This document shows, piece by piece, positions 1-64,000 of a stretch of 64,000 nucleotides of DNA (within the stretch, counting starts at the first letter, position 1; each line of letters starts with the position of its first letter). The stretch covers positions 186,001-250,000 of the forward strand of contig NZ_KB889741.1 of NCBI RefSeq assembly GCF_000372745.1, written 5' to 3'. The notes under the pieces were generated by a model. That model worked only from the letters and a program-made list of their open reading frames with translations, was not told where the DNA came from and ran no database searches. The stretch is from Embleya scabrispora DSM 41855 (lineage in GTDB: Bacteria; Actinomycetota; Actinomycetes; Streptomycetales; Streptomycetaceae). Position numbers and translations under genes: made by a program.

Positions 1-1014
1 GTGGATCGACGGGCTTTCCTGTCCGACTCCATCGGCGCAGCCGCCGCTGTTGGCTTGCCCGCCCAAGCTCTCTCACGGAGCCCAGCCGGAGGCACCGGCG
101 CCATCGGCACCACACATCTCCTGGAGCTCAGGGCTGGTCTTCACGTCCTCTTCCAGCTCGACGCGGCGTACGGGGGCAGGGACGTTCGATCTTTGGCCGT
201 CCGCCACCTGAGCCGAGTCCGCCGCATCATCAACACCGGCAAGTACCCGGACACGATCGGCCGTCAGCTTCGGCTCCTCTCGGGGGAGATCGCCGAACAC
301 TGCGGCTGGCTGTACTACGACGCCGACAACCAAGAGAACGCGAAACGCTATTGGGGCGAGGCCCTGACGACGGCGACCATGCTCCGCGACACCAACCTCG
401 AAATCCTGGTCTTCTCCTCCATGAGCCTCCAGGCATGCCACGAGGGCCGGCCCCGCGACGGCCTCGACCTGGCCCGCGCTGCCCAGGACCGTGCGACCCG
501 CCTCGGGTCGCCGATCCTCCAGTCCCTCATTGCCGCCCGGGAAGCACGCGCCCTGTCGCTGTTGGCCGACGACACATCCGCTCGACGCCGAATGAGCGAG
601 GCGATGCGGCTCGTCGACCGCAACAGGCGCGGGCGCCCCTCGCCCGAGTGGGCGGCCTTCCACGGGCATGCCGAACTGGACTACGCGCAGGGACTCCTCT
701 ACACCGAACTCGGCCACCACCAAGCGGCGACCGGGTTCCTCCGCGCCGCGCTTGCCCACCAGGAGGCCAACTACGGACGCAACCGGGCCCTGTACCGCCT
801 CACTCTGGCCCGGGGCCTGATCGGCGCCGGGGAAGTGGACGAAGGCGCCGCCCAAGCCGTGGGAAGCCTGGGCGATTTGGAAGAGGTCGAGTCGGGCCGC
901 GTCAAACGACGCCTCACCGAGGTGGTCGGCGCGCTACGCGCCGTCGACGCCGTCTCCGCCCGGGAAGCCGCCGAGGAACTGGCCGAATACGTGGAAACGA
1001 AGGGGGCAGCGTGA
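1..1014 (+). CDS. XRE-type TPR transcriptional regulator, 5' truncated by window edge
   Basis: The visible 337 residues are rich in TPR-like helical repeats (residues about 40-300) and begin with a stretch that reads MDRRAFL followed by a small-residue segment. That stretch is commonly found in the middle of Streptomyces helix-turn-helix regulators, between the N-terminal XRE DNA-binding domain and the TPR part. I therefore read this as the C-terminal part of such a regulator, with its HTH lying upstream of the window, although the GTG at base 1 could in principle be a start. It overlaps the next gene by one base (TGA/ATG), so the two are co-translated. The ligand or target is unknown. Confidence 0.6.
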   Translation: MDRRAFLSDSIGAAAAVGLPAQALSRSPAGGTGAIGTTHLLELRAGLHVLFQLDAAYGGRDVRSLAVRHLSRVRRIINTGKYPDTIGRQLRLLSGEIAEHCGWLYYDADNQENAKRYWGEALTTATMLRDTNLEILVFSSMSLQACHEGRPRDGLDLARAAQDRATRLGSPILQSLIAAREARALSLLADDTSARRRMSEAMRLVDRNRRGRPSPEWAAFHGHAELDYAQGLLYTELGHHQAATGFLRAALAHQEANYGRNRALYRLTLARGLIGAGEVDEGAAQAVGSLGDLEEVESGRVKRRLTEVVGALRAVDAVSAREAAEELAEYVETKGAA

Positions 1015-1580
1015 TGTCCGAGGTGGCCTACGGGCGATACGAGGGCCGAGAGGCCGCAGGACAACTCGACACCTTCCTACCGGCCTACGAGGAGGTCTAC
1101 GCCGAACCCCCGTACTGCGAAGGCCCCAGCGACGTGGCCCAGTTCATCGACCACTACCTGCTCCACACGCAGCGGCCGGGGATGCGGCTGGTCATCGCCC
1201 GCGACGGCGACGAGGTCATCGGTTTCACCTATGGATACTTCCTTCCTCGCAATACCGGATGGTGGACCAACGTCGAGCAGGTCCTTGCGGAGGACTTCAC
1301 GCGCGAGGACGGCAACCGCACGTGGGTGATCCTCGAACTTGCGGTCCGTGAAGCGTGGCGCCGACGCGGTATCGCCGCCGCTCTCCACGCCGCGCTACTC
1401 GATGGCCTGCACGTCGAGCGGGTGACACTCACCGTCCGCCCGGAACCGGAGGCGGCCCCGGCGCAGTCCGCGTACGCGTCGTGGGGTTACCGCACCGTCG
1501 GCCTGTCGCAGCCCTGGGACGGCGCGCCGGTCTACAGCGCCATGGTCCTCGAACTCGGCGGGCAGCCCGCCCAAGCCTGA
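1014..1580 (+). CDS. GNAT family N-acetyltransferase
   Basis: A 188-residue single-domain protein with the GNAT fold. The acetyl-CoA binding motif A region is visible around residues 105-130 (ILELAVREAWRRRGIAAALH, the RRxGIA pyrophosphate loop), preceded by a beta strand carrying a typical GFTYG segment near residue 70. The C-terminal strand contains YASWGYRTVG, the usual motif B. The ATG at 1014 overlaps the stop of the upstream regulator; a GTG sits one codon earlier at 1011. The acceptor substrate cannot be told from sequence. Pairing with an XRE/TPR regulator is common in Streptomyces and suggests that the regulator controls, or is partnered with, this enzyme. Confidence 0.8.
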   Translation: MSEVAYGRYEGREAAGQLDTFLPAYEEVYAEPPYCEGPSDVAQFIDHYLLHTQRPGMRLVIARDGDEVIGFTYGYFLPRNTGWWTNVEQVLAEDFTREDGNRTWVILELAVREAWRRRGIAAALHAALLDGLHVERVTLTVRPEPEAAPAQSAYASWGYRTVGLSQPWDGAPVYSAMVLELGGQPAQA

Positions 1581-1641
1581 CCGGCCCGCACGTGCCGACG
1601 CCCCTCGCCGGGCGTCGAGCTGATTGACCGACGAACGCTGG

Positions 1642-1674
1642 TCCGCCCCGCCCGGTCCGCCGAAGCGGGGCGGA
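1642..1674 (+). terminator. Possible hairpin terminator after the GNAT gene
   Basis: A perfect 10-bp GC-rich inverted repeat (TCCGCCCCGC at 1642-1651 and GCGGGGCGGA at 1665-1674) with a 13-nt loop lies about 60 bp downstream of the GNAT stop. There is no T tract, as is usual for terminators in high-GC actinomycetes. Confidence 0.4.
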
Positions 1675-1764
1675 GTCGTCTCCACCCGAGCGCGCCCGGC
1701 AACCCCCCACCGCACTCCTTCGCGCGGCTTCCGATCAAGCCCCACCCGGTGCCACGCTGGCCCC

Positions 1765-2103
1765 ATGGACGAGCACGACACTCGAGACACCCACCCCCAC
1801 ACGCCGGACGTCACGATCCACACCGGCGGGCCGCGCCACCCGGACCCCGGCGAGATCCGCGCCGAACTCCCCGCCGACCTACGCGCCGAGTTCGACGACG
1901 AGTTCCGCCACGCGCTCAAGGTCGCGGACGACCTCGGAGACCTCTCGCAGCTCGCCCACGTCCTGGCCCAGTGGCAGGGAGAGATGTGGCTCCGCCGCAG
2001 CCCTGACGCCGACCGCAACGCCGAGATCATCGCCCGCCTGAACGCGGGCCTTCCCGTCGACACCGTCACCGCCTGGCCCCCACCCGATCAGGAGGACACG
2101 TGA
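1765..2103 (+). CDS. Small acidic protein, putative antitoxin partner of the next gene (DUF6247-like)
   Basis: The predicted protein has 112 residues, is acidic, and is rich in Asp, Glu and His at the N-terminus, with a helical central part (residues 30-75). It resembles the small actinobacterial DUF6247-type proteins that sit directly upstream of short RelE-like genes; that family assignment is from memory and not certain. The stop overlaps the GTG of the next gene by three bases, so the two are translationally coupled. The ATG at 1765 was chosen because upstream in-frame sequence has no coding character. Antitoxin function is inferred only from size, acidity and position. Confidence 0.55.
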   Translation: MDEHDTRDTHPHTPDVTIHTGGPRHPDPGEIRAELPADLRAEFDDEFRHALKVADDLGDLSQLAHVLAQWQGEMWLRRSPDADRNAEIIARLNAGLPVDTVTAWPPPDQEDT

Positions 2104-2333
2104 GCTACCGCGTGGAATCGCTCTGGCAGGTCCAGCAGAAAATCCGGTCGTTGAGCCCCGAAGGACAGTCCGCGTACGCCTCACTGACCCGATCCCTGGC
2201 CGCCGATCCCTGGCGCGTCGGCAACCCCACCCGCAGCAAGAACGTCCGGATCACGGGGTTCTTCGAGCTGTACGAGGCGACGTTCCAGATCGAGGACACG
2301 CACGTCACCGTGACCATCATCGAGGTGCGCTGA
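2100..2333 (+). CDS. RelE/ParE-fold-like small toxin candidate
   Basis: A 77-residue protein made of two N-terminal helices (residues 5-36) followed by short beta strands (residues 45-76). This is the order seen in RelE/ParE toxins: helical hairpin, then RVRITG..ELYEATFQI.. strands that resemble the conserved G-YRV-Y segment. The GTG start at 2100 has a good AGGAGGA ribosome-binding site at about 2089-2095 and overlaps the upstream stop. The match is structural-pattern level only and the typical catalytic Arg/Lys set is not clear, so it could be a degenerate or non-toxic member. Confidence 0.5.
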   Translation: MSYRVESLWQVQQKIRSLSPEGQSAYASLTRSLAADPWRVGNPTRSKNVRITGFFELYEATFQIEDTHVTVTIIEVR

Positions 2334-2386
2334 GTCCGCCTGCCCCGGCCGCGCGACGAATCGCACGGCCGGGAGCGGACGATGGA

Positions 2387-2701
2387 TCAAGATGCGGCGG
2401 ACCGCCGACCACGCCGCGGCGCGGAAGGCATATCGGCGAACCTCAACCGCCCGTCGTCCGACACGATCCGTAGTTCGTGCTCGACGTGATGCTGCAACCG
2501 CAGCCGGGCCGCGAACTTCGGCTTGATCATCGGAGTCGGCTTGTCCCACCGCAGGCACACCGCGCACCCGACGACCCGAAGCCCGGTCGTCTTGTGGACC
2601 CGGATGTGGTGGAGCACCAGGTTGTACAGCGCCACCGACGAGCCCTCACGCCCCCGCCGCGCGAACTCCGCGCACTCCCTGCACGACCATGTCCTCACCA
2701 C
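2387..2701 (-). CDS. Small protein with two repeated CxxC...HxxxH zinc-binding-like motifs
   Basis: The 104-residue product contains two similarly spaced units: Cys7-x2-Cys10 followed about 21 residues later by His31/32 and His36, then Cys46-x2-Cys49 followed about 21 residues later by His71/72 and His75. This looks like a duplicated long-loop C2H2-type zinc site. The C-terminus is basic (PRRGRR), which would suit nucleic-acid binding. A strong GGGAGG ribosome-binding site precedes tandem GTG codons at 2701 and 2698. I do not recognise a named family. It is probably co-transcribed with the Cys-rich gene and the ATP-binding gene upstream on the same strand. Confidence 0.55.
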   Translation of the reverse strand: MVRTWSCRECAEFARRGREGSSVALYNLVLHHIRVHKTTGLRVVGCAVCLRWDKPTPMIKPKFAARLRLQHHVEHELRIVSDDGRLRFADMPSAPRRGRRSAAS

Positions 2702-2897
2702 TCACCTCCCGACCCACGCCCCCGAGCGTCCACGTGTACGTGCGCTCCCACACGAGCTGTTCGAGCTGCCCCACGCACGGCACACACACGCCCACCCCGG
2801 CGCACGCGGGATCGGAGGCGACACACCACAACCAGGCCACGGTGACGTCCGCGTTACCGCACCGGGCGCACCGACCGATCACCCACCGCTGATGCAC
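2646..2897 (-). CDS. Small Cys-rich zinc-ribbon-like hypothetical protein
   Basis: The central part of this frame has a clear ribbon-like pattern, CARCGN near residues 10-15 and CVPC at 38-41, with two more Cys between, followed by a WERTYTWTLGG segment. This suggests a structural zinc site. The start is uncertain: GTG at 2897 gives 83 residues, while starts further upstream would extend it into the neighbouring small ORF. The 3' end overlaps the start of the next reverse-strand gene by 56 bases, more than usual, so the true end or frame could differ. No function can be assigned. Confidence 0.4.
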   Translation of the reverse strand: MHQRWVIGRCARCGNADVTVAWLWCVASDPACAGVGVCVPCVGQLEQLVWERTYTWTLGGVGREVSGEDMVVQGVRGVRAAGA

Positions 2898-2916
2898 CGG
2901 CCGCCGCCGGGCGTGC

Positions 2917-3015
2917 CTACCCGCACGCGATGCCGACGGCAAGGAGCGCATAGAGCCCGAGCAACGCCAGGACATAGAGGAGTTCGCGGTGACCATCGCC
3001 GTCACGTCCACTCAC
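2917..3015 (-). CDS. Tiny 32-aa single-membrane-span peptide
   Basis: A GTG at 3015, inside the last codons of the ATP-binding gene, opens a 32-codon frame. It has a charged N-terminus (SGRDGDGHRE) and then one hydrophobic span (LLYVLALLGLYALLAVGIA) before a TAG stop. The charged-then-hydrophobic layout with a short tail is what a real single-span membrane peptide looks like, and the overlap would couple it to the upstream gene. It has no relatives I can name and could be chance coding. Confidence 0.4.
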   Translation of the reverse strand: MSGRDGDGHRELLYVLALLGLYALLAVGIACG

Positions 3016-3430
3016 CCCGACCGTCCCCCACGTAGATGTCGGCCCGCACCCGCTTCCCGACGGCGAGCAGGTCCGTCGCCCAGCAGCCGCCCGACAGCTC
3101 GTGCACCATGAGCAACCCGTGTCCCGCCTCGGCGTCCCGCCCGGCCGCACGCAACAGCGGCACCGTGTCGGATTGGTCCACGACCGCGATCCGCACCCGT
3201 CGCCGGGCAGCCTTGCGGCAGATACTCACCCGGACCGGTCCCTCCTCGGCGTGCCGTAGCGCGTTCGTGACCAGCTCGGTGGCAACGAGGCGCGCGTCCT
3301 CGATCACGTGGTCCATCCGCCAGACCCGCAGCGCGGTCGACACGAACCGGCGCGCGTCCCCGGCCGACTCCGGCCGCCGCGCCAACTCCTCGGCGTACCC
3401 GTGGCCCTCGAACTCGCACACCTCGGCCAT
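3002..3430 (-). CDS. ATP-binding protein, HATPase_c anti-sigma-factor-type (RsbW/SpoIIAB-like)
   Basis: The 142-residue product has the Bergerat (GHKL) fold of anti-sigma kinases. The N-box helix reads DARLVATELVTNALRHA (residues about 50-66, with the ELVTNALRH core), the G1 box is IAVVDQSD, and the G2 box is AGHGLLMVHEL. Actinomycetes carry dozens of these short proteins, usually next to DUF397/XRE genes. Here the neighbours are small Cys-rich and membrane peptides instead. The ATG at 3430 was chosen because residues further upstream are Arg/Ser-rich and non-coding in character. The partner sigma or anti-anti-sigma factor is not in the window. Confidence 0.8.
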   Translation of the reverse strand: MAEVCEFEGHGYAEELARRPESAGDARRFVSTALRVWRMDHVIEDARLVATELVTNALRHAEEGPVRVSICRKAARRRVRIAVVDQSDTVPLLRAAGRDAEAGHGLLMVHELSGGCWATDLLAVGKRVRADIYVGDGRGEWT

Positions 3431-3589
3431 GATCGCCGCCGCGCGTCTCGTCGTACGAGTCGTCCGTGAACGTCTCCACCCGCCGGCCGGTACGGGCGAC
3501 CGCCCGCCCCAGCCGCCACACCCCCGTGACGACACCGGCCACGATCGTGAACACGCTGCCCCACACGAGCACCGCCATCGTTTCCGGCG

Positions 3590-4310
3590 CCCGGCCCACG
3601 ACCTGACCAGGGTGCTGGAGGTCATGTCGCTCGACGCCGATTCGACCGCGGCCGATCACGCCGGGCATGAACTCGGCGGCTACTTCGCGGATTTGGTGGC
3701 CGAACGCCGGGCGCGACCGCAGGACGATCTGGTCAGCGCGCTGGTGCGGCTGCGTGACGAGGACCCGGGGCAGGCGATCGGTGACGCCGAACTGATCGCC
3801 AGCCTGGTGCTGTTGCTGGTGGCCGGTTTCGAGACCACCACGAACCTGCTCGGCAACGGCCTCGCGCTGTTGCGCGAGCATCCCGACGTGCGCGCTGCGC
3901 TCGCCGACCGGTCCCTGCCAGTGGCCGACTTCGTCGAGGAGGTGCTGCGGTACGACTCGCCGATCCAGTTGACCTCGCGGATCGCGCTCCGGGACGGCCT
4001 CTCGGTCGACGGGGTGCCGGTGCCGCGCTTCGGCGAGGTACTGATGCTGATCGGGGCCGCCAATCGGGATCCCGTGCGCTACCGCGAACCACAGCGGTTC
4101 GATCCGTGGCGCGCCGAGAGCGGCTCGTTGAGCTTCGGGGCGGGGATCCACTTCTGCGTCGGCGCGATGCTCGCCCGCCTGGAAGCGGCGGTGGCCTTTC
4201 CGCGACGGGCCGACCCCGACCACCGATTGACCAACCTCGACCATCGGCCTCTCGGCGCTGATCCGCGGCGGTCGGGGTGGGCTACGAACGCCGGTGCCTC
4301 CGACATCGGC
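3590..4310 (+). pseudogene. Cytochrome P450 remnant, 5' truncated and frameshifted near the 3' end
   Basis: Coding similarity starts abruptly at about 3590 and covers only the C-terminal half of a P450. Visible are the I-helix oxygen-binding segment (LLLVAGFETTTNLLGNG), the EEVLRYDSPIQ stretch after the K-helix region, and the haem loop FGAGIHFCVGAMLARLEA with the axial Cys. After about 4200 the frame loses P450 character. A plausible C-terminal SALIRG segment then reappears in the +1 frame near 4245, so a frameshift is likely. The whole N-terminal half (B-C helices, substrate recognition) is absent. The fragment abuts the ATP-binding gene group on the other strand, suggesting an old deletion or rearrangement joint. 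Confidence 0.8.
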
Positions 4311-4340
4311 CACCGGCATACCGCTCGGCCGAGTCGATCA

Positions 4341-4499
4341 TCAGCCGGTGTCCCCGCCGGTGGTGCGCTCGTAGACGCGCTTGTCGGAGAGCGGCGGCAA
4401 CTGTGGCTCCGGGGTGGGGAGAACCTCGGCCATGAGCCGTTCGAAGTCGTCGTGGTCGAGCCATTCGGGCTCGACTTCGGGCTGCGGATGCTCGTCCAT
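4341..4499 (-). CDS. Small acidic hypothetical protein
   Basis: The 52-residue product is strongly acidic and Pro/Glu-rich (DEHPQPEVEPEWLDHDDFERLM, then LPTPEPQLPPLSDKRVYERT), a composition typical of real short Streptomyces genes rather than of GC-rich shadows. The ATG at 4499 is one of two in-frame starts (the other is at 4538). No domain is recognised. It lies divergent from the MoxR operon and just beyond the P450 remnant. Confidence 0.45.
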   Translation of the reverse strand: MDEHPQPEVEPEWLDHDDFERLMAEVLPTPEPQLPPLSDKRVYERTTGGDTG

Positions 4500-4759
4500 G
4501 CCACGATGCTGCCACGCGACGGCGCGGTTGGCTGCCATCGTTTCCGAATCAGTCCGTAATCAACCGGTTACCCGGCTGATTCGGACCCTTGCCGGGCCCG
4601 GCGCCGGCACCGCACCGCATACCGGCCGACATCCACCCCAACGGGTTGTCCGGGTACGTGCCGAACCCGAGCCCATGCCGATTCCGGCATGCGGCCGTCG
4701 GGGACGCGGTGGGCGCGTTCGTAAGCCGAAACGCGCACAGGTGTGCGGTGTGCGGTGCA

Positions 4760-4772
4760 TAGACTTTCCGAG
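4760..4772 (+). promoter_or_regulatory. -10 element of a probable leaderless promoter for the MoxR/bpX operon
   Basis: A consensus actinomycete -10 hexamer TAGACT lies at 4760-4765. The expected transcription start about 7 nt later falls on the GTG at 4772, so the message would be leaderless. This explains the lack of a Shine-Dalgarno sequence and supports that start codon. No good -35 hexamer is visible. Confidence 0.5.
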
Positions 4773-5923
4773 TGTTCGTTCCGGAGACGATGCGGGTTCA
4801 GGAGGACGCGATCGCGGTGCGCGACGCGTTGGCGACAGCGCGGGTGGGCCTGGTCGATCGCGAGGTGGTCGCCGAAGTGGTGACGTTGTGTGCGGTCGCG
4901 GGTGAGCATCTGCTCGTGATCGGGGCTCCCGGCACGGCCAAGTCGTTGGCGGTGCGGCGGATCGCCGAGCAACTCGGTGGCCGCTACTTCGAGTACATGT
5001 TGGGCCGATTCACCGAACCGAACGAGATCTTCGGTCCGGTCGATCTGCGTCGCCTGCGCGAGGGGGTCGTCGAGATCCGGACGGCCGGGATGTTGCCGGA
5101 GGCGGAAATCGCCTTCCTGGACGAGGTCTTCCTCGGCTCCACCGCGATCCTGAATACCCTGCTCGGCCTGCTCAACGAGCGGATCTTCCGGCGCGGTGCC
5201 ACCGTGTCCGCGGCGCCGCTGCGGGTGTGCGTGGGAGCGGCGAACCACGTTCCGCAGGACCCCTCACTCGCGGCCTTCGCCGACCGCTTCCTGGCCCGGG
5301 TGTTCGTCGAGCCGGTCGCCGACGCACGGTTGGAGGAACTGCTGGAGGAGGGTGACACGTTCTCGACCCCCGGGCTTGTGTCTCCGGTTTCGCCGCATGC
5401 GCTGTCCGGCATCGATCGCCTCTCCGAAGCTGCGCAATCATGCCGGCTTGCCTCGGTGCGACCCGTGCTGGCCACCGCGGTGCGCCGGATGCGGGCGGCC
5501 GGGGTGCCGATCACCGACCGTCGGGCGGTGCGCTCGCAACGCTTGGTGGCCGCGGCCGCCGTCTTGGACGGGCGTCTGGCAGCGGAACCGGGCGACCTGT
5601 GGACACTGCCGCTGATCGCATCGACGCCGGACGCGCAGGCGGCCGCGCGCGACGTGTTGGCCGACCTGATCGGCGCGGCAGGCAGCGGCAGCCTGTGCCA
5701 CGCCGCCGAGGAGTACTCACACGGCAGCGCGGCGCGGGCGCGCCGACTCGCGGAGAACGGACGGGACCTGCTCGCCCGCTTCGGGTCGGGTCCGACCGAC
5801 GGCGACCGGCGGTTGCGGCTGGAGGCGGTGCTGCGCGAGATCGACGCCGGCTTCGCGGCAACCGACCTCGGCGCCGAACTGGCCGCTGTCCGCGACCGCC
5901 TGGTCGCGGCCGTGCAGTCGTGA
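4772..5923 (+). CDS. MoxR-family AAA+ ATPase of a bpX ternary system
   Basis: The 383-residue product is a MoxR/RavA-type AAA+ ATPase. Walker A is GAPGTAKS (residues 51-58), Walker B is IAFLDEVF with the catalytic Asp-Glu at about 116-117, and the sensor-1 region reads VCVGAANHVPQDP. A helical lid follows (residues about 190-330), within the family's usual length. MoxR proteins act as chaperone-like unfoldases that remodel partner proteins through vWA adaptors. It heads four overlapping genes whose other members are bpX5-like, vWA/beta-propeller and bpX6-like, the layout of MoxR-vWA-beta-propeller ternary systems inferred to be NTP-driven conflict systems. Confidence 0.88.
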   Translation: MFVPETMRVQEDAIAVRDALATARVGLVDREVVAEVVTLCAVAGEHLLVIGAPGTAKSLAVRRIAEQLGGRYFEYMLGRFTEPNEIFGPVDLRRLREGVVEIRTAGMLPEAEIAFLDEVFLGSTAILNTLLGLLNERIFRRGATVSAAPLRVCVGAANHVPQDPSLAAFADRFLARVFVEPVADARLEELLEEGDTFSTPGLVSPVSPHALSGIDRLSEAAQSCRLASVRPVLATAVRRMRAAGVPITDRRAVRSQRLVAAAAVLDGRLAAEPGDLWTLPLIASTPDAQAAARDVLADLIGAAGSGSLCHAAEEYSHGSAARARRLAENGRDLLARFGSGPTDGDRRLRLEAVLREIDAGFAATDLGAELAAVRDRLVAAVQS

Positions 5924-6639
5924 CGAGCGGCGTCGAACGGACTCGGCCCGGAATGGGCGAGCCGGGTGGGCCGGGGTCGGTCGAGCCGATCCGGTCGGCG
6001 ACGGTCGGTCGGGGCGGGCAATGGAGGGACGGGCGGGCCGAGTCCGGGAGCGGTGGGCAGAGCGGAGTCGGGAGGGTTGAGCGAGGCGGCCAAGGCCGGG
6101 ACGAGAGTTCTCCGCTCGGAGGGCGCGAGGCTTCCGGGGCCGACGCGGAGGACGAGCCCATCGTGGTCGGCCCCGCCGTGCCCGTTTGGCATCCTCGCGA
6201 GTCTCCGCTCCCGGTGGCCGCCGTACTGGCCCGGGGAGCGGCCGTGGCGGGCCTCGCCGCGCGAATCGTCGAGCGATCGGATGGTGGAGATCCGCTCCGA
6301 GCCGCAGGTGATCACGCGTGGTTGGTGGTCATGGGGGAGAACCTCCCGTGGCTGGACGCGGTGACCTACCTCGGTTGGGACGGCGAGGCGCTGACGCCCA
6401 CCACGATGCGGCCCGAGCCTTCGGCGGAGCTTTGGCGCGCGGCTATCGGCCCCGATGACCTCGTGGTGTTGCTGCCGGAGCGGATCCTGACGGCGCCGAT
6501 GCCGGTGGGCCCGGCGGATCGCGAGCGGCTGGCGGCCCTGGCGACTCCTCCGACTCCGGTGGTTTCGAAGGTTCTCGTGGCTTCTCCGCCTCCCCCGGCG
6601 TGGGAGGCCAGGACGGCGACGCCCGGTGACGACGCATGA
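5920..6639 (+). CDS. bpX5-like component of the MoxR-vWA-beta-propeller system
   Basis: The protein has 239 residues. The first 75 or so are low-complexity Gly/Arg/Ser-rich. The conserved part starts near VWHPRESPLPVAAVLARG (about residue 90) and continues through WLDAVTYLGWDGEALTPTT. This pattern, between a MoxR gene and a vWA gene, fits what is catalogued as the bpX5 domain; the assignment rests on position and pattern memory, not a search. The GTG at 5920 overlaps the MoxR stop, and its own stop overlaps the next ATG. No enzymatic motif is visible, so it is probably an adaptor or sensor subunit. Confidence 0.6.
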   Translation: MTSGVERTRPGMGEPGGPGSVEPIRSATVGRGGQWRDGRAESGSGGQSGVGRVERGGQGRDESSPLGGREASGADAEDEPIVVGPAVPVWHPRESPLPVAAVLARGAAVAGLAARIVERSDGGDPLRAAGDHAWLVVMGENLPWLDAVTYLGWDGEALTPTTMRPEPSAELWRAAIGPDDLVVLLPERILTAPMPVGPADRERLAALATPPTPVVSKVLVASPPPPAWEARTATPGDDA

Positions 6640-8303
6640 GGCTGCCCGACGGGCTGGCGTCCTGGGCCGAACCGCTGGACGCGCTGACTCCACGACTCGC
6701 CACCGCCCTGGGTCCGATGGTTCGGCGACTGGACGCGCTGTTGGCGGTGGCGGATCCCGGCCCCGCGCCGGCAGGGGAGTTCGCGGGCTACGGCGGGATC
6801 GCCCGGCGCGGGCATCCGGAGCGCTTGCTCGCCTCCGAGTGGCTGTATGCCCAGGAGTTGGGCACCGAATTCCTGCGCCGCGCGGCCGACGGTGAACTGC
6901 TGTACCTGGACCACGATTTCGTTGATCCGATACCGACCGGACGCGTGCTCGTGCTCGTGGACGCGGGCCCGCTCCAGGCCGGAGCCCCGCGCCTGGTCCA
7001 CCTCGCGTGCCTGATCGTGCTGGCCCGCAAGGCGCAGGCGCGTGGCACACAACTGGTGGTCGACGTGATCGGGACGGATCCGCACGTCCGGCTCACCGGT
7101 GATCTGCGTCGAGTACTGCGCTCCTGGTTGAACTTCCGCCTCGATCAGGTGCCGACCCGCGCGCAAGTCGCCGCACACCTGGCCGCGGCGGACGACGCCG
7201 ACGAGGTGTGGATCCTGGGTACGGACGGTGCGGGCGGTCGGGTGGTCACCGCGCGTGAGACCGGGTGGACGGCCGCGGGCGCCTCGCGCGTCGAGGTGTC
7301 CATCGCCGACACGACGGTGGAACTCCCGCTGCCGGCCCCCGAGATGGCGATCGCCGCCCTGCGCGGCCGGGAGTTCGCGGTGATCGAGTCGACCGCCGCC
7401 GGCGGTACGGCGCCGGTCGGCCCGCTGCGGTTGCCCGCGTTCACCGGGCGACCGCGACAACTGCTGATGCGGGGAGAGGGGCCGGGCCACCTGCTCTCGC
7501 TCTACATCCCCACCGAGGGGCGACCACCGGCCCGACCCACCCGGCACACGTTCCGCGGCACGGCGTACGCGGCGTCCTGGGTCCGGCGCCGCCTGATCGT
7601 ACTTACGCTCACGCGGGGGGAGTTCGCGGTGCACGTCATCGGCCGCCCGGCGCCGGAGCTGGTCGGCATCGGTGGGCCCGTCGACGGATTCGGCCCGGAG
7701 GCGATCGCGCTGTCGGACGACGCCCCGATTCGGCCGATCCATCACGTGGCGGACGCGCTGATCTGCCGGATCGGCGAAGCGTGGTGGCGGTTGCGTGCGG
7801 ACGAGCCGCCGGTACGGATCGACCTGGCGTCGATCGTGCCGGGTGTCGGCAGGGAGTCGAACGAACCACTGCTGACCATCCCCGCGGGCGGGCGAAACCT
7901 CCGGTTCACCGGATGGCCCCAGCCGATCACGGCAGTCGGCGTCACCGATCACGTGCTGGGTGGCGGCGCGTTCGCATGGCGCGCCGAGGACCCGACCGCG
8001 TGGCGAATTCGCATCGCACCGAAAGTTCCCGAGCAGTGCCTGCACCTGCCGGCCGACGTACGGGCGATCGGCTTGGTCGTCGAGGACGGCCGGGCCGCGC
8101 TGATCAGCACCTCGGCGCACGATTCGCTGGTACGCACGCACACCCCCGACGGGGATCGGGTGCTGCGCGCCTGGTCGGACGCACCGGACCCGGTGACGGT
8201 GCATCCGACGTTGCCGTTGATCGCCGGACGGGACCGAGAGGGTCGCATTCGGGTCGGCCACGCGGTGACCGGCGCGCTTTTGGCGACCCTGGCGACGGCG
8301 TGA
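6636..8303 (+). CDS. vWA-type protein with C-terminal beta-propeller-like region
   Basis: The 555-residue product starts with the conserved lead-in of MoxR-partner vWA proteins (GYGGIARRGHPERLLASEWLYAQEL at about 50-74; FLRRAADGELLYL). A Rossmann/vWA-like domain follows (VLVLVDAGPLQAG near residues 105-117, then VDVIGTD and VWILGTDG). The classical MIDAS DxSxS is not intact (DAGPLQAG), so metal binding may be lost or altered. The second half (about 230-555) is a run of short beta-rich repeats consistent with a propeller. It overlaps its neighbours by ATGA on both sides, so it is expressed with MoxR as the probable adaptor. Confidence 0.65.
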   Translation: MRLPDGLASWAEPLDALTPRLATALGPMVRRLDALLAVADPGPAPAGEFAGYGGIARRGHPERLLASEWLYAQELGTEFLRRAADGELLYLDHDFVDPIPTGRVLVLVDAGPLQAGAPRLVHLACLIVLARKAQARGTQLVVDVIGTDPHVRLTGDLRRVLRSWLNFRLDQVPTRAQVAAHLAAADDADEVWILGTDGAGGRVVTARETGWTAAGASRVEVSIADTTVELPLPAPEMAIAALRGREFAVIESTAAGGTAPVGPLRLPAFTGRPRQLLMRGEGPGHLLSLYIPTEGRPPARPTRHTFRGTAYAASWVRRRLIVLTLTRGEFAVHVIGRPAPELVGIGGPVDGFGPEAIALSDDAPIRPIHHVADALICRIGEAWWRLRADEPPVRIDLASIVPGVGRESNEPLLTIPAGGRNLRFTGWPQPITAVGVTDHVLGGGAFAWRAEDPTAWRIRIAPKVPEQCLHLPADVRAIGLVVEDGRAALISTSAHDSLVRTHTPDGDRVLRAWSDAPDPVTVHPTLPLIAGRDREGRIRVGHAVTGALLATLATA

Positions 8304-11236
8304 TGGACCGGGTAGGCGACGGGTCGCGCGGCGACGGCGGTGGGGCTACCGGGTATCGCGGGACCGTGCGGGCCGCGGGCTTCCTGCTGGACGTACCCGT
8401 ACTGGGCCCGGACGTGGCCGCCGCGCGGGTCTTGGCGCTGTGGGATCCGGGGGCCGGGCTGCACGTACTGCCGGACGGGCGCTGGTTGTTGCGACTCGGG
8501 ACGGAGCGCGTGGTGCGGGCCGAGCAGGCGCCCGGCACCCCGTTGGTCGCCCGGGAACAGGCTTTGACGGAGCCGGGGTTGCGGCCGGATCCTGGTGACG
8601 AGGGTCATGTGGTGGCGAGTTCGGGTGGTCGGCGGCTCTCGCTCGCGCTGTCCGGCTTGCCCGTTCTGGCGCCTGCGGCGTGGTTGCGGGTGGACGGGCT
8701 GCCGATCCACCGGTTGCCGGCTCTGGACGCGCCCGATCCGCGTCCCGATGTGCCGATCGAGCCACCGCTGCGGACCGGTCCGAACCAGCGGGCGAAGGCC
8801 GGCGTGGGCCGGCGCGACGCGCGCGCGGACCGGATCGCCGCCGAAGTGTGGGACGTCGAATCGACCGGGCCGAACACGACGAAGGCGCTGCCGGACCTGC
8901 GGAGCGCGCCGGTCGCGTTTCTCGTGGCGGTCGCGCTGGTCGGCCTCGTCGCCCTTGGCGCCGGTGGTGTGATCGCCGGGCTCGGTGCTCTGAGCGGCGG
9001 GCGGGCCCCGATCGCGACGCTCGGCCCGATCCTGGTGGGCGCCGTACTGCTGTGGCGACGGCGCACGCGCGGCGCGTATGCCGCCGACGGGCGAACTACC
9101 GGGCAGACGCGGAAGCCGAAGACGCCGGTGGCCGGCCCAGCCGGAGCCCGACGATTCGCGCCGCGTCGGCTCGCGCGGCGCCTGCGTGTCCCGGGCCGTC
9201 GCCTGGCCGCGTTGTTGCTCCGCGGCCCCCTGGTCCAGGTGTGGTCGGGGCGTCAGGAGCGCTACCTGCACGGCATGGTGCGGGCGTTCGAGCGCGGTCG
9301 CTTCGAGATCGCGCTGCGGAACGCGATCGCGCTGTCCGACGGTCCGGCCGATGCGCACTCCGGGCCGCTCGCCCTCGGGCTGCCCAGGCCGCGGACGGGC
9401 GAACTCCGGCCGGCCGCCCGGGTCGGACCGCGGGGCGCCCGGATGCCGACTCGAACCGCGATGTTCGAGCGACTGCGCGTGCTGTACATGGACGCCGCCG
9501 AACGCCTCGAACGGACCGGCCGGATCGACGAGGCCGCGTTCGTACTCGCGGACCTGCTCGACTCACCCGACGCGGCGGTCGAGGTGTACACGCGCCATGA
9601 CCGTTTCCGCGACGCCGCCGAGTTGGCCGAGAGCCGGGCGCTCGCACCGGACCTGGTGGTCGGGTTGTGGTGGCGCGCCGGTGAGCGGGACCGCGCGGTG
9701 ACGCACGCGCGACTGTACGGCGCGTTCGCGACGGCGATCGAGCGGCTCATGCCCGGCGACCCCAGGACGGCGAGCGAACTGCGTGCTGCGTGGGTCCGGG
9801 CGTGCCAGGCGGCCGGGGATCGTCTCGGCGCGGTCGAGGCGGCCTGGCCCGAGCCCGAGCTGCGCCCCGCCGTTGCGGGCGATCTGACGGCGGGTATCGC
9901 GCAGGGCGGCGCGATCGGCGCACGCCTCCTGGCGTTTCTCGCCACCGAGGCCCCGGTCCGGCAGGCCAGGGCGGCGGTATCGGCCTTTCTGGCAGCGGAC
10001 GTCGAGAGAGGGGCGGCGGCTGGCGCAAACGTGGCGGCAGAGCGTGACGCGGCGCTTGGGCCTGTGGCGACCGCCCGGGCGGCGGGTGCGGCCGCGACGG
10101 GGGCCGGGGTCCCCACGGTCGGCGCGGGCCCGGTCTCCGACCGCGCCGATCATGCCGACCGCGCCGACCTGGACATCTTCGCCGCCGCACTGGCCGAACT
10201 GTCGGCCGTCGACCCGGCCTGGGATCGCGAACTCGCCACCCTGGCCGCGCGCGCCCTGGCGCGGGCATCCGGGCGGCCCGCCCGGTCGGTCGGATTCGCG
10301 ACCGGGAGCGGGCGTCGGCGGTTCGATGCGCTCCGGGCTCGGGCCGACCCACTCGCCGCGGCGGATCTGCGCGCGCCGGTCGAACCGGGGTGCGCTCGAC
10401 GTCCCGAACCGATCGCGGTGAGCGCCGGCCACTTCCCGGGCCGGGTGCCGGTCCGGAACGCCGCCGCACTACCGGACGGCACGGTCCTGGTCGCGTGCGG
10501 TGCGGCCGGCACCCGGCTGCTCGGCCGCGACGGTCGCGAACGCGCGCGGTGGGACGTAACGGCGCATCGGATCGTCCTGGCGGACCATGGCTCGACCGCG
10601 CTGCTGATCGGAAATCGCGGTGTGTCCTGCGACATCCACCGCCTGGATGTGGTCACCCGGCGGGTCCGGCACTGGGCCACGTTGTCCGCGCGCGAGTTCG
10701 CCGACTCCTTCGACGGCGGACACCTCGTGACGCTGGACCGAGGGATCATCACCGTGCTCGACACGCTCACCACTCGGCCGCAGGTCGTCTGGCGCGAGGA
10801 GGCCGCGCCGGCGCCTTTCCTCTCCGTGGCGCGGACCGCGACCTCGTGCGCGGCGCTCGCACAGACCGAGGAAGGCGCCGAGCGGATGGCGGACCTCGCC
10901 AAGTGGCGCTGGGACATGCCGGGTTGGACGTTGCGGGACAGATCCGTCCTGCCGGGCGGGACGCCCCGTTCGCTGATCACCGGTACCGGCCGAGTGGTTC
11001 CGGTCACCTTCGAGTCGGTCCTCGTGTCCGGAGACGCGTTCGTGGACGTCGCGGATGCGGTAGCGGTGCTGCATTCGGGCACGGACGCCGAATCCACCGC
11101 GAAGGTCTCCTTTCCCGGCGCCGCTCCCGACACGATCGGTTTCCGAGCGCACGCCGGCCGGATCACCCTCTGGGACCGCTCGGGCCGGATCGTGGTGTTG
11201 GAAGGTTCGATGGTGCGCGCCGTCTTCCGAACCTGA
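8303..11236 (+). CDS. bpX6-like membrane protein with C-terminal beta-propeller-like domain
   Basis: The 977-residue product has an N-terminal bpX6-like domain (YRGTVRAAGFLLDVPVLGPD near residue 20). Two membrane spans lie at about residues 195-220 and 232-248 (VAFLVAVALVGLVALGAGGVIAG, then IATLGPILVGAVLLW). Next comes an Arg-rich cytosolic start, a helical TPR-like middle (about 310-650) and a beta-rich C-terminal region (about 715-977) with repeated turns such as DGTVLVACG, GHLVTLDRG and GRITLWDRSG. It would anchor the system at the membrane. The order MoxR, bpX5, vWA, bpX6 matches the ternary system. A short 6-bp inverted repeat follows at 11247-11261. Confidence 0.6.
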   Translation: MDRVGDGSRGDGGGATGYRGTVRAAGFLLDVPVLGPDVAAARVLALWDPGAGLHVLPDGRWLLRLGTERVVRAEQAPGTPLVAREQALTEPGLRPDPGDEGHVVASSGGRRLSLALSGLPVLAPAAWLRVDGLPIHRLPALDAPDPRPDVPIEPPLRTGPNQRAKAGVGRRDARADRIAAEVWDVESTGPNTTKALPDLRSAPVAFLVAVALVGLVALGAGGVIAGLGALSGGRAPIATLGPILVGAVLLWRRRTRGAYAADGRTTGQTRKPKTPVAGPAGARRFAPRRLARRLRVPGRRLAALLLRGPLVQVWSGRQERYLHGMVRAFERGRFEIALRNAIALSDGPADAHSGPLALGLPRPRTGELRPAARVGPRGARMPTRTAMFERLRVLYMDAAERLERTGRIDEAAFVLADLLDSPDAAVEVYTRHDRFRDAAELAESRALAPDLVVGLWWRAGERDRAVTHARLYGAFATAIERLMPGDPRTASELRAAWVRACQAAGDRLGAVEAAWPEPELRPAVAGDLTAGIAQGGAIGARLLAFLATEAPVRQARAAVSAFLAADVERGAAAGANVAAERDAALGPVATARAAGAAATGAGVPTVGAGPVSDRADHADRADLDIFAAALAELSAVDPAWDRELATLAARALARASGRPARSVGFATGSGRRRFDALRARADPLAAADLRAPVEPGCARRPEPIAVSAGHFPGRVPVRNAAALPDGTVLVACGAAGTRLLGRDGRERARWDVTAHRIVLADHGSTALLIGNRGVSCDIHRLDVVTRRVRHWATLSAREFADSFDGGHLVTLDRGIITVLDTLTTRPQVVWREEAAPAPFLSVARTATSCAALAQTEEGAERMADLAKWRWDMPGWTLRDRSVLPGGTPRSLITGTGRVVPVTFESVLVSGDAFVDVADAVAVLHSGTDAESTAKVSFPGAAPDTIGFRAHAGRITLWDRSGRIVVLEGSMVRAVFRT

Positions 11237-11350
11237 CCGTTCCCAAGGTCACTTTGTGACCAACTCGGATGGCGGTAAATCAGTTTGCAGGAGATGTTCC
11301 CGGTCCCCTTGGCGGCGGAACCCGGCAGTGCTTCAATGTGTCTCGTCCTT

Positions 11351-11369
11351 GTTAGGAAACTTTCCTAAC
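11351..11369 (+). promoter_or_regulatory. Perfect 19-bp palindromic operator upstream of chitosanase (CsnR-box-like)
   Basis: GTTAGGAAACTTTCCTAAC is a perfect palindrome around a central C, 56 bp ahead of the chitosanase start. Pseudo-palindromic GTTAGGAAA-type operators upstream of csn genes are known in Streptomyces and are bound by the ROK-family repressor CsnR, released by chitosan-derived inducers. A csnR homologue is not in this window. Confidence 0.8.
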
Positions 11370-11425
11370 AATGGATGGACACGGAGCCCCCCGAACGTGG
11401 CCGTAGAGCCGGAACGGAGACGCAC

Positions 11426-12286
11426 GTGCAATCTCACCTCGGACGATCCCGCAAGCGTTTGACCCTGCTTGTGGCAACCGGACTGCTGATCGCCGCACCC
11501 GGGCCGCTGGCCCACGCGGCGACGAGCGCCTCGCAGTCGAGTTCGACCAACGTGACGCAGCAGGCCGCCGCGCGTATCGGGTTGGACGACCCGCACAAGA
11601 AGGACATCGCCATGCAACTGGTGTCCAGTGCGGAGAACTCCTCCCTGGACTGGAAGGCGCAATACAAGTACATCGAGGACATCGACGACGGGCGCGGATA
11701 CACGGCCGGCATCATCGGCTTCTGTTCCGGCACCGGCGACATGCTCGACCTGGTCGAGCTGTACACCGCGCGTAAGCCGGGCAACGTGCTGGCCAAGTAC
11801 CTGCCCGCGCTGCGCAAGGTCAACGGCACCGATTCGCACTCGGGTCTGGGCAGTTCCTTCGAGAAGGCCTGGGCGACCGCCGCCGGCGACGCCGACTTCC
11901 GCAAGGCCCAGGACGACGAGCGGGACCGGGTGTACTTCAACCCGGCGGTCAACCGCGGCAAGTCCGACGGCCTGGGCGCACTGGGCCAGTTCATGTACTA
12001 CGACGCGATCGTCATGCACGGCGACGGTGGCGACCGGGACAGCTTCAGCTCGATCCGGGCGAACGCGCTCAAGAAGGCCAAGCCGCCGGCCCAGGGCGGC
12101 AACGAGACCACCTACCTCAACGCCTTCCTCGACGCCCGCAAGGTCGCGATGAAGCACGAGGACGCGCACAGCGACACCAGCCGGGTCGACACCGAACAGC
12201 GCGTCTTCCTCAAGGCCGGCAACCTCGACCTCGACCCCCCGCTGAACTGGAAGGTCTACGGCGACAGCTACTCGATCAAGAGCTGA
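11426..12286 (+). CDS. csn: Secreted GH46 chitosanase
   Basis: The 286-residue precursor has a signal peptide (residues 1 to about 31, ending AHA-A). The mature enzyme is very close to Streptomyces GH46 chitosanases such as that of strain N174. It endo-hydrolyses beta-1,4 bonds of chitosan outside the cell. The catalytic pair is present: Glu70 in SSAENSS (general acid) and Asp88 in DIDDGRGY (general base). The conserved RVYFNPAV, DAIVMHG, DTSRVDTEQR and LDPPLNWKVYGD blocks are also present. The GTG at 11426 follows GGAGA at about 11416-11420. Expression is probably repressed through the palindrome at 11351-11369, and a strong terminator follows at 12396. Confidence 0.95.
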   Translation: MQSHLGRSRKRLTLLVATGLLIAAPGPLAHAATSASQSSSTNVTQQAAARIGLDDPHKKDIAMQLVSSAENSSLDWKAQYKYIEDIDDGRGYTAGIIGFCSGTGDMLDLVELYTARKPGNVLAKYLPALRKVNGTDSHSGLGSSFEKAWATAAGDADFRKAQDDERDRVYFNPAVNRGKSDGLGALGQFMYYDAIVMHGDGGDRDSFSSIRANALKKAKPPAQGGNETTYLNAFLDARKVAMKHEDAHSDTSRVDTEQRVFLKAGNLDLDPPLNWKVYGDSYSIKS

Positions 12287-12635
12287 TCGAAACGGCGCCG
12301 ACGGATCGGTCCGAACCGGACCTGATCATTCCCCACCTCCACGCCGATCGACTCGGAACCGAGCCGGTTCCGCCTCCCTGCTCGTCCCGCACGATGGAAG
12401 GCCACCGCCCCCGCGGTGGCCTTCCGCGCGTCCGGTGTCGAACCCGTTCGTGCGGAGCCGGCCGTCGCCCGAACATCCGCCGGGGAAACGCCGGATGAAC
12501 CCTGCGTCCAGTCCCTGTTGCGGCTTCCGACAGCGAGCCAGGATCAACTCCTGACAACCGGCCTGCCGGTTGGCCACAGTGGGCAACGCCGCGGGCGCAC
12601 CATGTGCCCACCGCGTCCGCGCGCGGCAGGGGGAC
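12287..12635. other. Intergenic region between chitosanase and RHS gene
   Basis: About 350 bases without a supported gene. It holds the chitosanase terminator hairpin and presumably the RHS promoter, for which I see no convincing -35/-10 pair. Confidence 0.6.
12396..12425 (+). terminator. Factor-independent terminator of chitosanase gene
   Basis: A perfect 13-bp inverted repeat, GGAAGGCCACCGC and GCGGTGGCCTTCC, closes on a 4-nt CCCC loop 110 bp after the csn stop. There is no U tract, as is common in Streptomyces. Confidence 0.75.
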
Positions 12636-15600
12636 ATGGTGGGGATCCGAGTTCGCTTGGGCTTGGTCGGCGTGGTGCTACTCGCACTCCTGGCGGGCTT
12701 TCTGTCGCCATGGTCCGGCCCGACCGACGCCGCCGCGGCGGACAAGTCCCTGGCCAAACCGCAACGGACCGGGCCGACTTCGGCCACTCCGACCGAACCG
12801 CCACCCGCGCCGCCGGCCAGAGTGGACGCCAAGCCGGGCGACGCCCTGTACGAGGCCCGGCAACGGGTCGCCCAAACCGTCGCCGAACGGCAGTCATCCG
12901 GGCACCCGACGCCGACCGCGCTGAGCCCGGAGATGCGGGCCACCAACGAAACCCTGGTCCGCCAGGGCCGCGCGCTCGACGAACCGACGGCCGAGCACCC
13001 CGACATCGATCTGCCGAAGCGGGTGACCGAGGGCCCTCGACTGGAGCAACTCCCGCATAACAACGGCAGATCGGCCGACGACCCGCCGGTGCCGGACCCG
13101 AGTCGGCAGCCGGGTCCGGGGGACGCGCCGAGGCCGGTGCGAAGCGGGCCGGCGTCGGCGCCGCCCGGCGCCCAGTACGGAGTCTGGTACTCGTGGGGGA
13201 ACTTCAGTGTCGTGCCCACCTATGCTCAAGCCGGCTACGTGTGGGTCTCACTCACCAACAAGTCGAACTACACCTGGCTTGCGAACTCCAGTTTCGCGCT
13301 GAGCTACCACCTCTATCGAGCCGACGGATCGCTGTACAACTTCCTCGGGACGCCGACCGCGCTGACCTCCGATGTGCCGGTCGGGGCCACCACGCAGATC
13401 TACGCCCAGATCGAGCGGTTGCCCGCAGGGTCGTTCAAGTTGGTCTGGGACGTGCAGGACGACGGCGTCTACTACGTCGATCGCGGCGTGCCGGCCGCCA
13501 CGCCGATGGCGTTCACCCTTCCGCATCAGCCGCCGTCTGCACGGATCTACGACCCGCCCTACGACGCCACATACGCAAGCCTCGACACCGAACTGTCCAT
13601 CGGCGTCTACGGCGACGGTTCCCGACCGATTGACGTGCAATACGAACTGTGCCCGCAGAGCGAGCCGGCGAAGCCGTGCCAGGACAGTGGCTGGCTGCGC
13701 GTGGGCACGCCAGGCAGCAGTTTCACGCTGTACCACCGATGGCGGCCACCCGCCGCTGCGATGACCTGGAACACCACCTACCTGTGGCGGCTCAGGGTCC
13801 GGGACGACAGCGCGACCACACCGTGGAGCGCACAATCGCGTTACTCGACCATCGTCCCTGCGGTCGAGGGCGGGAACCGCCTCGGCATCGACCCCGCCGC
13901 CGTGGACCCGGCCGGGGTCGGTCTGTACCGGGGCAACTACACCCGGCAGGAAAAGGACATGAGCATCCCGGCGCGCGGCGGTGCGTTGGAGCTCGTCCGG
14001 GTGTACAACAGCGCCAACCCCAAGCGCGGCGTATTCGGGGTTGGTTGGTCCTCGATCCTGGACATGACATCGATCCTGGAACCCGACGGTTTCCTGCGGG
14101 TTACCTATCCGGATGGCCGACAGGTGCGCTACGGCCGCAACCCCGACGGGAGTTGGACGCCAGCCTTCGGTGAATCGGCCGGAGCGGAGGTCACCGGGCC
14201 GGGAAGCCTGCGCACGGCGGACGGCACCAAATACTGGTTCGGCGACAACGGTCGAGTCAACCAGCTGGTCGGGGTGAGCGGAGAGATCCACTACTTCACC
14301 TACGACACGTCGGGTCATGTGCAGTCCATCCGCGACGGTCTGGAACCGTGGAGCCGCGGTTTGTACTTCGGTTGGCTCGGCGCCGACGTCATCTACGTCG
14401 CCGACAACGCGGACGGCAGCACCTCCAACGGAGGCCGGTTCGTCAGCTACGACCACGACAACACCGGCTATCTGACCCGGGTTTGCGATGTCCGGCTCGC
14501 ATGCGGCATGTACGAGTACAACGACCATGGGAGCCCGGCCGCCGTGGGGCGTCTGACCAAGTCGACGCGACCGGATCCGAAGAACTACACGAAGGTGTCC
14601 TACACCGGGGACTTCGTCGAGACCGTGACGTTCGCGGACGGCGCGCTGTGGCGGTATGCGCGCGGACCGGCCGCCACGCCCGACACCGCGTTCGTGGTCG
14701 CGGTCACCGACCCGAACCAGCTGCGCACCTCGTACGCCTTCAACGCCCGTGCGTCGCTGCTGTATCGCTGGACCGGCAACGGTCCGTCAACCGAGACGAA
14801 CACGAAGATCTGGGGCTACAACGCGTTCGGGCTGCCCTCGTCCACGCTCGACGAGAACGGGAACGTCACCGAGACGTACTGGACCGCCGGCCGCCCGACC
14901 GGCCACAACGCGTACCGCGACGCCAACACCATCGTCAACACCCACATCCGCAACCACCTCGGGCTGCCCGGCGATCCGCTCAACGGACAACCCGAGATGA
15001 TGCAGGACGCCAACCAACACCAGACCACCTATGCCTACGTTCCCGCCTCCTACGGGAGCCGGTACAGCGCTCTGGTGCAGTCCTCCACGGCCGCGGACGG
15101 CGGGGTCACCCGATTCACCTACACCTGCGTGCCGCCGGAGGCGCAACCACCGGTGGTCAACGACCCGCAGGCACCGGCGGGCGCGGTGCAGCCGTGCGGC
15201 CTCGCCCGCACTCGGACCGACCCGGACGGTCGCACCACCCGCTACGAGTACAACCGCTTCGGCGACGTGACCCGCACGACGACGCCCACCGGACTGGTCA
15301 CCGACGTCTTGCACAACCGGGTCGGCCAACCCGTCGAGCAGCGCGTCGACGGCGCCGTGACCACCCTCACCTACGACGCGCTCGGCAACGTGGAGACGGT
15401 CACCGAGCCGGCCGTGACGAACTCGATCTCCGGCGTGACCCACCACAAACGCACCACCAACAAGCGGGACGTCAACGGGAATCTGCTCGAAGTTCGGGTG
15501 GCCGATCTGACCCCGCCGGAGGCCGGCGGCGACCGCGAGCGAGTCACCGTCTACACCTACGACGTGCGGGATCGGCAGACCACGGTGACCAGCGGTGGGA

Positions 15601-18600
15601 TCTACACGGGCTCGCTCGTCTACGGTTACCTCGGCGAAGTACGCACCAACTACGATCCGTTGGGCACCAGGTACGACTTCGTCTACGACGCGCAGACGCG
15701 GCTGACCGACACGTGGCTTCGGCAATTCAGTGTGACCGGGACCGATCCCCGGGATATCCGGGTCGCCGCGCGGCGCTACGACCCGGGCGGCCGGCTCAGC
15801 CAGGTGGCGGACGCGATGAACCACTGGGTGGGGTACACCTACACGCCCGATGGACTGCGACTGACCGAGACACTGCGCGGCTTCTACGACCCGGTCACCA
15901 ACACGACCCGGGACATCCCGCTGCGCACGTACACCTACGACGCGGCCGGAAACGTGGTCAAGGACGTGCAAGGCGCCGGTGCGGCAAGCCTGGTGACCAC
16001 GTCCGGCTACGACGCGGTCAACCGCAGCATCAGCACGACCCTGGACCCGGGCGGCCTGAACCGGGTGACCACCACCGGCTACAGCAAGGCCGGCGCGGTG
16101 ACCTCGACGGTGTTGTCGGACGGGCAGACCACGGCCGACGCGACGCGGCAGATCTACGACACCTCGGGGCAGTTGGTCGCAACGGGCGTGCGCACCATGT
16201 GCTGCTCGGGCGAGTCGGTGACCGCGTACAAGCGCGATCGTTCGGGCCGGCTGATCGCCACGACCGACCCGCGCGGCGTGCCGGCGATCGGCTCCACCGA
16301 CCCGCCGAACCCCGCGTTCACCACCGAGCAGACCTACGACGTGCTGGGCCGCGCCCGGGAGACCGTCGAACCGCCGGTGGCGGTCGAGGACGGCGACGGC
16401 GCGGCGCCCCGGCAGGCACGTCCGACCGTCACCATCGGCTACAACACATTCGGCGAAGTCACCCACGAGCGTGATGCGTTGGCTCGGGTGACGGTTACCG
16501 AGTACAACGCGCAGGGCCGTCGGGTGAAGGTCACCCATCCACAGATGACCAACCCCGACGGGTCCGTCCAGTTCCCGGTGGAGCAGTGGACCTACGACCG
16601 GGTCGGGAACCTGACCCAGCATCAGGACCGCTACGGGCGAACGACGACGATGAAGTACGACGCCCGTAACAGGATGTTCCAGGTGACGGCACCCGCTGCC
16701 TCGGACAATGCCTCGCCGTACGTGGTGACTTCCACGCACGACGACAACGGCAATGTCGTGTCCCGGCTCGACTCGCTCGGCGCCCAGCAGTTGTGGACGT
16801 ACGACGGGATGGACCGCAAACGCACCGCGACCGCGCTCCAACGGCTGCCGGGCGGCGGGGTGGACCGCTTCACCACCACGTACACCAGCGACGACCTGGG
16901 CCGGATGATCCGGGTGGACACACCCGGCGGGCAGTCCACGGCCTACACCTACACCGCCGACGGGCAGGTGCGGACCGAGACGGTGCGCGGCCACGGGCCG
17001 ACCACCTACTCCTATGACATCGCCGGTCGGCTGCGCACGACGGTGGACCCGGTCGGGCGGACCGTGGTGAACCTGTGGGACGTCGACGGCAAGTTGTTGG
17101 AGTCGGTGGCCAAGGGAAGCGACGGTGCGCCCGCGGGCGAGAAGCACTACGAGTACGACGCGGCCGGCAACGCCACCCGGGTCGGTGGAGAGCGGGGCGG
17201 GACCCTCGGCCAGACCTTCCAGAGCAAGGAATACGACGCGGCGGGACGGGTGATCGCGCTGTCCGAGGGCGTCGACCCGGCCGCCGCACAGGTGTTGATC
17301 ACCCGGTTCGGCTACGACGCGGTCGGCAACCGGACCCGGGTCACCGACGCGGCCGGGCGGGCCACGTACACCACGTACAACACGTGGAACCTGCCGAACA
17401 CCCGGCGCGAGCCCGCGACGGCCGCACACCCGGCGATTACCGACCGGACCTGGAGCACGTCCTACGACGTGGCCGGGAATCCGACGGTGGCCGCCGAACC
17501 GGGCGGCGTGGTGCGGCGGTTCGAGTACGACCGACTGGGTCGGACGGTGCGCGAGAGCGGGACGGGCGCGGACAAGGCGACGGAGCGCACCTTCGGCTAC
17601 GACGCCGCCGGCCGGGTGACCCACACGCAGAGCGGCACCGCGGAAACCCTGTACCAATACGACGATCGCGGGCTGATGACGCTCTCGACCGGTCACGTGG
17701 GCCAGACCCGGTACACCTACGACGGCGACGGCCGGGTCAGGAGCAGCGTCGGCCCGGCCGCGACCGACGGCGTCTCGTGGTGCTACGAGAACTCGGACCT
17801 GGTCACGGTCGGCGACACGATTTCGCAGCTCAGTCGCATCTACACGCGGGACGCGGCGGGCCGGGTCACCGGCGAGGAACAAAGACGCGGCATCAAGCAG
17901 TTGGCCACACGCAGCTACACCTACGACGCGACCGGTCGGGTGGACACCGACACCGTGCGCAACCCGGCGGGTGGCGTCACCGCGAAGCAGACCTTCCGCT
18001 GGGACCTCGAAGGCAACCTGATCGGTTCCAGGACAGAGGGCGAGGTCGCCGGCGCCAAGACCCAGGAGTACACCTACGACCAGGCCGGCCGGTTGTCGAG
18101 CGACTTCGACCCGACCGCGCAGACCGGCACGGACTACACGTGGGACGAGGTCGGCAACCGCAAGGCCGCCACGAAATGGGAAGGCACGCCGCAGCAGCAT
18201 GTGGCCACCGGCGGCAGCTCGTTCGGCTACGACGAACGCAACCGGCTGGTCCAGGCCAGTGATCCGGTTGCGGGAACCACGGACTACACGTGGGACGCGA
18301 ACGGCACACTGGCGCGGACCACGCGCCGGGCGGTGGGCGCGCCGGTGTCGACCGTGGACCAGAGCTTCGACGCGTTCGGCCGATTGACCGCCGACGGTAC
18401 GGCGTCCTACGAGTACGACGCGTTGGACCGATTGACCACGTCGCGCAACACGGATCCGGCCGGCTACCGGCGGTTCGGCTACAACGGGTTCGACAAGGAG
18501 CCCGCGACGGACGGCCGGTGGTGGTTCACCCGCAGCGGGGATACCGTTCTGGGCGCCCGGGACGGACCGCCGGACACCACGTTCGCGGCGCGCAAGTCGA

Positions 18601-20687
18601 CGGCGGATGCCGCGGATCCGCCCTCGGGCGCCGCGCCGGCGTACGGCGTGCTGACCAACGCGCACCATGACGCCATCGCGCTGATCGATTCGACGACCGG
18701 TGCGATCTCGGGGTCGCGTTCCTACGACGCGTTCGGGAAGGTGACCGCGTCGGCGGGGGCGCAGGCGCCGATCGGCTTCCAGGGGTCGTGGACCGACGAG
18801 ACGACGGGTCGGGTCCAGGCACAGGCGCGGTGGTACGACCCGACGACGGGCTCGTTCGCGTCGAGGGATACGGCGGCGGTGCCGATGAGCGGGTCGGCGT
18901 CGACCAACCGGTACGGATACGGCGAGGGGAATCCGACCAGTACGTGGGATCCGACCGGGCACTTCCTGGGTATCCCGGGCACGCCCAGTGTCAGCACGCT
19001 CGAACACGCGGCTTCGAAGGGGATCTCGCTCGCCGGAAACGCCGTGAAATCCGCCGCCAAGCCGGTGGCACGGGCCGGGCTGCGGGTGGCGCTGCGCGGC
19101 GCGGTCCTCGCGGTCGCGTCGGTGCTCACGCCCGAAGTCCTGCTCGTCGTCGGTGCGGTGGTCCTGGTCGCGCTGGTCACCGGCGTGGTGGTCTGGGTCG
19201 TCGTCAACGCGGACGGCTCGACCACGCCCGTCCGGACGCCGGAGGCCCCGGCGGTGCGCACCGACCCGCCGGTGGACGTCCAGCCCGCATGTTGCCCGCC
19301 GCCTCCGCCGCCCGCAGATCCTCCGCCGCCTCCACCCCCGTACATCACCGGCACCAGCACGACGACGTCCTGGAAGGCCTGGTCGACGGTCGACAAGTAC
19401 TTCGACAGCACCTTCGCCTACGAACGCACCGACTGGTACCGCTACACCGAGACCCACAAGTGGAACCAGTGGTCGACGGGTGACACCACCTCGGGCGGGT
19501 GGACCAGCCTGTTCGAGCACTACTGGAAGACCATCGCCCGGCGCCTGATCGACCTGGACCACGCGCTGCGGGTCGAGGTGAGTCAGGTGCCGGACACGGC
19601 GAAGGCACCCGACCTACCCTCCGGGGCACCCCTGACCGGAACCTGCGGCGCGGGCGGCTCGACCGCCTCCTGTGGGTCCGGCCCGGGCCCGGGTGACCTG
19701 CACCTGATCGGCGACTGCGACGGCCGGTTCGGCCCCGACGCGATGCAGGACTGCCACGTCGACACCCCGCCCGGCGACCCGGGCGACCCCAACACCCGCC
19801 TCTCCAAGTGCCGAGGCGTCACCGGCGCGGGCTCCTCATGCATCACCGGCAACGCACCGGTCGGCACCCAACCGACCGGTGCGGACCCGAGCTGCCACAG
19901 CTTCCCGGCCGGCACCGGCGTGCTGATGGCCGACGGCAGCACCAAGGCCATCCAGGAGGTCAAGCCCGGCGATACCGTCCTGGCGACCGACCCGGAATCC
20001 GGCGAAACCAAACCCCGCACCGTTCTGGCGGCGATTACCACCGAGGGCGACAAGGACTTCGTCGATATCACCGTCAAAACCGACAAGGGCGACGCCTCCA
20101 TCATCGCCACCACCAACCACCCCTTCTGGGCTCCCGACCTCAAACAATGGATAAACGCCGGCGACCTCCAGCCCGGCCAATTCCTCCAAACCGCCGCCGG
20201 CACCTGGGTGCAGGTAGGCGCCGTCCGGTATGTACACGGCCGACAGCGCACCCACGACCTGACCGTCGACGTCGCGCATTCGTACTACGTGTCGGCGGTG
20301 CGGGTATCGATCCTGGTACACAACTCTTCCGATGAGGCTTGTGGGATACACCTGGCCCTTGGTCTCGAGACGATTCGGGGAAGAGGGGTGGGAACGCTCG
20401 ACAAGTTTGCCCGGATGCAAAGTGCAGTGACGTATAAGGATGGAACTTTCCACGATATTCTGCCTCGAGGAATGGCCACTCATGACGGCTTGGCCAAGAT
20501 GATCGACCGTGTAGTCGCGGGAGGAGGGAGAATCAGCTTCAATTTGGATGGAATTCAGGATGTCGAGGGAATTCTGGCGGGTAAAGATTATGGCAGCGGA
20601 TGGACCTCTCACGAGTTGCGATATATCTGCGGGAATTCGGCGGCAAGAGAAGTCACGACATTCTTCAACGGAAGCGCGCCTTGTTAG
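12636..20687 (+). CDS. Secreted RHS/YD-repeat polymorphic toxin with HINT domain and variable C-terminal toxin
   Basis: The 2683-residue product starts with a signal/anchor segment (residues 5-35) and a Pro-rich linker. Fibronectin-like beta modules follow (about 180-420), then a long series of YD repeats (G..YTYDAAG type, about 440-2030) forming the RHS shell. The RHS core signature is at about 2046-2080 (GRVQAQARWYDPTTGSFASRD). After it come a hydrophobic stretch (about 2154-2190), a poly-Pro segment, and a HINT autoprocessing domain (about 2419-2564: starts CHSFPAGTGV, block B TTNHPFW, ends VHN). The last 119 residues are the toxin tip, unlike any family I can name. ATG 12636 follows AGGGGGA. 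Effector release by HINT cleavage is inferred from the family. Confidence 0.88.
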   Translation: MVGIRVRLGLVGVVLLALLAGFLSPWSGPTDAAAADKSLAKPQRTGPTSATPTEPPPAPPARVDAKPGDALYEARQRVAQTVAERQSSGHPTPTALSPEMRATNETLVRQGRALDEPTAEHPDIDLPKRVTEGPRLEQLPHNNGRSADDPPVPDPSRQPGPGDAPRPVRSGPASAPPGAQYGVWYSWGNFSVVPTYAQAGYVWVSLTNKSNYTWLANSSFALSYHLYRADGSLYNFLGTPTALTSDVPVGATTQIYAQIERLPAGSFKLVWDVQDDGVYYVDRGVPAATPMAFTLPHQPPSARIYDPPYDATYASLDTELSIGVYGDGSRPIDVQYELCPQSEPAKPCQDSGWLRVGTPGSSFTLYHRWRPPAAAMTWNTTYLWRLRVRDDSATTPWSAQSRYSTIVPAVEGGNRLGIDPAAVDPAGVGLYRGNYTRQEKDMSIPARGGALELVRVYNSANPKRGVFGVGWSSILDMTSILEPDGFLRVTYPDGRQVRYGRNPDGSWTPAFGESAGAEVTGPGSLRTADGTKYWFGDNGRVNQLVGVSGEIHYFTYDTSGHVQSIRDGLEPWSRGLYFGWLGADVIYVADNADGSTSNGGRFVSYDHDNTGYLTRVCDVRLACGMYEYNDHGSPAAVGRLTKSTRPDPKNYTKVSYTGDFVETVTFADGALWRYARGPAATPDTAFVVAVTDPNQLRTSYAFNARASLLYRWTGNGPSTETNTKIWGYNAFGLPSSTLDENGNVTETYWTAGRPTGHNAYRDANTIVNTHIRNHLGLPGDPLNGQPEMMQDANQHQTTYAYVPASYGSRYSALVQSSTAADGGVTRFTYTCVPPEAQPPVVNDPQAPAGAVQPCGLARTRTDPDGRTTRYEYNRFGDVTRTTTPTGLVTDVLHNRVGQPVEQRVDGAVTTLTYDALGNVETVTEPAVTNSISGVTHHKRTTNKRDVNGNLLEVRVADLTPPEAGGDRERVTVYTYDVRDRQTTVTSGGIYTGSLVYGYLGEVRTNYDPLGTRYDFVYDAQTRLTDTWLRQFSVTGTDPRDIRVAARRYDPGGRLSQVADAMNHWVGYTYTPDGLRLTETLRGFYDPVTNTTRDIPLRTYTYDAAGNVVKDVQGAGAASLVTTSGYDAVNRSISTTLDPGGLNRVTTTGYSKAGAVTSTVLSDGQTTADATRQIYDTSGQLVATGVRTMCCSGESVTAYKRDRSGRLIATTDPRGVPAIGSTDPPNPAFTTEQTYDVLGRARETVEPPVAVEDGDGAAPRQARPTVTIGYNTFGEVTHERDALARVTVTEYNAQGRRVKVTHPQMTNPDGSVQFPVEQWTYDRVGNLTQHQDRYGRTTTMKYDARNRMFQVTAPAASDNASPYVVTSTHDDNGNVVSRLDSLGAQQLWTYDGMDRKRTATALQRLPGGGVDRFTTTYTSDDLGRMIRVDTPGGQSTAYTYTADGQVRTETVRGHGPTTYSYDIAGRLRTTVDPVGRTVVNLWDVDGKLLESVAKGSDGAPAGEKHYEYDAAGNATRVGGERGGTLGQTFQSKEYDAAGRVIALSEGVDPAAAQVLITRFGYDAVGNRTRVTDAAGRATYTTYNTWNLPNTRREPATAAHPAITDRTWSTSYDVAGNPTVAAEPGGVVRRFEYDRLGRTVRESGTGADKATERTFGYDAAGRVTHTQSGTAETLYQYDDRGLMTLSTGHVGQTRYTYDGDGRVRSSVGPAATDGVSWCYENSDLVTVGDTISQLSRIYTRDAAGRVTGEEQRRGIKQLATRSYTYDATGRVDTDTVRNPAGGVTAKQTFRWDLEGNLIGSRTEGEVAGAKTQEYTYDQAGRLSSDFDPTAQTGTDYTWDEVGNRKAATKWEGTPQQHVATGGSSFGYDERNRLVQASDPVAGTTDYTWDANGTLARTTRRAVGAPVSTVDQSFDAFGRLTADGTASYEYDALDRLTTSRNTDPAGYRRFGYNGFDKEPATDGRWWFTRSGDTVLGARDGPPDTTFAARKSTADAADPPSGAAPAYGVLTNAHHDAIALIDSTTGAISGSRSYDAFGKVTASAGAQAPIGFQGSWTDETTGRVQAQARWYDPTTGSFASRDTAAVPMSGSASTNRYGYGEGNPTSTWDPTGHFLGIPGTPSVSTLEHAASKGISLAGNAVKSAAKPVARAGLRVALRGAVLAVASVLTPEVLLVVGAVVLVALVTGVVVWVVVNADGSTTPVRTPEAPAVRTDPPVDVQPACCPPPPPPADPPPPPPPYITGTSTTTSWKAWSTVDKYFDSTFAYERTDWYRYTETHKWNQWSTGDTTSGGWTSLFEHYWKTIARRLIDLDHALRVEVSQVPDTAKAPDLPSGAPLTGTCGAGGSTASCGSGPGPGDLHLIGDCDGRFGPDAMQDCHVDTPPGDPGDPNTRLSKCRGVTGAGSSCITGNAPVGTQPTGADPSCHSFPAGTGVLMADGSTKAIQEVKPGDTVLATDPESGETKPRTVLAAITTEGDKDFVDITVKTDKGDASIIATTNHPFWAPDLKQWINAGDLQPGQFLQTAAGTWVQVGAVRYVHGRQRTHDLTVDVAHSYYVSAVRVSILVHNSSDEACGIHLALGLETIRGRGVGTLDKFARMQSAVTYKDGTFHDILPRGMATHDGLAKMIDRVVAGGGRISFNLDGIQDVEGILAGKDYGSGWTSHELRYICGNSAAREVTTFFNGSAPC

Positions 20688-20705
20688 AAACGCGAGGTAG
20701 TGGTC

Positions 20706-21047
20706 ATGTCGCTACAGATCTCATCCGATGACGATCGGGACGACACGCGTCTCGTGATGGTGGACCTTCCAGGGGGGACGGGCCGCGTTCAGGCCGAACT
20801 TACGGCTCGTGAACCCAGGCCGGGAGGCTTCGAATGGCTGCGGGTGAGGATGAGGATCTGGTATCGACACGTCCTCGCCGAGAAGCCCTATACGGAATCG
20901 ATCGAGGTCGGTTGCGTCGAAACCTGGGTGCCCATCGATGCGGTGACCTTTCCGGATGACGGCAACTACGGGGATGTGCCCGTTCTTGCGCCCGGCGAGG
21001 GCCGACCCGCGGGTGCCCCTCGCTATTCGATGCCTTGGGACGAGTGA
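20706..21047 (+). CDS. Probable cognate immunity protein of the RHS toxin
   Basis: The 113-residue product (MSLQISSDDDRDDTRLVMVDL start) lies 18 bp after the RHS toxin stop, in the position always occupied by immunity genes in polymorphic toxin loci. It is acidic, with beta-strand-rich segments (RVQAELTAR, WLRVRMRIWYRHVLAEKPY) and no signal peptide, as expected for a cytosolic inhibitor. GCGAGG at about 20692-20697 supports the ATG at 20706 over the GTG at 20700. I do not recognise a named Imm family; function is inferred from position. Confidence 0.65.
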   Translation: MSLQISSDDDRDDTRLVMVDLPGGTGRVQAELTAREPRPGGFEWLRVRMRIWYRHVLAEKPYTESIEVGCVETWVPIDAVTFPDDGNYGDVPVLAPGEGRPAGAPRYSMPWDE

Positions 21048-21101
21048 TCCGGTAGCTGAGCTGGGATGTCCTGTGTTGTTGGCGCGTGTGAGGATTGCGC
21101 G

Positions 21102-24056
21102 GTGACTGACGTGGGTTGGGACGTGGCGCTGGTGGGGCGGGGCGAGGAGGTCGCCCGGCTCGACGAGGCGTTGGCGCGGGGACGGGCGGGGGATCCGTGC
21201 GCCGTGTTGCTCGCCGGGGACGCCGGGGTGGGCAAGACGCGGTTGCTCGCGGAGGCCGCCGCTCGGGCCGCCGGGGCCGGGACGACCGTGTTGACCGGGC
21301 ATTGTGTGGACCTGGGGGACGTCGGGCTGCCCTATCTGCCGCTGGTCGAGGTGCTGCGCGGGCTGGACGCCGATGCCCGGTACGCCGAGGTGCTGGCCGC
21401 GCATCCGGCCGTCGAGCGGCTGCTGCGGGCCGGCGGGGGTGCGGCGGAGTACGCCGGCGCGCTGCCCGACGCCGGTGTGCGGCTGCGGTTGCTGGAGGAC
21501 GTCGCGGCGCTGCTCGGTGACCTCGCCGAGCGGGCTCCCGTGCTGCTCGTGGTCGAGGATCTGCACTGGGCCGACCAGTCGACCCGCGATCTGCTGCGCT
21601 TCCTGCTCAGTCGGCTGCTGCCGCAGCGCCCGGGCGGCGCGGCGTACCAGCGGCTCACCGTGCTCGTGTCCTACCGGTCCGACGACCTGCATCGGCGGCA
21701 CCCGCTGCGCCCGCTGTTGGCCGAGTTGGTTCGGCTGCCCTCCGTCGGGCGGTTGGATCTGCGGCCGATGGACGACGAGGACGTGGCCAGCCTGGTCCGC
21801 GGCCTGGCCGCCGACCCGTTGCCCGAGGACACCGTGCGGGCCATCGTCGAGCGGGCCGAGGGCAACGCGTTCTACGCGCAGGAATTGCGTGCCGCGACCG
21901 ATGCCACGGCCGGCGGCGTGCCCAGCGGCCTGGCCGAGGTGCTGCTCACCCGGATCGAGCAGTTGTCGGGCACCGCCCAGCGGGTGATCCGTACCGCCGC
22001 CGTGGCCGGTCGCCGAGTCGAACACGGTCTGCTCCGAGACGCCGTCGATCTGCCCGACGACGAGTTGGACACCGCGCTACGCGAGGCGGTCGGGCGGCAC
22101 CTGTTGGTGGCCGCCGAGGGGGACACCTACGCGTTCCGGCACGCGCTGATCCGCGAGGCGGCGTACGCGGACCTGTTGCCGGGTGAACGAGTGCGGATCC
22201 ACGGGGTGTTCGCGCGGTTGCTCGGTGACCCGGGACGGCGGGTGGGCAGTTCGGCCGAGCGCGCCGTTCATCACCGGGCCGGTCACGACCTGCCCGGTGC
22301 GCTCTCCGCGTCGGTCGAGGCGGCCGACCACGCCGCGCGCGTCGGTGCGCCCGCCGAGGAGATGCGTTGGCTGGAGGCCGCCCTGGAGGTATGGGACGCG
22401 GTGCCCAACGCGCGGGAGTTGGCCGACACCGACGACGTGTCGCTGATGCTGCGCGCGTCCGCGGCCGCGGTCGGGGCCGGCGAGGCGCACCGTGCCGTCG
22501 CCTTCGCGCGTACCGCCCTGGACCGGCTCGGCGCAAACGCGGACATCGACCTCGCGGTGACCGTCCGTTACACGCTCGCGTCCAGCCTGATGAGCGTGGA
22601 CGACCTTCAGGCCGCGTTCGAGTACAGCCGCCAGGCACTGGCGATGATCCCGGCCGAGCCACTGTCGCGCACCTGGTTGTGGGCGGCGGTCACGTTCGTG
22701 CAGGCCGCGTACTACTCCAGGGACGACGAAACCGCCCGACGGGTCGGTCGCCAGGTTTTGGCCGCCGCCGAGGAACTGGGTACCGACGACGCCCGCGCCG
22801 ACGCGATCATCTCGCTGACCGGCCTGGAATGGGACAGTCGACAGTCTCCCGAGGGACGGGAACGGCTGAGCCAGGCACGCGAGTTGGCTCGCCGCGCCGG
22901 CAACACGACGATCGAGCTGCGGGCGCTGTTCAACCTGGCCATGGGCAGCTTCGAGTCCGGCCTGCTCCAGGAGAGCCTGCGCTGGTTGGACGACGGCCTG
23001 GACCTGGCCCGTCGCACCACCAGGTCCTCGTCGCCGCATCCGCTCGACATGCGCTACCTGCGCGCCCAACTCCTGTACACGCTGGGCCGATGGGACGACG
23101 CGCTGGCGGCGGTGCCCTCGGCGGTGCCCTCGTCGGCGTTCGGGCATGTCGCCTCGGCGGCACTGTACGTCCCGCTGGGTCGCGGCGAGCCAGGTGTCGT
23201 GGAGCGGGCGCGGGCCCTGTTCGAGGCGCGACCGTTCAACTGGATGGGCACGCTCGTGGGCGGCCTGGTGCTGACCGACGAGGCGGTCTGGCGCGGCGAT
23301 TCCCGCGCGGCGGCCGACTGGGCGCGACGCGTGCTGGGCGAACTGGCCGAGGAGCGCAACCCCTACCCGGACGTGGGTATCCGGCTGTCCGCCCTGGCGC
23401 TGTCGGCGATCGGCGACACGGCGGCCGACCTGCGGGCGGCGGGCGATGCCGAGGGTGCGCAGCAAGCGGTGACCGCGGCGCGGGAGTTCATCGAACTGGC
23501 CCGTACCACGGCCGGTTGGCCGGGCCGGCGCTATCCGCGCAGCGGATCCGAGGGCCGCGCCTGGTTGCTGCGCGCCGAGGCCGAGTGGTCGCGGGTGTCC
23601 GGCGATGCGGACGTCGCGCTGTGGGAGAAGACGGTCGAGGCGTACGACTACGGCAATGTTTTCGAGGCGGCGCGCAGCGAACTGCGGTTGGCCCAGGCGC
23701 TGGTGGCGGCGGGCCGCCGGGACGAGGCGGCCGACCTGGCGCGGCGGGTGCGGGAGACGGCGGATCGGCTGGGCTCGGTGCCGCTGCGGGACGCGGTGGA
23801 CGCGACGGTGCGGCGCGCGCGGCTGGGCGATCCCGACTCGGCGCCGGCCGGCGAGGTGATGTTGACCGCGCGCGAACAGGAGGTGTTGCAGCTGCTGGCC
23901 AAGGGTCGGACCAACCGGCAGATCGGCGAGGAACTGTTCATCAGCGCCAAGACCGCGAGTGTGCACGTCTCCAACATCATGGCCAAGGTCGGCGCGTCCC
24001 GCCGCACCGAGGCGGTGGCGCTGGCTCGACGCAGCGGGTTGATCCCGGACTGGTAA
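21102..24056 (+). CDS. Large LuxR-family (LAL) ATP-binding transcriptional regulator
   Basis: The 984-residue product has an N-terminal AAA/NB-ARC-like ATPase with Walker A GDAGVGKT (39-46), Walker B VLLVVEDLHWAD (about 143-154), a long TPR-like helical middle and a C-terminal LuxR helix-turn-helix. The HTH reads LTAREQEVLQLLAKGRTNRQ and continues through KTASVHVSNI (about 918-975). LAL proteins typically act as activators of metabolite or sugar-use genes. The GTG at 21102 is preceded by GAGGA; an ATG at 21066 is the alternative. It lies between the RHS locus and the lanthipeptide/NRPS region and could regulate either, but nothing in the sequence shows which. Confidence 0.9.
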   Translation: MTDVGWDVALVGRGEEVARLDEALARGRAGDPCAVLLAGDAGVGKTRLLAEAAARAAGAGTTVLTGHCVDLGDVGLPYLPLVEVLRGLDADARYAEVLAAHPAVERLLRAGGGAAEYAGALPDAGVRLRLLEDVAALLGDLAERAPVLLVVEDLHWADQSTRDLLRFLLSRLLPQRPGGAAYQRLTVLVSYRSDDLHRRHPLRPLLAELVRLPSVGRLDLRPMDDEDVASLVRGLAADPLPEDTVRAIVERAEGNAFYAQELRAATDATAGGVPSGLAEVLLTRIEQLSGTAQRVIRTAAVAGRRVEHGLLRDAVDLPDDELDTALREAVGRHLLVAAEGDTYAFRHALIREAAYADLLPGERVRIHGVFARLLGDPGRRVGSSAERAVHHRAGHDLPGALSASVEAADHAARVGAPAEEMRWLEAALEVWDAVPNARELADTDDVSLMLRASAAAVGAGEAHRAVAFARTALDRLGANADIDLAVTVRYTLASSLMSVDDLQAAFEYSRQALAMIPAEPLSRTWLWAAVTFVQAAYYSRDDETARRVGRQVLAAAEELGTDDARADAIISLTGLEWDSRQSPEGRERLSQARELARRAGNTTIELRALFNLAMGSFESGLLQESLRWLDDGLDLARRTTRSSSPHPLDMRYLRAQLLYTLGRWDDALAAVPSAVPSSAFGHVASAALYVPLGRGEPGVVERARALFEARPFNWMGTLVGGLVLTDEAVWRGDSRAAADWARRVLGELAEERNPYPDVGIRLSALALSAIGDTAADLRAAGDAEGAQQAVTAAREFIELARTTAGWPGRRYPRSGSEGRAWLLRAEAEWSRVSGDADVALWEKTVEAYDYGNVFEAARSELRLAQALVAAGRRDEAADLARRVRETADRLGSVPLRDAVDATVRRARLGDPDSAPAGEVMLTAREQEVLQLLAKGRTNRQIGEELFISAKTASVHVSNIMAKVGASRRTEAVALARRSGLIPDW

Positions 24057-24267
24057 CACAGGGCAGCGCATGCGTGGTTCGCAAGAGAAAAGTGCATCGT
24101 TCGCGGAGAAAGTGGCATTGGCCGCCGGAATCCAGCGTACATACGCTGGTTCGACCGCACGCGTACGACGCGCGCCCCATCCCCGCTTGCCCCACTCCGA
24201 CTTGCCCCGTATCCCCCTTACTCCATGGACGGACCACAGGGACCACAAGCATCCTCGGGAGCCTCCT

Positions 24268-24861
24268 GTGAGAAGCACACGAATTGTGCTGTGCGCGCTG
24301 CTCGTCACCTGGGCCGTCGGCGTCCCACCCGCCGTCGCTTCGTCGATCGCACCGGCGTCGTCGGCAGGCCGGAGCGCGTTCGCCCTGTCCAGCGCCGCCT
24401 TCGTCGACGGCGGCTTCATCCCCAAGATCCACGAGTGCACCAGCGGGGGCGGCAACGACCCCGCCAAGAAGAATGAGTCCCCGCCCCTGACCTGGTCCGG
24501 TGCCCCGGCCGCCGCCCGGAGCTACGCGATCGTCATGCGCGATCTCGACAACGCCGACCTCATTCACTGGGTCGTCTACGACATCCCGGCGAACACGACC
24601 TCCCTCCCACAAAACGTCGACCACGCCTACCGCCCCTCGGTCCCCGCGGGAGCCAGGCAGATCTACTACCGGGGAAGCGCGAGCCTCTACGGCTACCAGG
24701 GACCCTGCTCACCCTCGACAGTGAACACCTACGAGTTCGTCGTTTACGTACTCGACCAGCCGTCCCTCCCCGGCCTGAACTCCGGCTCGTCCACCCGGAC
24801 CGCCGCCAGGACCATCGCCGCGGCCTCGATCGCCTCCGCCGGGATCCGCGGCGAGTCGTAG
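24268..24861 (+). CDS. Secreted YbhB/YbcL (PEBP, Raf-kinase-inhibitor-like) protein
   Basis: The 197-residue precursor has a signal peptide (about 1-28, with a hydrophobic core LCALLVTWAVGV) and a PEBP domain. Visible family motifs are SPPLTWSGAPAAARSYAIVMRD (the ligand-pocket lead-in), HWVVYDIP, and YRGSASLYGYQGPCSP, which resembles the GYxGPxPP motif. PEBP proteins bind small anionic ligands; the bacterial role is not settled. The GTG at 24268 is the start that leaves a proper signal peptide. Confidence 0.88.
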   Translation: MRSTRIVLCALLVTWAVGVPPAVASSIAPASSAGRSAFALSSAAFVDGGFIPKIHECTSGGGNDPAKKNESPPLTWSGAPAAARSYAIVMRDLDNADLIHWVVYDIPANTTSLPQNVDHAYRPSVPAGARQIYYRGSASLYGYQGPCSPSTVNTYEFVVYVLDQPSLPGLNSGSSTRTAARTIAAASIASAGIRGES

Positions 24862-25130
24862 CCTTTTCCGACCGCTCAGGGGGTCGGGGGGTGCGTTGGC
24901 GGTGACGGGGGACGGCATCCGTGGGGATGGCGCGGAGCGGGACGCCGGTGTCGCCGGGGTACGACGCGCGGGCCGGGTCGGGGCGCTCGCGAGGCGGACT
25001 CACCGGGAAGATCCACCTGTCGGCCGAACGCCCTTTCGGATCCATTTCGCCGGGCTTTCCAACCCATCGGCACCCGTAGCGCACCCCGGTCCCGGGCATA
25101 CCGTACTTGTCGGCCGGGAGGGGTTCGCGG
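24862..25130. other. Intergenic region before the lanthipeptide exporter
   Basis: About 270 bases with a G-rich stretch (near 24880-24895) and no supported gene. It should hold the exporter promoter, but I cannot place one confidently. Confidence 0.4.
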
Positions 25131-27026
25131 ATGACCGGGCAAATGCCTGCGGAAATGGGAGAGTTCGACGAGCTGGGGCAGGGGTACGACACTCCCTTCG
25201 ACGGGGACGCGGCGAACGCGGGCCTGGGGCGGATGGTCACCCGGTTGCCGGTCGCGCTCGCGCAGGTGTGGCGGCTGTCCCGGGCGGCGAGTCGGCGTGC
25301 CACGTGGCTGCTGGTGCTCGCCCAGTCGGCGGCGGGGGTGGCCACCGCACTGGCGTTGCTGGCCACCGCACGCGCGTTGGGGGCACTGTTCGCCTCGGGG
25401 CCGGCGCCGGATCGGGTCGGCGCGGCGCTGCCCGCGGTGGTCGCGGTGGTGCTGGCCACGGCCGTGCGGGCGGGATTGGAGACGGTGGTCGCGGCGACCC
25501 AGGCGCGGTTGTCGCCGGGAATTCGCCGGGTGGCCGAGAACCGGCTGCACGCCGCGGCGGTCGGCGCGGACCTGGGCGCGTTCGACGACGCGGACTGGCA
25601 CGACGCGCTGGCTCGGGCCCGGGATCGTGGCATCGACCACGCGCAACTGGCCCTGGGACACGCGGTCGAGCTGCTCGGGGCGCTGGTCGGCCTGCTGGTC
25701 GGGATCGGCGTGGTGACCGGGTTGCATCCGGTACTGCTGCCGCTGCTGGTCCTGTCGATCGCGCCGCAGGGGTGGGCGGCGCTGCGCTCGGCCCGGATCG
25801 GCTTCGAGGGCATGGTGCAGCGGATGACGCTGTATCGGCGGCTGTGGCTGTTCGCCGATCTGCTCAGCGCCCGGGAGGCGGCGGCGGAGGTGCGCGCCTG
25901 TACCGCCGAGCGGCCGTTGCTCGCCGAATTCCGGCGGCTGGCCGGGTCGGTGGAACGGGCCGAGGTCGGGGTCGGCTATGCGCAGGTCCGGGTGGGCGTG
26001 ATCGGACGGACCCTGTCCGGCCTGGCCTTGGGCGCCACCTATGTCGCGCTGGGTCTGCTGGTGCGCGCCGAGATCGTGCCGCTCGCGGTGGCGGGTACGG
26101 CGGTGTTGGCGGTGCGCACCGCGAGCGGTTCGCTGGCCACGTTGATGGTGGCCGTCGACCGGCTCTATGAGAAGTCCTTGTACATCACCGACTATCACGC
26201 CTTCCTGGACGAGGCGAGGGCGCGTTCGCGGCCGTCGGCGACCCGGGCGGTGCCGGTCGGCTTCGCCGAGATCCGGTTGCGGGACGTGTACTTCGGCTAC
26301 CCAGGCAGCGCGGAGTCGGCGTTGCGCGGGGTGGATCTGGTGATCCGGCGCGGGGAGACGGTGGCCCTGGTCGGCGAGAACGGGTCGGGAAAGACCACGC
26401 TGGCACTCCTGTTGGCCGCGCTCTACCACCCGGACAAGGGCACGGTGCATTGGGACGACGCCGATCTGGCCGAGGTCGACCCGGTCGGGATCCGCGAGCA
26501 GGTGGCGCTGGTGATGCAACAGCCGACCCGCTGGCCGCTGACGGCGCGGGGCAACATCGTGCTGGGGCGCGCGGATCGGGTCGATCCGGACGGCGCGGCC
26601 ATGGAGAGGGCGGCGCGGGACGCGGGCGCGGACGAGCTGATCTCGCGGCTGCCGCACGGGTACGAGACGTTGTTGTCGAAGAAGTTTCGGGCCGGGGTGG
26701 ATCTGTCCGGCGGGCAGTGGCAGCGGATCGGCATCGCACGCGGGTTCTATCGGGATGCGCGGCTGTTGATCGCGGACGAGCCGACGGCTGCGTTGGACGC
26801 GCGGGCGGAGCACGCGGTGTACGCGAACATCCGGCGATTGGCGGCGGGGCGGACGGTGGTGCTGATCAGCCATCGGCTGGCTTCGGTGCGGGAGTGTGAT
26901 CGGATCGTGGTGCTGGAACGGGGTGCGGTGGCGCAGCAGGGTACGCACGAGCAGTTGATGCGGGAGGGGGGCCTGTACGCGGAGCTGTATCGGTTGCAGG
27001 CGGCGGCGTATGTCGAGTCGGGGTGA
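25131..27026 (+). CDS. lanT: ABC transporter, fused permease and ATPase, probable lanthipeptide exporter
   Basis: The 631-residue half-transporter has about six membrane spans (residues 55-345) followed by an ATPase domain: Walker A GENGSGKT (about 415-422), Q-loop MQQPTRWP, signature LSGGQ (about 525), Walker B LLIADEPTAALDA and the H-loop SHRLAS. No C39 peptidase domain precedes it, so a separate protease must remove the leader if this exports the lanthipeptide. The ATG at 25131 has GGGAGG 8 nt upstream. The gene converges on lanM with 163 bp between stops. The exporter role is inferred from adjacency. Confidence 0.8.
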   Translation: MTGQMPAEMGEFDELGQGYDTPFDGDAANAGLGRMVTRLPVALAQVWRLSRAASRRATWLLVLAQSAAGVATALALLATARALGALFASGPAPDRVGAALPAVVAVVLATAVRAGLETVVAATQARLSPGIRRVAENRLHAAAVGADLGAFDDADWHDALARARDRGIDHAQLALGHAVELLGALVGLLVGIGVVTGLHPVLLPLLVLSIAPQGWAALRSARIGFEGMVQRMTLYRRLWLFADLLSAREAAAEVRACTAERPLLAEFRRLAGSVERAEVGVGYAQVRVGVIGRTLSGLALGATYVALGLLVRAEIVPLAVAGTAVLAVRTASGSLATLMVAVDRLYEKSLYITDYHAFLDEARARSRPSATRAVPVGFAEIRLRDVYFGYPGSAESALRGVDLVIRRGETVALVGENGSGKTTLALLLAALYHPDKGTVHWDDADLAEVDPVGIREQVALVMQQPTRWPLTARGNIVLGRADRVDPDGAAMERAARDAGADELISRLPHGYETLLSKKFRAGVDLSGGQWQRIGIARGFYRDARLLIADEPTAALDARAEHAVYANIRRLAAGRTVVLISHRLASVRECDRIVVLERGAVAQQGTHEQLMREGGLYAELYRLQAAAYVESG

Positions 27027-27043
27027 ACTCGCTTTTGGCGTCG

Positions 27044-27170
27044 CGGCCTCACGCGTGGGCCGGGCTGAGTGGCCTCAGGCGCCGGCCCGGCTACTTGGCC
27101 TCGAGCGCCGGCCGGGCTGGTTGGACCCGACCTTCGGCCGAGGTGGCCTCGAACGCCGCTCGGGCTGATT
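27044..27170. repeat. Imperfect 26-bp tandem repeats between convergent exporter and lanM genes
   Basis: Units beginning GGCCTC occur at 27044, 27071, 27097 and 27145, each about 26 bp and sharing GGCCTC-n2-GCGCCGGCCGGGCTG-n2-TT with changes, plus a diverged 22-bp copy at 27123. They fill the convergent intergenic space and could act in termination, or be remnants of a repetitive element. Confidence 0.6.
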
Positions 27171-27189
27171 GCCGCGGCGGTGCCCCCTC

Positions 27190-30114
27190 CTACAGCTCGT
27201 CGAGCAGCAGTAGCGACGGAGGGCGGTGTGGGTGGGGGTGGTTCAGGCGGAGGAGTTGGTGGAGGGCGCCGGCGGTGCCTGGGAGGAGGCCGGTTGTGGT
27301 GTCGGTGGTGGACTTGGTGAGGGGGCCGTAGGTTTCCAGGGCGGTGAGGAGGAGGGCGTTCAGGTGATCGCGGGTGGGGGCGTCGGGGACGTGGGCGCGA
27401 AGGTGTTCGGGGGCGCCTTGGAGGAGGGTGTCCAGGAGTTCCCAGGAGCCCAGGTCGCCGTGGCACAGGGTGTAGTCCCAGCCGAAGCCGGTGCGCCAGG
27501 TCGCCGCCGCGGCGCGCAGCGCGCGGTCCAGGTGGGTGGGGTCGCCGGTGCGTACGTACAGATCCCATGCGGCCAGGCCGATGCCGGTGCTGCCGTGGCA
27601 CCAGGAGTCCAGGTACAGGACCTGGTCCGCCTCTCGGCCGTCGAGCCAGGCGCCGGCCTCGGGGCGATACAGATTTTCCTGGAACGTGCGTGCCATTCGG
27701 GCGAGTTCGAGCTGCTCGGGGTGGTCGGTGACCAGACCCAGGCGGGTCAGTGCCCAGTCGAAGCCCGCCGCGCCGTGCGCGAACCCGCCGATGCCCTGCG
27801 GGAAGAGCGCGGTCGGCCAGCGGGCGGCCCGTCCGTGCTCGGTGTCCTCGACGACCGCGCGTTCGACCAGGAGTGTCCCGGCGGACTGCGCGACCCCGCG
27901 CCAACGATCGTCACCGGTCCGCTCGGCCAGTGCCAGCAGCGGGACCACGAGCCCGGCCGCGCCGCCCGCGACGTCGAGGATCGAGTCCTGGGCCAACAGA
28001 TCCGACGCGCGCTCCGCGTGCCGGATCGCCCGATCCAGGTACGACTGCCGGCCGGAGGTCGCGCCCAGCGCCAGCCAGGTGCGCACCGCCGCACCGATCC
28101 CGTCGAACGCGCCGACCCGGATGATGGGTACCGCGTCCTCCATCGCCGCGAGTGCCCGGATCGCGCCGTCGGCGATGCCTTCCAGCTCGACCACCCTGGG
28201 TACCCGACCGGTGCGCGACTGGGCCAGATAGGCGTGCAATGCCAGTGCGACACCGGCCTGCCCGCTGTAGAAGTCGGCGGCGAACGGCCGCACGCTGAAC
28301 CCGCCTTCGGTGTAGACCGGCCCGATCCAGGTGGCCGTGCCGTCGGTGCCCACCACGGCCCGTGCGCACAGGTCCCGAGCCATCCGGGCGGCCAGGTCGC
28401 GGCGGCGTTCGTCCAGCCGGCCGGTCCGGACCGGCAGGTCCCGGCGTCGATTCGCCTCCGGCATCGCGCTGCGATCGCGATAGACGCCCAGCAGCGAGGA
28501 ACGGATCATCACCTCCTCGAACTCCGGGTCGCCCGCCCGCCAGCGCTCGACGCTCGCGTCGATCAACCGGACCGGTTCCCCCCACGTGGTGCCGCGCGGC
28601 CCGTCCATCCGGCCGTCCTCGGGTCGGACGCCGAAGAACGGGATGTCGCCGTCGAGGAGATCGGCGACCTCGGCACCGACCACCTCGGGTGAGGACGGCG
28701 CGCCGTGCAGGGCCTTCGCCTGTCGGGTCAGCACGTCCCGGGCGCGCTCGACGGCCGCGGGTTCGTCGTGCAGGGACGCGGGGTGCCAGAGCATCCGGGC
28801 GATCTCGACGTAGACCTGGGTGGGTCGCAGCACCACGCGCAGGTCACAGCCGAGGAAGGCGTCCAGGATCGCACGCAGTCGGCCGGCCCGGTCCAGGCCG
28901 TCGAGTCGGCCGCGCAGGTCGCGGTAGCCGCGCACGATGTCGTCCTGATGAGCTATCGGATCCGCGTCCGGGGCGGGCAGGTTGGCCGAACCGGCCACCT
29001 CGGCGGGCTCCATCGCCAGGCGGGCCAGGTCGGTGCCGGCGCCGGAGATCACCGGTACCGGGATGCGCGGTTGTTGCTCGGGCAGCGCGCCCACGGCGGA
29101 CATGTCCACACCCTGGAGCACGAGTTGGGCCAGCCGCATGGGCAGCAGCCCGGTGCGCAGCACGGTCCGGCGGACCGAGGCTGCGGCGGTGTCGAAGGCG
29201 TCGCCGAGCCCGCTCGCGCCCACGTTCGGTTCGGGGCTGAACAACGTTTCACAGTCCACCACCCACGGGACGGGGCCCTGGGCGATCACGTTGTCCGAGT
29301 GCAGGTCGGTGGCGCCGAGCAGTTGCATCACGCACATCCACTCGCCCAGGCCCTGGTAGAAGCGGGCCTGTTCGCGCGCGTCGGTGCAGTGGCGGTGCTC
29401 GATGTGCTCGGCCCAGCCGTAGTCGTCGCCGAGCAGGACCCGCGGGACCCTGATCCGGTCCGCGCGCGGGGTGCCGGCCAGGAGCGCGTCCAAGGTCGTG
29501 GCGAGCGCGATGTCCACGGCCAGCGGGCGGGGCTTGTACACCGCGCGGCCGGCTTCGAAGCGGACCAGGGCGACGGTTCGGCCGCCGCGATGCGAGTCGC
29601 CGGCGTCCAGAGCGATCTCGACCAGCTCGCCGGGCGGTGTGCCGAGCAGTTCGGTCAGACGCGGTCGGTCGGCGGCCAGGCGGCGGGCCAGGGCGAGCAG
29701 CGCCGCGCAGCGATTGCGGATCACCCGGTCCAGGCGCGGCGCGAACGCCGGGTAGTCCACGTCGAGTTCGCGCCAGAAGTGGGCTTCGGCAGCGGCTTCG
29801 AGGAATTCGTCCCAGCGCTGCTCACTGGTGTCCCGGGTGAGCCGGCCGGACATCCGTGCGGCGTGCAGTTCGAGCAGGAGCAGCCGGTTGGCCTTGGGGC
29901 GGACCGCGCCCAGCAGGGAGCGGTGGGCGGCTCGTTGCAGGATGTCCCGCTCGGCCGTCGAGAGGGGCTTCGGCACCGCGTGCAGCCGGCGTCGGAAGCG
30001 GTCCAGGGCCGGCTCGATCAAGGGCTCCAACGCGGCGTCGAATTCGCCTGCGTCGTCGTACGTCACCACCGGGCGGGGCCGGACCGGGATTGCCATGCGC
30101 GGATCGCCACCCAT
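27190..30114 (-). CDS. lanM: Class II lanthipeptide synthetase LanM
   Basis: The 974-residue product has an N-terminal dehydratase (kinase-like) domain and a C-terminal LanC cyclase domain. Dehydratase landmarks are AVYKPRPL, LLGATDLHSDNVIAQG and VDCETLF (residues about 190-300). The cyclase domain has the GGFAHGAAG helix-barrel motif and zinc ligands in SWCHGSTGIG (about 838) and LCHGDLGSWE (about 881). It phosphorylates and dehydrates Ser/Thr of the precursor and adds Cys thiols to form lanthionine rings. Two start codons are possible (30114 or 30096). It lies 71 bp downstream of the precursor gene on the same strand. Confidence 0.95.
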   Translation of the reverse strand: MGGDPRMAIPVRPRPVVTYDDAGEFDAALEPLIEPALDRFRRRLHAVPKPLSTAERDILQRAAHRSLLGAVRPKANRLLLLELHAARMSGRLTRDTSEQRWDEFLEAAAEAHFWRELDVDYPAFAPRLDRVIRNRCAALLALARRLAADRPRLTELLGTPPGELVEIALDAGDSHRGGRTVALVRFEAGRAVYKPRPLAVDIALATTLDALLAGTPRADRIRVPRVLLGDDYGWAEHIEHRHCTDAREQARFYQGLGEWMCVMQLLGATDLHSDNVIAQGPVPWVVDCETLFSPEPNVGASGLGDAFDTAAASVRRTVLRTGLLPMRLAQLVLQGVDMSAVGALPEQQPRIPVPVISGAGTDLARLAMEPAEVAGSANLPAPDADPIAHQDDIVRGYRDLRGRLDGLDRAGRLRAILDAFLGCDLRVVLRPTQVYVEIARMLWHPASLHDEPAAVERARDVLTRQAKALHGAPSSPEVVGAEVADLLDGDIPFFGVRPEDGRMDGPRGTTWGEPVRLIDASVERWRAGDPEFEEVMIRSSLLGVYRDRSAMPEANRRRDLPVRTGRLDERRRDLAARMARDLCARAVVGTDGTATWIGPVYTEGGFSVRPFAADFYSGQAGVALALHAYLAQSRTGRVPRVVELEGIADGAIRALAAMEDAVPIIRVGAFDGIGAAVRTWLALGATSGRQSYLDRAIRHAERASDLLAQDSILDVAGGAAGLVVPLLALAERTGDDRWRGVAQSAGTLLVERAVVEDTEHGRAARWPTALFPQGIGGFAHGAAGFDWALTRLGLVTDHPEQLELARMARTFQENLYRPEAGAWLDGREADQVLYLDSWCHGSTGIGLAAWDLYVRTGDPTHLDRALRAAAATWRTGFGWDYTLCHGDLGSWELLDTLLQGAPEHLRAHVPDAPTRDHLNALLLTALETYGPLTKSTTDTTTGLLPGTAGALHQLLRLNHPHPHRPPSLLLLDEL

Positions 30115-30185
30115 CGATGACGGACCCGCCGCCCGGAGCCCGTCGAGACGCGACGGCTGCGAACGGCGGGTCGTTGAGGTACGGA

Positions 30186-30389
30186 TCAACAACAGGCGCG
30201 AGTGCGCGACCAGGAGCAGGCGGTGCCGCAGCTGATCGCGGCGACGTCGATCTCGGTGAGGCCCTGTTCGGTTGCGGTTCCGCCGATGTAGAGCGAACCG
30301 GCGGGGTTCTCCACGCCGTCGGCCGATTCGGCGCCGGAGCGCCAGGCGTTGACGACGGTGTTCCGAGCGGCATTCGATGCGGTGCGCAT
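30186..30389 (-). CDS. lanA: Lanthipeptide precursor, mersacidin/lichenicidin-family type
   Basis: The 67-residue peptide has a leader of about 50 residues with the family pattern VVNAWRSG followed by ENPAG and LTEIDVAA. The core is Cys-rich and ends SCGTACSWSRTRACC. From Ala-Ile-Ser onward it has three Ser, two Thr and four Cys, enough for up to four (methyl)lanthionines. A canonical GG or GA cleavage site is missing; cleavage after the VAA segment is my guess. The ATG at 30389 has AAAGG about 10 nt upstream. It sits directly ahead of lanM. I do not recognise this core as a known lanthipeptide. Confidence 0.85.
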   Translation of the reverse strand: MRTASNAARNTVVNAWRSGAESADGVENPAGSLYIGGTATEQGLTEIDVAAISCGTACSWSRTRACC

Positions 30390-30849
30390 GACGATACCTT
30401 TCCGCCGATGCCCGTCGTTCCCGGCGGGTACGCCGGGTTCACCGGTCATCGACCCTGGGTTAGGGAAGTGCGGCAGGCTCACGTTAGCGCCGGAAGCCCG
30501 GCGGCGACAGACCCTGTCTCGGCATGGCGAAATCGCCGTCCCAGCACGTGATTCGGCCGGCTTGCCCGACGCCGGACGACCAACCGGTGTGGGTGCGTGC
30601 GGCGTTCGGGGCGACCCAGGTGTGCGAATTCCGGCCCGGATCCGCACCGGGATTCCGTCCGGCTCTTGTCATTGGTCTAGTCCATTGACAGTCTTGGACA
30701 TGTCGCCGACGGTCATCGCTCCATGACCGGATCGGCGGTTCCCGTACGGCGTTTCCGCTGCCCTGCGTGGGCCGATGTTGCCCATGGCGTCTTGCACTTC
30801 GCAACTCCTACCCCGGAGACACATCCATGCGCCGAGCCAGAACTCACCC
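30390..30849. other. Divergent control region between lanA and the NRPS operon
   Basis: About 460 bases without a supported gene. It contains the DasR-like operator at 30671-30686, followed immediately by a perfect TTGACA hexamer (30685-30690) that lacks a matching -10 at the usual distance on the plus strand. Confidence 0.5.
30671..30686. promoter_or_regulatory. GntR/HutC-family operator resembling a DasR-responsive element (dre)
   Basis: ATTGGTCTAGTCCATT matches the published dre consensus ACTGGTCTAGACCACT at 13 of 16 positions, including the TGGTCTAG core and CCA. DasR links N-acetylglucosamine metabolism to antibiotic production in Streptomyces. Its position between lanA and the NRPS genes suggests GlcNAc-dependent control of one or both clusters. 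Confidence 0.55.
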
Positions 30850-33800
30850 ATGCCCGCATCCGGTCACCGCGATTCGGTCCGCGAGGTGACCGCCGCCGAG
30901 GCCCGCCGGAGGTCGGCCGACCCGGAGCCCCCCGCGGTGCGAGCGACCGCGCCGGGGTCGACTGTGCCGGGACTGCTGGCCGCCCGCGCGCTCGTCGACC
31001 CCGACCGGGTCGCCTTCCTGCTGCCGGGAACGCCGGAAAGCCGGCTCACCTTCGCCGAGTGGGATCGTCGATCATCGTCCCTGGCCCGCGAGTTACGCGC
31101 GCGCGGGGTGCGCGAAGGAGATCGGATCGGGTTGATCTTCGCCGGTCGCGAATGGGCCGACTATGCCGTCGCCTACTGCGCGGTGCACCGGGCCGGCGCG
31201 GTCGCGGTGCCGCTTCCCGAGCGGCTGCCGCCCGCCGCCCTGCACACGATGCTCACCCACTGCGCCGCCACCGCGGTTGTGCACGGCGCCGAAATTCGGC
31301 CGGCACCGACGGACGCGTGGAACTCGCCCGCCGCCGAACTCGAGGCCGCCGCGGCCCGAGCCGAGGGCCGTACAGCAAATCCGCACCGCCCGGACCCGCA
31401 CGGCCCGGACCCGCACGGCTCGGACCCGCACGGCTCGGACCCGCACGGCTCGGACCCGCACCGCCCGAATCAACGCCGACCCGAGCAGCACCGGAATCCG
31501 AGCCGGAGCCCGTCCGGCCTGCCCGCGTCGCGTCCCGACGACCTCGCCCAGATCCTGTACACCTCCGGCACCACCGGCACGCCCAAGGGCGTCGCCGCCA
31601 CCCACGCCAACCTCACCCATGGCTTCGAACCGACGCCCAGACACCGCCAGTTGGCCCACTCGCGACACTTCCTGCACGCGTTCCCGATCGGCACCAACGC
31701 GGGCCAGACGATGTTGCTGAACGCGCTGACCGCCGAGCCGACGGCACTGTGCGCACCGACGTTCGACGCCGAGGAGTTCTGTGCGCTGATCGCCGCCTAC
31801 CGGGTCGGGACCGTGTTCACGGTCCCGGCGATGGCCACCGAGTTGGTGAACTCGCGTGCCTGGACCCGGCACGACGTGAGCACGGTGCAACTGTTCGGCT
31901 CCACCGCCGCCGCATTGCCGCCGGCCACCGCGCTCGCGCTGACCGAGGCATTTCCGGACGCGACCATCGTCAACTCCTACACCTCCACCGAGGCGGCGCC
32001 CGCGCAGACCACCATGGTTTTCGACGCCGACCGGCCCACCTCGGTGGGCCGCGGCACCGGCCGGGACGACCTGCGTATCGTCGGTGCGGACGGCGAACCC
32101 GTGCCCACCGGCGAGGTCGGCGAGATCTGGCTGCGCCCACCCACCGCGTCGCGTACCTACTACCGCGACGCCCGGGCCGACGCCGAGGTGTTCACCGGCG
32201 GTTGGGTGCGGATGGGCGACATCGGTCGCCTGGACGCCGACGGCTACCTGTACCTGATCGACCGGGAAAGCGACCTGATCAAGTCCGGCGCGACGCGGAT
32301 CTCCACCCTCGCGGTGGAGGCCGCGCTGTACGAACACCCCGCCGTCGCCGACGCATCCGTGTTCGGGTTGCCGCACCCGGTGATGGGCACGATGGTCGCC
32401 GCCGCGCTGGTGCTGCGGGCCGAGGTGTCGGCCGAGGACCTGCGGGTGTTCCTGGGCGAGCGGTTGGCCCGGCACGAGATCCCGACCCGACTCCTGCGCG
32501 TGGACTCCCTCCCCCGGAATCCGGCGGGCAAGGTGGTCAAGGAACAGTTGCGCTCCCGGCTGGCCGAAAGCGACACCCCGAGCACGAGCGTGCCCCGGAC
32601 CGCGACCGAGGTGGCGGTGAGCGGTCTGTGGGACGAGGTGCTCGGCTCGTGCGGCGCGGGCCCGGACGACAACTTCTTCGCCTTGGGCGGGGACTCGTTC
32701 AAGGCCACCCGACTCGCCGCCGCCGTCGAGCGCCTTTTCGCCCTGGACGTGCCCTCCTCGCTCGCCTTCGACCGGCCGGAACTGGCCGCGCAGGCCGCAT
32801 GGATCGACGCCGCCCGAGCCGATCCCCGGCCCGTCCGCCCGGGCACTTCGCAACCGTCGGCCGAACTCGCGCCGATGCCGCTCAGCTCGCAGCAGGAGAA
32901 CTTCTTCGTCTGGATGCACGCCACCGAGGAGACCCGCGACGTCGGCCCGGTGAGCGTGGGCATTCGCATCACCGACACCTTCGACCCGGACACGTTGACC
33001 GCCGCCCTGGCCGAGATCGTCCGCCGACACGAGGCGCTGCGTACCGTCTTTCGCTACGTCGACGGCGCGCCGGAGGCACTCGTACGACCCGAACTGCGAC
33101 CCGAGGTGCGGCGGGTGCGCGCCGAAGGCGGTACACCGGCCGAGCGCGAGCGGTTCGCCCACGAACACGCCCGCATCGAACGCGAACAGGACTGGGATCT
33201 GGCCCGCGGTCCGCTCGTGCGCGCCCTGCTGATCGAACTCGACGCCGAAGACCACGTATTGATCATCGCCGTACACCACATGGTGTTCGACGGATGGTCG
33301 ATGGGCGTACTGCTGCGTGAACTGGCGCTGATCTACTCGGCGTTTCGCACCGGACGGCCCAGTCCGCTGACGCCGCCCATGCCGACCTGCGCGGAACACC
33401 TGCGCTGGGCCCGCGCCCAATGGCCGCGCACCCGGCCCTTCTGGGAGGAGTCCCTGGCCGGCGCACCCGCCGCGATCGACCCCTTTCCCGGCCGGGACGT
33501 CACCGATCGGCTGCACAGCGCATCGGTACGGTTCACCCTGGACGCGGACCTGGTCGGCCGACTGCGCACGAGCGCGCGCGAGCAGGGCGCGACCGCGTTC
33601 ATGCTGGCCACCGCATGCTGGACGAGCGTGTTGGCCAGGACGGCCGGCACCCGCGACATCGTGGTGATGTCACCGGTACCGGGCCGTTCGCGACCGGGCA
33701 GCGAGAACCTGATCGGCTGCCTGGTGCAATCCCTGCTGATCCGGATCGACCTGCGCGGCGACCCCTCGTTCGGCGAACTGCTGGCCCGGGTGCGCAGCGC

Positions 33801-34203
33801 CGCGTTGGCCGCCAACGAGCACCAGTCCTACCCGTTCGCCGAGTTCTACCCGCGCTTTCCGGACGCGGCCTGGATTCGCTACGAGAGCTGGTCCAACCGG
33901 GCGCACTTTCTCGGTCTGGTCTCCGAACCCTTCGACCTGCCACGCGAGTTGGACGCCGAATGGTCCACTCCCGGCGGCCGTCCCGATCTGGGTGTGCCGG
34001 AACTTGCCCTCGCCGAACAACCGGACGGCACCATCGCCGGCTGGCTGCTGTACAACGAGCGCGCATTCGCCCCCTCCGTCGTCGAGGGCCTGGCCCAGGC
34101 ATTCGTCGACGCCTGGGCGCTCGCGCTCGACCAGCCCCAAGCGCCGGTGTTCGGGGACGTCGACGCGCTTGTGCACCCACCGACCGCCACCGAGAAGGGC
34201 TGA
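30850..34203 (+). CDS. NRPS loading protein: A-PCP-C
   Basis: The 1117-residue product has an adenylation domain (A3 YTSGTTGTPKG at about 237, A5 NSYTSTEA, A7 GGWVRMGDIG, A10 PRNPAGKVVK), a carrier domain (FFALGGDSF, Ser at about 616) and a condensation domain (HHMVFDGWS at about 809). In the A4 region FPIG replaces the FDxS of amino-acid activators, so the Asp that binds an alpha-amine is absent. This points to a carboxylic or fatty-acyl starter. A DPHGS pentapeptide repeat is inserted between A2 and A3. The start is uncertain (ATG 30850 without clear SD; 30775 and 30787 also possible). It heads the NRPS operon. Confidence 0.88.
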   Translation: MPASGHRDSVREVTAAEARRRSADPEPPAVRATAPGSTVPGLLAARALVDPDRVAFLLPGTPESRLTFAEWDRRSSSLARELRARGVREGDRIGLIFAGREWADYAVAYCAVHRAGAVAVPLPERLPPAALHTMLTHCAATAVVHGAEIRPAPTDAWNSPAAELEAAAARAEGRTANPHRPDPHGPDPHGSDPHGSDPHGSDPHRPNQRRPEQHRNPSRSPSGLPASRPDDLAQILYTSGTTGTPKGVAATHANLTHGFEPTPRHRQLAHSRHFLHAFPIGTNAGQTMLLNALTAEPTALCAPTFDAEEFCALIAAYRVGTVFTVPAMATELVNSRAWTRHDVSTVQLFGSTAAALPPATALALTEAFPDATIVNSYTSTEAAPAQTTMVFDADRPTSVGRGTGRDDLRIVGADGEPVPTGEVGEIWLRPPTASRTYYRDARADAEVFTGGWVRMGDIGRLDADGYLYLIDRESDLIKSGATRISTLAVEAALYEHPAVADASVFGLPHPVMGTMVAAALVLRAEVSAEDLRVFLGERLARHEIPTRLLRVDSLPRNPAGKVVKEQLRSRLAESDTPSTSVPRTATEVAVSGLWDEVLGSCGAGPDDNFFALGGDSFKATRLAAAVERLFALDVPSSLAFDRPELAAQAAWIDAARADPRPVRPGTSQPSAELAPMPLSSQQENFFVWMHATEETRDVGPVSVGIRITDTFDPDTLTAALAEIVRRHEALRTVFRYVDGAPEALVRPELRPEVRRVRAEGGTPAERERFAHEHARIEREQDWDLARGPLVRALLIELDAEDHVLIIAVHHMVFDGWSMGVLLRELALIYSAFRTGRPSPLTPPMPTCAEHLRWARAQWPRTRPFWEESLAGAPAAIDPFPGRDVTDRLHSASVRFTLDADLVGRLRTSAREQGATAFMLATACWTSVLARTAGTRDIVVMSPVPGRSRPGSENLIGCLVQSLLIRIDLRGDPSFGELLARVRSAALAANEHQSYPFAEFYPRFPDAAWIRYESWSNRAHFLGLVSEPFDLPRELDAEWSTPGGRPDLGVPELALAEQPDGTIAGWLLYNERAFAPSVVEGLAQAFVDAWALALDQPQAPVFGDVDALVHPPTATEKG
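31391..31465 (+). repeat. Five tandem 15-bp units inside the NRPS loading A domain
   Basis: CGGACCCGCACGGCT-type units occur five times in a row with at most two changes each. They encode DPHGS/DPHGP/DPHRP pentapeptides in frame, with a further degenerate copy upstream (NPHRP). The copy number could vary between strains. Confidence 0.9.
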
Positions 34204-34205
34204 CG

Positions 34206-37200
34206 ATGCGCAAGTCCCAGCCGGTATCCCTGCCGCCGGAACCCCACCACCGCGCCGCGGTGACCCCCGTGCAACACGGAATCCGGTTCACCGAACTCGC
34301 CGGCCACACCGGCACCGCCCACCACATGCCGCTTGCCATCCGCTTCACCGGCGACCTCGACCCGGGCGCCCTGGCCGACGCCTGCGACGCGCTCGTGGCC
34401 CGGCACCCGGTCCTGGGCAGCGCGTTGCGCGAAGCCGACGGCGAACTGTGGCTGGTCCCAGCCGACACCATGCCCCGACTCGTGACCGAAGAGCTCGCCG
34501 CGACGGCACCCGAACGGCGCGCGGATGCCATCGCGGAGCTGATCCGGCGCGAGACGCTGCGCCCGTTCGACCCCGCCACCGGCCCACCCGCGCGCTTCAC
34601 CCTGCTCGACGCGGGCCCCGGACACCGGGTGCTGCTGGTCGTCGTCCACCATCTGGCCTTCGACGGCACCTCCAAGGACATCCTGGTCCGGGAACTGGGC
34701 GCGCTCTACACGGCGTTCGACACCGGCACCAAGCCGGCACCGCCGGATGCGCCGGACCACGAGGAAGGTGCCGAAGCCGAGCGCATCGCGCGTGAGGCGG
34801 CGGATTTCACCCGTCGAGTCACGCTCGCCAAGGAGCGCTTCGCCGCCGAGGCCCTGGACCCGCCGCCGGTGTTGTTGCCCGGCCGAGGTCGCGCCGAGAC
34901 GCACGGCGGCCCCGGCGAGTCGGTGCCGATACCCGTCGACCACAACCTGCGGCGCGATCTGGCCGGCACCGCCGCGCTGTTGGGGATCAGCTCGTTCGCG
35001 CTGCTCCTCGGCGCGCTGCACGTGCTGCTGTGGCGCTACGGCAACGAACACCCCACGGTGGCCGTCGGCCTGGGCACCCGCACGCCGCACACCCGCGACC
35101 GGATCGGCCCGTACGTCAACGAACTGCCGGTCCACACCCACCCGTCGCCGAAGACGCCGTTCGGCGCCTTCGGGCAGGCGCTGCGCGCGGACCTGCGCGA
35201 GTTGTACCGGGTGCGTGACGTGCCGCTGAGCCGGGCGGTGGCCGGTCTCACGCCGCGCCTGGCGCCGGCACCGGTGTCGATGAGCTATCGCCGGCGCACC
35301 GAGGTACCCGAGTTCGCGGGTGTGCCCGCTTCCATCGACTGGACCATGTTCAACCACGCCGTGCGCGGCGACCTGCACCTGCAATGCCTGGACGACCCCG
35401 ACCGGCTCGCGCTGCACCTGCACTTCGCCACCGACGCCCTCGATCGGGGCACGGCCGAGGCCATCGCGGGCCACTACAGCACCCTGCTGCGCGCGATCGT
35501 CGCGGCCCCGGACACCGCGCTGTCCCGGCTCGCGGTGCTGACCGATCGCGAGCGGGCCACGATTCTGCTCGACTGGAACGACACCACCAGGGCCGGAGAC
35601 CCCGCGACGCTGCCGGAACTGTTCGCCGCGCAGGTCGCCCGTACCCCGAACGCACCGGCGGTGCACTGCGGTGCGGAACGACTGAGCTACGCCCACCTGG
35701 ACGCGGCCGTGGAGGCGGTCGCCGAGCGGCTGCGCGCCGCCGGCGTCGGGTCGGGCGACCTGGTGGCGGTCTGCGTGCGGCGCACCGCCGCGCTGCCGAC
35801 GGCCCTGCTGGGCATCCTGCGGTCCGGCGCCGGCTACCTGCCCCTGGATCCCGAATACCCGCCGGCGCGGCTGGCGTCCGTACTCGGCGACTGCGCCGCG
35901 ACCGTGCTGTTGACCGAGCGCGATCTGCTCGGCCGATTCCCCGCACACGTTGCCGACGCGCTGCTGATCGACGAGATCGGCACCACGACCGCCGGGACGG
36001 CGCGACGGTGGACGCCTCCGATGCCCGGCGCTCTCGCCTACGTGCTGGCGACCTCCGGCTCCACCGGCAGGCCCAAGGGCGTGGAGATCGAACACGGTGC
36101 GCTGAGCAACCTGCTCGCCTCGATGCGGGACACGCTGGAAAGCGACCAGGACGCGGTGTGGCTCGGACTGACCTCGGCCTCGTTCGACATCTCCGCCGTG
36201 GAGTTGTACCTGCCGCTGATCACCGGAGGACTGCTGGTCCTCGCCCAGGACGGTGAAGTCCGCGACGGGCGGGCGCTACTGCGGCTGATCCGGGACGAAC
36301 ACGTCTCGCATGTGCAGGCCACGCCGTCCGGGTGGCGGATGCTGCTCGACGCGGGCTTCGCGGAGCCCGCCGTGGTCGCGGTCACCGGTGGCGAAGCACT
36401 CCCGGTCCCACTGGCCCGCGAACTGCGCGGGCGGACGGCGCGGTTGGTCAACGCCTATGGGCCGACCGAAACCACGGTGTGGTCCGGTACGGCGGAGATC
36501 GGCCCGGACGACGACGAGGTGACCATCGGTCGCCCGATCGCCAACACCCGGATGTACATCCTGGACGCCGAGGCCGTACCGGTCCCGATCGGCGTCGAGG
36601 GGGACCTGTACATCGCCGGCAGCGGTCTGGCTCGCGGCTACCGAAACCTGCCCGGCGTCACCGCCGACCGGTTCGGGCCGGACCCGTTCGGACCGCCCGG
36701 CGCCCGGATGTATCGCACCGGCGACCGCGCCCGCTACCGCGCGGACGGCCGGATCGAGTACCTGGGGCGAGTCGACCACCAGGTGAAGATCCTCGGCCAC
36801 CGGATCGAACCGGGGGAGATCGAAGCCGCGTTGCTGGAGCACCCGGACATCGCGACGGCGGCCGTGGTGGCCAGGCAGGACGGGGCCGACGGCCCGCACT
36901 TGGTGGCCTACCTGGTACCGCGCGCGGGCGCCGCCCCGAGTCCGGCCGAACTGCGGGTACACCTGGCCGCGACGCTGCCCCGCGCACTGGTGCCGAGCGC
37001 CTTCGTCGCGTTGGAGCGCCTGCCGCTGACGCCCAACGGCAAACTGGACCGGGCCGCGTTGCCCGCGCCACCACGAGTGCGGGTGGCCGACCCGGCTCCG
37101 GATCCGGCCGGCCGGCCGACAGACGACCCCGGCCCGGTCGCCGAGATCACCGCCATCTGGCGCGAGGTGCTCGGCTTGGACGACATCCGTCCCGACGAGG

Positions 37201-37364
37201 ACCTGTTCGACCTCGGCGGCCACTCGCTCACCGTCACCCGGATCGGCGCGCGCATCCGCAAGCGCCTGGGCGTGGACGTACCGCTGCACGTCTTCTTCGA
37301 ATCCCCGACCATCACCGGACTCACCAGCGCGGTCTCCGCGATGCGAAGCGAACGGCGGCCATGA
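34206..37364 (+). CDS. NRPS elongation module: C-A-PCP (first amino acid)
   Basis: The 1052-residue product has a C domain (HHLAFDG at about 148), an A domain (A3 ATSGSTGRPKG at about 614, YGPTE, A7 YRTGDRARY, A10 NGKLDRAALP) and a PCP (DLGGHSLTV, Ser about 1007). Reading the GrsA-aligned specificity pocket by eye gives D-I-V-A-V-G-A-V-W-K. This is not a code I can assign firmly; the VGAV part is seen in some Trp-type codes. The ATG at 34206 lies 2 bp after the upstream stop, so expression is coupled. There is no epimerisation or methylation domain. Confidence 0.92.
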   Translation: MRKSQPVSLPPEPHHRAAVTPVQHGIRFTELAGHTGTAHHMPLAIRFTGDLDPGALADACDALVARHPVLGSALREADGELWLVPADTMPRLVTEELAATAPERRADAIAELIRRETLRPFDPATGPPARFTLLDAGPGHRVLLVVVHHLAFDGTSKDILVRELGALYTAFDTGTKPAPPDAPDHEEGAEAERIAREAADFTRRVTLAKERFAAEALDPPPVLLPGRGRAETHGGPGESVPIPVDHNLRRDLAGTAALLGISSFALLLGALHVLLWRYGNEHPTVAVGLGTRTPHTRDRIGPYVNELPVHTHPSPKTPFGAFGQALRADLRELYRVRDVPLSRAVAGLTPRLAPAPVSMSYRRRTEVPEFAGVPASIDWTMFNHAVRGDLHLQCLDDPDRLALHLHFATDALDRGTAEAIAGHYSTLLRAIVAAPDTALSRLAVLTDRERATILLDWNDTTRAGDPATLPELFAAQVARTPNAPAVHCGAERLSYAHLDAAVEAVAERLRAAGVGSGDLVAVCVRRTAALPTALLGILRSGAGYLPLDPEYPPARLASVLGDCAATVLLTERDLLGRFPAHVADALLIDEIGTTTAGTARRWTPPMPGALAYVLATSGSTGRPKGVEIEHGALSNLLASMRDTLESDQDAVWLGLTSASFDISAVELYLPLITGGLLVLAQDGEVRDGRALLRLIRDEHVSHVQATPSGWRMLLDAGFAEPAVVAVTGGEALPVPLARELRGRTARLVNAYGPTETTVWSGTAEIGPDDDEVTIGRPIANTRMYILDAEAVPVPIGVEGDLYIAGSGLARGYRNLPGVTADRFGPDPFGPPGARMYRTGDRARYRADGRIEYLGRVDHQVKILGHRIEPGEIEAALLEHPDIATAAVVARQDGADGPHLVAYLVPRAGAAPSPAELRVHLAATLPRALVPSAFVALERLPLTPNGKLDRAALPAPPRVRVADPAPDPAGRPTDDPGPVAEITAIWREVLGLDDIRPDEDLFDLGGHSLTVTRIGARIRKRLGVDVPLHVFFESPTITGLTSAVSAMRSERRP

Positions 37365-40300
37365 ACACCCCATCCCGAAACCATGACCCGCACCGGCACG
37401 GACCGGCGGAGCAGCCCACGAACCGGCCCGAACGCCCGCTGCGCACACCGCTGTCGGCGGGCCAGGAACGACTTTGGCTGCTGGATCGGCTCAACCCCGG
37501 CGACGCCGCCTTCAACATGTTCCAGGTCCATCGACTGCGCGGACCGTTGCACGCCGACGCACTGGAGCGAGCGCTGGCCGAACTGGTCGCACGGCACGAC
37601 AGCCTGCGTGCGGCTTTCCCGGACGAAGACGGCGTGCCCGCCCAGGTGATCGGCCCGTCCGGCGACTTCGTCCTGGAACGGGTGGTCGTCGACGGCGTGC
37701 CGGGCGAACGCGAATGGCACGCCCGCGAACTGGTCGCCGAACGCACCAACCGCCCCTTCGACGTGGCCCGGGGACCCCTGGTGCGGGCGAGTCTGCTGCG
37801 CCTGGACGAGCACGGACACGATCACGTGCTCTGCCTGGTTCTGCACCACATCGTCGCCGACGGTTGGTCGATGAACGTCCTGGACGGCGAACTCGCGGCC
37901 GTCTACGCCGCCTTCACGGCCGGTCGGCCCTCGCCGCTGGAACCGCTGCCGCTGAGCTACGTCGACTACGTGCGGCGCCAACGCGAACTCGTCGACTCGC
38001 CCGAATTCGACGAACGACTGACCTACTGGACCCGGCAACTCACCGGAGCGCCACCCCTGGATCTGCCCGCCGACCGTCCGCGCGTCGGCGGCGCGCACGC
38101 CGGGCGCGGCGGCACCGTCACCCACCACCTGTCCGCCGACCTTCGCACGGGCATCGAGCAGCTCGCCCGCCGCGAACGAGTCACCCTCTACATGACCCTG
38201 CTCGCCGCCTACCAGACCCTGCTCGCGCGCTACTGCGACCAGGAGGACGTGTGCGTGGGCTCGCCGCTGGCGGGCCGGGACGAGGAGGAGTACGAAGGGC
38301 TGGTCGGCTACTTCCTCAACACGCTGGTCCTGCGCGGGAGCACTGCGGGGGATCCGTCGTTCCGGGCCTTCCTGGCCCGCACCCGGACGGTGACAATCCA
38401 GGCGTTCGAGCACCAGGACGTGCCGTTCGAACGACTCCTCGGCGCCCTGCACGTGGACCGCGATCCGGACGACCCGCCGGTGTTCCGGACCATGCTGACC
38501 CTGCGCCCGCCCGCCGGCCCCGGACTGCGGCTCGGCGAGGTGACCGCGGAGGTCTTCGAATCCGGGTTCCGGCAGGCCAAGTTCGACCTGGCCCTGGAGG
38601 TGTGGCCGGAAGGCGACGAGTTGGTGGTGGAGTTCGTCTACGACACCGAACGGTTCGTCCCCGAGACCGTCGCGCGTCTCGCGCGCTGCTTCGAGACGTT
38701 GCTCCGGGGCGCCGTGGCCGAACCCGACACGCCGCTGTCCCGGTTGCCGCTGCTGCCACCGGCCGAGCGGGCCCGGGTCTCGGCCGCCGCTGCCGGCCCG
38801 CCCCCGGGCGACTGCCCGGACCCGATCCTGGCCTTCGAGGTACAGGTGCTGCGCACCCCGCGGGCCGATGCCGTCGAGTGCGGTGACAGCCGGATCGGTT
38901 ACGCCGACCTGGACGCCCGGGCGAACCGGCTGGCCCGGGAACTGCGGCGCGGCGGCACCGGCCCGGACTCGGTGATCGCGGTGTGCGCCGAACGCTCGAT
39001 CGAGACGATCGTCGCGCTGCTCGCCGTGCTGAAGGCGGGCGGTGCCTACCTTTCGGTGGATCCCGCGCTGCCGGCCGAGCGCATCGCCTACATGCTGGCC
39101 GACAGCGCGGCCGAACGCGTCCTGTGCCGAGCCGAGTTCGCGCACCGGTTCGCCGACGTCGCACCTCCGGTGCTGCTGTTGGACGGGGACGGGGACGGGG
39201 ACGGGGGCGTCGAGGGCGACGAGGCGCAGGAGCAACCGCTCGCCTCCGTTGCCGGTCCCGAACATCTCGCCTACCTCGTCTACACCTCCGGCTCCACCGG
39301 CCGCCCCAAGGGCACCTTGATCACCCGCGAGGCGCTGGCCGCCCGGGTGGCCTGGATGCGCGAGCGCTACCGGACCGCCCCCACCGACCGGGTCCTGCAA
39401 TTCGCCTCGTTCGGCTTCGATACGCACGTCGAGGAGGTGTATCCGACACTGCTGGACGGAGCGACCCTGGTGCTGGCACCCGCGGACGGTCTACTGCCGG
39501 ACTTCTTCGCCACCGACGCCGGTCGCACGCTGACCGTGCTCGACCTGCCCACGTCCTACTGGCACGAACTGGTCGCGCAGACCCCGGGCCTGCCGTGGCC
39601 GAAGGCGCTGCGGCTGTTGATCATCGGCGGCGATCAGGCCGACGTCGCCTCGACGCGGCGCTGGCGCGAGGTCTTCGGCGAACGGGTCGACCTGGTCAAC
39701 ACGTACGGTCCCACCGAGACCGCGGTGATCGCCACGTCGGCCACCTTGGCCGGCCCCCGTGCCGAACTGTGGGACGGCACGCGGCCACCGATCGGGCGCC
39801 CGTTGGCCGGTACCCGCGTGCACGTACTGGACCGGCATCTCGAACCGGTGCCGCCCGGCGTGCCGGGCGAGTTGTGCATCGGCGGTATCGGACCGGCCCG
39901 GGGCTACCTGGGTCATCCGGGCCTGACCGGGGTGCACTTCGTGCCCGACCCGTATGGCCCACCCGGCTCCCGGCTCTACCGCACCGGCGACCGCGCTCGG
40001 CAGCGCCCGGACGGGCAACTGGAGTTTCTCGGACGCACCGACCACCAGGTCAAGTTGCGCGGCTACCGGATCGAGCCCGGCGAGATCGAGGCGGCCCTGG
40101 TCGCGCAACCGGACATCGCCCAGGCGGCGGTGCTGGTGCGGGAGGAACAGGGCGATCGACGACTGGTCGCCTATCTGGTGCCCGGTGCCGAGGCGGCCGA
40201 GCCGCCGGAGCCGACGGCGGTGCGGGCCGCGCTGGCCCGAGCGCTGCCCGCGTACCTGCTGCCCGCCGCGTTCGTGGTGCTGGAGCGCCTGCCGCTGACG

Positions 40301-40681
40301 GCGAACGGCAAGCTCGACCGGGCCGCGCTGCCCGCGCCCGAACAACGCACCACGCCGGCGGCCTCGTTCGTGGCTCCGCGCGGCAGCGCCGAGGAACTGG
40401 TCGCGGAGACCTTCGCCGACGTGCTCGGCCTGGAACGGGTCGGCGCGCTCGACGACTTCTTCGCGCTCGGTGGCCATTCGCTGTTGGCCACCCGGGTGGT
40501 GGCCCGGATCGGCACGGCGATCGAACTGACCGTGCCCATCCGTGCCCTGTTCACCGATCCCACGGTGGCCGGTCTGGCCGCATCGATCGAGGAACTGCTG
40601 CTGGCCGAACTCGACACGCTCTCCGAAGCGGACGCCGAACGACTGGTGCTGGAGCAGGCCGAGACAGGAGACCCACGATGA
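37361..40681 (+). CDS. NRPS elongation module: C-A-PCP (second amino acid)
   Basis: The 1106-residue product has a C domain (HHIVADGWS at about 162), an A domain (A3 YTSGSTGRPKG at about 640, YGPTETAV, YRTGDRARQ, NGKLDRAALP), a PCP (FFALGGHSLLATR, Ser about 1039) and a 30-residue acidic helical C-terminal tail that could be a docking element. The pocket read by eye is D-T-E-D-I-G-T-V-I-K, close to codes I associate with beta-lysine/lysine-type activators; treat this as tentative. A DGDGDGDGG run (near 39182-39206) interrupts the A2-A3 region. The start overlaps the upstream stop by ATGA. Confidence 0.92.
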   Translation: MNTPSRNHDPHRHGPAEQPTNRPERPLRTPLSAGQERLWLLDRLNPGDAAFNMFQVHRLRGPLHADALERALAELVARHDSLRAAFPDEDGVPAQVIGPSGDFVLERVVVDGVPGEREWHARELVAERTNRPFDVARGPLVRASLLRLDEHGHDHVLCLVLHHIVADGWSMNVLDGELAAVYAAFTAGRPSPLEPLPLSYVDYVRRQRELVDSPEFDERLTYWTRQLTGAPPLDLPADRPRVGGAHAGRGGTVTHHLSADLRTGIEQLARRERVTLYMTLLAAYQTLLARYCDQEDVCVGSPLAGRDEEEYEGLVGYFLNTLVLRGSTAGDPSFRAFLARTRTVTIQAFEHQDVPFERLLGALHVDRDPDDPPVFRTMLTLRPPAGPGLRLGEVTAEVFESGFRQAKFDLALEVWPEGDELVVEFVYDTERFVPETVARLARCFETLLRGAVAEPDTPLSRLPLLPPAERARVSAAAAGPPPGDCPDPILAFEVQVLRTPRADAVECGDSRIGYADLDARANRLARELRRGGTGPDSVIAVCAERSIETIVALLAVLKAGGAYLSVDPALPAERIAYMLADSAAERVLCRAEFAHRFADVAPPVLLLDGDGDGDGGVEGDEAQEQPLASVAGPEHLAYLVYTSGSTGRPKGTLITREALAARVAWMRERYRTAPTDRVLQFASFGFDTHVEEVYPTLLDGATLVLAPADGLLPDFFATDAGRTLTVLDLPTSYWHELVAQTPGLPWPKALRLLIIGGDQADVASTRRWREVFGERVDLVNTYGPTETAVIATSATLAGPRAELWDGTRPPIGRPLAGTRVHVLDRHLEPVPPGVPGELCIGGIGPARGYLGHPGLTGVHFVPDPYGPPGSRLYRTGDRARQRPDGQLEFLGRTDHQVKLRGYRIEPGEIEAALVAQPDIAQAAVLVREEQGDRRLVAYLVPGAEAAEPPEPTAVRAALARALPAYLLPAAFVVLERLPLTANGKLDRAALPAPEQRTTPAASFVAPRGSAEELVAETFADVLGLERVGALDDFFALGGHSLLATRVVARIGTAIELTVPIRALFTDPTVAGLAASIEELLLAELDTLSEADAERLVLEQAETGDPR

Positions 40682-43600
40682 CGCCGACCCCGGCGCCGCC
40701 GAGTCGTCCCGGCGAACTCTCCGCTGCCAAGCGCACCCTGCTGGAACAGCGGCTGCGCAGGTCCACGACGACCGCCCCCGCATCGATCCCCCGCCTGCCG
40801 GATGGGGCGCGAGTACCGCTGTCCTCAGCGCAGATCCCGCTTTGGTTCATGGAGAACCTGACACCGGGAACCGCCGCGTACACCATCCCGATCGCCCTGC
40901 GACTGCGCGGACGGCTCGACGAGGACGCGCTGGAACGGGCGTTGAACGCGCTGCTGTCCCGGCACGACAGTCTGCGCACCACGTTCGGCACCAGCGCGGA
41001 CGGCGGCCCGGTGGCCACCGTGCATCCGCCGATGCCGATCACCGTGGCCCGACACTCGCCTGCCGAGGACCTCGACGCCGAGGCCCGGGAACGCTGGGCG
41101 AGCGCGCTGGTGGGTGCGGAGTTCGCCCGCCCGTTCCACCTGGAGATACCGCCGCTGATGCGCGCCGCGTTGGTGCGGTTGGACCGGGAGGACACCGTGC
41201 TGGTGGTGGTCCTGCACCACCTGGTCGGCGACGGCTGGTCGGTTCACCTGCTGGTCAACGAACTGATGTCCGACTACGACGCGTTCACGGCCGGCCTGGA
41301 ATCGCCCGTGCCGGAACCGACGGTGCGGTACGGCGACTACGCGGCCTGGCAGCAGCAGCGGCTGGCCGGTCCCGAAGGCGAACGGGCCGCCCGCTACTGG
41401 CGGGATCGATTGGCCGGTCTGGGCACGCTCGCGCTGCCCACCGACCGACCCCGGCCGGCCCGGCAGACGTTCGGCGGTGACGCGCACGGCTTCACGCTGG
41501 ACGCGGAATTGGCGTCGGGGATCAGTGAACTGGGTCGCGCACACGGCGCCACGTCGTACATGACCCTGCTCGCGGCCTGGCAGGCGGTGTTGTCCCGGCA
41601 CGGCGGCCAGGACGATTTCGCGGTCGGCTCCCCGATCGCCGGGCGTCCGCATCCGGACCTGGAACCGATGATCGGCATGTTCGTCAACATGCTGGCCATG
41701 CGGGCCCCGCTGGCGGGGGATCCCACCTTCGCCGAACTCCTGGGCCGGGTTCGGGAGAGCTGCCTGGACGCCTACGCACACCAGGACCTGCCGTTCGATC
41801 AGGTGGTCCGGGACCAGAACGTGACCCGCGACGTCAGCCGCACGCCGCTGTTCCAGGTCACCTTCGCGCTGCAGAACTACGAGCGCGGCGAGCGCGGCTT
41901 CACCGGACTGGGCCACGACTGGTTCAGCGGCGACTCCCGGGTGACCCGGTTCGACCTGAGCCTGTTCGTGTTCGAGGCCGGGACGGGGATGAACGGCCTG
42001 CTCACCTACAACACCGACCTGTTCGACGCGAGCACGGTGGCCCGGCTCGCCGGGCACCTGACCACACTGCTGCGGGCGGTGGTCGCCGACCCGCATACGC
42101 CGTTGTCCCGGATCGACCTGCTCGAACCGCAGGAGCGGGCCCGACTCGTCACGGGCTGGAACGATACCGCTCGGCCGATGCCCGAACACCGCACGCTGAC
42201 CGCCGCGATCGAGGCCCAAGTGGCTTCGGATCCGCGCGCGCCGGCGGTGACCCACGAGGGGCGCACGCTCGACTACGGCGAACTCGACGCGCGCGCCGAC
42301 CGGCTCGCCCGATACCTGCGCGGGCGCGGCGTCGGCCCGGAGACACCGGTCGCGCTGTGCCTGGAGCAGTCGCTCGACCTCGCGGTGGCGGTCCTGGCCG
42401 TGCTCAAGGCGGGCGGGGCGTATCTCCCGCTCGATCCCGAACAACCGGTCGAACGGCTCGCGTTCATGCTCGCCGACGCGGATGTGCGGGTGCTGGTGAC
42501 GGATACCGCGCTGCGCGAGCGCACGGCGGGTCACACCGGCACGTTCATCCTGCTCGACCGCGAACGGGCCGCGATCGACGCCTGCGACCAGGTCCCGGAC
42601 CAGGAGTCGGATCCGGGCCGCTCGCCCGATGCGGCCGAGTCGGGAAACCTGGCCTATGTGATCTACACGTCCGGCTCCACCGGCCGACCCAAGGGCGTCG
42701 CGGTGCAACACCGCGAGGCGCTGGCCTATCTGGACGGTGTACGCGAACGGTTCGAGGTGGTGCCCGGATCGGTCCATGGCCTGGCCCAGTCGTTGTCCTT
42801 CGACTTCGCGATCACCGCGCTGTACCTGGCCTGGACCACCGGTGGCGAACTGCACCTGATTCCCGCGCGGTTGTCCGGTGCGGAATTCGCCGACCACCTG
42901 AATCGGCACCCGGTCGACTACCTGAAGATGACGCCGTCCCATCTGGCCGGGCTGGCGGCCGAGGCCGGTGCCGAACGACTGCTGCCCAGGCGGCTGTTGA
43001 TTCTCGGCGGCGAGGGCTCCTCATGGGAGTGGGCGCGCGACCTGGCCGCGCTCGGCAGGTGTGCGGTGGTCAACCACTACGGGCCGACCGAGACCACGGT
43101 GGGGGTGACCACCTACCGGGTCCGACCGCAGGACGTGCCGGTCTCCACGGTGACGCCGATCGGCCGACCGCTGCCGAACGCGCGGGTGTACCTGCTGGAC
43201 GCACACCTGCAACCGGTACCGATCGGGGTCACCGGGGAGATCCACATCGGAGGCGAGCGGCTGGCGCGCGGCTACCTGGGGCAGCCAGGGGCAACCGCGG
43301 ACCGGTTCGTGCCCGACCCGTTCGGGCCGCCGGGCGCTCGGCTGTACCGCACCGGCGACCTGGGTCGATATCTGCCCGGCGGCGACGTGGAGTTCCTCGG
43401 ACGCAGCGACCAGCAGGTCAAGATTCGCGGCTATCGGGTCGAACCCGCCGAGATAGAGAAGGCGTTGCGCGCGCAACCCGCGGTCGGGCAGGTCGTCGTG
43501 GACGCGCGGGGGCCGGCGGGGGCGCAGCGGCTGATCGCCTATCTGGTGCCGGCCGAGGAGCATCCGGGCGAGCCGCCGGCCGGCGCCGACCTGCGCCGGG

Positions 43601-46341
43601 AGCTGCTGGTCCGGCTGCCCGAGTACATGGTGCCGTCCCGGTTCGTCTGGCTCGACCGACTGCCGCTGAAGGCGCACGGCAAGGTGGATCGGGCGCTGCT
43701 GCCGGAACCGGACGCCGGGGTTGGGGCGGACTGCGGCGAGCGGGTGGCTCCGGCCGGCGCGACCGAGGAGGCCCTGGTCGAGATCTGGTGCGCGGTGCTC
43801 GACCTTGCCCCGGTCGGCGTCACCGACGACTTCTTCGAGCTGGGCGGGCATTCGCTGCTCGCGATGCAGGTGTTGGCCCGGCTGCGCAAGGTGTTGCCGC
43901 CCGGCAGCCGGCAGGTGAGCCTGTTGGAGTTGTTCAAGCACCGCACCGTGCGCGAACTCGCCGCACTGATCGACCGACCGGCCGGCGAGGACGAACCACG
44001 TTCGCTCCTGCACGAGTTGACCCGACCGGTACCGGCCGGCCGGCAGGTGCTCTCGCTGGTGTGTGTGCCCTACGGCGGCGGGAGCGCGGTGGTGTACCAG
44101 CCGCTGGCGGATGCGCTGCCGGCCGGACACTCGCTGTACTCGGTGGCGATCCCCGGCCACGACCTGTCCATGCCGGAGGCGCCCAGGCCGATCGAAGAGG
44201 TCGCCCGGGAGTGCGCCGACGAAATTTTGGCCCGGGTCGAGGGGCCGTTGGCGCTGTACGGGCACTGTGGGGTGGGCAGCGCGCTGACCGCGCAGATCGC
44301 GCACCTCCTGGAGGAGTCGGGGCGCCGGTTGGAGGCGGTGTACCTCGGTGCGATCTTCCCGTTCGCCCGACCCGAGGGCGGCATGCTCGGCGCGCTGTCG
44401 CGATTCGCCGGACTGGAGCGGTTGCGCGGGGACCGGGTGCATCTGAACTGGCTGACCTCCATGGGCGCCGACCTCGGCGACCTGGACGAGGAGCAGGTCA
44501 CCTTCATCATCCGCAACATGCGCAAGGACGGGCGGACCTCGGAGGAGTACTTCACCCGGCGGATGGCCGAGGGCATGCGGCCGTTGGCCGCGCCGGTGAT
44601 CTCGGTGATCGGCGAGCGCGACCCGAGCACCGAGTTCTACCAGGAGCGATACCGGGAGTGGCACTTCATGGCCGACGCCACGGCGTTGGTGGTGATCGAC
44701 GAGGCGGGCCACTACTTCCTGCGCTATCGGGCGGACGAGTTGGCCGAGATCGTCACCGCGACGCACGAGGCGATGGCTCGTGAGCGGACCGAGCCGCTGA
44801 CCCGGACGGCGCGCGGTCAGGACGCGGGATGGTGGTTGGAGGGGGTCTCGGGCGGCACCGGCACCGACGCGGGCGCCGGTGTCGCCGGGGTCGGATCGGC
44901 GACTGTCGATGCCGAGCCGGCCCGGACACCGGCCGTGCGGCCGAGCATGGGTCGGTTCATGGCGGTGGCCCTCGGGCAGCTCGCCTCGATCACCGGGTCG
45001 GCGCTGACCGAGTTCGCCATCCCGATCTGGATCTATCTGCGCACCGATTCGCTCACCCAATTCGCGCTGTTCTCGGTGCTGGCGCTGGTGCCGGGGATCG
45101 TGGTGGCGCCGTTGGCGGGCGCGGTGGTGGACCGCAACAGCCGCCGGACGGTGATGTTGGCCGCGGACTGCGCGGCGGGAGCCGTGCAGGTAGTGATGGC
45201 GGTGCTGCTGTGGAGCGGCCATCTGGGCGTGGGCGCGGTATACGGGCTCCTGGTGGTGTTGTCGGTGACCGCCACCTTCCAACGCCTCGCCTACAACTCG
45301 GCGGTGCCGCAACTGGTGCCCAAACGCTACCTCGGGCACGCCAACGGCATCGTGCAAACGAGCACGGGGCTGGCGCAGTTGGTGGTGCCGCTGATCGCGG
45401 TGGCGCTGTTGGCGAGCATCGGACTCGGCGGGATTCTGCTGATCGACATCACCACGTTCGTGATCGCGGTGACCGTCGTCGCATTCGTGCCGTTCCCCGA
45501 CACGATGGCGCAGACCCGGCGGGAAAGCTTGGCCAAGGAGATCGCCAACGGCGTGCGCTACTCGATGGGGCACCCCGGATTCCGCACCATGCTGCTCTAC
45601 TTCGCGCTGTTGAACGTCTTCCTGGCGCCGATGTTGGTGTTGATGACACCGCTGGTCCTGTCCTTCGGATCGGTGCACACCGCGGGCGCGGTCGGTGTGG
45701 CGGCGGGGGCGGGTGCGCTGCTCGGCGGCCTGGCGATGGGGGTGTGGGGAGGCCCGCGGCATCACCGGATGCGCGGCATCCTGCTGGCCACCGTGCTGAT
45801 CGCGGTCTTCGCTTTCGTCGCCGGTCTGCGGCCCTCGCCGGTGCCGGTCGGCATCGGCTTCTTCGGGGTGTTCTTCGGACTGTCCCTGCTCAACGGCATC
45901 TACGCGACGATCATCCAGGTCAAGGTTCCGCAGCGGTTCCACGGCCGGGTGATCGCGCTGAACACGATGGTGGCCTGGTCCACGCTCCCGTTGGGCTTCG
46001 GGGTGATCGCGCCGCTCGCGGTGCACTTGCTCGAACCGCTGTTCAGCCCGGGTGGCGCGCTGGCGTCCAGCGTCGGGCGAGTGATCGGCGTCGGCGACGG
46101 TCGCGGCACGGGCTTCCTGTATCTGCTGTGCGCGTCGGCGATGATCGTGCTCGCACTCGCCTCGTTCCGGCATCGGGTGATCGCCGGGTTCGACGACGAG
46201 GTCCCCGACGCGATGCCGGACGATCTGATCGGCATCGAGGAACGCCGCAAAAAGCGGGCGGACGCTGCGACGACGCCGCAGCCGCCACTCGCCCGGAAAC
46301 TACCCGAACCCGAACCCGAATCCGAGCTGGAGAAGGTATGA
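40678..46341 (+). CDS. NRPS termination module fused to an exporter: C-A-PCP-TE-MFS
   Basis: The 1887-residue product has a C domain (HHLVGDGWS, about 180), an A domain (A3 about 662, YGPTETTV, YRTGDLGRY, A10 HGKVDRALLP), a PCP (FFELGGHSL, Ser about 1059), an alpha/beta-hydrolase thioesterase (about 1115-1385) and a 12-helix MFS-type transporter (about 1421-1845). The A pocket read by eye is D-F-T-K-I-G-H-V-G-K, nearly the known Asp code DLTKVGHIGK. The TE nucleophile is Cys1197 in GHCGVG instead of Ser; Asp (GERDP) and His (EAGHYFL) complete the triad. The fused MFS suggests release is coupled to export. The start overlaps the previous gene by ATGA. Confidence 0.92.
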   Translation: MTPTPAPPSRPGELSAAKRTLLEQRLRRSTTTAPASIPRLPDGARVPLSSAQIPLWFMENLTPGTAAYTIPIALRLRGRLDEDALERALNALLSRHDSLRTTFGTSADGGPVATVHPPMPITVARHSPAEDLDAEARERWASALVGAEFARPFHLEIPPLMRAALVRLDREDTVLVVVLHHLVGDGWSVHLLVNELMSDYDAFTAGLESPVPEPTVRYGDYAAWQQQRLAGPEGERAARYWRDRLAGLGTLALPTDRPRPARQTFGGDAHGFTLDAELASGISELGRAHGATSYMTLLAAWQAVLSRHGGQDDFAVGSPIAGRPHPDLEPMIGMFVNMLAMRAPLAGDPTFAELLGRVRESCLDAYAHQDLPFDQVVRDQNVTRDVSRTPLFQVTFALQNYERGERGFTGLGHDWFSGDSRVTRFDLSLFVFEAGTGMNGLLTYNTDLFDASTVARLAGHLTTLLRAVVADPHTPLSRIDLLEPQERARLVTGWNDTARPMPEHRTLTAAIEAQVASDPRAPAVTHEGRTLDYGELDARADRLARYLRGRGVGPETPVALCLEQSLDLAVAVLAVLKAGGAYLPLDPEQPVERLAFMLADADVRVLVTDTALRERTAGHTGTFILLDRERAAIDACDQVPDQESDPGRSPDAAESGNLAYVIYTSGSTGRPKGVAVQHREALAYLDGVRERFEVVPGSVHGLAQSLSFDFAITALYLAWTTGGELHLIPARLSGAEFADHLNRHPVDYLKMTPSHLAGLAAEAGAERLLPRRLLILGGEGSSWEWARDLAALGRCAVVNHYGPTETTVGVTTYRVRPQDVPVSTVTPIGRPLPNARVYLLDAHLQPVPIGVTGEIHIGGERLARGYLGQPGATADRFVPDPFGPPGARLYRTGDLGRYLPGGDVEFLGRSDQQVKIRGYRVEPAEIEKALRAQPAVGQVVVDARGPAGAQRLIAYLVPAEEHPGEPPAGADLRRELLVRLPEYMVPSRFVWLDRLPLKAHGKVDRALLPEPDAGVGADCGERVAPAGATEEALVEIWCAVLDLAPVGVTDDFFELGGHSLLAMQVLARLRKVLPPGSRQVSLLELFKHRTVRELAALIDRPAGEDEPRSLLHELTRPVPAGRQVLSLVCVPYGGGSAVVYQPLADALPAGHSLYSVAIPGHDLSMPEAPRPIEEVARECADEILARVEGPLALYGHCGVGSALTAQIAHLLEESGRRLEAVYLGAIFPFARPEGGMLGALSRFAGLERLRGDRVHLNWLTSMGADLGDLDEEQVTFIIRNMRKDGRTSEEYFTRRMAEGMRPLAAPVISVIGERDPSTEFYQERYREWHFMADATALVVIDEAGHYFLRYRADELAEIVTATHEAMARERTEPLTRTARGQDAGWWLEGVSGGTGTDAGAGVAGVGSATVDAEPARTPAVRPSMGRFMAVALGQLASITGSALTEFAIPIWIYLRTDSLTQFALFSVLALVPGIVVAPLAGAVVDRNSRRTVMLAADCAAGAVQVVMAVLLWSGHLGVGAVYGLLVVLSVTATFQRLAYNSAVPQLVPKRYLGHANGIVQTSTGLAQLVVPLIAVALLASIGLGGILLIDITTFVIAVTVVAFVPFPDTMAQTRRESLAKEIANGVRYSMGHPGFRTMLLYFALLNVFLAPMLVLMTPLVLSFGSVHTAGAVGVAAGAGALLGGLAMGVWGGPRHHRMRGILLATVLIAVFAFVAGLRPSPVPVGIGFFGVFFGLSLLNGIYATIIQVKVPQRFHGRVIALNTMVAWSTLPLGFGVIAPLAVHLLEPLFSPGGALASSVGRVIGVGDGRGTGFLYLLCASAMIVLALASFRHRVIAGFDDEVPDAMPDDLIGIEERRKKRADAATTPQPPLARKLPEPEPESELEKV

Positions 46342-46544
46342 CCACGAACGACGAGCCCGAACGCCCCTGCCGAGTGGTGATCAACGACGAGCACCAGTAC
46401 TCGATCTGGGCCACCGACCGCGACATCCCGGCCGGCTGGCGCGCGGAAGGCTTCACCGGCACCCGCCCGGCCTGCCTCTCCCACATCGACAAGGTCTGGA
46501 CCGACATGCGCCCACGCAGCACACGCGAAGCGATGAACGGCTGA
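46338..46544 (+). CDS. mbtH: MbtH-family NRPS accessory protein
   Basis: The 68-residue product has the MbtH signature: INDEHQYSIW, IPAGWRAEGF, CLSHIDKVWTDMRP. MbtH proteins bind the A domain and are needed for folding or activity of partner NRPSs. Its ATG overlaps the stop of the C-A-PCP-TE-MFS gene, and it closes the operon ahead of a strong terminator. Confidence 0.97.
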   Translation: MTTNDEPERPCRVVINDEHQYSIWATDRDIPAGWRAEGFTGTRPACLSHIDKVWTDMRPRSTREAMNG

Positions 46545-46551
46545 CGAGGCG

Positions 46552-46584
46552 TCGCCGGTGAGCCCGATCGGGGCTCACCGGCGA
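46552..46584 (+). terminator. Terminator of the NRPS operon
   Basis: A perfect 14-bp stem (TCGCCGGTGAGCCC pairing with GGGCTCACCGGCGA) with a 5-nt loop begins 8 bp after the MbtH stop. Confidence 0.85.
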
Positions 46585-46714
46585 TGTCGGCGCAATCGGC
46601 CCAACAGGTTCTCGACGGAACCGAGTTCTCGGCCGGAGCCATGCGATCGGGTGAGTCCATGACGAGTGGTCGGACGTTCAGGTGGCGAAATTGCGCCGGC
46701 GGGGGTGCGTGTGT

Positions 46715-47746
46715 ATGGCGCATGCTTGTTCGGTGATCGAGCGGGAGTACGCGGTGCGGTTGGTCGAGGCGTGTTTGGCAAAGGAGTGGGAGCGACGGCC
46801 GTATTCGGCGGATCCGGATTCGCGGCCGGTGGTTTGTGACGTGGAGCGGCACGCGTTGGGGTGGATCGTCTCCAGTCAGGCCAAGGCCTATGTACGCACT
46901 GGGGATCGGCGATATCTCCTGATCGGCGCCGGGCCGTACATCGTCGATGGCGAGGACGGCGGCCTGCATGCGCTCGGCGTGGTCGACTTCGTCACCGGGG
47001 CGTGGGAGTCGGCCTATCGGGTTCGGGTTCGGGGCGAGCGAATGCCCGGGCCGCGGGACGAACTCGACGCCGAGTTGCGGGCGTTGATCGTCACCTACGG
47101 CAGGATCAGCGCACTGCGCCGGTTGCGGCGGGTGGTGCGCGGGCTCGGGCCGAGTGCGGCGCAGCGGTATTTGACGGCGGTGCAGGCGGGGGAGGATCCG
47201 CAGGCGGAGTTGCGAGCCGTGGTGGACCGGGCGCTACCGCCGGAGGAGGAGGAAGGATGCTTCGAGGTCGTGCCGCCGACCGGTCCGCGCGCGAAGGGGG
47301 CGGGCGTGCCGGCGGAGCCCGCCGCGCTGTGGTCCCCGGAAGGGGCGGACTACGAACCTCTCGGCGTCTACCGGGAGCTGACCGGTCGGGACCCGGCGGC
47401 GCCTGGCATCCACGACGTGGCCGGCCTGATTCCGCGCGCCTTCGAGGCCGAAGTGGTCGGCTACCTGCGCGCCGGTGCGGTGTTGGCGGCCACCACCACC
47501 GTGGCCTACGACGAACTGAGCCGCGATCGGTCGCCAATCGGCGGCTTGGCGGTGCGCACCGACGGCACTTGGTTCTGGTACTCCGATCTCGCCCACTATG
47601 TCGAGACGTACCACCTGGCCCTCGACCCACGCTTCCTGGCCCATGCCGCGAAGCTGGAGTGGCGCCCGCCCGAGCTTTCCGCGGACCGACTGCGCGTGCC
47701 GGAGGGTGATTTGGGTGCCGGCACCGGCACCGCAGGGGCGGCGTAG
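46715..47746 (+). CDS. Imm35/YrhB-domain protein with second immunity-like domain
   Basis: The 343-residue product begins with a YrhB/Imm35-type domain (REYAVRLVEACLAKEWER, HALGWIVSSQAKAYVRTGD, LLIGAGPYIVDGEDG; residues 6-90). A variable linker follows, then a C-terminal module (about 225-325: GVYRELTGRDPA, GTWFWYSDLAHYVETYH) often seen as an orphan immunity-like domain in actinomycetes. Immunity proteins of this kind neutralise polymorphic toxins. None is adjacent, but an RHS toxin lies 26 kb upstream. The ATG at 46715 has GGGGGTG about 8 nt upstream. Confidence 0.65.
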   Translation: MAHACSVIEREYAVRLVEACLAKEWERRPYSADPDSRPVVCDVERHALGWIVSSQAKAYVRTGDRRYLLIGAGPYIVDGEDGGLHALGVVDFVTGAWESAYRVRVRGERMPGPRDELDAELRALIVTYGRISALRRLRRVVRGLGPSAAQRYLTAVQAGEDPQAELRAVVDRALPPEEEEGCFEVVPPTGPRAKGAGVPAEPAALWSPEGADYEPLGVYRELTGRDPAAPGIHDVAGLIPRAFEAEVVGYLRAGAVLAATTTVAYDELSRDRSPIGGLAVRTDGTWFWYSDLAHYVETYHLALDPRFLAHAAKLEWRPPELSADRLRVPEGDLGAGTGTAGAA

Positions 47747-47805
47747 GGTGATTCGGGATCGTCTCGGCATCGGCCGGACGGGGGTCGGTGGGGGAGCGCT
47801 GTCGG

Positions 47806-48597
47806 ATGGGTGTGGAGGTGGACTTTCGGCGGTGGTTGGCAAATTTCGAGGCGGAGGCGTTGCGGCGGGCCGGGGAGCAGGATCCGGCCTGGGAGATGGG
47901 CGCCCGTCTCGACCCGGTGCTGATCGAGACCCTTCGGCGGTTCCAGTTCAGCGAGGACACCGACAATCGGCTGCTGATCGCGAAGACCGTCGCGGCGGGC
48001 GACCCCGAATACGCCGCTGCCATCGTGCTGTTCGCTGCGGAGGAGGCCAATCACGGCCGGCTGCTCGACCATCTGTTGGCCGCGGCCGGGTCGGGGCGGA
48101 TCACGGGTCATTGGGCGGACGCGACGTTTCGTCGGCTGCGTCCGGCCTTCGGCCTGCGCCTGGAGATGATGTTGATCCTGGCCTCGGAGATCGTCGTGCT
48201 CCCCTTCTACGCGGCGATCGCCGACGGTGTCGACGACCCGCTGACCGCCGAGGTGGCTGCCCGGATCCTGGCCGATGAACAGCGCCATGTCCCGTTCCAC
48301 TGCGACTGGTTGCGTGGTTGCCTGGCGGCGTCCCCGCCCGCGTTCCGGGCGGCCGCGGTGGTCGGCTGGTGGTTCCTGGCCGCCGGGGCGACGGCCATGG
48401 TGGTGAGCGACCACGGCCGGACGCTCACCCACCTGCGGACCACCCGCGGCCGCTACGCCCGGGACGTCTTCGCGCACTCCCGCGCGGCGATGGCGCAGGT
48501 CCGGGCGGCCGATCCGGGTACCGCCGCCCTTGCCGGACATCCGCGCCGCCGCCTGCCGACCCGACCGCCGGTGGATCGCCGTCCGCCGGGGGTGTAG
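47806..48597 (+). CDS. Ferritin-like four-helix-bundle protein
   Basis: The 263-residue all-helical protein has two ExxH-type metal motifs, AAEEANHGRLL (about residue 80) and ADEQRHVPFH (about 154). This is the arrangement of ferritin-like diiron or dinuclear-metal proteins. The C-terminus is basic and Pro-rich. The ATG at 47806 follows GGGGGAG; GTG 47788 is an alternative. Substrate or role is unknown. It is the last gene before the cobalamin-regulated region and has no visible link to it. Confidence 0.55.
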   Translation: MGVEVDFRRWLANFEAEALRRAGEQDPAWEMGARLDPVLIETLRRFQFSEDTDNRLLIAKTVAAGDPEYAAAIVLFAAEEANHGRLLDHLLAAAGSGRITGHWADATFRRLRPAFGLRLEMMLILASEIVVLPFYAAIADGVDDPLTAEVAARILADEQRHVPFHCDWLRGCLAASPPAFRAAAVVGWWFLAAGATAMVVSDHGRTLTHLRTTRGRYARDVFAHSRAAMAQVRAADPGTAALAGHPRRRLPTRPPVDRRPPGV

Positions 48598-48788
48598 CCG
48601 ATCCGCCGGTCCGCGTCCTCGATCAGCCGACCTCGGAGCGGGACCCGTTCGTTCGTTCCGGCGTGTGATCACACATCGTGTGTGCGTGACTCCATGCTGT
48701 CCGATCCGGAAATCCCCGGCGCAAGACACCGTCGGGTGACAACAACGGTCGGGTGACGAACGGCACGGTGGGGTCCGGCGGTCGACGG

Positions 48789-48818
48789 TTGTCCGCGGGG
48801 TGCGCTCTCTCGTACGCT
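48789..48818 (+). promoter_or_regulatory. Promoter upstream of riboswitch 1
   Basis: The pair TTGTCC (48789-48794) and TACGCT (48813-48818) is separated by 18 nt. The same hexamers with the same spacing occur ahead of riboswitch 2 (51443-51472), within otherwise diverged flanking sequence, which supports a functional promoter. Confidence 0.65.
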
Positions 48819-48884
48819 CCGGACGCCGACGCGGTTCGTCGGCGCGCGGCGATCCCGCTCGGATCGTCGTGCGACAACCGAATG

Positions 48885-49032
48885 TTCGAAGCCCAGGGGA
48901 AGCCGGTCGAATTCCGGCGCTGTCCCGCAACCGTGGGTGGTGACCGACAGGTCGCCACGAGTCGGAATGCCTGGGTTCATTCGATCCCGAAGGCTCCAGC
49001 TGTCGTGGACTGCACGCTGAAGCCCGGATTCC
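48885..49032 (+). ncRNA. Cobalamin riboswitch 1
   Basis: The leader shows the cobalamin aptamer signature in order: AGGGGAAGCCGGT, then TCCGGCGCTGTCCCGCAACCG, then a variable arm and the B12-box-like CACGAGTCGGAATGCCTG near 48955-48972. A conserved 3' block at 48989-49032 follows. It is nearly identical to riboswitch 2. It should repress the downstream DUF4430 gene when adenosylcobalamin is plentiful. Confidence 0.9.
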
Positions 49033-49119
49033 GCGGCCGACGCCTGTCTTCGGCCGGACGCCGGGACTCTCCGTTCCCGCCGTCCGCGCCCGCGTCCATC
49101 GCACGAAGGGAATCCGTCC

Positions 49120-49650
49120 GTGAAGAACTTTCGGAACAAGGGACGAATCGGCCGACTGATCGGCGTACTGGCCCTGTTGGTACTGCCCGCCACCGCGCAG
49201 GTCACGGTGTCGGCGCCGAGCGCGTACGCCGTGGACACCACCAAGGGCAGCGCCGGCGTGTGCCCGACCAACGACGGGGTGACCGTGGTCGTCGACTTCC
49301 AGGAACTCGGCGGCGCCACCCTGGTGCGCTGTGCGCCGGGTGATCAGGCCACCGGCCTCGCCGCGCTGAAGAACGCCGGTTTCCAGATAGCCGGCACCGC
49401 CCGCTGGGGTGAGGCGTTCATCTGCCGGATCGAGAACAAGCCCGGCCCGGACACCGAGCCGTGCCTGAACACACCTCCGGCCAACGCCTATTGGTCCTAC
49501 TGGCACGCGCCGAACAGCGGTACCTGGACGTACAGCTCGTGGGGTGCGTCCAACCGCAAGCCCCCGCTGGGCAGCTTCGAGGGTTGGTCCTTCTCCAAGG
49601 ACAAGACCGCTTCGACCAACCCGCCGCCGCGCGTGACACCTTCGCGTTAG
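49120..49650 (+). CDS. Secreted DUF4430-type protein (transcobalamin beta-domain-like), unanchored
   Basis: The 176-residue precursor has a signal peptide (about 1-39, hydrophobic LIGVLALLVLPATAQ). A domain follows with GVTVVVDFQELGG, TGLAALKNAGF, ARWGEAFICRI, four Cys, AYWSYWHAPNSGTWTYSSWG and GSFEGWSF. This fits DUF4430, the fold that forms the C-terminal beta domain of animal transcobalamin and intrinsic factor. There is no cell-wall anchor, so the protein is free in the medium or envelope. GTG 49120 follows GAAGGGA. Its cobalamin riboswitch and the neighbouring alpha-barrel gene imply corrinoid binding; that function is inferred. Confidence 0.8.
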   Translation: MKNFRNKGRIGRLIGVLALLVLPATAQVTVSAPSAYAVDTTKGSAGVCPTNDGVTVVVDFQELGGATLVRCAPGDQATGLAALKNAGFQIAGTARWGEAFICRIENKPGPDTEPCLNTPPANAYWSYWHAPNSGTWTYSSWGASNRKPPLGSFEGWSFSKDKTASTNPPPRVTPSR

Positions 49651-49700
49651 CTCGGCCGAACCTCGCTCCATGTGGGGTTGTTCAGCCTGCTTGGCAAGGC

Positions 49701-49742
49701 CCCGCGTCGTCGGTCGCCCGGATCGGCGACCGACGACGCGGG
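49701..49742. terminator. Bidirectional terminator between convergent DUF4430 and alpha-barrel genes
   Basis: A perfect 18-bp inverted repeat (49701-49718 with 49725-49742, arms CCCGCGTCGTCGGTCGCC and its complement) with a 6-nt loop. It lies 50 bp from one stop and 16 bp from the other, so it can serve both genes. Confidence 0.85.
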
Positions 49743-49757
49743 TGGTCCGGATCCGGG

Positions 49758-50852
49758 TCAGGACGCGGACGACGGGCAGTGCAGGGTCGGTACGCCGGGC
49801 AGGGCGCCCGCGGCCGTCAGGTCGGCGAAGCCGGTGCCGGCCAGACCCAGTACGGCCTGGGCGGTGGCCCGCGTCGCGGTGGACGGGTCGAACCCGGTGG
49901 CGTCGTACGCGATCGCCCCTCGCGTGGCGGGCGTGGCCGTGCAGCCCACCTGTCGCTGGGTGAGGAAGTGCCGCGCGGTCAGCCCGGGCAACACCCGCCA
50001 CGAGGACAGCAGGGCCTGCCCGGCCAGGCCGGTGCTGTTGGCGTTGGACGTGGTGGCGCCCGACGTGCCGAAGCCGCCATCGGAAAGCTGGTGCGCCGCG
50101 AGCCAGTTGAGCCCGGCGGTGGCCTCCTGATGGCGACCGGTGGCGGCCAGCGCCTGCACGCTCATCGCGGTCGAGTCCGCGTCGCTGGTGCAGGTCGCGA
50201 GGCCGAAGTTCAGCGGGAACCCGCCGTCGGCACAGTGTGCGCCGGCCAGGAAGTCGACCGCGGCGGACGGTGCGCCGGAGGCGGTGCGGTCCAGCGCCAG
50301 CAGCGCGAGCGACTGGCTGAACGCGTTGCTGTAGTCGCCCCACGGGGAGGTGTCGGTGAACCGGCCCGAGGGTTGTTGCAACGAGCGCAGCCGGGTCGGG
50401 AGGTCGACGCCGCCGAAGTTGCTCGGATTCACGCCGCGCACCTCGGCCGCGAGCAGCGCCTTGGCGGTGGCCCCGGCATAGGAGTTGGCAGTGCCGTCGC
50501 CGATGTAGCCGGACAGGATCTCCGGGCGGGCCAGCCAGGTGGTGGCCTTGGCCCCGTTGACGTCGGCCACCCCGGCGGCGGCGAATGCCAGGATCGCGTC
50601 GATGGTCAGGCCCTGGTCGGGGTAGGTCACCCCGTCGAAGGTCGTCTCGAAGCGCTCTCCGTCGACGAGTTGCCGGGCCAGCCATCCGGCGGCGGCGCGG
50701 GTGCGATTGTCGGCCGGGATCGAAGCGGCCGCGGACCGGTCGACGGGTGCCGGGGCGGCGCTCGCGGTCGCGGGTACGACGGCGGTCGCGGTGGCGAGGA
50801 GCAGTCCGCCGAACAGAGCGGAGATCTTCCGGCCGGGTCGGGTGAGCGTCAT
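49758..50852 (-). CDS. Secreted prenyltransferase/squalene-oxidase-repeat alpha-barrel protein, unanchored
   Basis: The 364-residue precursor has a signal peptide (about 1-33). The rest is made of helical repeats typical of alpha/alpha barrels: AAGWLARQLVDGERF, GLTIDAILAFAAAG, YAGATAKALLAAE, AFSQSLALLALDR, HCADGGFPLN, DADSTAMSVQALAA and NANSTGLAGQALLSSW. This is the fold of the N-terminal domain of intrinsic factor and transcobalamin. The catalytic DxDD of terpene cyclases is absent, arguing against enzyme function. It ends shortly after the repeats with no LAXTG anchor. ATG 50852 follows GGAAAGG. It is controlled by cobalamin riboswitch 3, so corrinoid binding is inferred. Confidence 0.82.
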   Translation of the reverse strand: MTLTRPGRKISALFGGLLLATATAVVPATASAAPAPVDRSAAASIPADNRTRAAAGWLARQLVDGERFETTFDGVTYPDQGLTIDAILAFAAAGVADVNGAKATTWLARPEILSGYIGDGTANSYAGATAKALLAAEVRGVNPSNFGGVDLPTRLRSLQQPSGRFTDTSPWGDYSNAFSQSLALLALDRTASGAPSAAVDFLAGAHCADGGFPLNFGLATCTSDADSTAMSVQALAATGRHQEATAGLNWLAAHQLSDGGFGTSGATTSNANSTGLAGQALLSSWRVLPGLTARHFLTQRQVGCTATPATRGAIAYDATGFDPSTATRATAQAVLGLAGTGFADLTAAGALPGVPTLHCPSSAS

Positions 50853-50998
50853 GACGAAGCCTTTCCGGGCCTGCGAAGCGGCATGCCCGGCGAATTCGCC
50901 ACGCGTTCGACCGTGACCCGGGAGCGGGACGGTCTCGGCCCGGCGGCGCGAGGGCTCCGCCCCGTAGACCACGACGGGGAATGGAGGTGGAACGCTCC

Positions 50999-51092
50999 GG
51001 CCCCAGGCATTCGGGCTCGCCGTCGCACGGACGTGGACGGACCACCGCTGCGGGTCAGCGCCGGAATCACACCGGACTTTCCCTGCGGCCGA
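50999..51092 (-). ncRNA. Cobalamin riboswitch 3 (reverse strand)
   Basis: On the reverse strand the leader reads GCAGGGAAAGTCCGGTG, TTCCGGCGCTGACCCGCAGCGG, then after a variable arm CGAGCCCGAATGCCTGGGG. This is the same ordered set of cobalamin aptamer blocks as the two plus-strand copies, but clearly diverged from them. It lies about 150 nt upstream of the alpha-barrel start. Confidence 0.85.
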
Positions 51093-51192
51093 AGTCGACT
51101 CGGTTCGCCGCGCCCCGGAACCGGCCGGACACGGTGGTGCCCGGGAGTGGACACCGCCGTCGCACCGAAGATCCTCGGGCGAGACGCTGCGC

Positions 51193-51222
51193 ACTCTACG
51201 GACAGTTCGCCGCCGAGGGTAA
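51193..51222 (-). promoter_or_regulatory. Promoter upstream of riboswitch 3
   Basis: On the reverse strand TTACCC (51222-51217) and a consensus-like -10 TAGAGT (51198-51193) are 18 nt apart, the same spacing as the two plus-strand riboswitch promoters. Confidence 0.5.
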
Positions 51223-51442
51223 CTCGCTTTCCGGCCAGGGGGCTCGGCGACCCTCGCCCCGATCACCGTCCGGACAGCCGGAGTTCGGGCCGGAGCCGAA
51301 GTCGATCCCGCAGTTCGAGCCGAGGCCGGGCCCGGAACGGGAGCCTTCCCGGAGTCCGTGCAACGGCTGGAAACCGCCCCCGGATCGGGGCCGACATCGT
51401 CGGATGGTGACGAACGGCATGGTGCCGCGCACGCGCGAACGG

Positions 51443-51472
51443 TTGTCCGCGAGGCGGTATCTCTCGTACGCT
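51443..51472 (+). promoter_or_regulatory. Promoter upstream of riboswitch 2 and the anchored-protein/ECF operon
   Basis: TTGTCC (51443-51448), 18-nt spacer, TACGCT (51467-51472); identical hexamers and spacing to the promoter at 48789-48818. Confidence 0.65.
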
Positions 51473-51512
51473 CCGCACGCCGGTGCATGTCGTCGGCACC
51501 TCAACTCCATAG

Positions 51513-51660
51513 TTCGAAGCCCAGGGGAAGCCGGTCGAATTCCGGCGCTGTCCCGCAACCGTGGGTGGTGACCGACAGGTCGCCACGAGTCGGAATGCCT
51601 GGGTTCGTACGATTTTGAAGGCTCCAGCTGTCGTGGACTGCACGCTGAAGCCCGGATTCC
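51513..51660 (+). ncRNA. Cobalamin riboswitch 2
   Basis: This is the same cobalamin aptamer as riboswitch 1. By eye the 94-nt block 51513-51606 matches 48885-48978, and the 44-nt block 51617-51660 matches 48989-49032, with only a 10-nt spacer differing. It precedes five co-oriented genes for capture and ECF uptake, so cobalamin should switch off the whole operon. Confidence 0.92.
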
Positions 51661-51690
51661 ACCGCTGGCGCTCTCTGTGTCGGTCGGACA

Positions 51691-51716
51691 CCGGGACTCG
51701 TGTAGTCCCGGAAGGA
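51691..51716 (+). promoter_or_regulatory. Ribosome-binding-site-sequestering hairpin (riboswitch 2 expression platform)
   Basis: CCGGGACT (51691-51698) pairs perfectly with AGTCCCGG (51704-51711) across a CGTGT loop. The 3' arm runs into the Shine-Dalgarno sequence GGAAGGA (51710-51716) of the gene at 51723. This suggests translational control by the riboswitch. Confidence 0.6.
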
Positions 51717-51722
51717 TCCCCG

Positions 51723-53204
51723 ATGTTCCGGTTCACCGTCGCACCCACCTGCGCCGTCGCGGTCTGCGGCGCGGTGCTCGTCGCCGTCGCCCCCGTCCTG
51801 CCGGCCTCGGCCGACGCAGCGAACCCGTATGCCGCGGCGGGCGCCGCGGCGGCCGAGTGGCAGGCCGGGGAACTGGTCGCCGGCGGCATACCCGGTTTCG
51901 CGGGCCCCGACTGGGGCCTCACCATCGACACGATGATGGCGCTGGCCGCCACTCGCTCGCAGCCGACCGCGCTCGGCGCCGCGGCGGACGCGGTGGCGGC
52001 GAACGTGCGCAAGTACACCAGCGCCGAGGAGTGGGGCTTGCCCGGCTCGCGGATCGCCGGCGCGACCGCGAAGGTGCTGTTCGCCGCGGTGGTCGCGGAT
52101 CGCGATCCGACCGGATTCGGCGGCCTCGACATGCGCGCGGAGACGCTCGACCTGATCGCCGGGGCCGACGCGGGCGACGACGCGGGTCGCATCCGGGACA
52201 AGCTCACCGGCAGTCCCGACTCCGGCAACGCGTTCGGCCAATCGCTGGCCGTGCTGGGCCTGGCTCGCAGCGGCGGAGTGCCGCAGAGCGCGGTGGACTT
52301 CCTGATCAAGCAACAGTGTCCGAGCGGCGGATTCCGCTTGTACCCGGGCCAGTTGGGCAGCACCGGCGCAACCTGCCAGGACACGCCCACGACCGTGCTC
52401 GACCCGGACTCGACCGGTATGGCGGTGCAGGCCCTGCTCGCCGCCGCGACCGAGAGCAAATCGGTGGGCGCCGCCGCCGCGGCCCGGAAGGGCGCGGACT
52501 GGCTCAAGTCCAAGCAGCGCGCGGATGGTTCGTTCGGTGGCTCGGGTCCCACGGTGGCCTCGAACACCAACAGCACGGGCCTGGCCGGACAGGCCCTGCA
52601 CGCGGCCGGCTACCCGGCCGAGTCGGACCGGGCCGCCGCGTGGGTGCTGGAGCACCAGATCACCAAGGACAACGCGGGCGCCGCCGACCGGGAGATCGGC
52701 ACGATCGCCTACAACGCGGAGGCCCTCACCTCGGCCCGGGCCGAGGGCATCCCGGAGTTTCAGCGCGACCAGTGGCGCCGGGCAACGCCGCAGGCGCTGC
52801 TCGTGCTCGCCGACGTCCCGCTCGGCGACCTGGGCAAGGCCCCGACCGGACCCACGGGCACCGCCACCACGTCGGCCACGGCCACGGCCACGACTTCGCC
52901 GACCGCCACGCGCACGGCCTCGCCCACCACCTCCACCAGCACCTCCGCGGCGAGTTCGGCCACGAACTCGCCGAGCGCCACCACGTCGGCCGGCCGCACC
53001 GCGAGCGCCTCGGCGAGTTCGACCATCACCACGCCCGGCTCGGTGTCGGGCGGGAACACCGGCGCCGGGTCCGGCTCCGGCGGCGGCCGACTGGCCCGGA
53101 CCGGCGCGCAGGTCGGCGGTCTGACCCTGCTCGCGATCGGCCTGGTCGGTACGGGCCTTGCGGTGCGCGCGGGCGCCCGCCGCAGGAACGGGGATCACGC
53201 GTGA
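51723..53204 (+). CDS. Cell-wall-anchored prenyltransferase/squalene-oxidase-repeat alpha-barrel protein (LAXTG)
   Basis: The 493-residue precursor has a signal peptide (about 1-30). Alpha/alpha-barrel repeats follow (about 35-375: GLTIDTMMALAATR, AGATAKVLFAAVV, AFGQSLAVLGLAR, CPSGGFRLYP, DPDSTGMAVQALLAA, NTNSTGLAGQALHAAG). A Ser/Thr-rich spacer (about 380-450) leads to a sortase signal with LARTG, a hydrophobic span and an Arg-rich tail. LAXTG is the class E sortase motif of actinomycetes, so the protein is probably linked to peptidoglycan. It is paralogous to the unanchored protein at 49758-50852. First gene of the riboswitch 2 operon; proposed alpha subunit of a corrinoid-binding pair. Confidence 0.85.
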   Translation: MFRFTVAPTCAVAVCGAVLVAVAPVLPASADAANPYAAAGAAAAEWQAGELVAGGIPGFAGPDWGLTIDTMMALAATRSQPTALGAAADAVAANVRKYTSAEEWGLPGSRIAGATAKVLFAAVVADRDPTGFGGLDMRAETLDLIAGADAGDDAGRIRDKLTGSPDSGNAFGQSLAVLGLARSGGVPQSAVDFLIKQQCPSGGFRLYPGQLGSTGATCQDTPTTVLDPDSTGMAVQALLAAATESKSVGAAAAARKGADWLKSKQRADGSFGGSGPTVASNTNSTGLAGQALHAAGYPAESDRAAAWVLEHQITKDNAGAADREIGTIAYNAEALTSARAEGIPEFQRDQWRRATPQALLVLADVPLGDLGKAPTGPTGTATTSATATATTSPTATRTASPTTSTSTSAASSATNSPSATTSAGRTASASASSTITTPGSVSGGNTGAGSGSGGGRLARTGAQVGGLTLLAIGLVGTGLAVRAGARRRNGDHA

Positions 53205-54226
53205 TGATCGCCGCGCACCGTGCCCGGATCGCCCGCCTGGCCGCCGCGTTGGCGATCCTGGTGTTGCCCGCGACCGCGCAACTCACCGTCACCGCACCGG
53301 CCGCACGCGCGGTCGACACCGGCAAGGGCACGCCCGGGTTCTGCCCGGACGGCAACGGCGTGACCGTGATCGTCGACTTCCAGGAACTCGGTGGCACCAC
53401 CATCGTGCGCTGCGCACCGGGCGAACAGGCCACCGGGTTGGCGGCGTTGAAGAACGCCGGCATGCAAATCACCGGTGTCGCCCGCTGGGGGGAGGCGTTC
53501 ATCTGCCGGGTCGAGGGCAAGCCGGGCGCCAACTCCGAGCCGTGCATCGACACGCCGCCGGCCTCCGCCTACTGGTCGTACTGGCATGCCCTCAACGGCG
53601 GTTCGTGGACCTACAGCCAGTGGGGCGTGCTGAACCGCAAGCCCCCGATCGGCAGTTTCGAGGGCTGGTCCTTCTCCAAGGACAAGACCGAGACCTCCAA
53701 CCCGCCGCCCCGGGTGGCCCCGACCCGCCCCACGCCCAAGCCCACCCCGAACGCGCCCGAGTCGGAGCGCCCCAAGCCCGAACAGCCCAAGCCCGAACAG
53801 CCCGGTCCGGAACAGCCGAAGCCGCAACCGCCGGGGTCCGATCCGGCCGGCAACCCGCCGCCCGCCGGCGGCACCGACACACCGGACACCACCGGCAGCC
53901 GGTCCGTCGACCCGCTCGCCCCGGGCCCCGGGGTGGCGGGCAACCCGATGGAAGCCGAACCACCACCCGCCGCCCCGCCGGTCGTGGATCCGTCCACGAC
54001 CGCGACCGGCACCCAACCAGGGGCCGGCCCACCCGCTGCCGGTCAACCCTCCGGGACCACCCCGGCCGGGGCCACCTGGACCGGTGGCGAGGAACTCGCC
54101 CGTACCGGCGAGGACTCCGGCATCCCGATCACCACCCTGATCGGCATCGCCCTGCTCGCCGCGCTGTGCGCGGGTGCCGCCTTCACCGTCGTGCGACGTC
54201 GGCGCGCGACGAGCGCGGTGCGTTGA
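53204..54226 (+). CDS. Cell-wall-anchored DUF4430-type protein (LAXTG)
   Basis: The 340-residue precursor has a signal peptide (about 1-36) and a DUF4430-type domain (about 40-160) closely matching the protein at 49120 (DFQELGG, TGLAALKNAGM, ARWGEAFICRVEG, AYWSYWHALNGGSWTYSQWG, GSFEGWSFSKDKT). A long Pro-rich spacer (PKPEQPKPEQPGPEQ type, about 165-295) leads to LARTG, a hydrophobic span and an RRRR tail. The ATG overlaps the stop of the upstream anchored barrel protein (TGATG), so the two are made together and probably act as one binding unit at the wall. Proposed beta subunit. Confidence 0.85.
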   Translation: MIAAHRARIARLAAALAILVLPATAQLTVTAPAARAVDTGKGTPGFCPDGNGVTVIVDFQELGGTTIVRCAPGEQATGLAALKNAGMQITGVARWGEAFICRVEGKPGANSEPCIDTPPASAYWSYWHALNGGSWTYSQWGVLNRKPPIGSFEGWSFSKDKTETSNPPPRVAPTRPTPKPTPNAPESERPKPEQPKPEQPGPEQPKPQPPGSDPAGNPPPAGGTDTPDTTGSRSVDPLAPGPGVAGNPMEAEPPPAAPPVVDPSTTATGTQPGAGPPAAGQPSGTTPAGATWTGGEELARTGEDSGIPITTLIGIALLAALCAGAAFTVVRRRRATSAVR

Positions 54227-54249
54227 ACCGGCCCGCAGGCCCGGGACGG

Positions 54250-55458
54250 GTGACGGTGGCCGCGCGTTTCGCCGCGGGCCGCCTGCCGCGCACCGTGCAT
54301 CCCGGCGCGTGGTGGCTCTGGGCGCTCGGTCTGGCCACCGCGGCCAGTCGGACCACCAATCCGCTGCTGCTCGCGCTGATCCTGGCCGTCGCCGGTTACG
54401 TGGTCGCCAACCGGCGCAGCGATGCCCCGTGGGCCCTGGCGTTCCGGATGTACCTGTTCCTGGGCCTGTTCATCATCATGATGCGGGTGTTGTTCCGGAT
54501 CCTGTTCGGCGCCGGCGCGGCGAGCGGCCACGTCCTCCTCGATCTGCCCGAACTCCCGCTGCCCGCCTGGGCGGCGGGCATCCACCTGTTCGGCCCGGTG
54601 GTCCTGGAGCACGTGCTCGGCGGGTTCTACGACGGGCTGCGCCTGGCCACCATGATCGTCTGCCTGGGCGCGGCCAACGCACTCGCCAGTCCCAAGCGCA
54701 TGCTCAAGGCGGTGCCGGCGGCGCTGTACGAGGTGGGCGCGGCCGTGGTGGTCGCGCTCTCGGTGGCACCGCAGTTGGTGGAGAGCGTGCAGCGGGTGCG
54801 CAGGGCCCGCCGGCTGCGCGGCGGTGCCCAGCGCGGCATGCGAGCGCTGCGCTCGATCGCCATCCCGGTGCTCCAGGACGCGCTGGATCGTTCGCTCGCG
54901 CTGGCCGCCGCGATGGACTCGCGCGGCTACGGCCGCAACCGGCACCTGCCCCGATCGATCCGGCTGCTCACCGGCATGCTGACCCTGGTGGGCCTGATCG
55001 GCGTGTGCGTGGGGGTGTACGCACTGCTCGACGGCAGCGCCCCACGCTATCTGGGCGCGACGATGCTGCCCGGCGGAATCGTGATCGCGGGCATCGGCTT
55101 CGTGCTGACCGGCCGGCGGATCGACCGCAGTGTCTACCTGCCGGACCGCTGGCGGAGCGCCGAGTTCGCGGTGGCCGGGTGCGGGGTCGGCGCCGGCGCG
55201 CTGGTCCACCTCACCAGCCGGATCGACGCCGGCAACCTCTATCCGTCGCTGAGCCCGTTGGCCTGGCCGGAGTTGGCCCCGCTCCCGGTGCTCGCGCTGG
55301 TCGTCGGCGTGCTGCCCGCGTGGCTGGCCCCGCCGCCTTTGCCGGATACACCCCGCTTCGGCGCGACCGCGCCCGTACCCGTTCCATCCGTCCAGCCCGG
55401 CCCGGCTCCCCGCCCGGCCGCGACCGGCTCTGCCGGCAAGGAGAGATCCGTCCGGTGA
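54250..55458 (+). CDS. ecfT: ECF transporter T component (EcfT/CbiQ family)
   Basis: The 402-residue integral membrane protein has about seven spans. It carries the EcfT coupling-helix motif AMDSRGYGR (about 232-240) plus an earlier RRARRLRG helix, which contact the ATPases. Family members are usually about 250-280 residues; this one has extra C-terminal spans and a Pro-rich tail. The start is ambiguous: GTG 54250 has a GGGACGGG lead, while a TTG at 54223 overlaps the upstream stop. EcfT transmits ATPase movement to the substrate-binding S component. Third gene of the riboswitch 2 operon. Confidence 0.88.
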   Translation: MTVAARFAAGRLPRTVHPGAWWLWALGLATAASRTTNPLLLALILAVAGYVVANRRSDAPWALAFRMYLFLGLFIIMMRVLFRILFGAGAASGHVLLDLPELPLPAWAAGIHLFGPVVLEHVLGGFYDGLRLATMIVCLGAANALASPKRMLKAVPAALYEVGAAVVVALSVAPQLVESVQRVRRARRLRGGAQRGMRALRSIAIPVLQDALDRSLALAAAMDSRGYGRNRHLPRSIRLLTGMLTLVGLIGVCVGVYALLDGSAPRYLGATMLPGGIVIAGIGFVLTGRRIDRSVYLPDRWRSAEFAVAGCGVGAGALVHLTSRIDAGNLYPSLSPLAWPELAPLPVLALVVGVLPAWLAPPPLPDTPRFGATAPVPVPSVQPGPAPRPAATGSAGKERSVR

Positions 55459-57254
55459 TCCGGTTCCGCGACGTCACCATCACCTACGCCGATGCGCGCG
55501 CACCGGCCCTGCGCAACGTCGAACTCACGATCCCCGAAGGTGAGTTGTGTCTGGTCGTCGGTCGCACCGGAGCGGGCAAGTCGACCCTGCTCGGCGCGAT
55601 CAACGGCCTGGTCCCGCACTTCACCGGCGGCACCCTGCGCGGGAGCGTGCTCGTGGACGGCGTGGACACCCGTACCCAGCCGCCGCGCGAGTTCGCACAC
55701 CTGGTCGGGGTGGTCGGTCAGGACCCGCTCGCGGGTTTCGTCACCGATACCGTCGAGGAGGAACTCGCTTACGGAATGGAGCAGTTGGCCATCCCGTCGA
55801 CGGTGATGCGCAAGCGCGTGGAGGAGACTCTCGACCTGCTCGGCATCGCCGAACTGCGGCACCGGCCGCTGCGCACCCTCTCCGGCGGCCAACAACAGCG
55901 GGTCGCGATCGGCTCGGTGCTGACCGCGCATCCGCGCGTCCTGGTGCTGGACGAACCCACCTCCGCTCTCGATCCGACCGCCGCCGAGGACGTGTTGGCC
56001 GCCATCACCCGGCTCGTGCACGACCTCGGTATCACCGCGATCGTCGCCGAGCACCGCATGGAACGCGTGGTGCAGTACGCCGACCGGCTGGTGCACCTGC
56101 CGGGTGATCACACCGTCCGCGACGGCCCGCCCGCCGAGATCCTGGCCACGTGCGACATCGCGCCGCCGGTCGTCGAACTCGGCCGACTGGCGGGCTGGTC
56201 GCCGCTGCCGCTCTCGGTCCGCGACGCCCGGCGCCTGGCACCACCGCTGCGCGAGCGTCTGGCCGACCGTACGCCGCCCGAGGCGCGGGCCGCCGTCCGA
56301 GCGGCCGGACCGCTCCTGAGCGCGCGGCGGATCATCGTCCGCTACGGCGACGTGATCGCGGTACGCGGCCTGGACCTGGACCTGTTCCCCGGCCGGGTCA
56401 CCGCGCTGATGGGCCGCAACGGGTCCGGCAAGTCCTCGCTCCTGTGGGCCCTCCAGGGTTCGGGGCCGCGCCAGGGCGGCACCGTGGACGTGGCCGGCGA
56501 GGACCCGGGCAAGGCCGCGCCGCATCGTGCGCGCGGTCTGGTCGGCCTGGTCCCACAAAGCTCCGGCGACCTGTTGTACCTGGAGACCGTGGATGCGGAA
56601 TGTGCCCAGGCGGACCGGGAATCCGAGGTCGAGCAGGGCTCGTGTCGCGCCCTCCTGAACCGGATCGCGCCCGGCATCGACGGCGCGCTGCACCCGCGTG
56701 ACGTCTCCGAAGGGCAGCGGCTGGCGCTGGTGCTGGCGATCCAACTCGTCGCCGCACCACGGGTGGTGCTGCTGGACGAGCCCACCTGCGGACTCGATTA
56801 CCACGCCAAGCGGCGGTTCGTTCGGGTCGTGCGCGAACTGGCGGACGCGGGCGGCACGGTGGTCCTGGCCACACACGACGTCGAATTCGTCGCGCAGGTC
56901 GCCGATCGGGTCGTGGTGATGGCCGAGGGCGACATCGTGGCCGACGGCCCGACCCCGGACGTGGTGGTGTCCTCACCCGCGTTCGCACCGCAGGTGGCCA
57001 AGATCCTGGCCCCGCTCCCGTGGCTGACCGTCGCCGACGTGGCGGCGGCACTGGACCCCGGCCCCGAGCCTGGCCGCCGCCCCGAGCCCGGCACCGGTCC
57101 AGGCCCAAGTCCAAGCTCAGGTGCCGGTCCAAGTCCCGGCTCAGGTACCGGTCCAAGCCCCGGTCTGGACCCGCAAGCCGACCCCGACCCCACCCCGCAA
57201 GCCGGCCCGCTCCCTGCCCCGACCCACCCCCGCGAGCAGGAGGCGACCCGATGA
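55455..57254 (+). CDS. ecfA: ECF transporter ATPase, two fused nucleotide-binding domains (EcfA-EcfA')
   Basis: The 599-residue product carries both ECF ATPase domains in one chain. NBD1 has Walker A GRTGAGKS (36-43), LSGGQQQR (about 142) and LVLDEPTSALD. NBD2 has Walker A GRNGSGKS (about 320), a divergent signature VSEGQ (about 417) and VVLLDEPTCGLD. A 70-residue Pro/Gly/Ser-rich tail follows, unusual for a cytosolic ATPase. GTG 55455 overlaps the EcfT stop, and its own stop overlaps the S-component ATG. It powers the uptake inferred for this operon. Confidence 0.93.
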   Translation: MIRFRDVTITYADARAPALRNVELTIPEGELCLVVGRTGAGKSTLLGAINGLVPHFTGGTLRGSVLVDGVDTRTQPPREFAHLVGVVGQDPLAGFVTDTVEEELAYGMEQLAIPSTVMRKRVEETLDLLGIAELRHRPLRTLSGGQQQRVAIGSVLTAHPRVLVLDEPTSALDPTAAEDVLAAITRLVHDLGITAIVAEHRMERVVQYADRLVHLPGDHTVRDGPPAEILATCDIAPPVVELGRLAGWSPLPLSVRDARRLAPPLRERLADRTPPEARAAVRAAGPLLSARRIIVRYGDVIAVRGLDLDLFPGRVTALMGRNGSGKSSLLWALQGSGPRQGGTVDVAGEDPGKAAPHRARGLVGLVPQSSGDLLYLETVDAECAQADRESEVEQGSCRALLNRIAPGIDGALHPRDVSEGQRLALVLAIQLVAAPRVVLLDEPTCGLDYHAKRRFVRVVRELADAGGTVVLATHDVEFVAQVADRVVVMAEGDIVADGPTPDVVVSSPAFAPQVAKILAPLPWLTVADVAAALDPGPEPGRRPEPGTGPGPSPSSGAGPSPGSGTGPSPGLDPQADPDPTPQAGPLPAPTHPREQEATR

Positions 57255-58165
57255 GCCCCCCGGCCCCGAGCACGCGTCACACCAGCGCGATCCGGATCAC
57301 CCCGCGCACCGCGCTCGTGCTCACCATCGCCTCGATCGCCGGACTGGCGATGTTCCTGTGGCCGCTGTTCGCCTCGCCGTCGCCCGAATCCGCCGCGCAC
57401 TCCGGGGACGCGCCGCTGATCTTCGCGGTCACCCTGCCGTTCGTGGTCGCGGTGGTACTGGCCGAAATGACCAGCGGCGGGCTGGACTCGAAGGCGCTGG
57501 CCATGCTCGGCGTCCTGTCCGCGATCAACGCCGCGCTGCGCCCACTGGGCGCCGGTACGGCGGGGATCGAGACGGTCTTCTTCATGCTCGTGCTCGCCGG
57601 TCGGGTGTTCGGCCCCGGCTTCGGCTTCGTGCTCGGCTGTACGTCACTGTTCGCCTCGGCCCTGCTGACCGCCGGGGTCGGGCCCTGGCTGCCGTTCCAG
57701 ATGCTCGCCTCGGCCTGGGTGGGGCTGGGTGCCGGCCTGCTGCCCAAGCGGGTGCGCGGCCGTCGCGAGATCGTTATGCTGGCCTGCTACGGCGTGTTCT
57801 CCGCCTACGCCTTCGGCTTCCTGCTCAACATGTGGTTCTGGCCGTTCCTGGCCGACGCACCGGGCATGGTCGGTCCGGCGTTCGTACCCGGCGACGCGGT
57901 CCTGGACAACCTGCACCGGTTCTTCGTCTTCACCGTGCTCACCTCCACCTTCGGCTGGGACACCGGACGCGCGATCACCAACTGCGTCGCCATCGTGCTC
58001 GTGGGCCCGGCGGTGCTGGCCGCGCTGCGCAGAGCCGCCCGCAAGGCGGCCTTCGAGGCACCGATCGTCTTCGAGCCCGTCGAGCGCGTCGAGCCCGTCG
58101 GCCCGCCGCAACCGGCAACGGCGACCGAGACCGAGACCGAGACCGCGCATCAGCCCTGTGCCTAG
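57251..58165 (+). CDS. ECF transporter substrate-binding S component
   Basis: The 304-residue membrane protein has six or so spans (about 25-265). Family-like features include an N-terminal short-side-chain helix, VLSAINAALRPLGAG (residues about 89-103) and FGFVLGCTSLFASALL. It belongs to the S-component type found directly downstream of fused ECF ATPases in actinobacteria. Known cobalamin S components (BtuM, CbrT) are not obviously similar by eye. The cobalamin specificity is inferred from the riboswitch and the neighbouring binding proteins. The acidic, Thr/Glu-rich tail overlaps the convergent next gene by 4 bp. Confidence 0.85.
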   Translation: MSPPAPSTRHTSAIRITPRTALVLTIASIAGLAMFLWPLFASPSPESAAHSGDAPLIFAVTLPFVVAVVLAEMTSGGLDSKALAMLGVLSAINAALRPLGAGTAGIETVFFMLVLAGRVFGPGFGFVLGCTSLFASALLTAGVGPWLPFQMLASAWVGLGAGLLPKRVRGRREIVMLACYGVFSAYAFGFLLNMWFWPFLADAPGMVGPAFVPGDAVLDNLHRFFVFTVLTSTFGWDTGRAITNCVAIVLVGPAVLAALRRAARKAAFEAPIVFEPVERVEPVGPPQPATATETETETAHQPCA

Positions 58166-59355
58166 ACCACGGACCCCCGCACGCTCAAGGCCCCACCACG
58201 GCCGGACCCGTGGCGCCGGCCGACCGGTACACCGGCCGCCGCCCCCGTGCCACCCCCACCGCCCGCGCCGAAGGCACCGGCCCCCGCACCCCCGGCCGCC
58301 GCGATCCGCCGGCGCAGCACCGCCGCCTCGCGCGCATACCGCCGCACCGGGAACTCGTCGGTGTCGGCCACCGCACCCAGGATCCGTACCGCGGCGGCGG
58401 TCGCCTTGACCGCGGCCTCCACCGCGGCCGACTCGGCCACCGACGCCTGGCGCGTGTACGAGATGCCCGCGTCGCGGCGCCGGGCCGCGTCCAGGTAGAT
58501 CGCCCGGGCGGAGTCGACCGCTGCCGCAGCCTCCGCCGGCAGGTGCCGATCGGCCCCGGTCACGAACGCGCCCGCGACGTCCAGCGCGGCCTGGGCCAGC
58601 CCGGTCGCGCACGCCGCGCCGCCCAACCGGCCCGCGTCCAACAGGTCGAACGCGATCCGCAGACCCCGACCCGGCGCCCCGATCAGCCGCTCGGGTTCCA
58701 GGTACACCCCGTCCCAATAGGCGGTGGTGGTCGGGATGGCGCGCAACGCGGTCGCCTCCTCGGGAGCGGCGAAGTAGAGGTACTCGTCGGCGCCGGGGGC
58801 CAGGAAGCAGGAAACGTCCGGTCGGGCCGGACCGGTGCGGGCGAACACGGTGTGGAAGTGCGCCCGGCCCCCGTGCGCGAGGGCGAACTGGGTGCCCTGG
58901 AGCAGGTGCCCGGCGCGGGTGCGCTCGGCCCGGCAGGTGACCGCCGAGGGATCGGCTCCGACATGCGGTTCGGACCGGCTGCCGCCGCCGGTCAGCGCGC
59001 CGTCGAGCATGCCGGGCAGCCACTGCTCGCGTTGCGCGTCGGTGCCGTGCGCCGCGGTCGGCAGGCAGGCCAGTGTGTGCGTGTCCACGGCGCCGGCCAC
59101 CGCCGCCCAGCGCGCGGCGAGTTCTTCCACCACCTGGAGGTAGACCTCGTAGGGCTGGCCGCCGCCCCCGTACCGCACCGGGTAGGGCAGGCCGGACAGG
59201 CCCGCCCGGCCCAGAGCGGTGAACAAACCGGTGGGGTAGCTCGCGTCGGCCTCACACCCGGCGACCCGGGACGCGAGTTCGCGGTCCGCGAACGCCCGGG
59301 TTCGGGCGATCAGGTCGTGGGCTTCGTCGGTGGGGAGCAGACGGTCGACGGGCAC
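58162..59355 (-). CDS. Acyl-CoA dehydrogenase-like flavoprotein
   Basis: The 397-residue product has the acyl-CoA dehydrogenase layout: N-terminal helices, GLSGLPYPVRYGGGG, AHGTDAQREQWLPGML, a central beta domain (AVTCRAERTRAGHLLQG) and a C-terminal helical bundle (ARAIYLDAARRRDAGISYTRQASVAE, VRILGAVA). The usual catalytic Glu region is hard to place, and the Ser/Thr FAD motif reads GGGSRSEPHVGAD, so it may be a divergent member. The C-terminus is Gly/Ala-rich. It starts at GTG 59355 and converges on the ECF operon. No riboswitch precedes it. Confidence 0.75.
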   Translation of the reverse strand: MPVDRLLPTDEAHDLIARTRAFADRELASRVAGCEADASYPTGLFTALGRAGLSGLPYPVRYGGGGQPYEVYLQVVEELAARWAAVAGAVDTHTLACLPTAAHGTDAQREQWLPGMLDGALTGGGSRSEPHVGADPSAVTCRAERTRAGHLLQGTQFALAHGGRAHFHTVFARTGPARPDVSCFLAPGADEYLYFAAPEEATALRAIPTTTAYWDGVYLEPERLIGAPGRGLRIAFDLLDAGRLGGAACATGLAQAALDVAGAFVTGADRHLPAEAAAAVDSARAIYLDAARRRDAGISYTRQASVAESAAVEAAVKATAAAVRILGAVADTDEFPVRRYAREAAVLRRRIAAAGGAGAGAFGAGGGGGTGAAAGVPVGRRHGSGRGGALSVRGSVV

Positions 59356-59751
59356 GGGCGCATCCCTGGGGTGGACGGGCGGGCCGGGAAGGAGGCCCGG
59401 TTCACCTGGTGCCGTGGCCGGGGACGATCCCCGAGCTGGCGGCGCGGACCCGCCGGACCGGGGCCGGGGGATACCAGGACACCTGCGCACGGTAGGTGCA
59501 CAGCCGGTGGCCGGGGATCGTCCGGCGCGACGAAGCCGAGCCGGGTTCTTTGTCGCGGCCCACCTATGGCCTCGCCCGGGCTCCTGCGGGGTACGGATCC
59601 GGCGGTGAGGTGCCGGCACGGCGGTCCCGCGAGCCGGTCGTGGCTTTGGTGCCCGCTGACGGAAAGTGTCGACAGCATTGGTCATTCGGACGAAGAACCC
59701 GGTACGTGGCGCGGCCTAGCGTCGCTCACACACCAACCGGAAGGACGCGAC
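59356..59751. other. Divergent promoter region between acyl-CoA dehydrogenase and M19 dipeptidase genes
   Basis: About 400 bases with no supported gene. A -10-like TAGCGT sits near 59717, about 35 bp before the dipeptidase start; no convincing -35 accompanies it. Confidence 0.4.
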
Positions 59752-60789
59752 ATGAGCGCCGAACTGCACACCCGTGCCGTCGTGGCGGACACGCACAACG
59801 ATCTCCTGATGGCCGTGGTGGAACGACCACCAGGCAGGTGGGCGAGTTTCTTCCGAGAGCAGTGGCTGCCCCAACTGCGCGAGGGCGGGGTGGACATCCA
59901 GGTATTGCCGGTGTTCGTGGACGACCAGTTCCGCCCGGAGGGCGCGCTGCGCCGGACGCTGCGGATGGTCGAGTGCGCCCACGCGATCGCCGAGGGCAAC
60001 CCGGACGAGGTCAAGCTGTGCCTGGACGGCGACGACGTCGACACGGCGCTCGCCGAGGGCAGGATCGCGCTCGTGCTGGCACTGGAGAGCGCGCCGGGGG
60101 TGGACGCCGACCTGGAACTGTTCCGCACGCTGTACCGGCTCGGTGTACGGGTCGCCTCGATCGCGCACTGGGGCCGGTCCGCACTGGGCGACGGCAGCGG
60201 CGAGGACGCCACCGGCAGCCGGCTCACCCACGCCGGCGTCGAGGCGCTGCGCGAGATGGAGCGGCTCGGCATCATCTTCGACATCTCCCACCTGGGGGCC
60301 GTCGGCGTGGCGCACGTGCTGGAGCAGGCCACGCGCCCGCTGATCGCCACCCACTCGGGCGCCCGGGCGCTGTGCGACCACCACCGGAACCTGACCGACG
60401 AGCAGATCCGGGGTGTGGCCGCGACCGGTGGCGTCGTGTGCGTCAACTTCGTGCCCGACTTCCTGTCCGCCGACCGGTCGAAGCAGACCATCGACGGGCT
60501 CGTCGACCACATCGAGCACATCATCTCCCTGGTGGGTGTGGACCACGTCGGGATCGGCCCCGACTTCCTGCAAGAGGTGCTCGCGGACATCACACCACCG
60601 TGCTGCGAAGGCGCGGACTACACCGGTGTGGACGCCTCCGCCGAACTGCCCGGGCTGAACGGCCCGGCCGAACTTCCCGCGCTCACCGAGGCATTGGTGC
60701 GGCGCGGACTGGGTGAGAAGGAGATCATGGCGATCCTTGGCGGTAATGTACAGAGGCTGTTCCGTGCCGAGCTGGGCCTGGCCCGATGA
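59752..60789 (+). CDS. Membrane dipeptidase, peptidase family M19 (renal dipeptidase-like)
   Basis: The 345-residue product carries the M19 metal motifs: DTHND (His15, Asp17), the ALESA bridging-Glu region, DISHLG, ATHSGARALCDHHRNLTDEQI and GIGPDF. These enzymes cleave dipeptides, including ones with D-residues at the C-terminal position. No signal peptide is seen, so it is cytosolic. ATG 59752 follows CCGGAAGGA. Its stop overlaps the M20 gene by ATGA. In this operon it would supply free amino acids, including D-forms, to the downstream enzymes. Confidence 0.92.
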   Translation: MSAELHTRAVVADTHNDLLMAVVERPPGRWASFFREQWLPQLREGGVDIQVLPVFVDDQFRPEGALRRTLRMVECAHAIAEGNPDEVKLCLDGDDVDTALAEGRIALVLALESAPGVDADLELFRTLYRLGVRVASIAHWGRSALGDGSGEDATGSRLTHAGVEALREMERLGIIFDISHLGAVGVAHVLEQATRPLIATHSGARALCDHHRNLTDEQIRGVAATGGVVCVNFVPDFLSADRSKQTIDGLVDHIEHIISLVGVDHVGIGPDFLQEVLADITPPCCEGADYTGVDASAELPGLNGPAELPALTEALVRRGLGEKEIMAILGGNVQRLFRAELGLAR

Positions 60790-61931
60790 CCGGCGCGACG
60801 GCCGATTCCGCGGCCGGCTCGAACGCGTTCGACACCGACGCGATGCTGGCCGACCTGGCCGAACTGGTGCGGTGTGAGTCGTTCTCCGCCGATCTGGCAG
60901 CGGTCGCGCGCAGCGCGGAGGTGGTCGCGGCCCAGGGCGCTCGCCATCTCGGCGTCGAACCGCAACGGATCGTGCTGGACGGGGTGACCCACCTTCAGTG
61001 GACGTTCGGCACCCCGCGCGTCCTGCTGGTCGGGCACCACGACACGGTGTGGCCGATGGGCTCGTTGGCCACCCACCCCTGGTCGGTGGTGGACGGGATC
61101 GCCCGAGGGCCGGGCGTCTTCGACATGAAGGCCGGCCTGGTCCAGATGTTCCACGCGCTCGCCTCGTTGGACTCGCTGGACGGCATCGGCGTGCTGATCA
61201 CCGGGGACGAGGAAGTCGGCTCGACCACCTCGCGCGCCCTGATCGAGGACTCCGCACGCGGCTGCGCGGCGACCTTCGTCCTGGAGGCGTCCGCCGACGG
61301 CGGGGCGCTGAAGACCGGGCGAAAGGGCGGCTCGCAATACGAGTTGGTCGTGCACGGCAGGGCCGCGCACGCGGGCCTGGAGCCGGAGAAGGGCATCAAC
61401 GCGGCGATCGAGGCCGCCCACCTGGTGCTCGCCCTCGGCGCCCTGGCCGACCTGGCGGACGAGGGCGCTTTGGACGGATGGCGCACCACCGTGACCCCCA
61501 CGGTGGTCGAGGCCGGCGCGGTGTCCAACACCGTTCCCGATCGGGCGCGGGTGACCGTGGACGTACGGGTGCCCACGATCAAGGCCCAGGAGCGGGTGGA
61601 CGACTTGATCCGCGGTCTGGGTACGACCGTGCCCGGCGCCCGGATCGAGGTGCTCGGCGGCCCCAACCGGCCGCCGCTGGAGGAGTCCTCCTCCAGCGCG
61701 CTGTTCGACCTCGCCGACCGGGTCGCGAGCGGCAGCGGCCTGCCGCCGCTGCGCGCCGCGGCGGTCGGCGGCGCCTCCGACGGCAACTTCACCGCCGGCA
61801 TCGGCTGTCCGACCCTGGACGGCCTCGGCGCGGTCGGCGGCGGTGCGCACGCCGACCACGAACACGTGATCGTGGCCGAGTTGGCGCCGCGCACGCTCCT
61901 GCTCGCGGGCCTGATCGAGGCGGTCCGATGA
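60786..61931 (+). CDS. M20-family metallopeptidase (carboxypeptidase G2/ArgE/DapE-like deacylase)
   Basis: The 381-residue product has the M20 zinc residues: GHHDTVWP (about 80-87), FDMKAG with the bridging Asp, GDEEVGS with the catalytic Glu, and a C-terminal GGGAHADHEH histidine. The dimerisation domain has RAAHAGLEPEKGINA. M20 enzymes remove N-acyl groups or cleave C-terminal amino acids. Next to an N-acylamino-acid racemase, an N-succinyl-L-amino-acid desuccinylase role is plausible. It overlaps both neighbours by ATGA. Confidence 0.9.
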   Translation: MTGATADSAAGSNAFDTDAMLADLAELVRCESFSADLAAVARSAEVVAAQGARHLGVEPQRIVLDGVTHLQWTFGTPRVLLVGHHDTVWPMGSLATHPWSVVDGIARGPGVFDMKAGLVQMFHALASLDSLDGIGVLITGDEEVGSTTSRALIEDSARGCAATFVLEASADGGALKTGRKGGSQYELVVHGRAAHAGLEPEKGINAAIEAAHLVLALGALADLADEGALDGWRTTVTPTVVEAGAVSNTVPDRARVTVDVRVPTIKAQERVDDLIRGLGTTVPGARIEVLGGPNRPPLEESSSSALFDLADRVASGSGLPPLRAAAVGGASDGNFTAGIGCPTLDGLGAVGGGAHADHEHVIVAELAPRTLLLAGLIEAVR

Positions 61932-62713
61932 GCGCCGTGGTCGTTCGCGAACTGCACGAACTCGACGAGATCGAGGACGCGTTCCGCCTGTTCTGCGAGA
62001 TCTGGGGGACGGGGCCGGGCAACGCGCCGATGTCCGTCGAACAGATGCGCGCACTGTCGCACGCCGGGAACTACGTCGCCGGGGCCTACGTGGACGGGCG
62101 TCTCACCGGCGCCACCGTCGGGTTCTTCGGGGCGCCGATCGCCCGTACGCTGCACTCGCACGTCACCGGCGCCCACGCCGGCCACGCGGCCGGCTTCGCG
62201 CTCAAGGTGCACCAGCGCAACTGGGCGCTGGCCCGCGGTGTCGCCCGGATCACCTGGACCTACGATCCGCTGATCCGGCGCAACGCCCACTTCAACGTGA
62301 CCAAGCTGGGCGGTCGTCCGGACGGCTACATGCCCAACTTCTACGGCTCGGTCGACGACGCGATCAACGGCGGCACCGACACCGACCGGGCCCTGGTGGT
62401 CTGGGATCTGGCCGACCCCAAGGTGATCGCGGCCGTGAACTCCACGCCCATCCCGGTCGCCGTGCCGGCGGACGCGGTGACCGCGCTGGCCGTGCGGGAC
62501 GAGCGGCCGCTGCTGGGCCGCACCGACGCCGCACACCTGCTCGTCGAGGTTCCCGCGGACATCGAGACGCTGCGGCGCACCGACCCGGGTGCCGCCAAGG
62601 AATGGCGGATCGCGCTGCGCGAGGTGTTCGGCGGACTGCTCGCCGACGGCGCCCGGGTGATCGGCTTCCAGGACAAGACCCGCTACATCCTCACGCGCGA
62701 CAGCACCGCGTGA
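61928..62713 (+). CDS. GNAT-type acyltransferase, candidate N-succinyltransferase (COG3375-like)
   Basis: The 261-residue protein has an N-terminal GNAT fold (FRLFCEIWGTG, GAYVDGRLTGATVGFF, ALKVHQRNWALARGVARITWTYDPL). Its C-terminal extension (VNFYGS.., VEVPADIETLRRTDP, FGGLLADGARVIGF) is typical of the predicted acetyltransferases encoded beside N-acylamino-acid racemases. In the known three-enzyme D-to-L route, a GNAT succinyltransferase modifies the D-amino acid before racemisation. It overlaps the M20 gene by ATGA. Confidence 0.85.
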   Translation: MSAVVVRELHELDEIEDAFRLFCEIWGTGPGNAPMSVEQMRALSHAGNYVAGAYVDGRLTGATVGFFGAPIARTLHSHVTGAHAGHAAGFALKVHQRNWALARGVARITWTYDPLIRRNAHFNVTKLGGRPDGYMPNFYGSVDDAINGGTDTDRALVVWDLADPKVIAAVNSTPIPVAVPADAVTALAVRDERPLLGRTDAAHLLVEVPADIETLRRTDPGAAKEWRIALREVFGGLLADGARVIGFQDKTRYILTRDSTA

Positions 62714-62748
62714 CCGCCGACCGACAATCGATCAGGAGTCCAGGCACC

Positions 62749-63849
62749 ATGAAGATCACCGGAATCGAACTGCGCCGCATCGCCATGCCGTTGCGCGCGC
62801 CGTTCCGCACCTCCTTCGGCGTCGAGACCGCACGCGACATCCTGCTGCTTCGCGTGGTCACGCCGGAGGCGGAGGGCTGGGGCGAGTGCGTCGCGATGTC
62901 CGACCCGCTGTACAACTCGGAGTACGTGGACGGCGCGGTCGACGTGCTCAAGCGATTCCTGATCCCGGCGCTGCCCGAGCGGGTGGACGCGCTGACGGTC
63001 AAGCGCGCGCTGAAGCCGTTCAAGGGCCACAAGATGGCGAAGGCGGCCCTGGAGACGGGCGTCCTGGACGCCCAACTGCGGGCCGCCGGACAGTCGTTCG
63101 GATCGTTCCTGGGTGCCTCCCGGGACCGGGTCCCGTGCGGGGTGTCCGTGGGCATCATGGACTCGATTCCGGAACTGCTGGACCTGGTCGGCCAGTTCGT
63201 CGACGAGGGCTATGTGCGGATCAAGCTGAAGATCGAGCCGAACTGGGACGTGGCCCCGGTGCGCGCGGTGCGTGAGCGCTTCGGCGACGACCTGCTGTTG
63301 CAGGTGGACGCGAACGCCGCGTACACGTTGGCCGACGCGCGGCAGCTGGCCAAGCTGGACGCGTTCGACCTGCTGTTGATCGAGCAGCCGCTGGCCGACG
63401 ACGACCTGGTCCAGCACGCCCAGTTGGCCAAGCAGATGAAGACCCCGATCTGCCTGGACGAGTCCATCGAGTCGGTCGAGGACGCCGCGGCGGCGATCAC
63501 CCTGGGCTCCGCGTCGATCATCAACATCAAGCCCGGTCGGGTCGGCGGCTACCTGGAGGCCAAGGCGATCCACGACCTGTGTGTGGCGCACGGCGTGCCG
63601 GTCTGGTGCGGCGGGATGCTGGAGACCGGCCTGGGTCGGGCCGCCAACGTGGCCCTGGCCGCGCTGCCCGGCTTCATTCTTCCGGGCGACACCTCCGCCT
63701 CACGCCGCTACTACGCCACCGACATCACCGCGCCGTTCGAACTCGCCGACGGGCACCTGGACGTGCCCACCGGCCCCGGCCTGGGCATCGACCCGATCGT
63801 CGACATCCTGGACTCGGTGACCACGTCCAGCGAGTGGATCAAGTTCTGA
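62749..63849 (+). CDS. N-acylamino-acid racemase / o-succinylbenzoate synthase (enolase superfamily)
   Basis: The 366-residue product is a MenC-type enolase-superfamily enzyme. The catalytic pair is Lys161 of the KLK motif (159-161) and Lys261 in NIKPGR. Metal ligands lie in VDANAAY, IEQPL and CLDES. OSBS and N-succinylamino-acid racemase activities share this fold and often one protein. No other menaquinone genes are nearby, while a GNAT and an M20 peptidase are. The racemase role in D-to-L amino-acid conversion is therefore favoured. ATG 62749 follows CAGGAG by about 10 nt. Confidence 0.92.
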   Translation: MKITGIELRRIAMPLRAPFRTSFGVETARDILLLRVVTPEAEGWGECVAMSDPLYNSEYVDGAVDVLKRFLIPALPERVDALTVKRALKPFKGHKMAKAALETGVLDAQLRAAGQSFGSFLGASRDRVPCGVSVGIMDSIPELLDLVGQFVDEGYVRIKLKIEPNWDVAPVRAVRERFGDDLLLQVDANAAYTLADARQLAKLDAFDLLLIEQPLADDDLVQHAQLAKQMKTPICLDESIESVEDAAAAITLGSASIINIKPGRVGGYLEAKAIHDLCVAHGVPVWCGGMLETGLGRAANVALAALPGFILPGDTSASRRYYATDITAPFELADGHLDVPTGPGLGIDPIVDILDSVTTSSEWIKF

Positions 63850-63933
63850 GCATCGCGGTCCCGCTCCGAGTCCGGCTGCGAGCTCCGCTCCGAGTCCGGC
63901 TCCGAGCCCTGCGCTGAATCATGTTCCGAGCAA

Positions 63934-63977
63934 CCGACGGCGACCGATCGATCAGCTGATCGATCGGTCGCCGTCGG
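63934..63977. terminator. 44-bp perfect palindrome, probable terminator of the racemase operon
   Basis: Bases 63934-63955 are the exact reverse complement of 63956-63977, with no unpaired centre. In RNA it would form a stem of about 20 bp with a minimal loop, 85 bp after the racemase stop. The even, GATC-rich symmetry would also suit a protein-binding site. Confidence 0.75.
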
Positions 63978-64000
63978 CCCACGGAGCGGACCTGGGCATC

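Follow-up and report, generated by a model that had tools for sequence, protein, structure and literature searches.

A predicted corrinoid capture and uptake system with transcobalamin-like halves on separate proteins in Embleya scabrispora

Embleya seems to capture extracellular vitamin B12 by means of the two protein shapes found in the animal B12 carriers, made here as separate proteins. The genes concerned lie between positions 48897 and 58165 of the window (the whole stretch of 64,000 nucleotides that was analysed, from whose first letter all positions are counted), and they probably form a corrinoid capture and uptake system, in which a beta-grasp protein and an alpha/alpha barrel would act as two jaws, combined with an ECF transporter and placed under riboswitch control. 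A first-pass annotation had listed two barrels, two small beta proteins, an ECF transporter (T, A-A′ and S) and three cobalamin riboswitches, all of which were confirmed, the third riboswitch scoring 0.4 bits under the cut-off. Its core reading, a transcobalamin-like corrinoid capture system whose two halves are encoded separately, is well supported, and the overall interpretation, in which the halves would close on a corrinoid together, partly so.

The locus consists of three transcription units, each with its own riboswitch of family RF00174 (gathering threshold 31.5 bits, exceeded at two of the three sites). On the forward strand, the first riboswitch (48897–49032; 33.5 bits) stops 88 bases short of the coding sequence of small1 (49120–49650; 176 aa), a beta-grasp protein resembling the transcobalamin beta domain or DUF4430. 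On the reverse strand lies barrel1 (49758–50852; 364 aa), an alpha/alpha barrel with its riboswitch at 51005–51084 (31.1 bits). Both small1 and barrel1 are predicted to be secreted, with a signal peptide recognised by eye and no wall anchor. The third riboswitch (51525–51660, forward strand; 34.6 bits), almost identical to the copy at 48897, belongs to an operon of five forward-strand genes in which neighbours overlap by one to four bases, namely barrel2 (51723–53204; 493 aa), small2 (53204–54226; 340 aa), the ECF T component (54223–55458; its TTG start was picked by overlap), the fused A-A′ ATPases (55455–57254; two ABC_tran stretches) and the S component (57251–58165). The earlier proposal that one pair is wall-anchored through an LAXTG motif agrees with the LARTG tails of barrel2 and small2: in barrel2 the motif, seen by eye, is followed by a hydrophobic segment and a charged tail, and in small2, where the anchor follows a long linker, it is also detected by the TIGR01167 LPXTG_anchor model (16.7 bits, cut-off 15.9). 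The genome contains eight sortase matches. Within the beta domain, small1 and small2 are 76% identical.

The link between these genes and cobalamin riboswitches is not confined to Embleya. In a sample of the phylum, a same-strand cobalamin riboswitch was present within 3 kb upstream of 49/60 beta hits (41/50 genomes), and most of the sampled loci also have an ECF transporter as a neighbour. The expected chance rate is about 0.08% per hit, a figure that rests on averages entered by hand, and because the association recurs across the phylum it is not attributed to chance. At the level of individual operons (Rfam gathering threshold), a same-strand riboswitch stands directly upstream of the anchored operon in only three of nine loci (L087, L093, L146), and in a second, hand-picked set of nine loci one directly precedes a beta or barrel gene in six (L103, L104, L109, L123, L130, L151). 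In the case of L127 the nearby riboswitch is on the opposite strand, while L112 has one only downstream and L116 none over the Rfam threshold, the last two being among the fusions that lack an adjacent riboswitch. Despite such exceptions, homologous pairs were not found consistently under non-cobalamin regulation: loci away from contig ends whose genomes lack a cobalamin riboswitch have no barrel, and are therefore not pairs.

The ECF transporter is complete, with a T component, two ATPases and an S component. Specifically, T matches CbiQ (PF02361; 32.2 bits, cut-off 25) and S matches ECF_trnsprt (PF12822; 40.3 bits, cut-off 30.7), while A-A′ reaches 272 bits against TIGR04520, below the cut-off of 315. 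A phmmer search of the PDB with the S component returned 5d0y alone (E 0.12), so that none of the solved S components is matched significantly. This dissimilarity from the solved B12 S components would fit a variant of the proposal, in which the same clamp and transporter serve a corrinoid precursor or degradation product (cobinamide or other cobamides) instead of complete B12. Cobinamide is also taken by CbrT and the human carriers (PMC5997447, available text), and several corrinoids trigger cobalamin riboswitches (PMC9600662, available text). However, none of these observations discriminates between the two cargoes, and riboswitch control fits any corrinoid; we regard the variant as unlikely, if still the best of the alternatives.

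Returning to a clamp for B12 itself, the animal cobalamin carriers consist of a PF01122 domain and a beta domain, with cobalamin held between both. The first-pass annotation had called the small proteins DUF4430-type, which is borne out by fold but not by sequence: PF14478 (the Pfam DUF4430 model) matches neither the small beta proteins nor anything else in their own genome, and in a search of the PDB the beta-domain profile did not reach transcobalamin. An AF2 model of small1 (pLDDT 83, pTM 0.83) was compared with the PDB by Foldseek, where ranks 1–16 were intrinsic factor and transcobalamin (E 0.003 to 0.09 for the top matches, none below 0.001) and rank 17 was 3u7z, a Ruminococcus gnavus protein that we take to be a DUF4430 protein. 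With VIA, the first 15 rows were haptocorrin, intrinsic factor, transcobalamin and 3u7z, at Z 8.4–9.2, against 5.7 for the best unrelated entry. The modelled structure therefore supports a transcobalamin beta fold for the small beta protein. In the model, strands 55–58 and 62–69 come after helix 44–50, and may be the beta-hairpin insert that follows the helix in the transcobalamin-like clade of SLBB/DUF4430.

Relatives of these genes often carry both halves in one chain. A beta-barrel fusion was seen in 61/71 loci of a set that is biased towards fusions, and the reverse arrangement, barrel then beta as in transcobalamin, in six of 40 fetched loci (among them L176, L178, L179 and L190), four of the six with CWB2 or SLH wall domains. 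Such natural one-chain fusions are strong indirect evidence that the halves work together. Among the 40 fetched loci, T, A and S were all found in 32, and a barrel was detected by HMM in 31, to which L167, missed by the HMM, can be added by eye. An unanchored second pair, as in the window, occurs in 9/71 loci, and eight of these nine have a riboswitch immediately 5′ of the barrel gene. A search of plasmid records by tblastn gave only two Embleya records, from which nothing further was gained.

It could be argued that the beta protein alone catches the corrinoid for the S component and that the barrel has another job, for example in docking, as an enzyme or as a scaffold in the wall, and in keeping with this, six of the 40 loci (two short-contig loci left out) have beta and ECF genes and no detected barrel. 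We consider this rather improbable, given how widespread the barrel is in the same 40 loci and that fusions exist in both orders and fall on different branches of the beta tree. Moreover, four of the six barrel-less loci (L154, L156, L158, L193) have ECF genes in genomes where no RF00174 was found, and may serve another ligand; an Rfam search of these four loci gave no family over gathering. The other two, L159 and L170, do have a riboswitch.

As for the barrel, the sequence matches of the window proteins are to models of prenyltransferases and squalene cyclases, none of them reaching the cut-off; PF01122 (Cobalamin_bind) has no match in the window proteins and reaches E ≤ 0.01 in only 3/54 fusions (L176 scores 16.1 bits, cut-off 25), and neither the barrel profiles nor the barrel-beta fusion profile reached transcobalamin in the PDB. 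Fold comparison with the barrel of a relative's fusion gave Z 24.6 for squalene-hopene cyclase, 21.3 for intrinsic factor and 21.2 for transcobalamin, and in a fold search with the same barrel intrinsic factor came only at rank 39, after cyclases and sugar epimerases. A toroid fold is thus supported for the barrel partner by modelling of a relative, this being an unspecific fold common to intrinsic factor, transcobalamin and many enzymes. The model of a 764-residue fusion has a pTM of 0.49, a beta part mostly below pLDDT 50, too poor for a judgement on packing, and no reliable arrangement of the domains. Class II terpene cyclases have the catalytic acid motif DxDD, and the barrels read DADS and DPDS at its place (by eye); this and the gene context speak against that assignment. 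That the barrels are such cyclases or prenyltransferases in a neighbourhood unrelated to B12 is hardly credible even with squalene-hopene cyclases as their best sequence and fold matches, because they are secreted proteins with wall anchoring, their genes follow cobalamin riboswitches, and relatives join such a barrel to a transcobalamin-type beta domain.

NCBIfam lists homologues of both the barrel and the beta protein as SCO2321_fam and SCO2322_fam, family names without a function. The window barrels score 127.2 (barrel1) and 67.2 bits against the former (curated cut-off 300), and the beta proteins 27.8 and 26.6 bits against the latter (curated cut-off 85), all below the cut-offs. In the three such loci examined (L030–L032) T, A and S come next, and a cobalamin-family riboswitch lies upstream in 10/16 loci. 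Compared with the window pair, both halves are circularly permuted. For the beta protein, hhalign aligns the YWSYW half of SCO2322 to the window beta domain at E 5e-13 and the other half only at E 0.005 (reversed controls 0.04–0.06), and the permutation is claimed because of a bridging protein of G002.

Taken together, the two jaws, one chain in animals, would here be separate polypeptides forming two pairs, small1 with barrel1 unanchored and barrel2 with small2 bound to the wall through LARTG. Low intracellular B12 would open all three transcripts via the riboswitches, the jaws of each pair would close on a corrinoid together, the unanchored pair would diffuse, and the anchored pair would hand its corrinoid to the T, A-A′ and S components of the same operon, which probably import it across the membrane. 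A more specific version is offered tentatively: barrel1 and small1 may be a two-polypeptide transcobalamin that diffuses, closes on a corrinoid as a 'corrinophore' and passes it to the anchored pair and the ECF transporter, its jaws being modular parts that occur fused in both orders, with the barrel doubled or tripled, each jaw permuted, and the barrel at least once without beta.

The core idea is not wholly new: in 2007 Burroughs et al. described toroid-SLBB proteins of low-GC Gram-positives, encoded alongside CbiO/CbiQ genes, and predicted that these transcobalamin-like bacterial proteins scavenge B12 (PMC1796856, available text). Those systems share with the present one the two folds, secretion or wall anchoring, fusion in either order and operons with a CbiO-like ATPase and a CbiQ-like membrane protein. 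They were described for low-GC Gram-positives, for planctomycetes and for euryarchaea, and the bacteria among these usually lacked key B12 synthesis enzymes, whereas the present locus is actinobacterial, has its halves split, combines two pairs with riboswitches and belongs to a host that carries cobN. In the available text of PMC1796856 the words riboswitch and Streptomyces do not occur, and neither a pair split into barrel and beta proteins nor a permutation is described. What is new here is the split pair of actinobacteria, the association with riboswitches, the permuted forms, the variety of wall anchors and the second pair without an anchor. ECF-CbrT of Lactobacillus delbrueckii is likewise an ECF transporter for cobalamin, described, in the available part of PMC5997447, without an extracellular barrel or beta capture protein. 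Animal transcobalamin, intrinsic factor and haptocorrin are alike in the beta fold and in the toroid of its partner, and differ in that two polypeptides are used here, with no sequence-level match and no endocytic receptor.

If correct, the proposal would give SCO2321 and SCO2322, ECF-adjoining families of Streptomyces-type genomes, a role in B12 acquisition, and would represent a bacterial system that builds the animal B12 clamp from two chains. The natural fused, split and permuted versions offer material on how transcobalamin closes on its ligand, and the suggestion made in 2007 that the animal carriers have a bacterial origin would become testable in genetically accessible bacteria. As for the host itself, the Embleya genome encodes CobN; therefore, it probably makes B12 and would have less need of scavenging.

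The putative split corrinoid capture system is real, widespread and functionally coherent, and it is a variant of what work from 2007 predicted. Specifically, the consulted portions of that paper (Burroughs et al. 2007, PMC1796856) describe bacterial transcobalamin-like SLBB domains fused in either order to alpha/alpha toroids, with Gram-positive anchors and with genes sharing operons with CbiO and CbiQ, for which B12 scavenging was predicted; low-GC Gram-positives, planctomycetes and euryarchaea are the bearers named there. Since toroid-SLBB proteins with CbiO/CbiQ were thus already described, the system is no new kind. According to the consulted part of another report (PMC5997447), ECF-CbrT demonstrates that B12 can be carried by an ECF transporter. 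Titles and abstract beginnings among the matches listed (most subscription journals lay outside the search) contain no description of the system in actinobacteria, and the literature covered holds no experiment on joint corrinoid binding by the two polypeptides.

In the window, the beta-grasp protein small1 (176 residues, secreted; signal peptides were called by eye) is encoded on the + strand behind a cobalamin riboswitch, the alpha/alpha barrel protein barrel1 (364 residues) lies on the - strand with its own riboswitch, and a third riboswitch is followed by barrel2, small2 and the ECF components T, A-A' and S, adjacent genes overlapping at their start and stop codons. The first-pass annotation had counted three cobalamin riboswitches: two of them exceed the Rfam gathering score, and the remaining one falls 0.4 bits short. 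It also described a single pair as LAXTG-anchored: barrel2 and small2 each have a C-terminal LARTG motif followed by a hydrophobic segment and a basic tail, and the C-termini of small1 and barrel1 are without an anchor of the LARTG type. The + strand leaders at 48883-49069 and 51511-51699 are nearly identical over about 150 bases, within a local alignment that spans some 190 bases and shows few differences. Because the beta domains of small1 and small2 are only 76% identical, copying or homogenisation of the leader probably came later than that of the genes, judging from sequence comparison. The two leaders serve genes of different folds (small1 versus barrel2). A ferritin-like protein (47788-48597, +; weak DUF455, rubrerythrin and AurF matches) adjoins the system, and the S component is immediately followed, on the opposite strand, by an acyl-CoA dehydrogenase (58165-59685, -).

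The description of the beta proteins as DUF4430-type survives for the fold and not for the sequence, as small1 is recognised neither by the Pfam DUF4430 model nor by a PDB sequence profile search. Its structure model (built from 34 sequences; pLDDT 83, pTM 0.83) is nearest to the transcobalamin family and to 3u7z, which we take to be a DUF4430 structure: in Foldseek against the PDB, intrinsic factor and transcobalamin chains occupy ranks 1-16 and 3u7z rank 17, at modest E-values (0.003 to 0.09, none below 0.001). A second structural alignment gave Z scores of 9.2 for haptocorrin, 8.6-9.1 for intrinsic factor, 9.1 for 3u7z and 8.4-9.1 for transcobalamin, over 94-97 residues at 2.6-3.1 A, versus only 5.7 for the best other entry, so that the predicted fold does superpose on the transcobalamin beta domain. 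The barrel is an alpha/alpha toroid by sequence and by predicted fold, the latter through the model of a homologous fusion (L086, Streptomyces sp. LS1784), whose first barrel has Z 24.6 with squalene-hopene cyclases, 21.3 with intrinsic factor (rank 39) and 21.2 with transcobalamin; this match fits the animal carrier, yet is non-specific. The identity between barrel1 and the barrel of another fusion (L028) is 33%.

Among 396 genomes sampled evenly across the phylum, 50 contain a match to the beta-domain profile, and the expected association with cobalamin riboswitches across actinobacteria is borne out: 49/60 beta matches (41/50 genomes) are preceded on their own strand by an RF00174 match no more than 3 kb away, where chance would give, as a rough estimate, about 0.08% per beta match. 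Seen from the riboswitch side, 45 of 94 entered matches have a beta match as a neighbour in this way; of the window's genome, only the three copies in the window were entered. The 11 beta matches without such a riboswitch include contig-end cases (G361, G374, G401, G281), second matches in G253 and G265, and a short match in G232; no cobalamin riboswitch was detected in G048, G264, G307 and G382 (also among the 11), nor in G361 and G401, by a scan whose stricter filters lose weak matches.

The neighbourhood of barrel, ECF transporter and beta gene likewise recurs in the phylum. Surroundings were retrieved for 40 of the 50 beta-positive genomes; the HMM finds a barrel in 31 of these loci (same strand and within 2.5 kb in 30), T, A and S occur together in 32, and A and S in 35. 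It overlooked a barrel-like protein, seen by eye, in L167, a locus with a strongly diverged barrel/beta pair next to a divergent T, A, S set. Four loci (L154, L156, L158, L193) have no barrel, and their beta gene adjoins an ATPase-S fused ECF gene; L193 has T too, and its beta protein is lipoprotein-like by eye. These four show no cobalamin riboswitch and no nearby Rfam match over gathering, and are possibly the same scaffold serving another ligand. L159 and L170, also barrel-less, have the beta gene immediately after a riboswitch, and L185 and L187, equally without a barrel, are short contigs.

Both halves also occur in one reading frame. Barrel-then-beta, the order of transcobalamin, is found in 6 of the 40 loci (L161, L162, L176, L178, L179, L190), with CWB2 wall-binding domains in three and SLH in one. 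A search of named genomes gave 267 relatives, the best 80 of which yielded 71 loci; in this set, biased through selection by likeness to the fused beta domain, 61 loci are beta-then-barrel in one frame, mostly with two barrels and mostly LAxTG-ended, and 56 carry the T, A and S genes. A tree of 133 beta domains, with few columns and many weakly supported forks, separates the two fusion orders (changes: fusBA 3, fusAB 2, all labels 5), which suggests that fusion arose more than once. Split arrangements resembling the window's exist in Catellatospora (L146, L147) and a MAG (L152). As in the window, an extra barrel/beta pair without an LPxTG/LAxTG-like motif accompanies the main set in 9/71 loci (L084-L088, L093, L146, L147, L152); its barrel stands directly behind a riboswitch over gathering in eight and about 1.2 kb off in L093. 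By the same cut-off, L087, L093 and L146 are the only ones of the nine in which a riboswitch immediately precedes the main anchored operon on its own strand. One 1373-residue frame (L021:8647-12768, -) combines a beta domain and a barrel with LPRTG and with repeats that, by eye, resemble fibronectin and NHL-propeller units. L130 encodes an additional secreted protein that looks barrel-like by eye (L130:5921-7519, -); it is divergent from the fusion gene and sits behind its own cobalamin riboswitch (7459-7533), and a - strand riboswitch is similarly placed in L084-L086, L088 and L127.

The nearest named relatives are the NCBIfam families SCO2321 and SCO2322, whose names indicate no function; among the matches listed, one paper, on a cell-penetrating peptide, names SCO2321 in the text available. 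From 41 relatives, the top 20 matches to the SCO2321 model, 15 of them over its cut-off, were scanned with a window-type barrel HMM: 19 match piecewise in swapped order, the 20th being truncated by a contig end, and the SCO2321 model likewise matches barrel1 in swapped order. On the beta side, a G002 protein aligns to the SCO2322 model as two swapped pieces (E 1e-11 and 1e-10). The window-type beta HMM matches 16/16 SCO2322 loci, its C-terminal part falling close to where the mature protein begins, and in hhalign the support is good for one half and weak for the other. L181, L186 and L188 pair permuted barrels with an unpermuted beta partner, so one permutation can, as far as these alignments indicate, occur without the other. 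Three barrels stand behind one beta domain in the fusions of L094, L097, L104 and L106, and such tandem arrays could plausibly be a step on the way to circular permutation. SCO2321-type loci have a cobalamin-family riboswitch upstream on the same strand in 10/16 cases, 7 over its own gathering score. The window's own genome has a permuted SCO2321-like barrel (G000:C128:54531-55637; L018, L029); the 18 kb examined there showed neither a beta gene nor T, A or S, and that contig has no cobalamin riboswitch among the matches listed.

From fold, fusion, operon and known family behaviour, we infer an uptake mechanism in which B12 shortage would let the riboswitches permit expression and the barrel and beta jaws would capture a corrinoid on the outer side of the membrane. 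Retention at the wall would be the role of the anchored pair, the unanchored one may extend the reach, and the S component would take the corrinoid over for import by the ECF motor. The host encodes CobN with a cobalamin riboswitch just upstream, and its genome has eight sortase matches.
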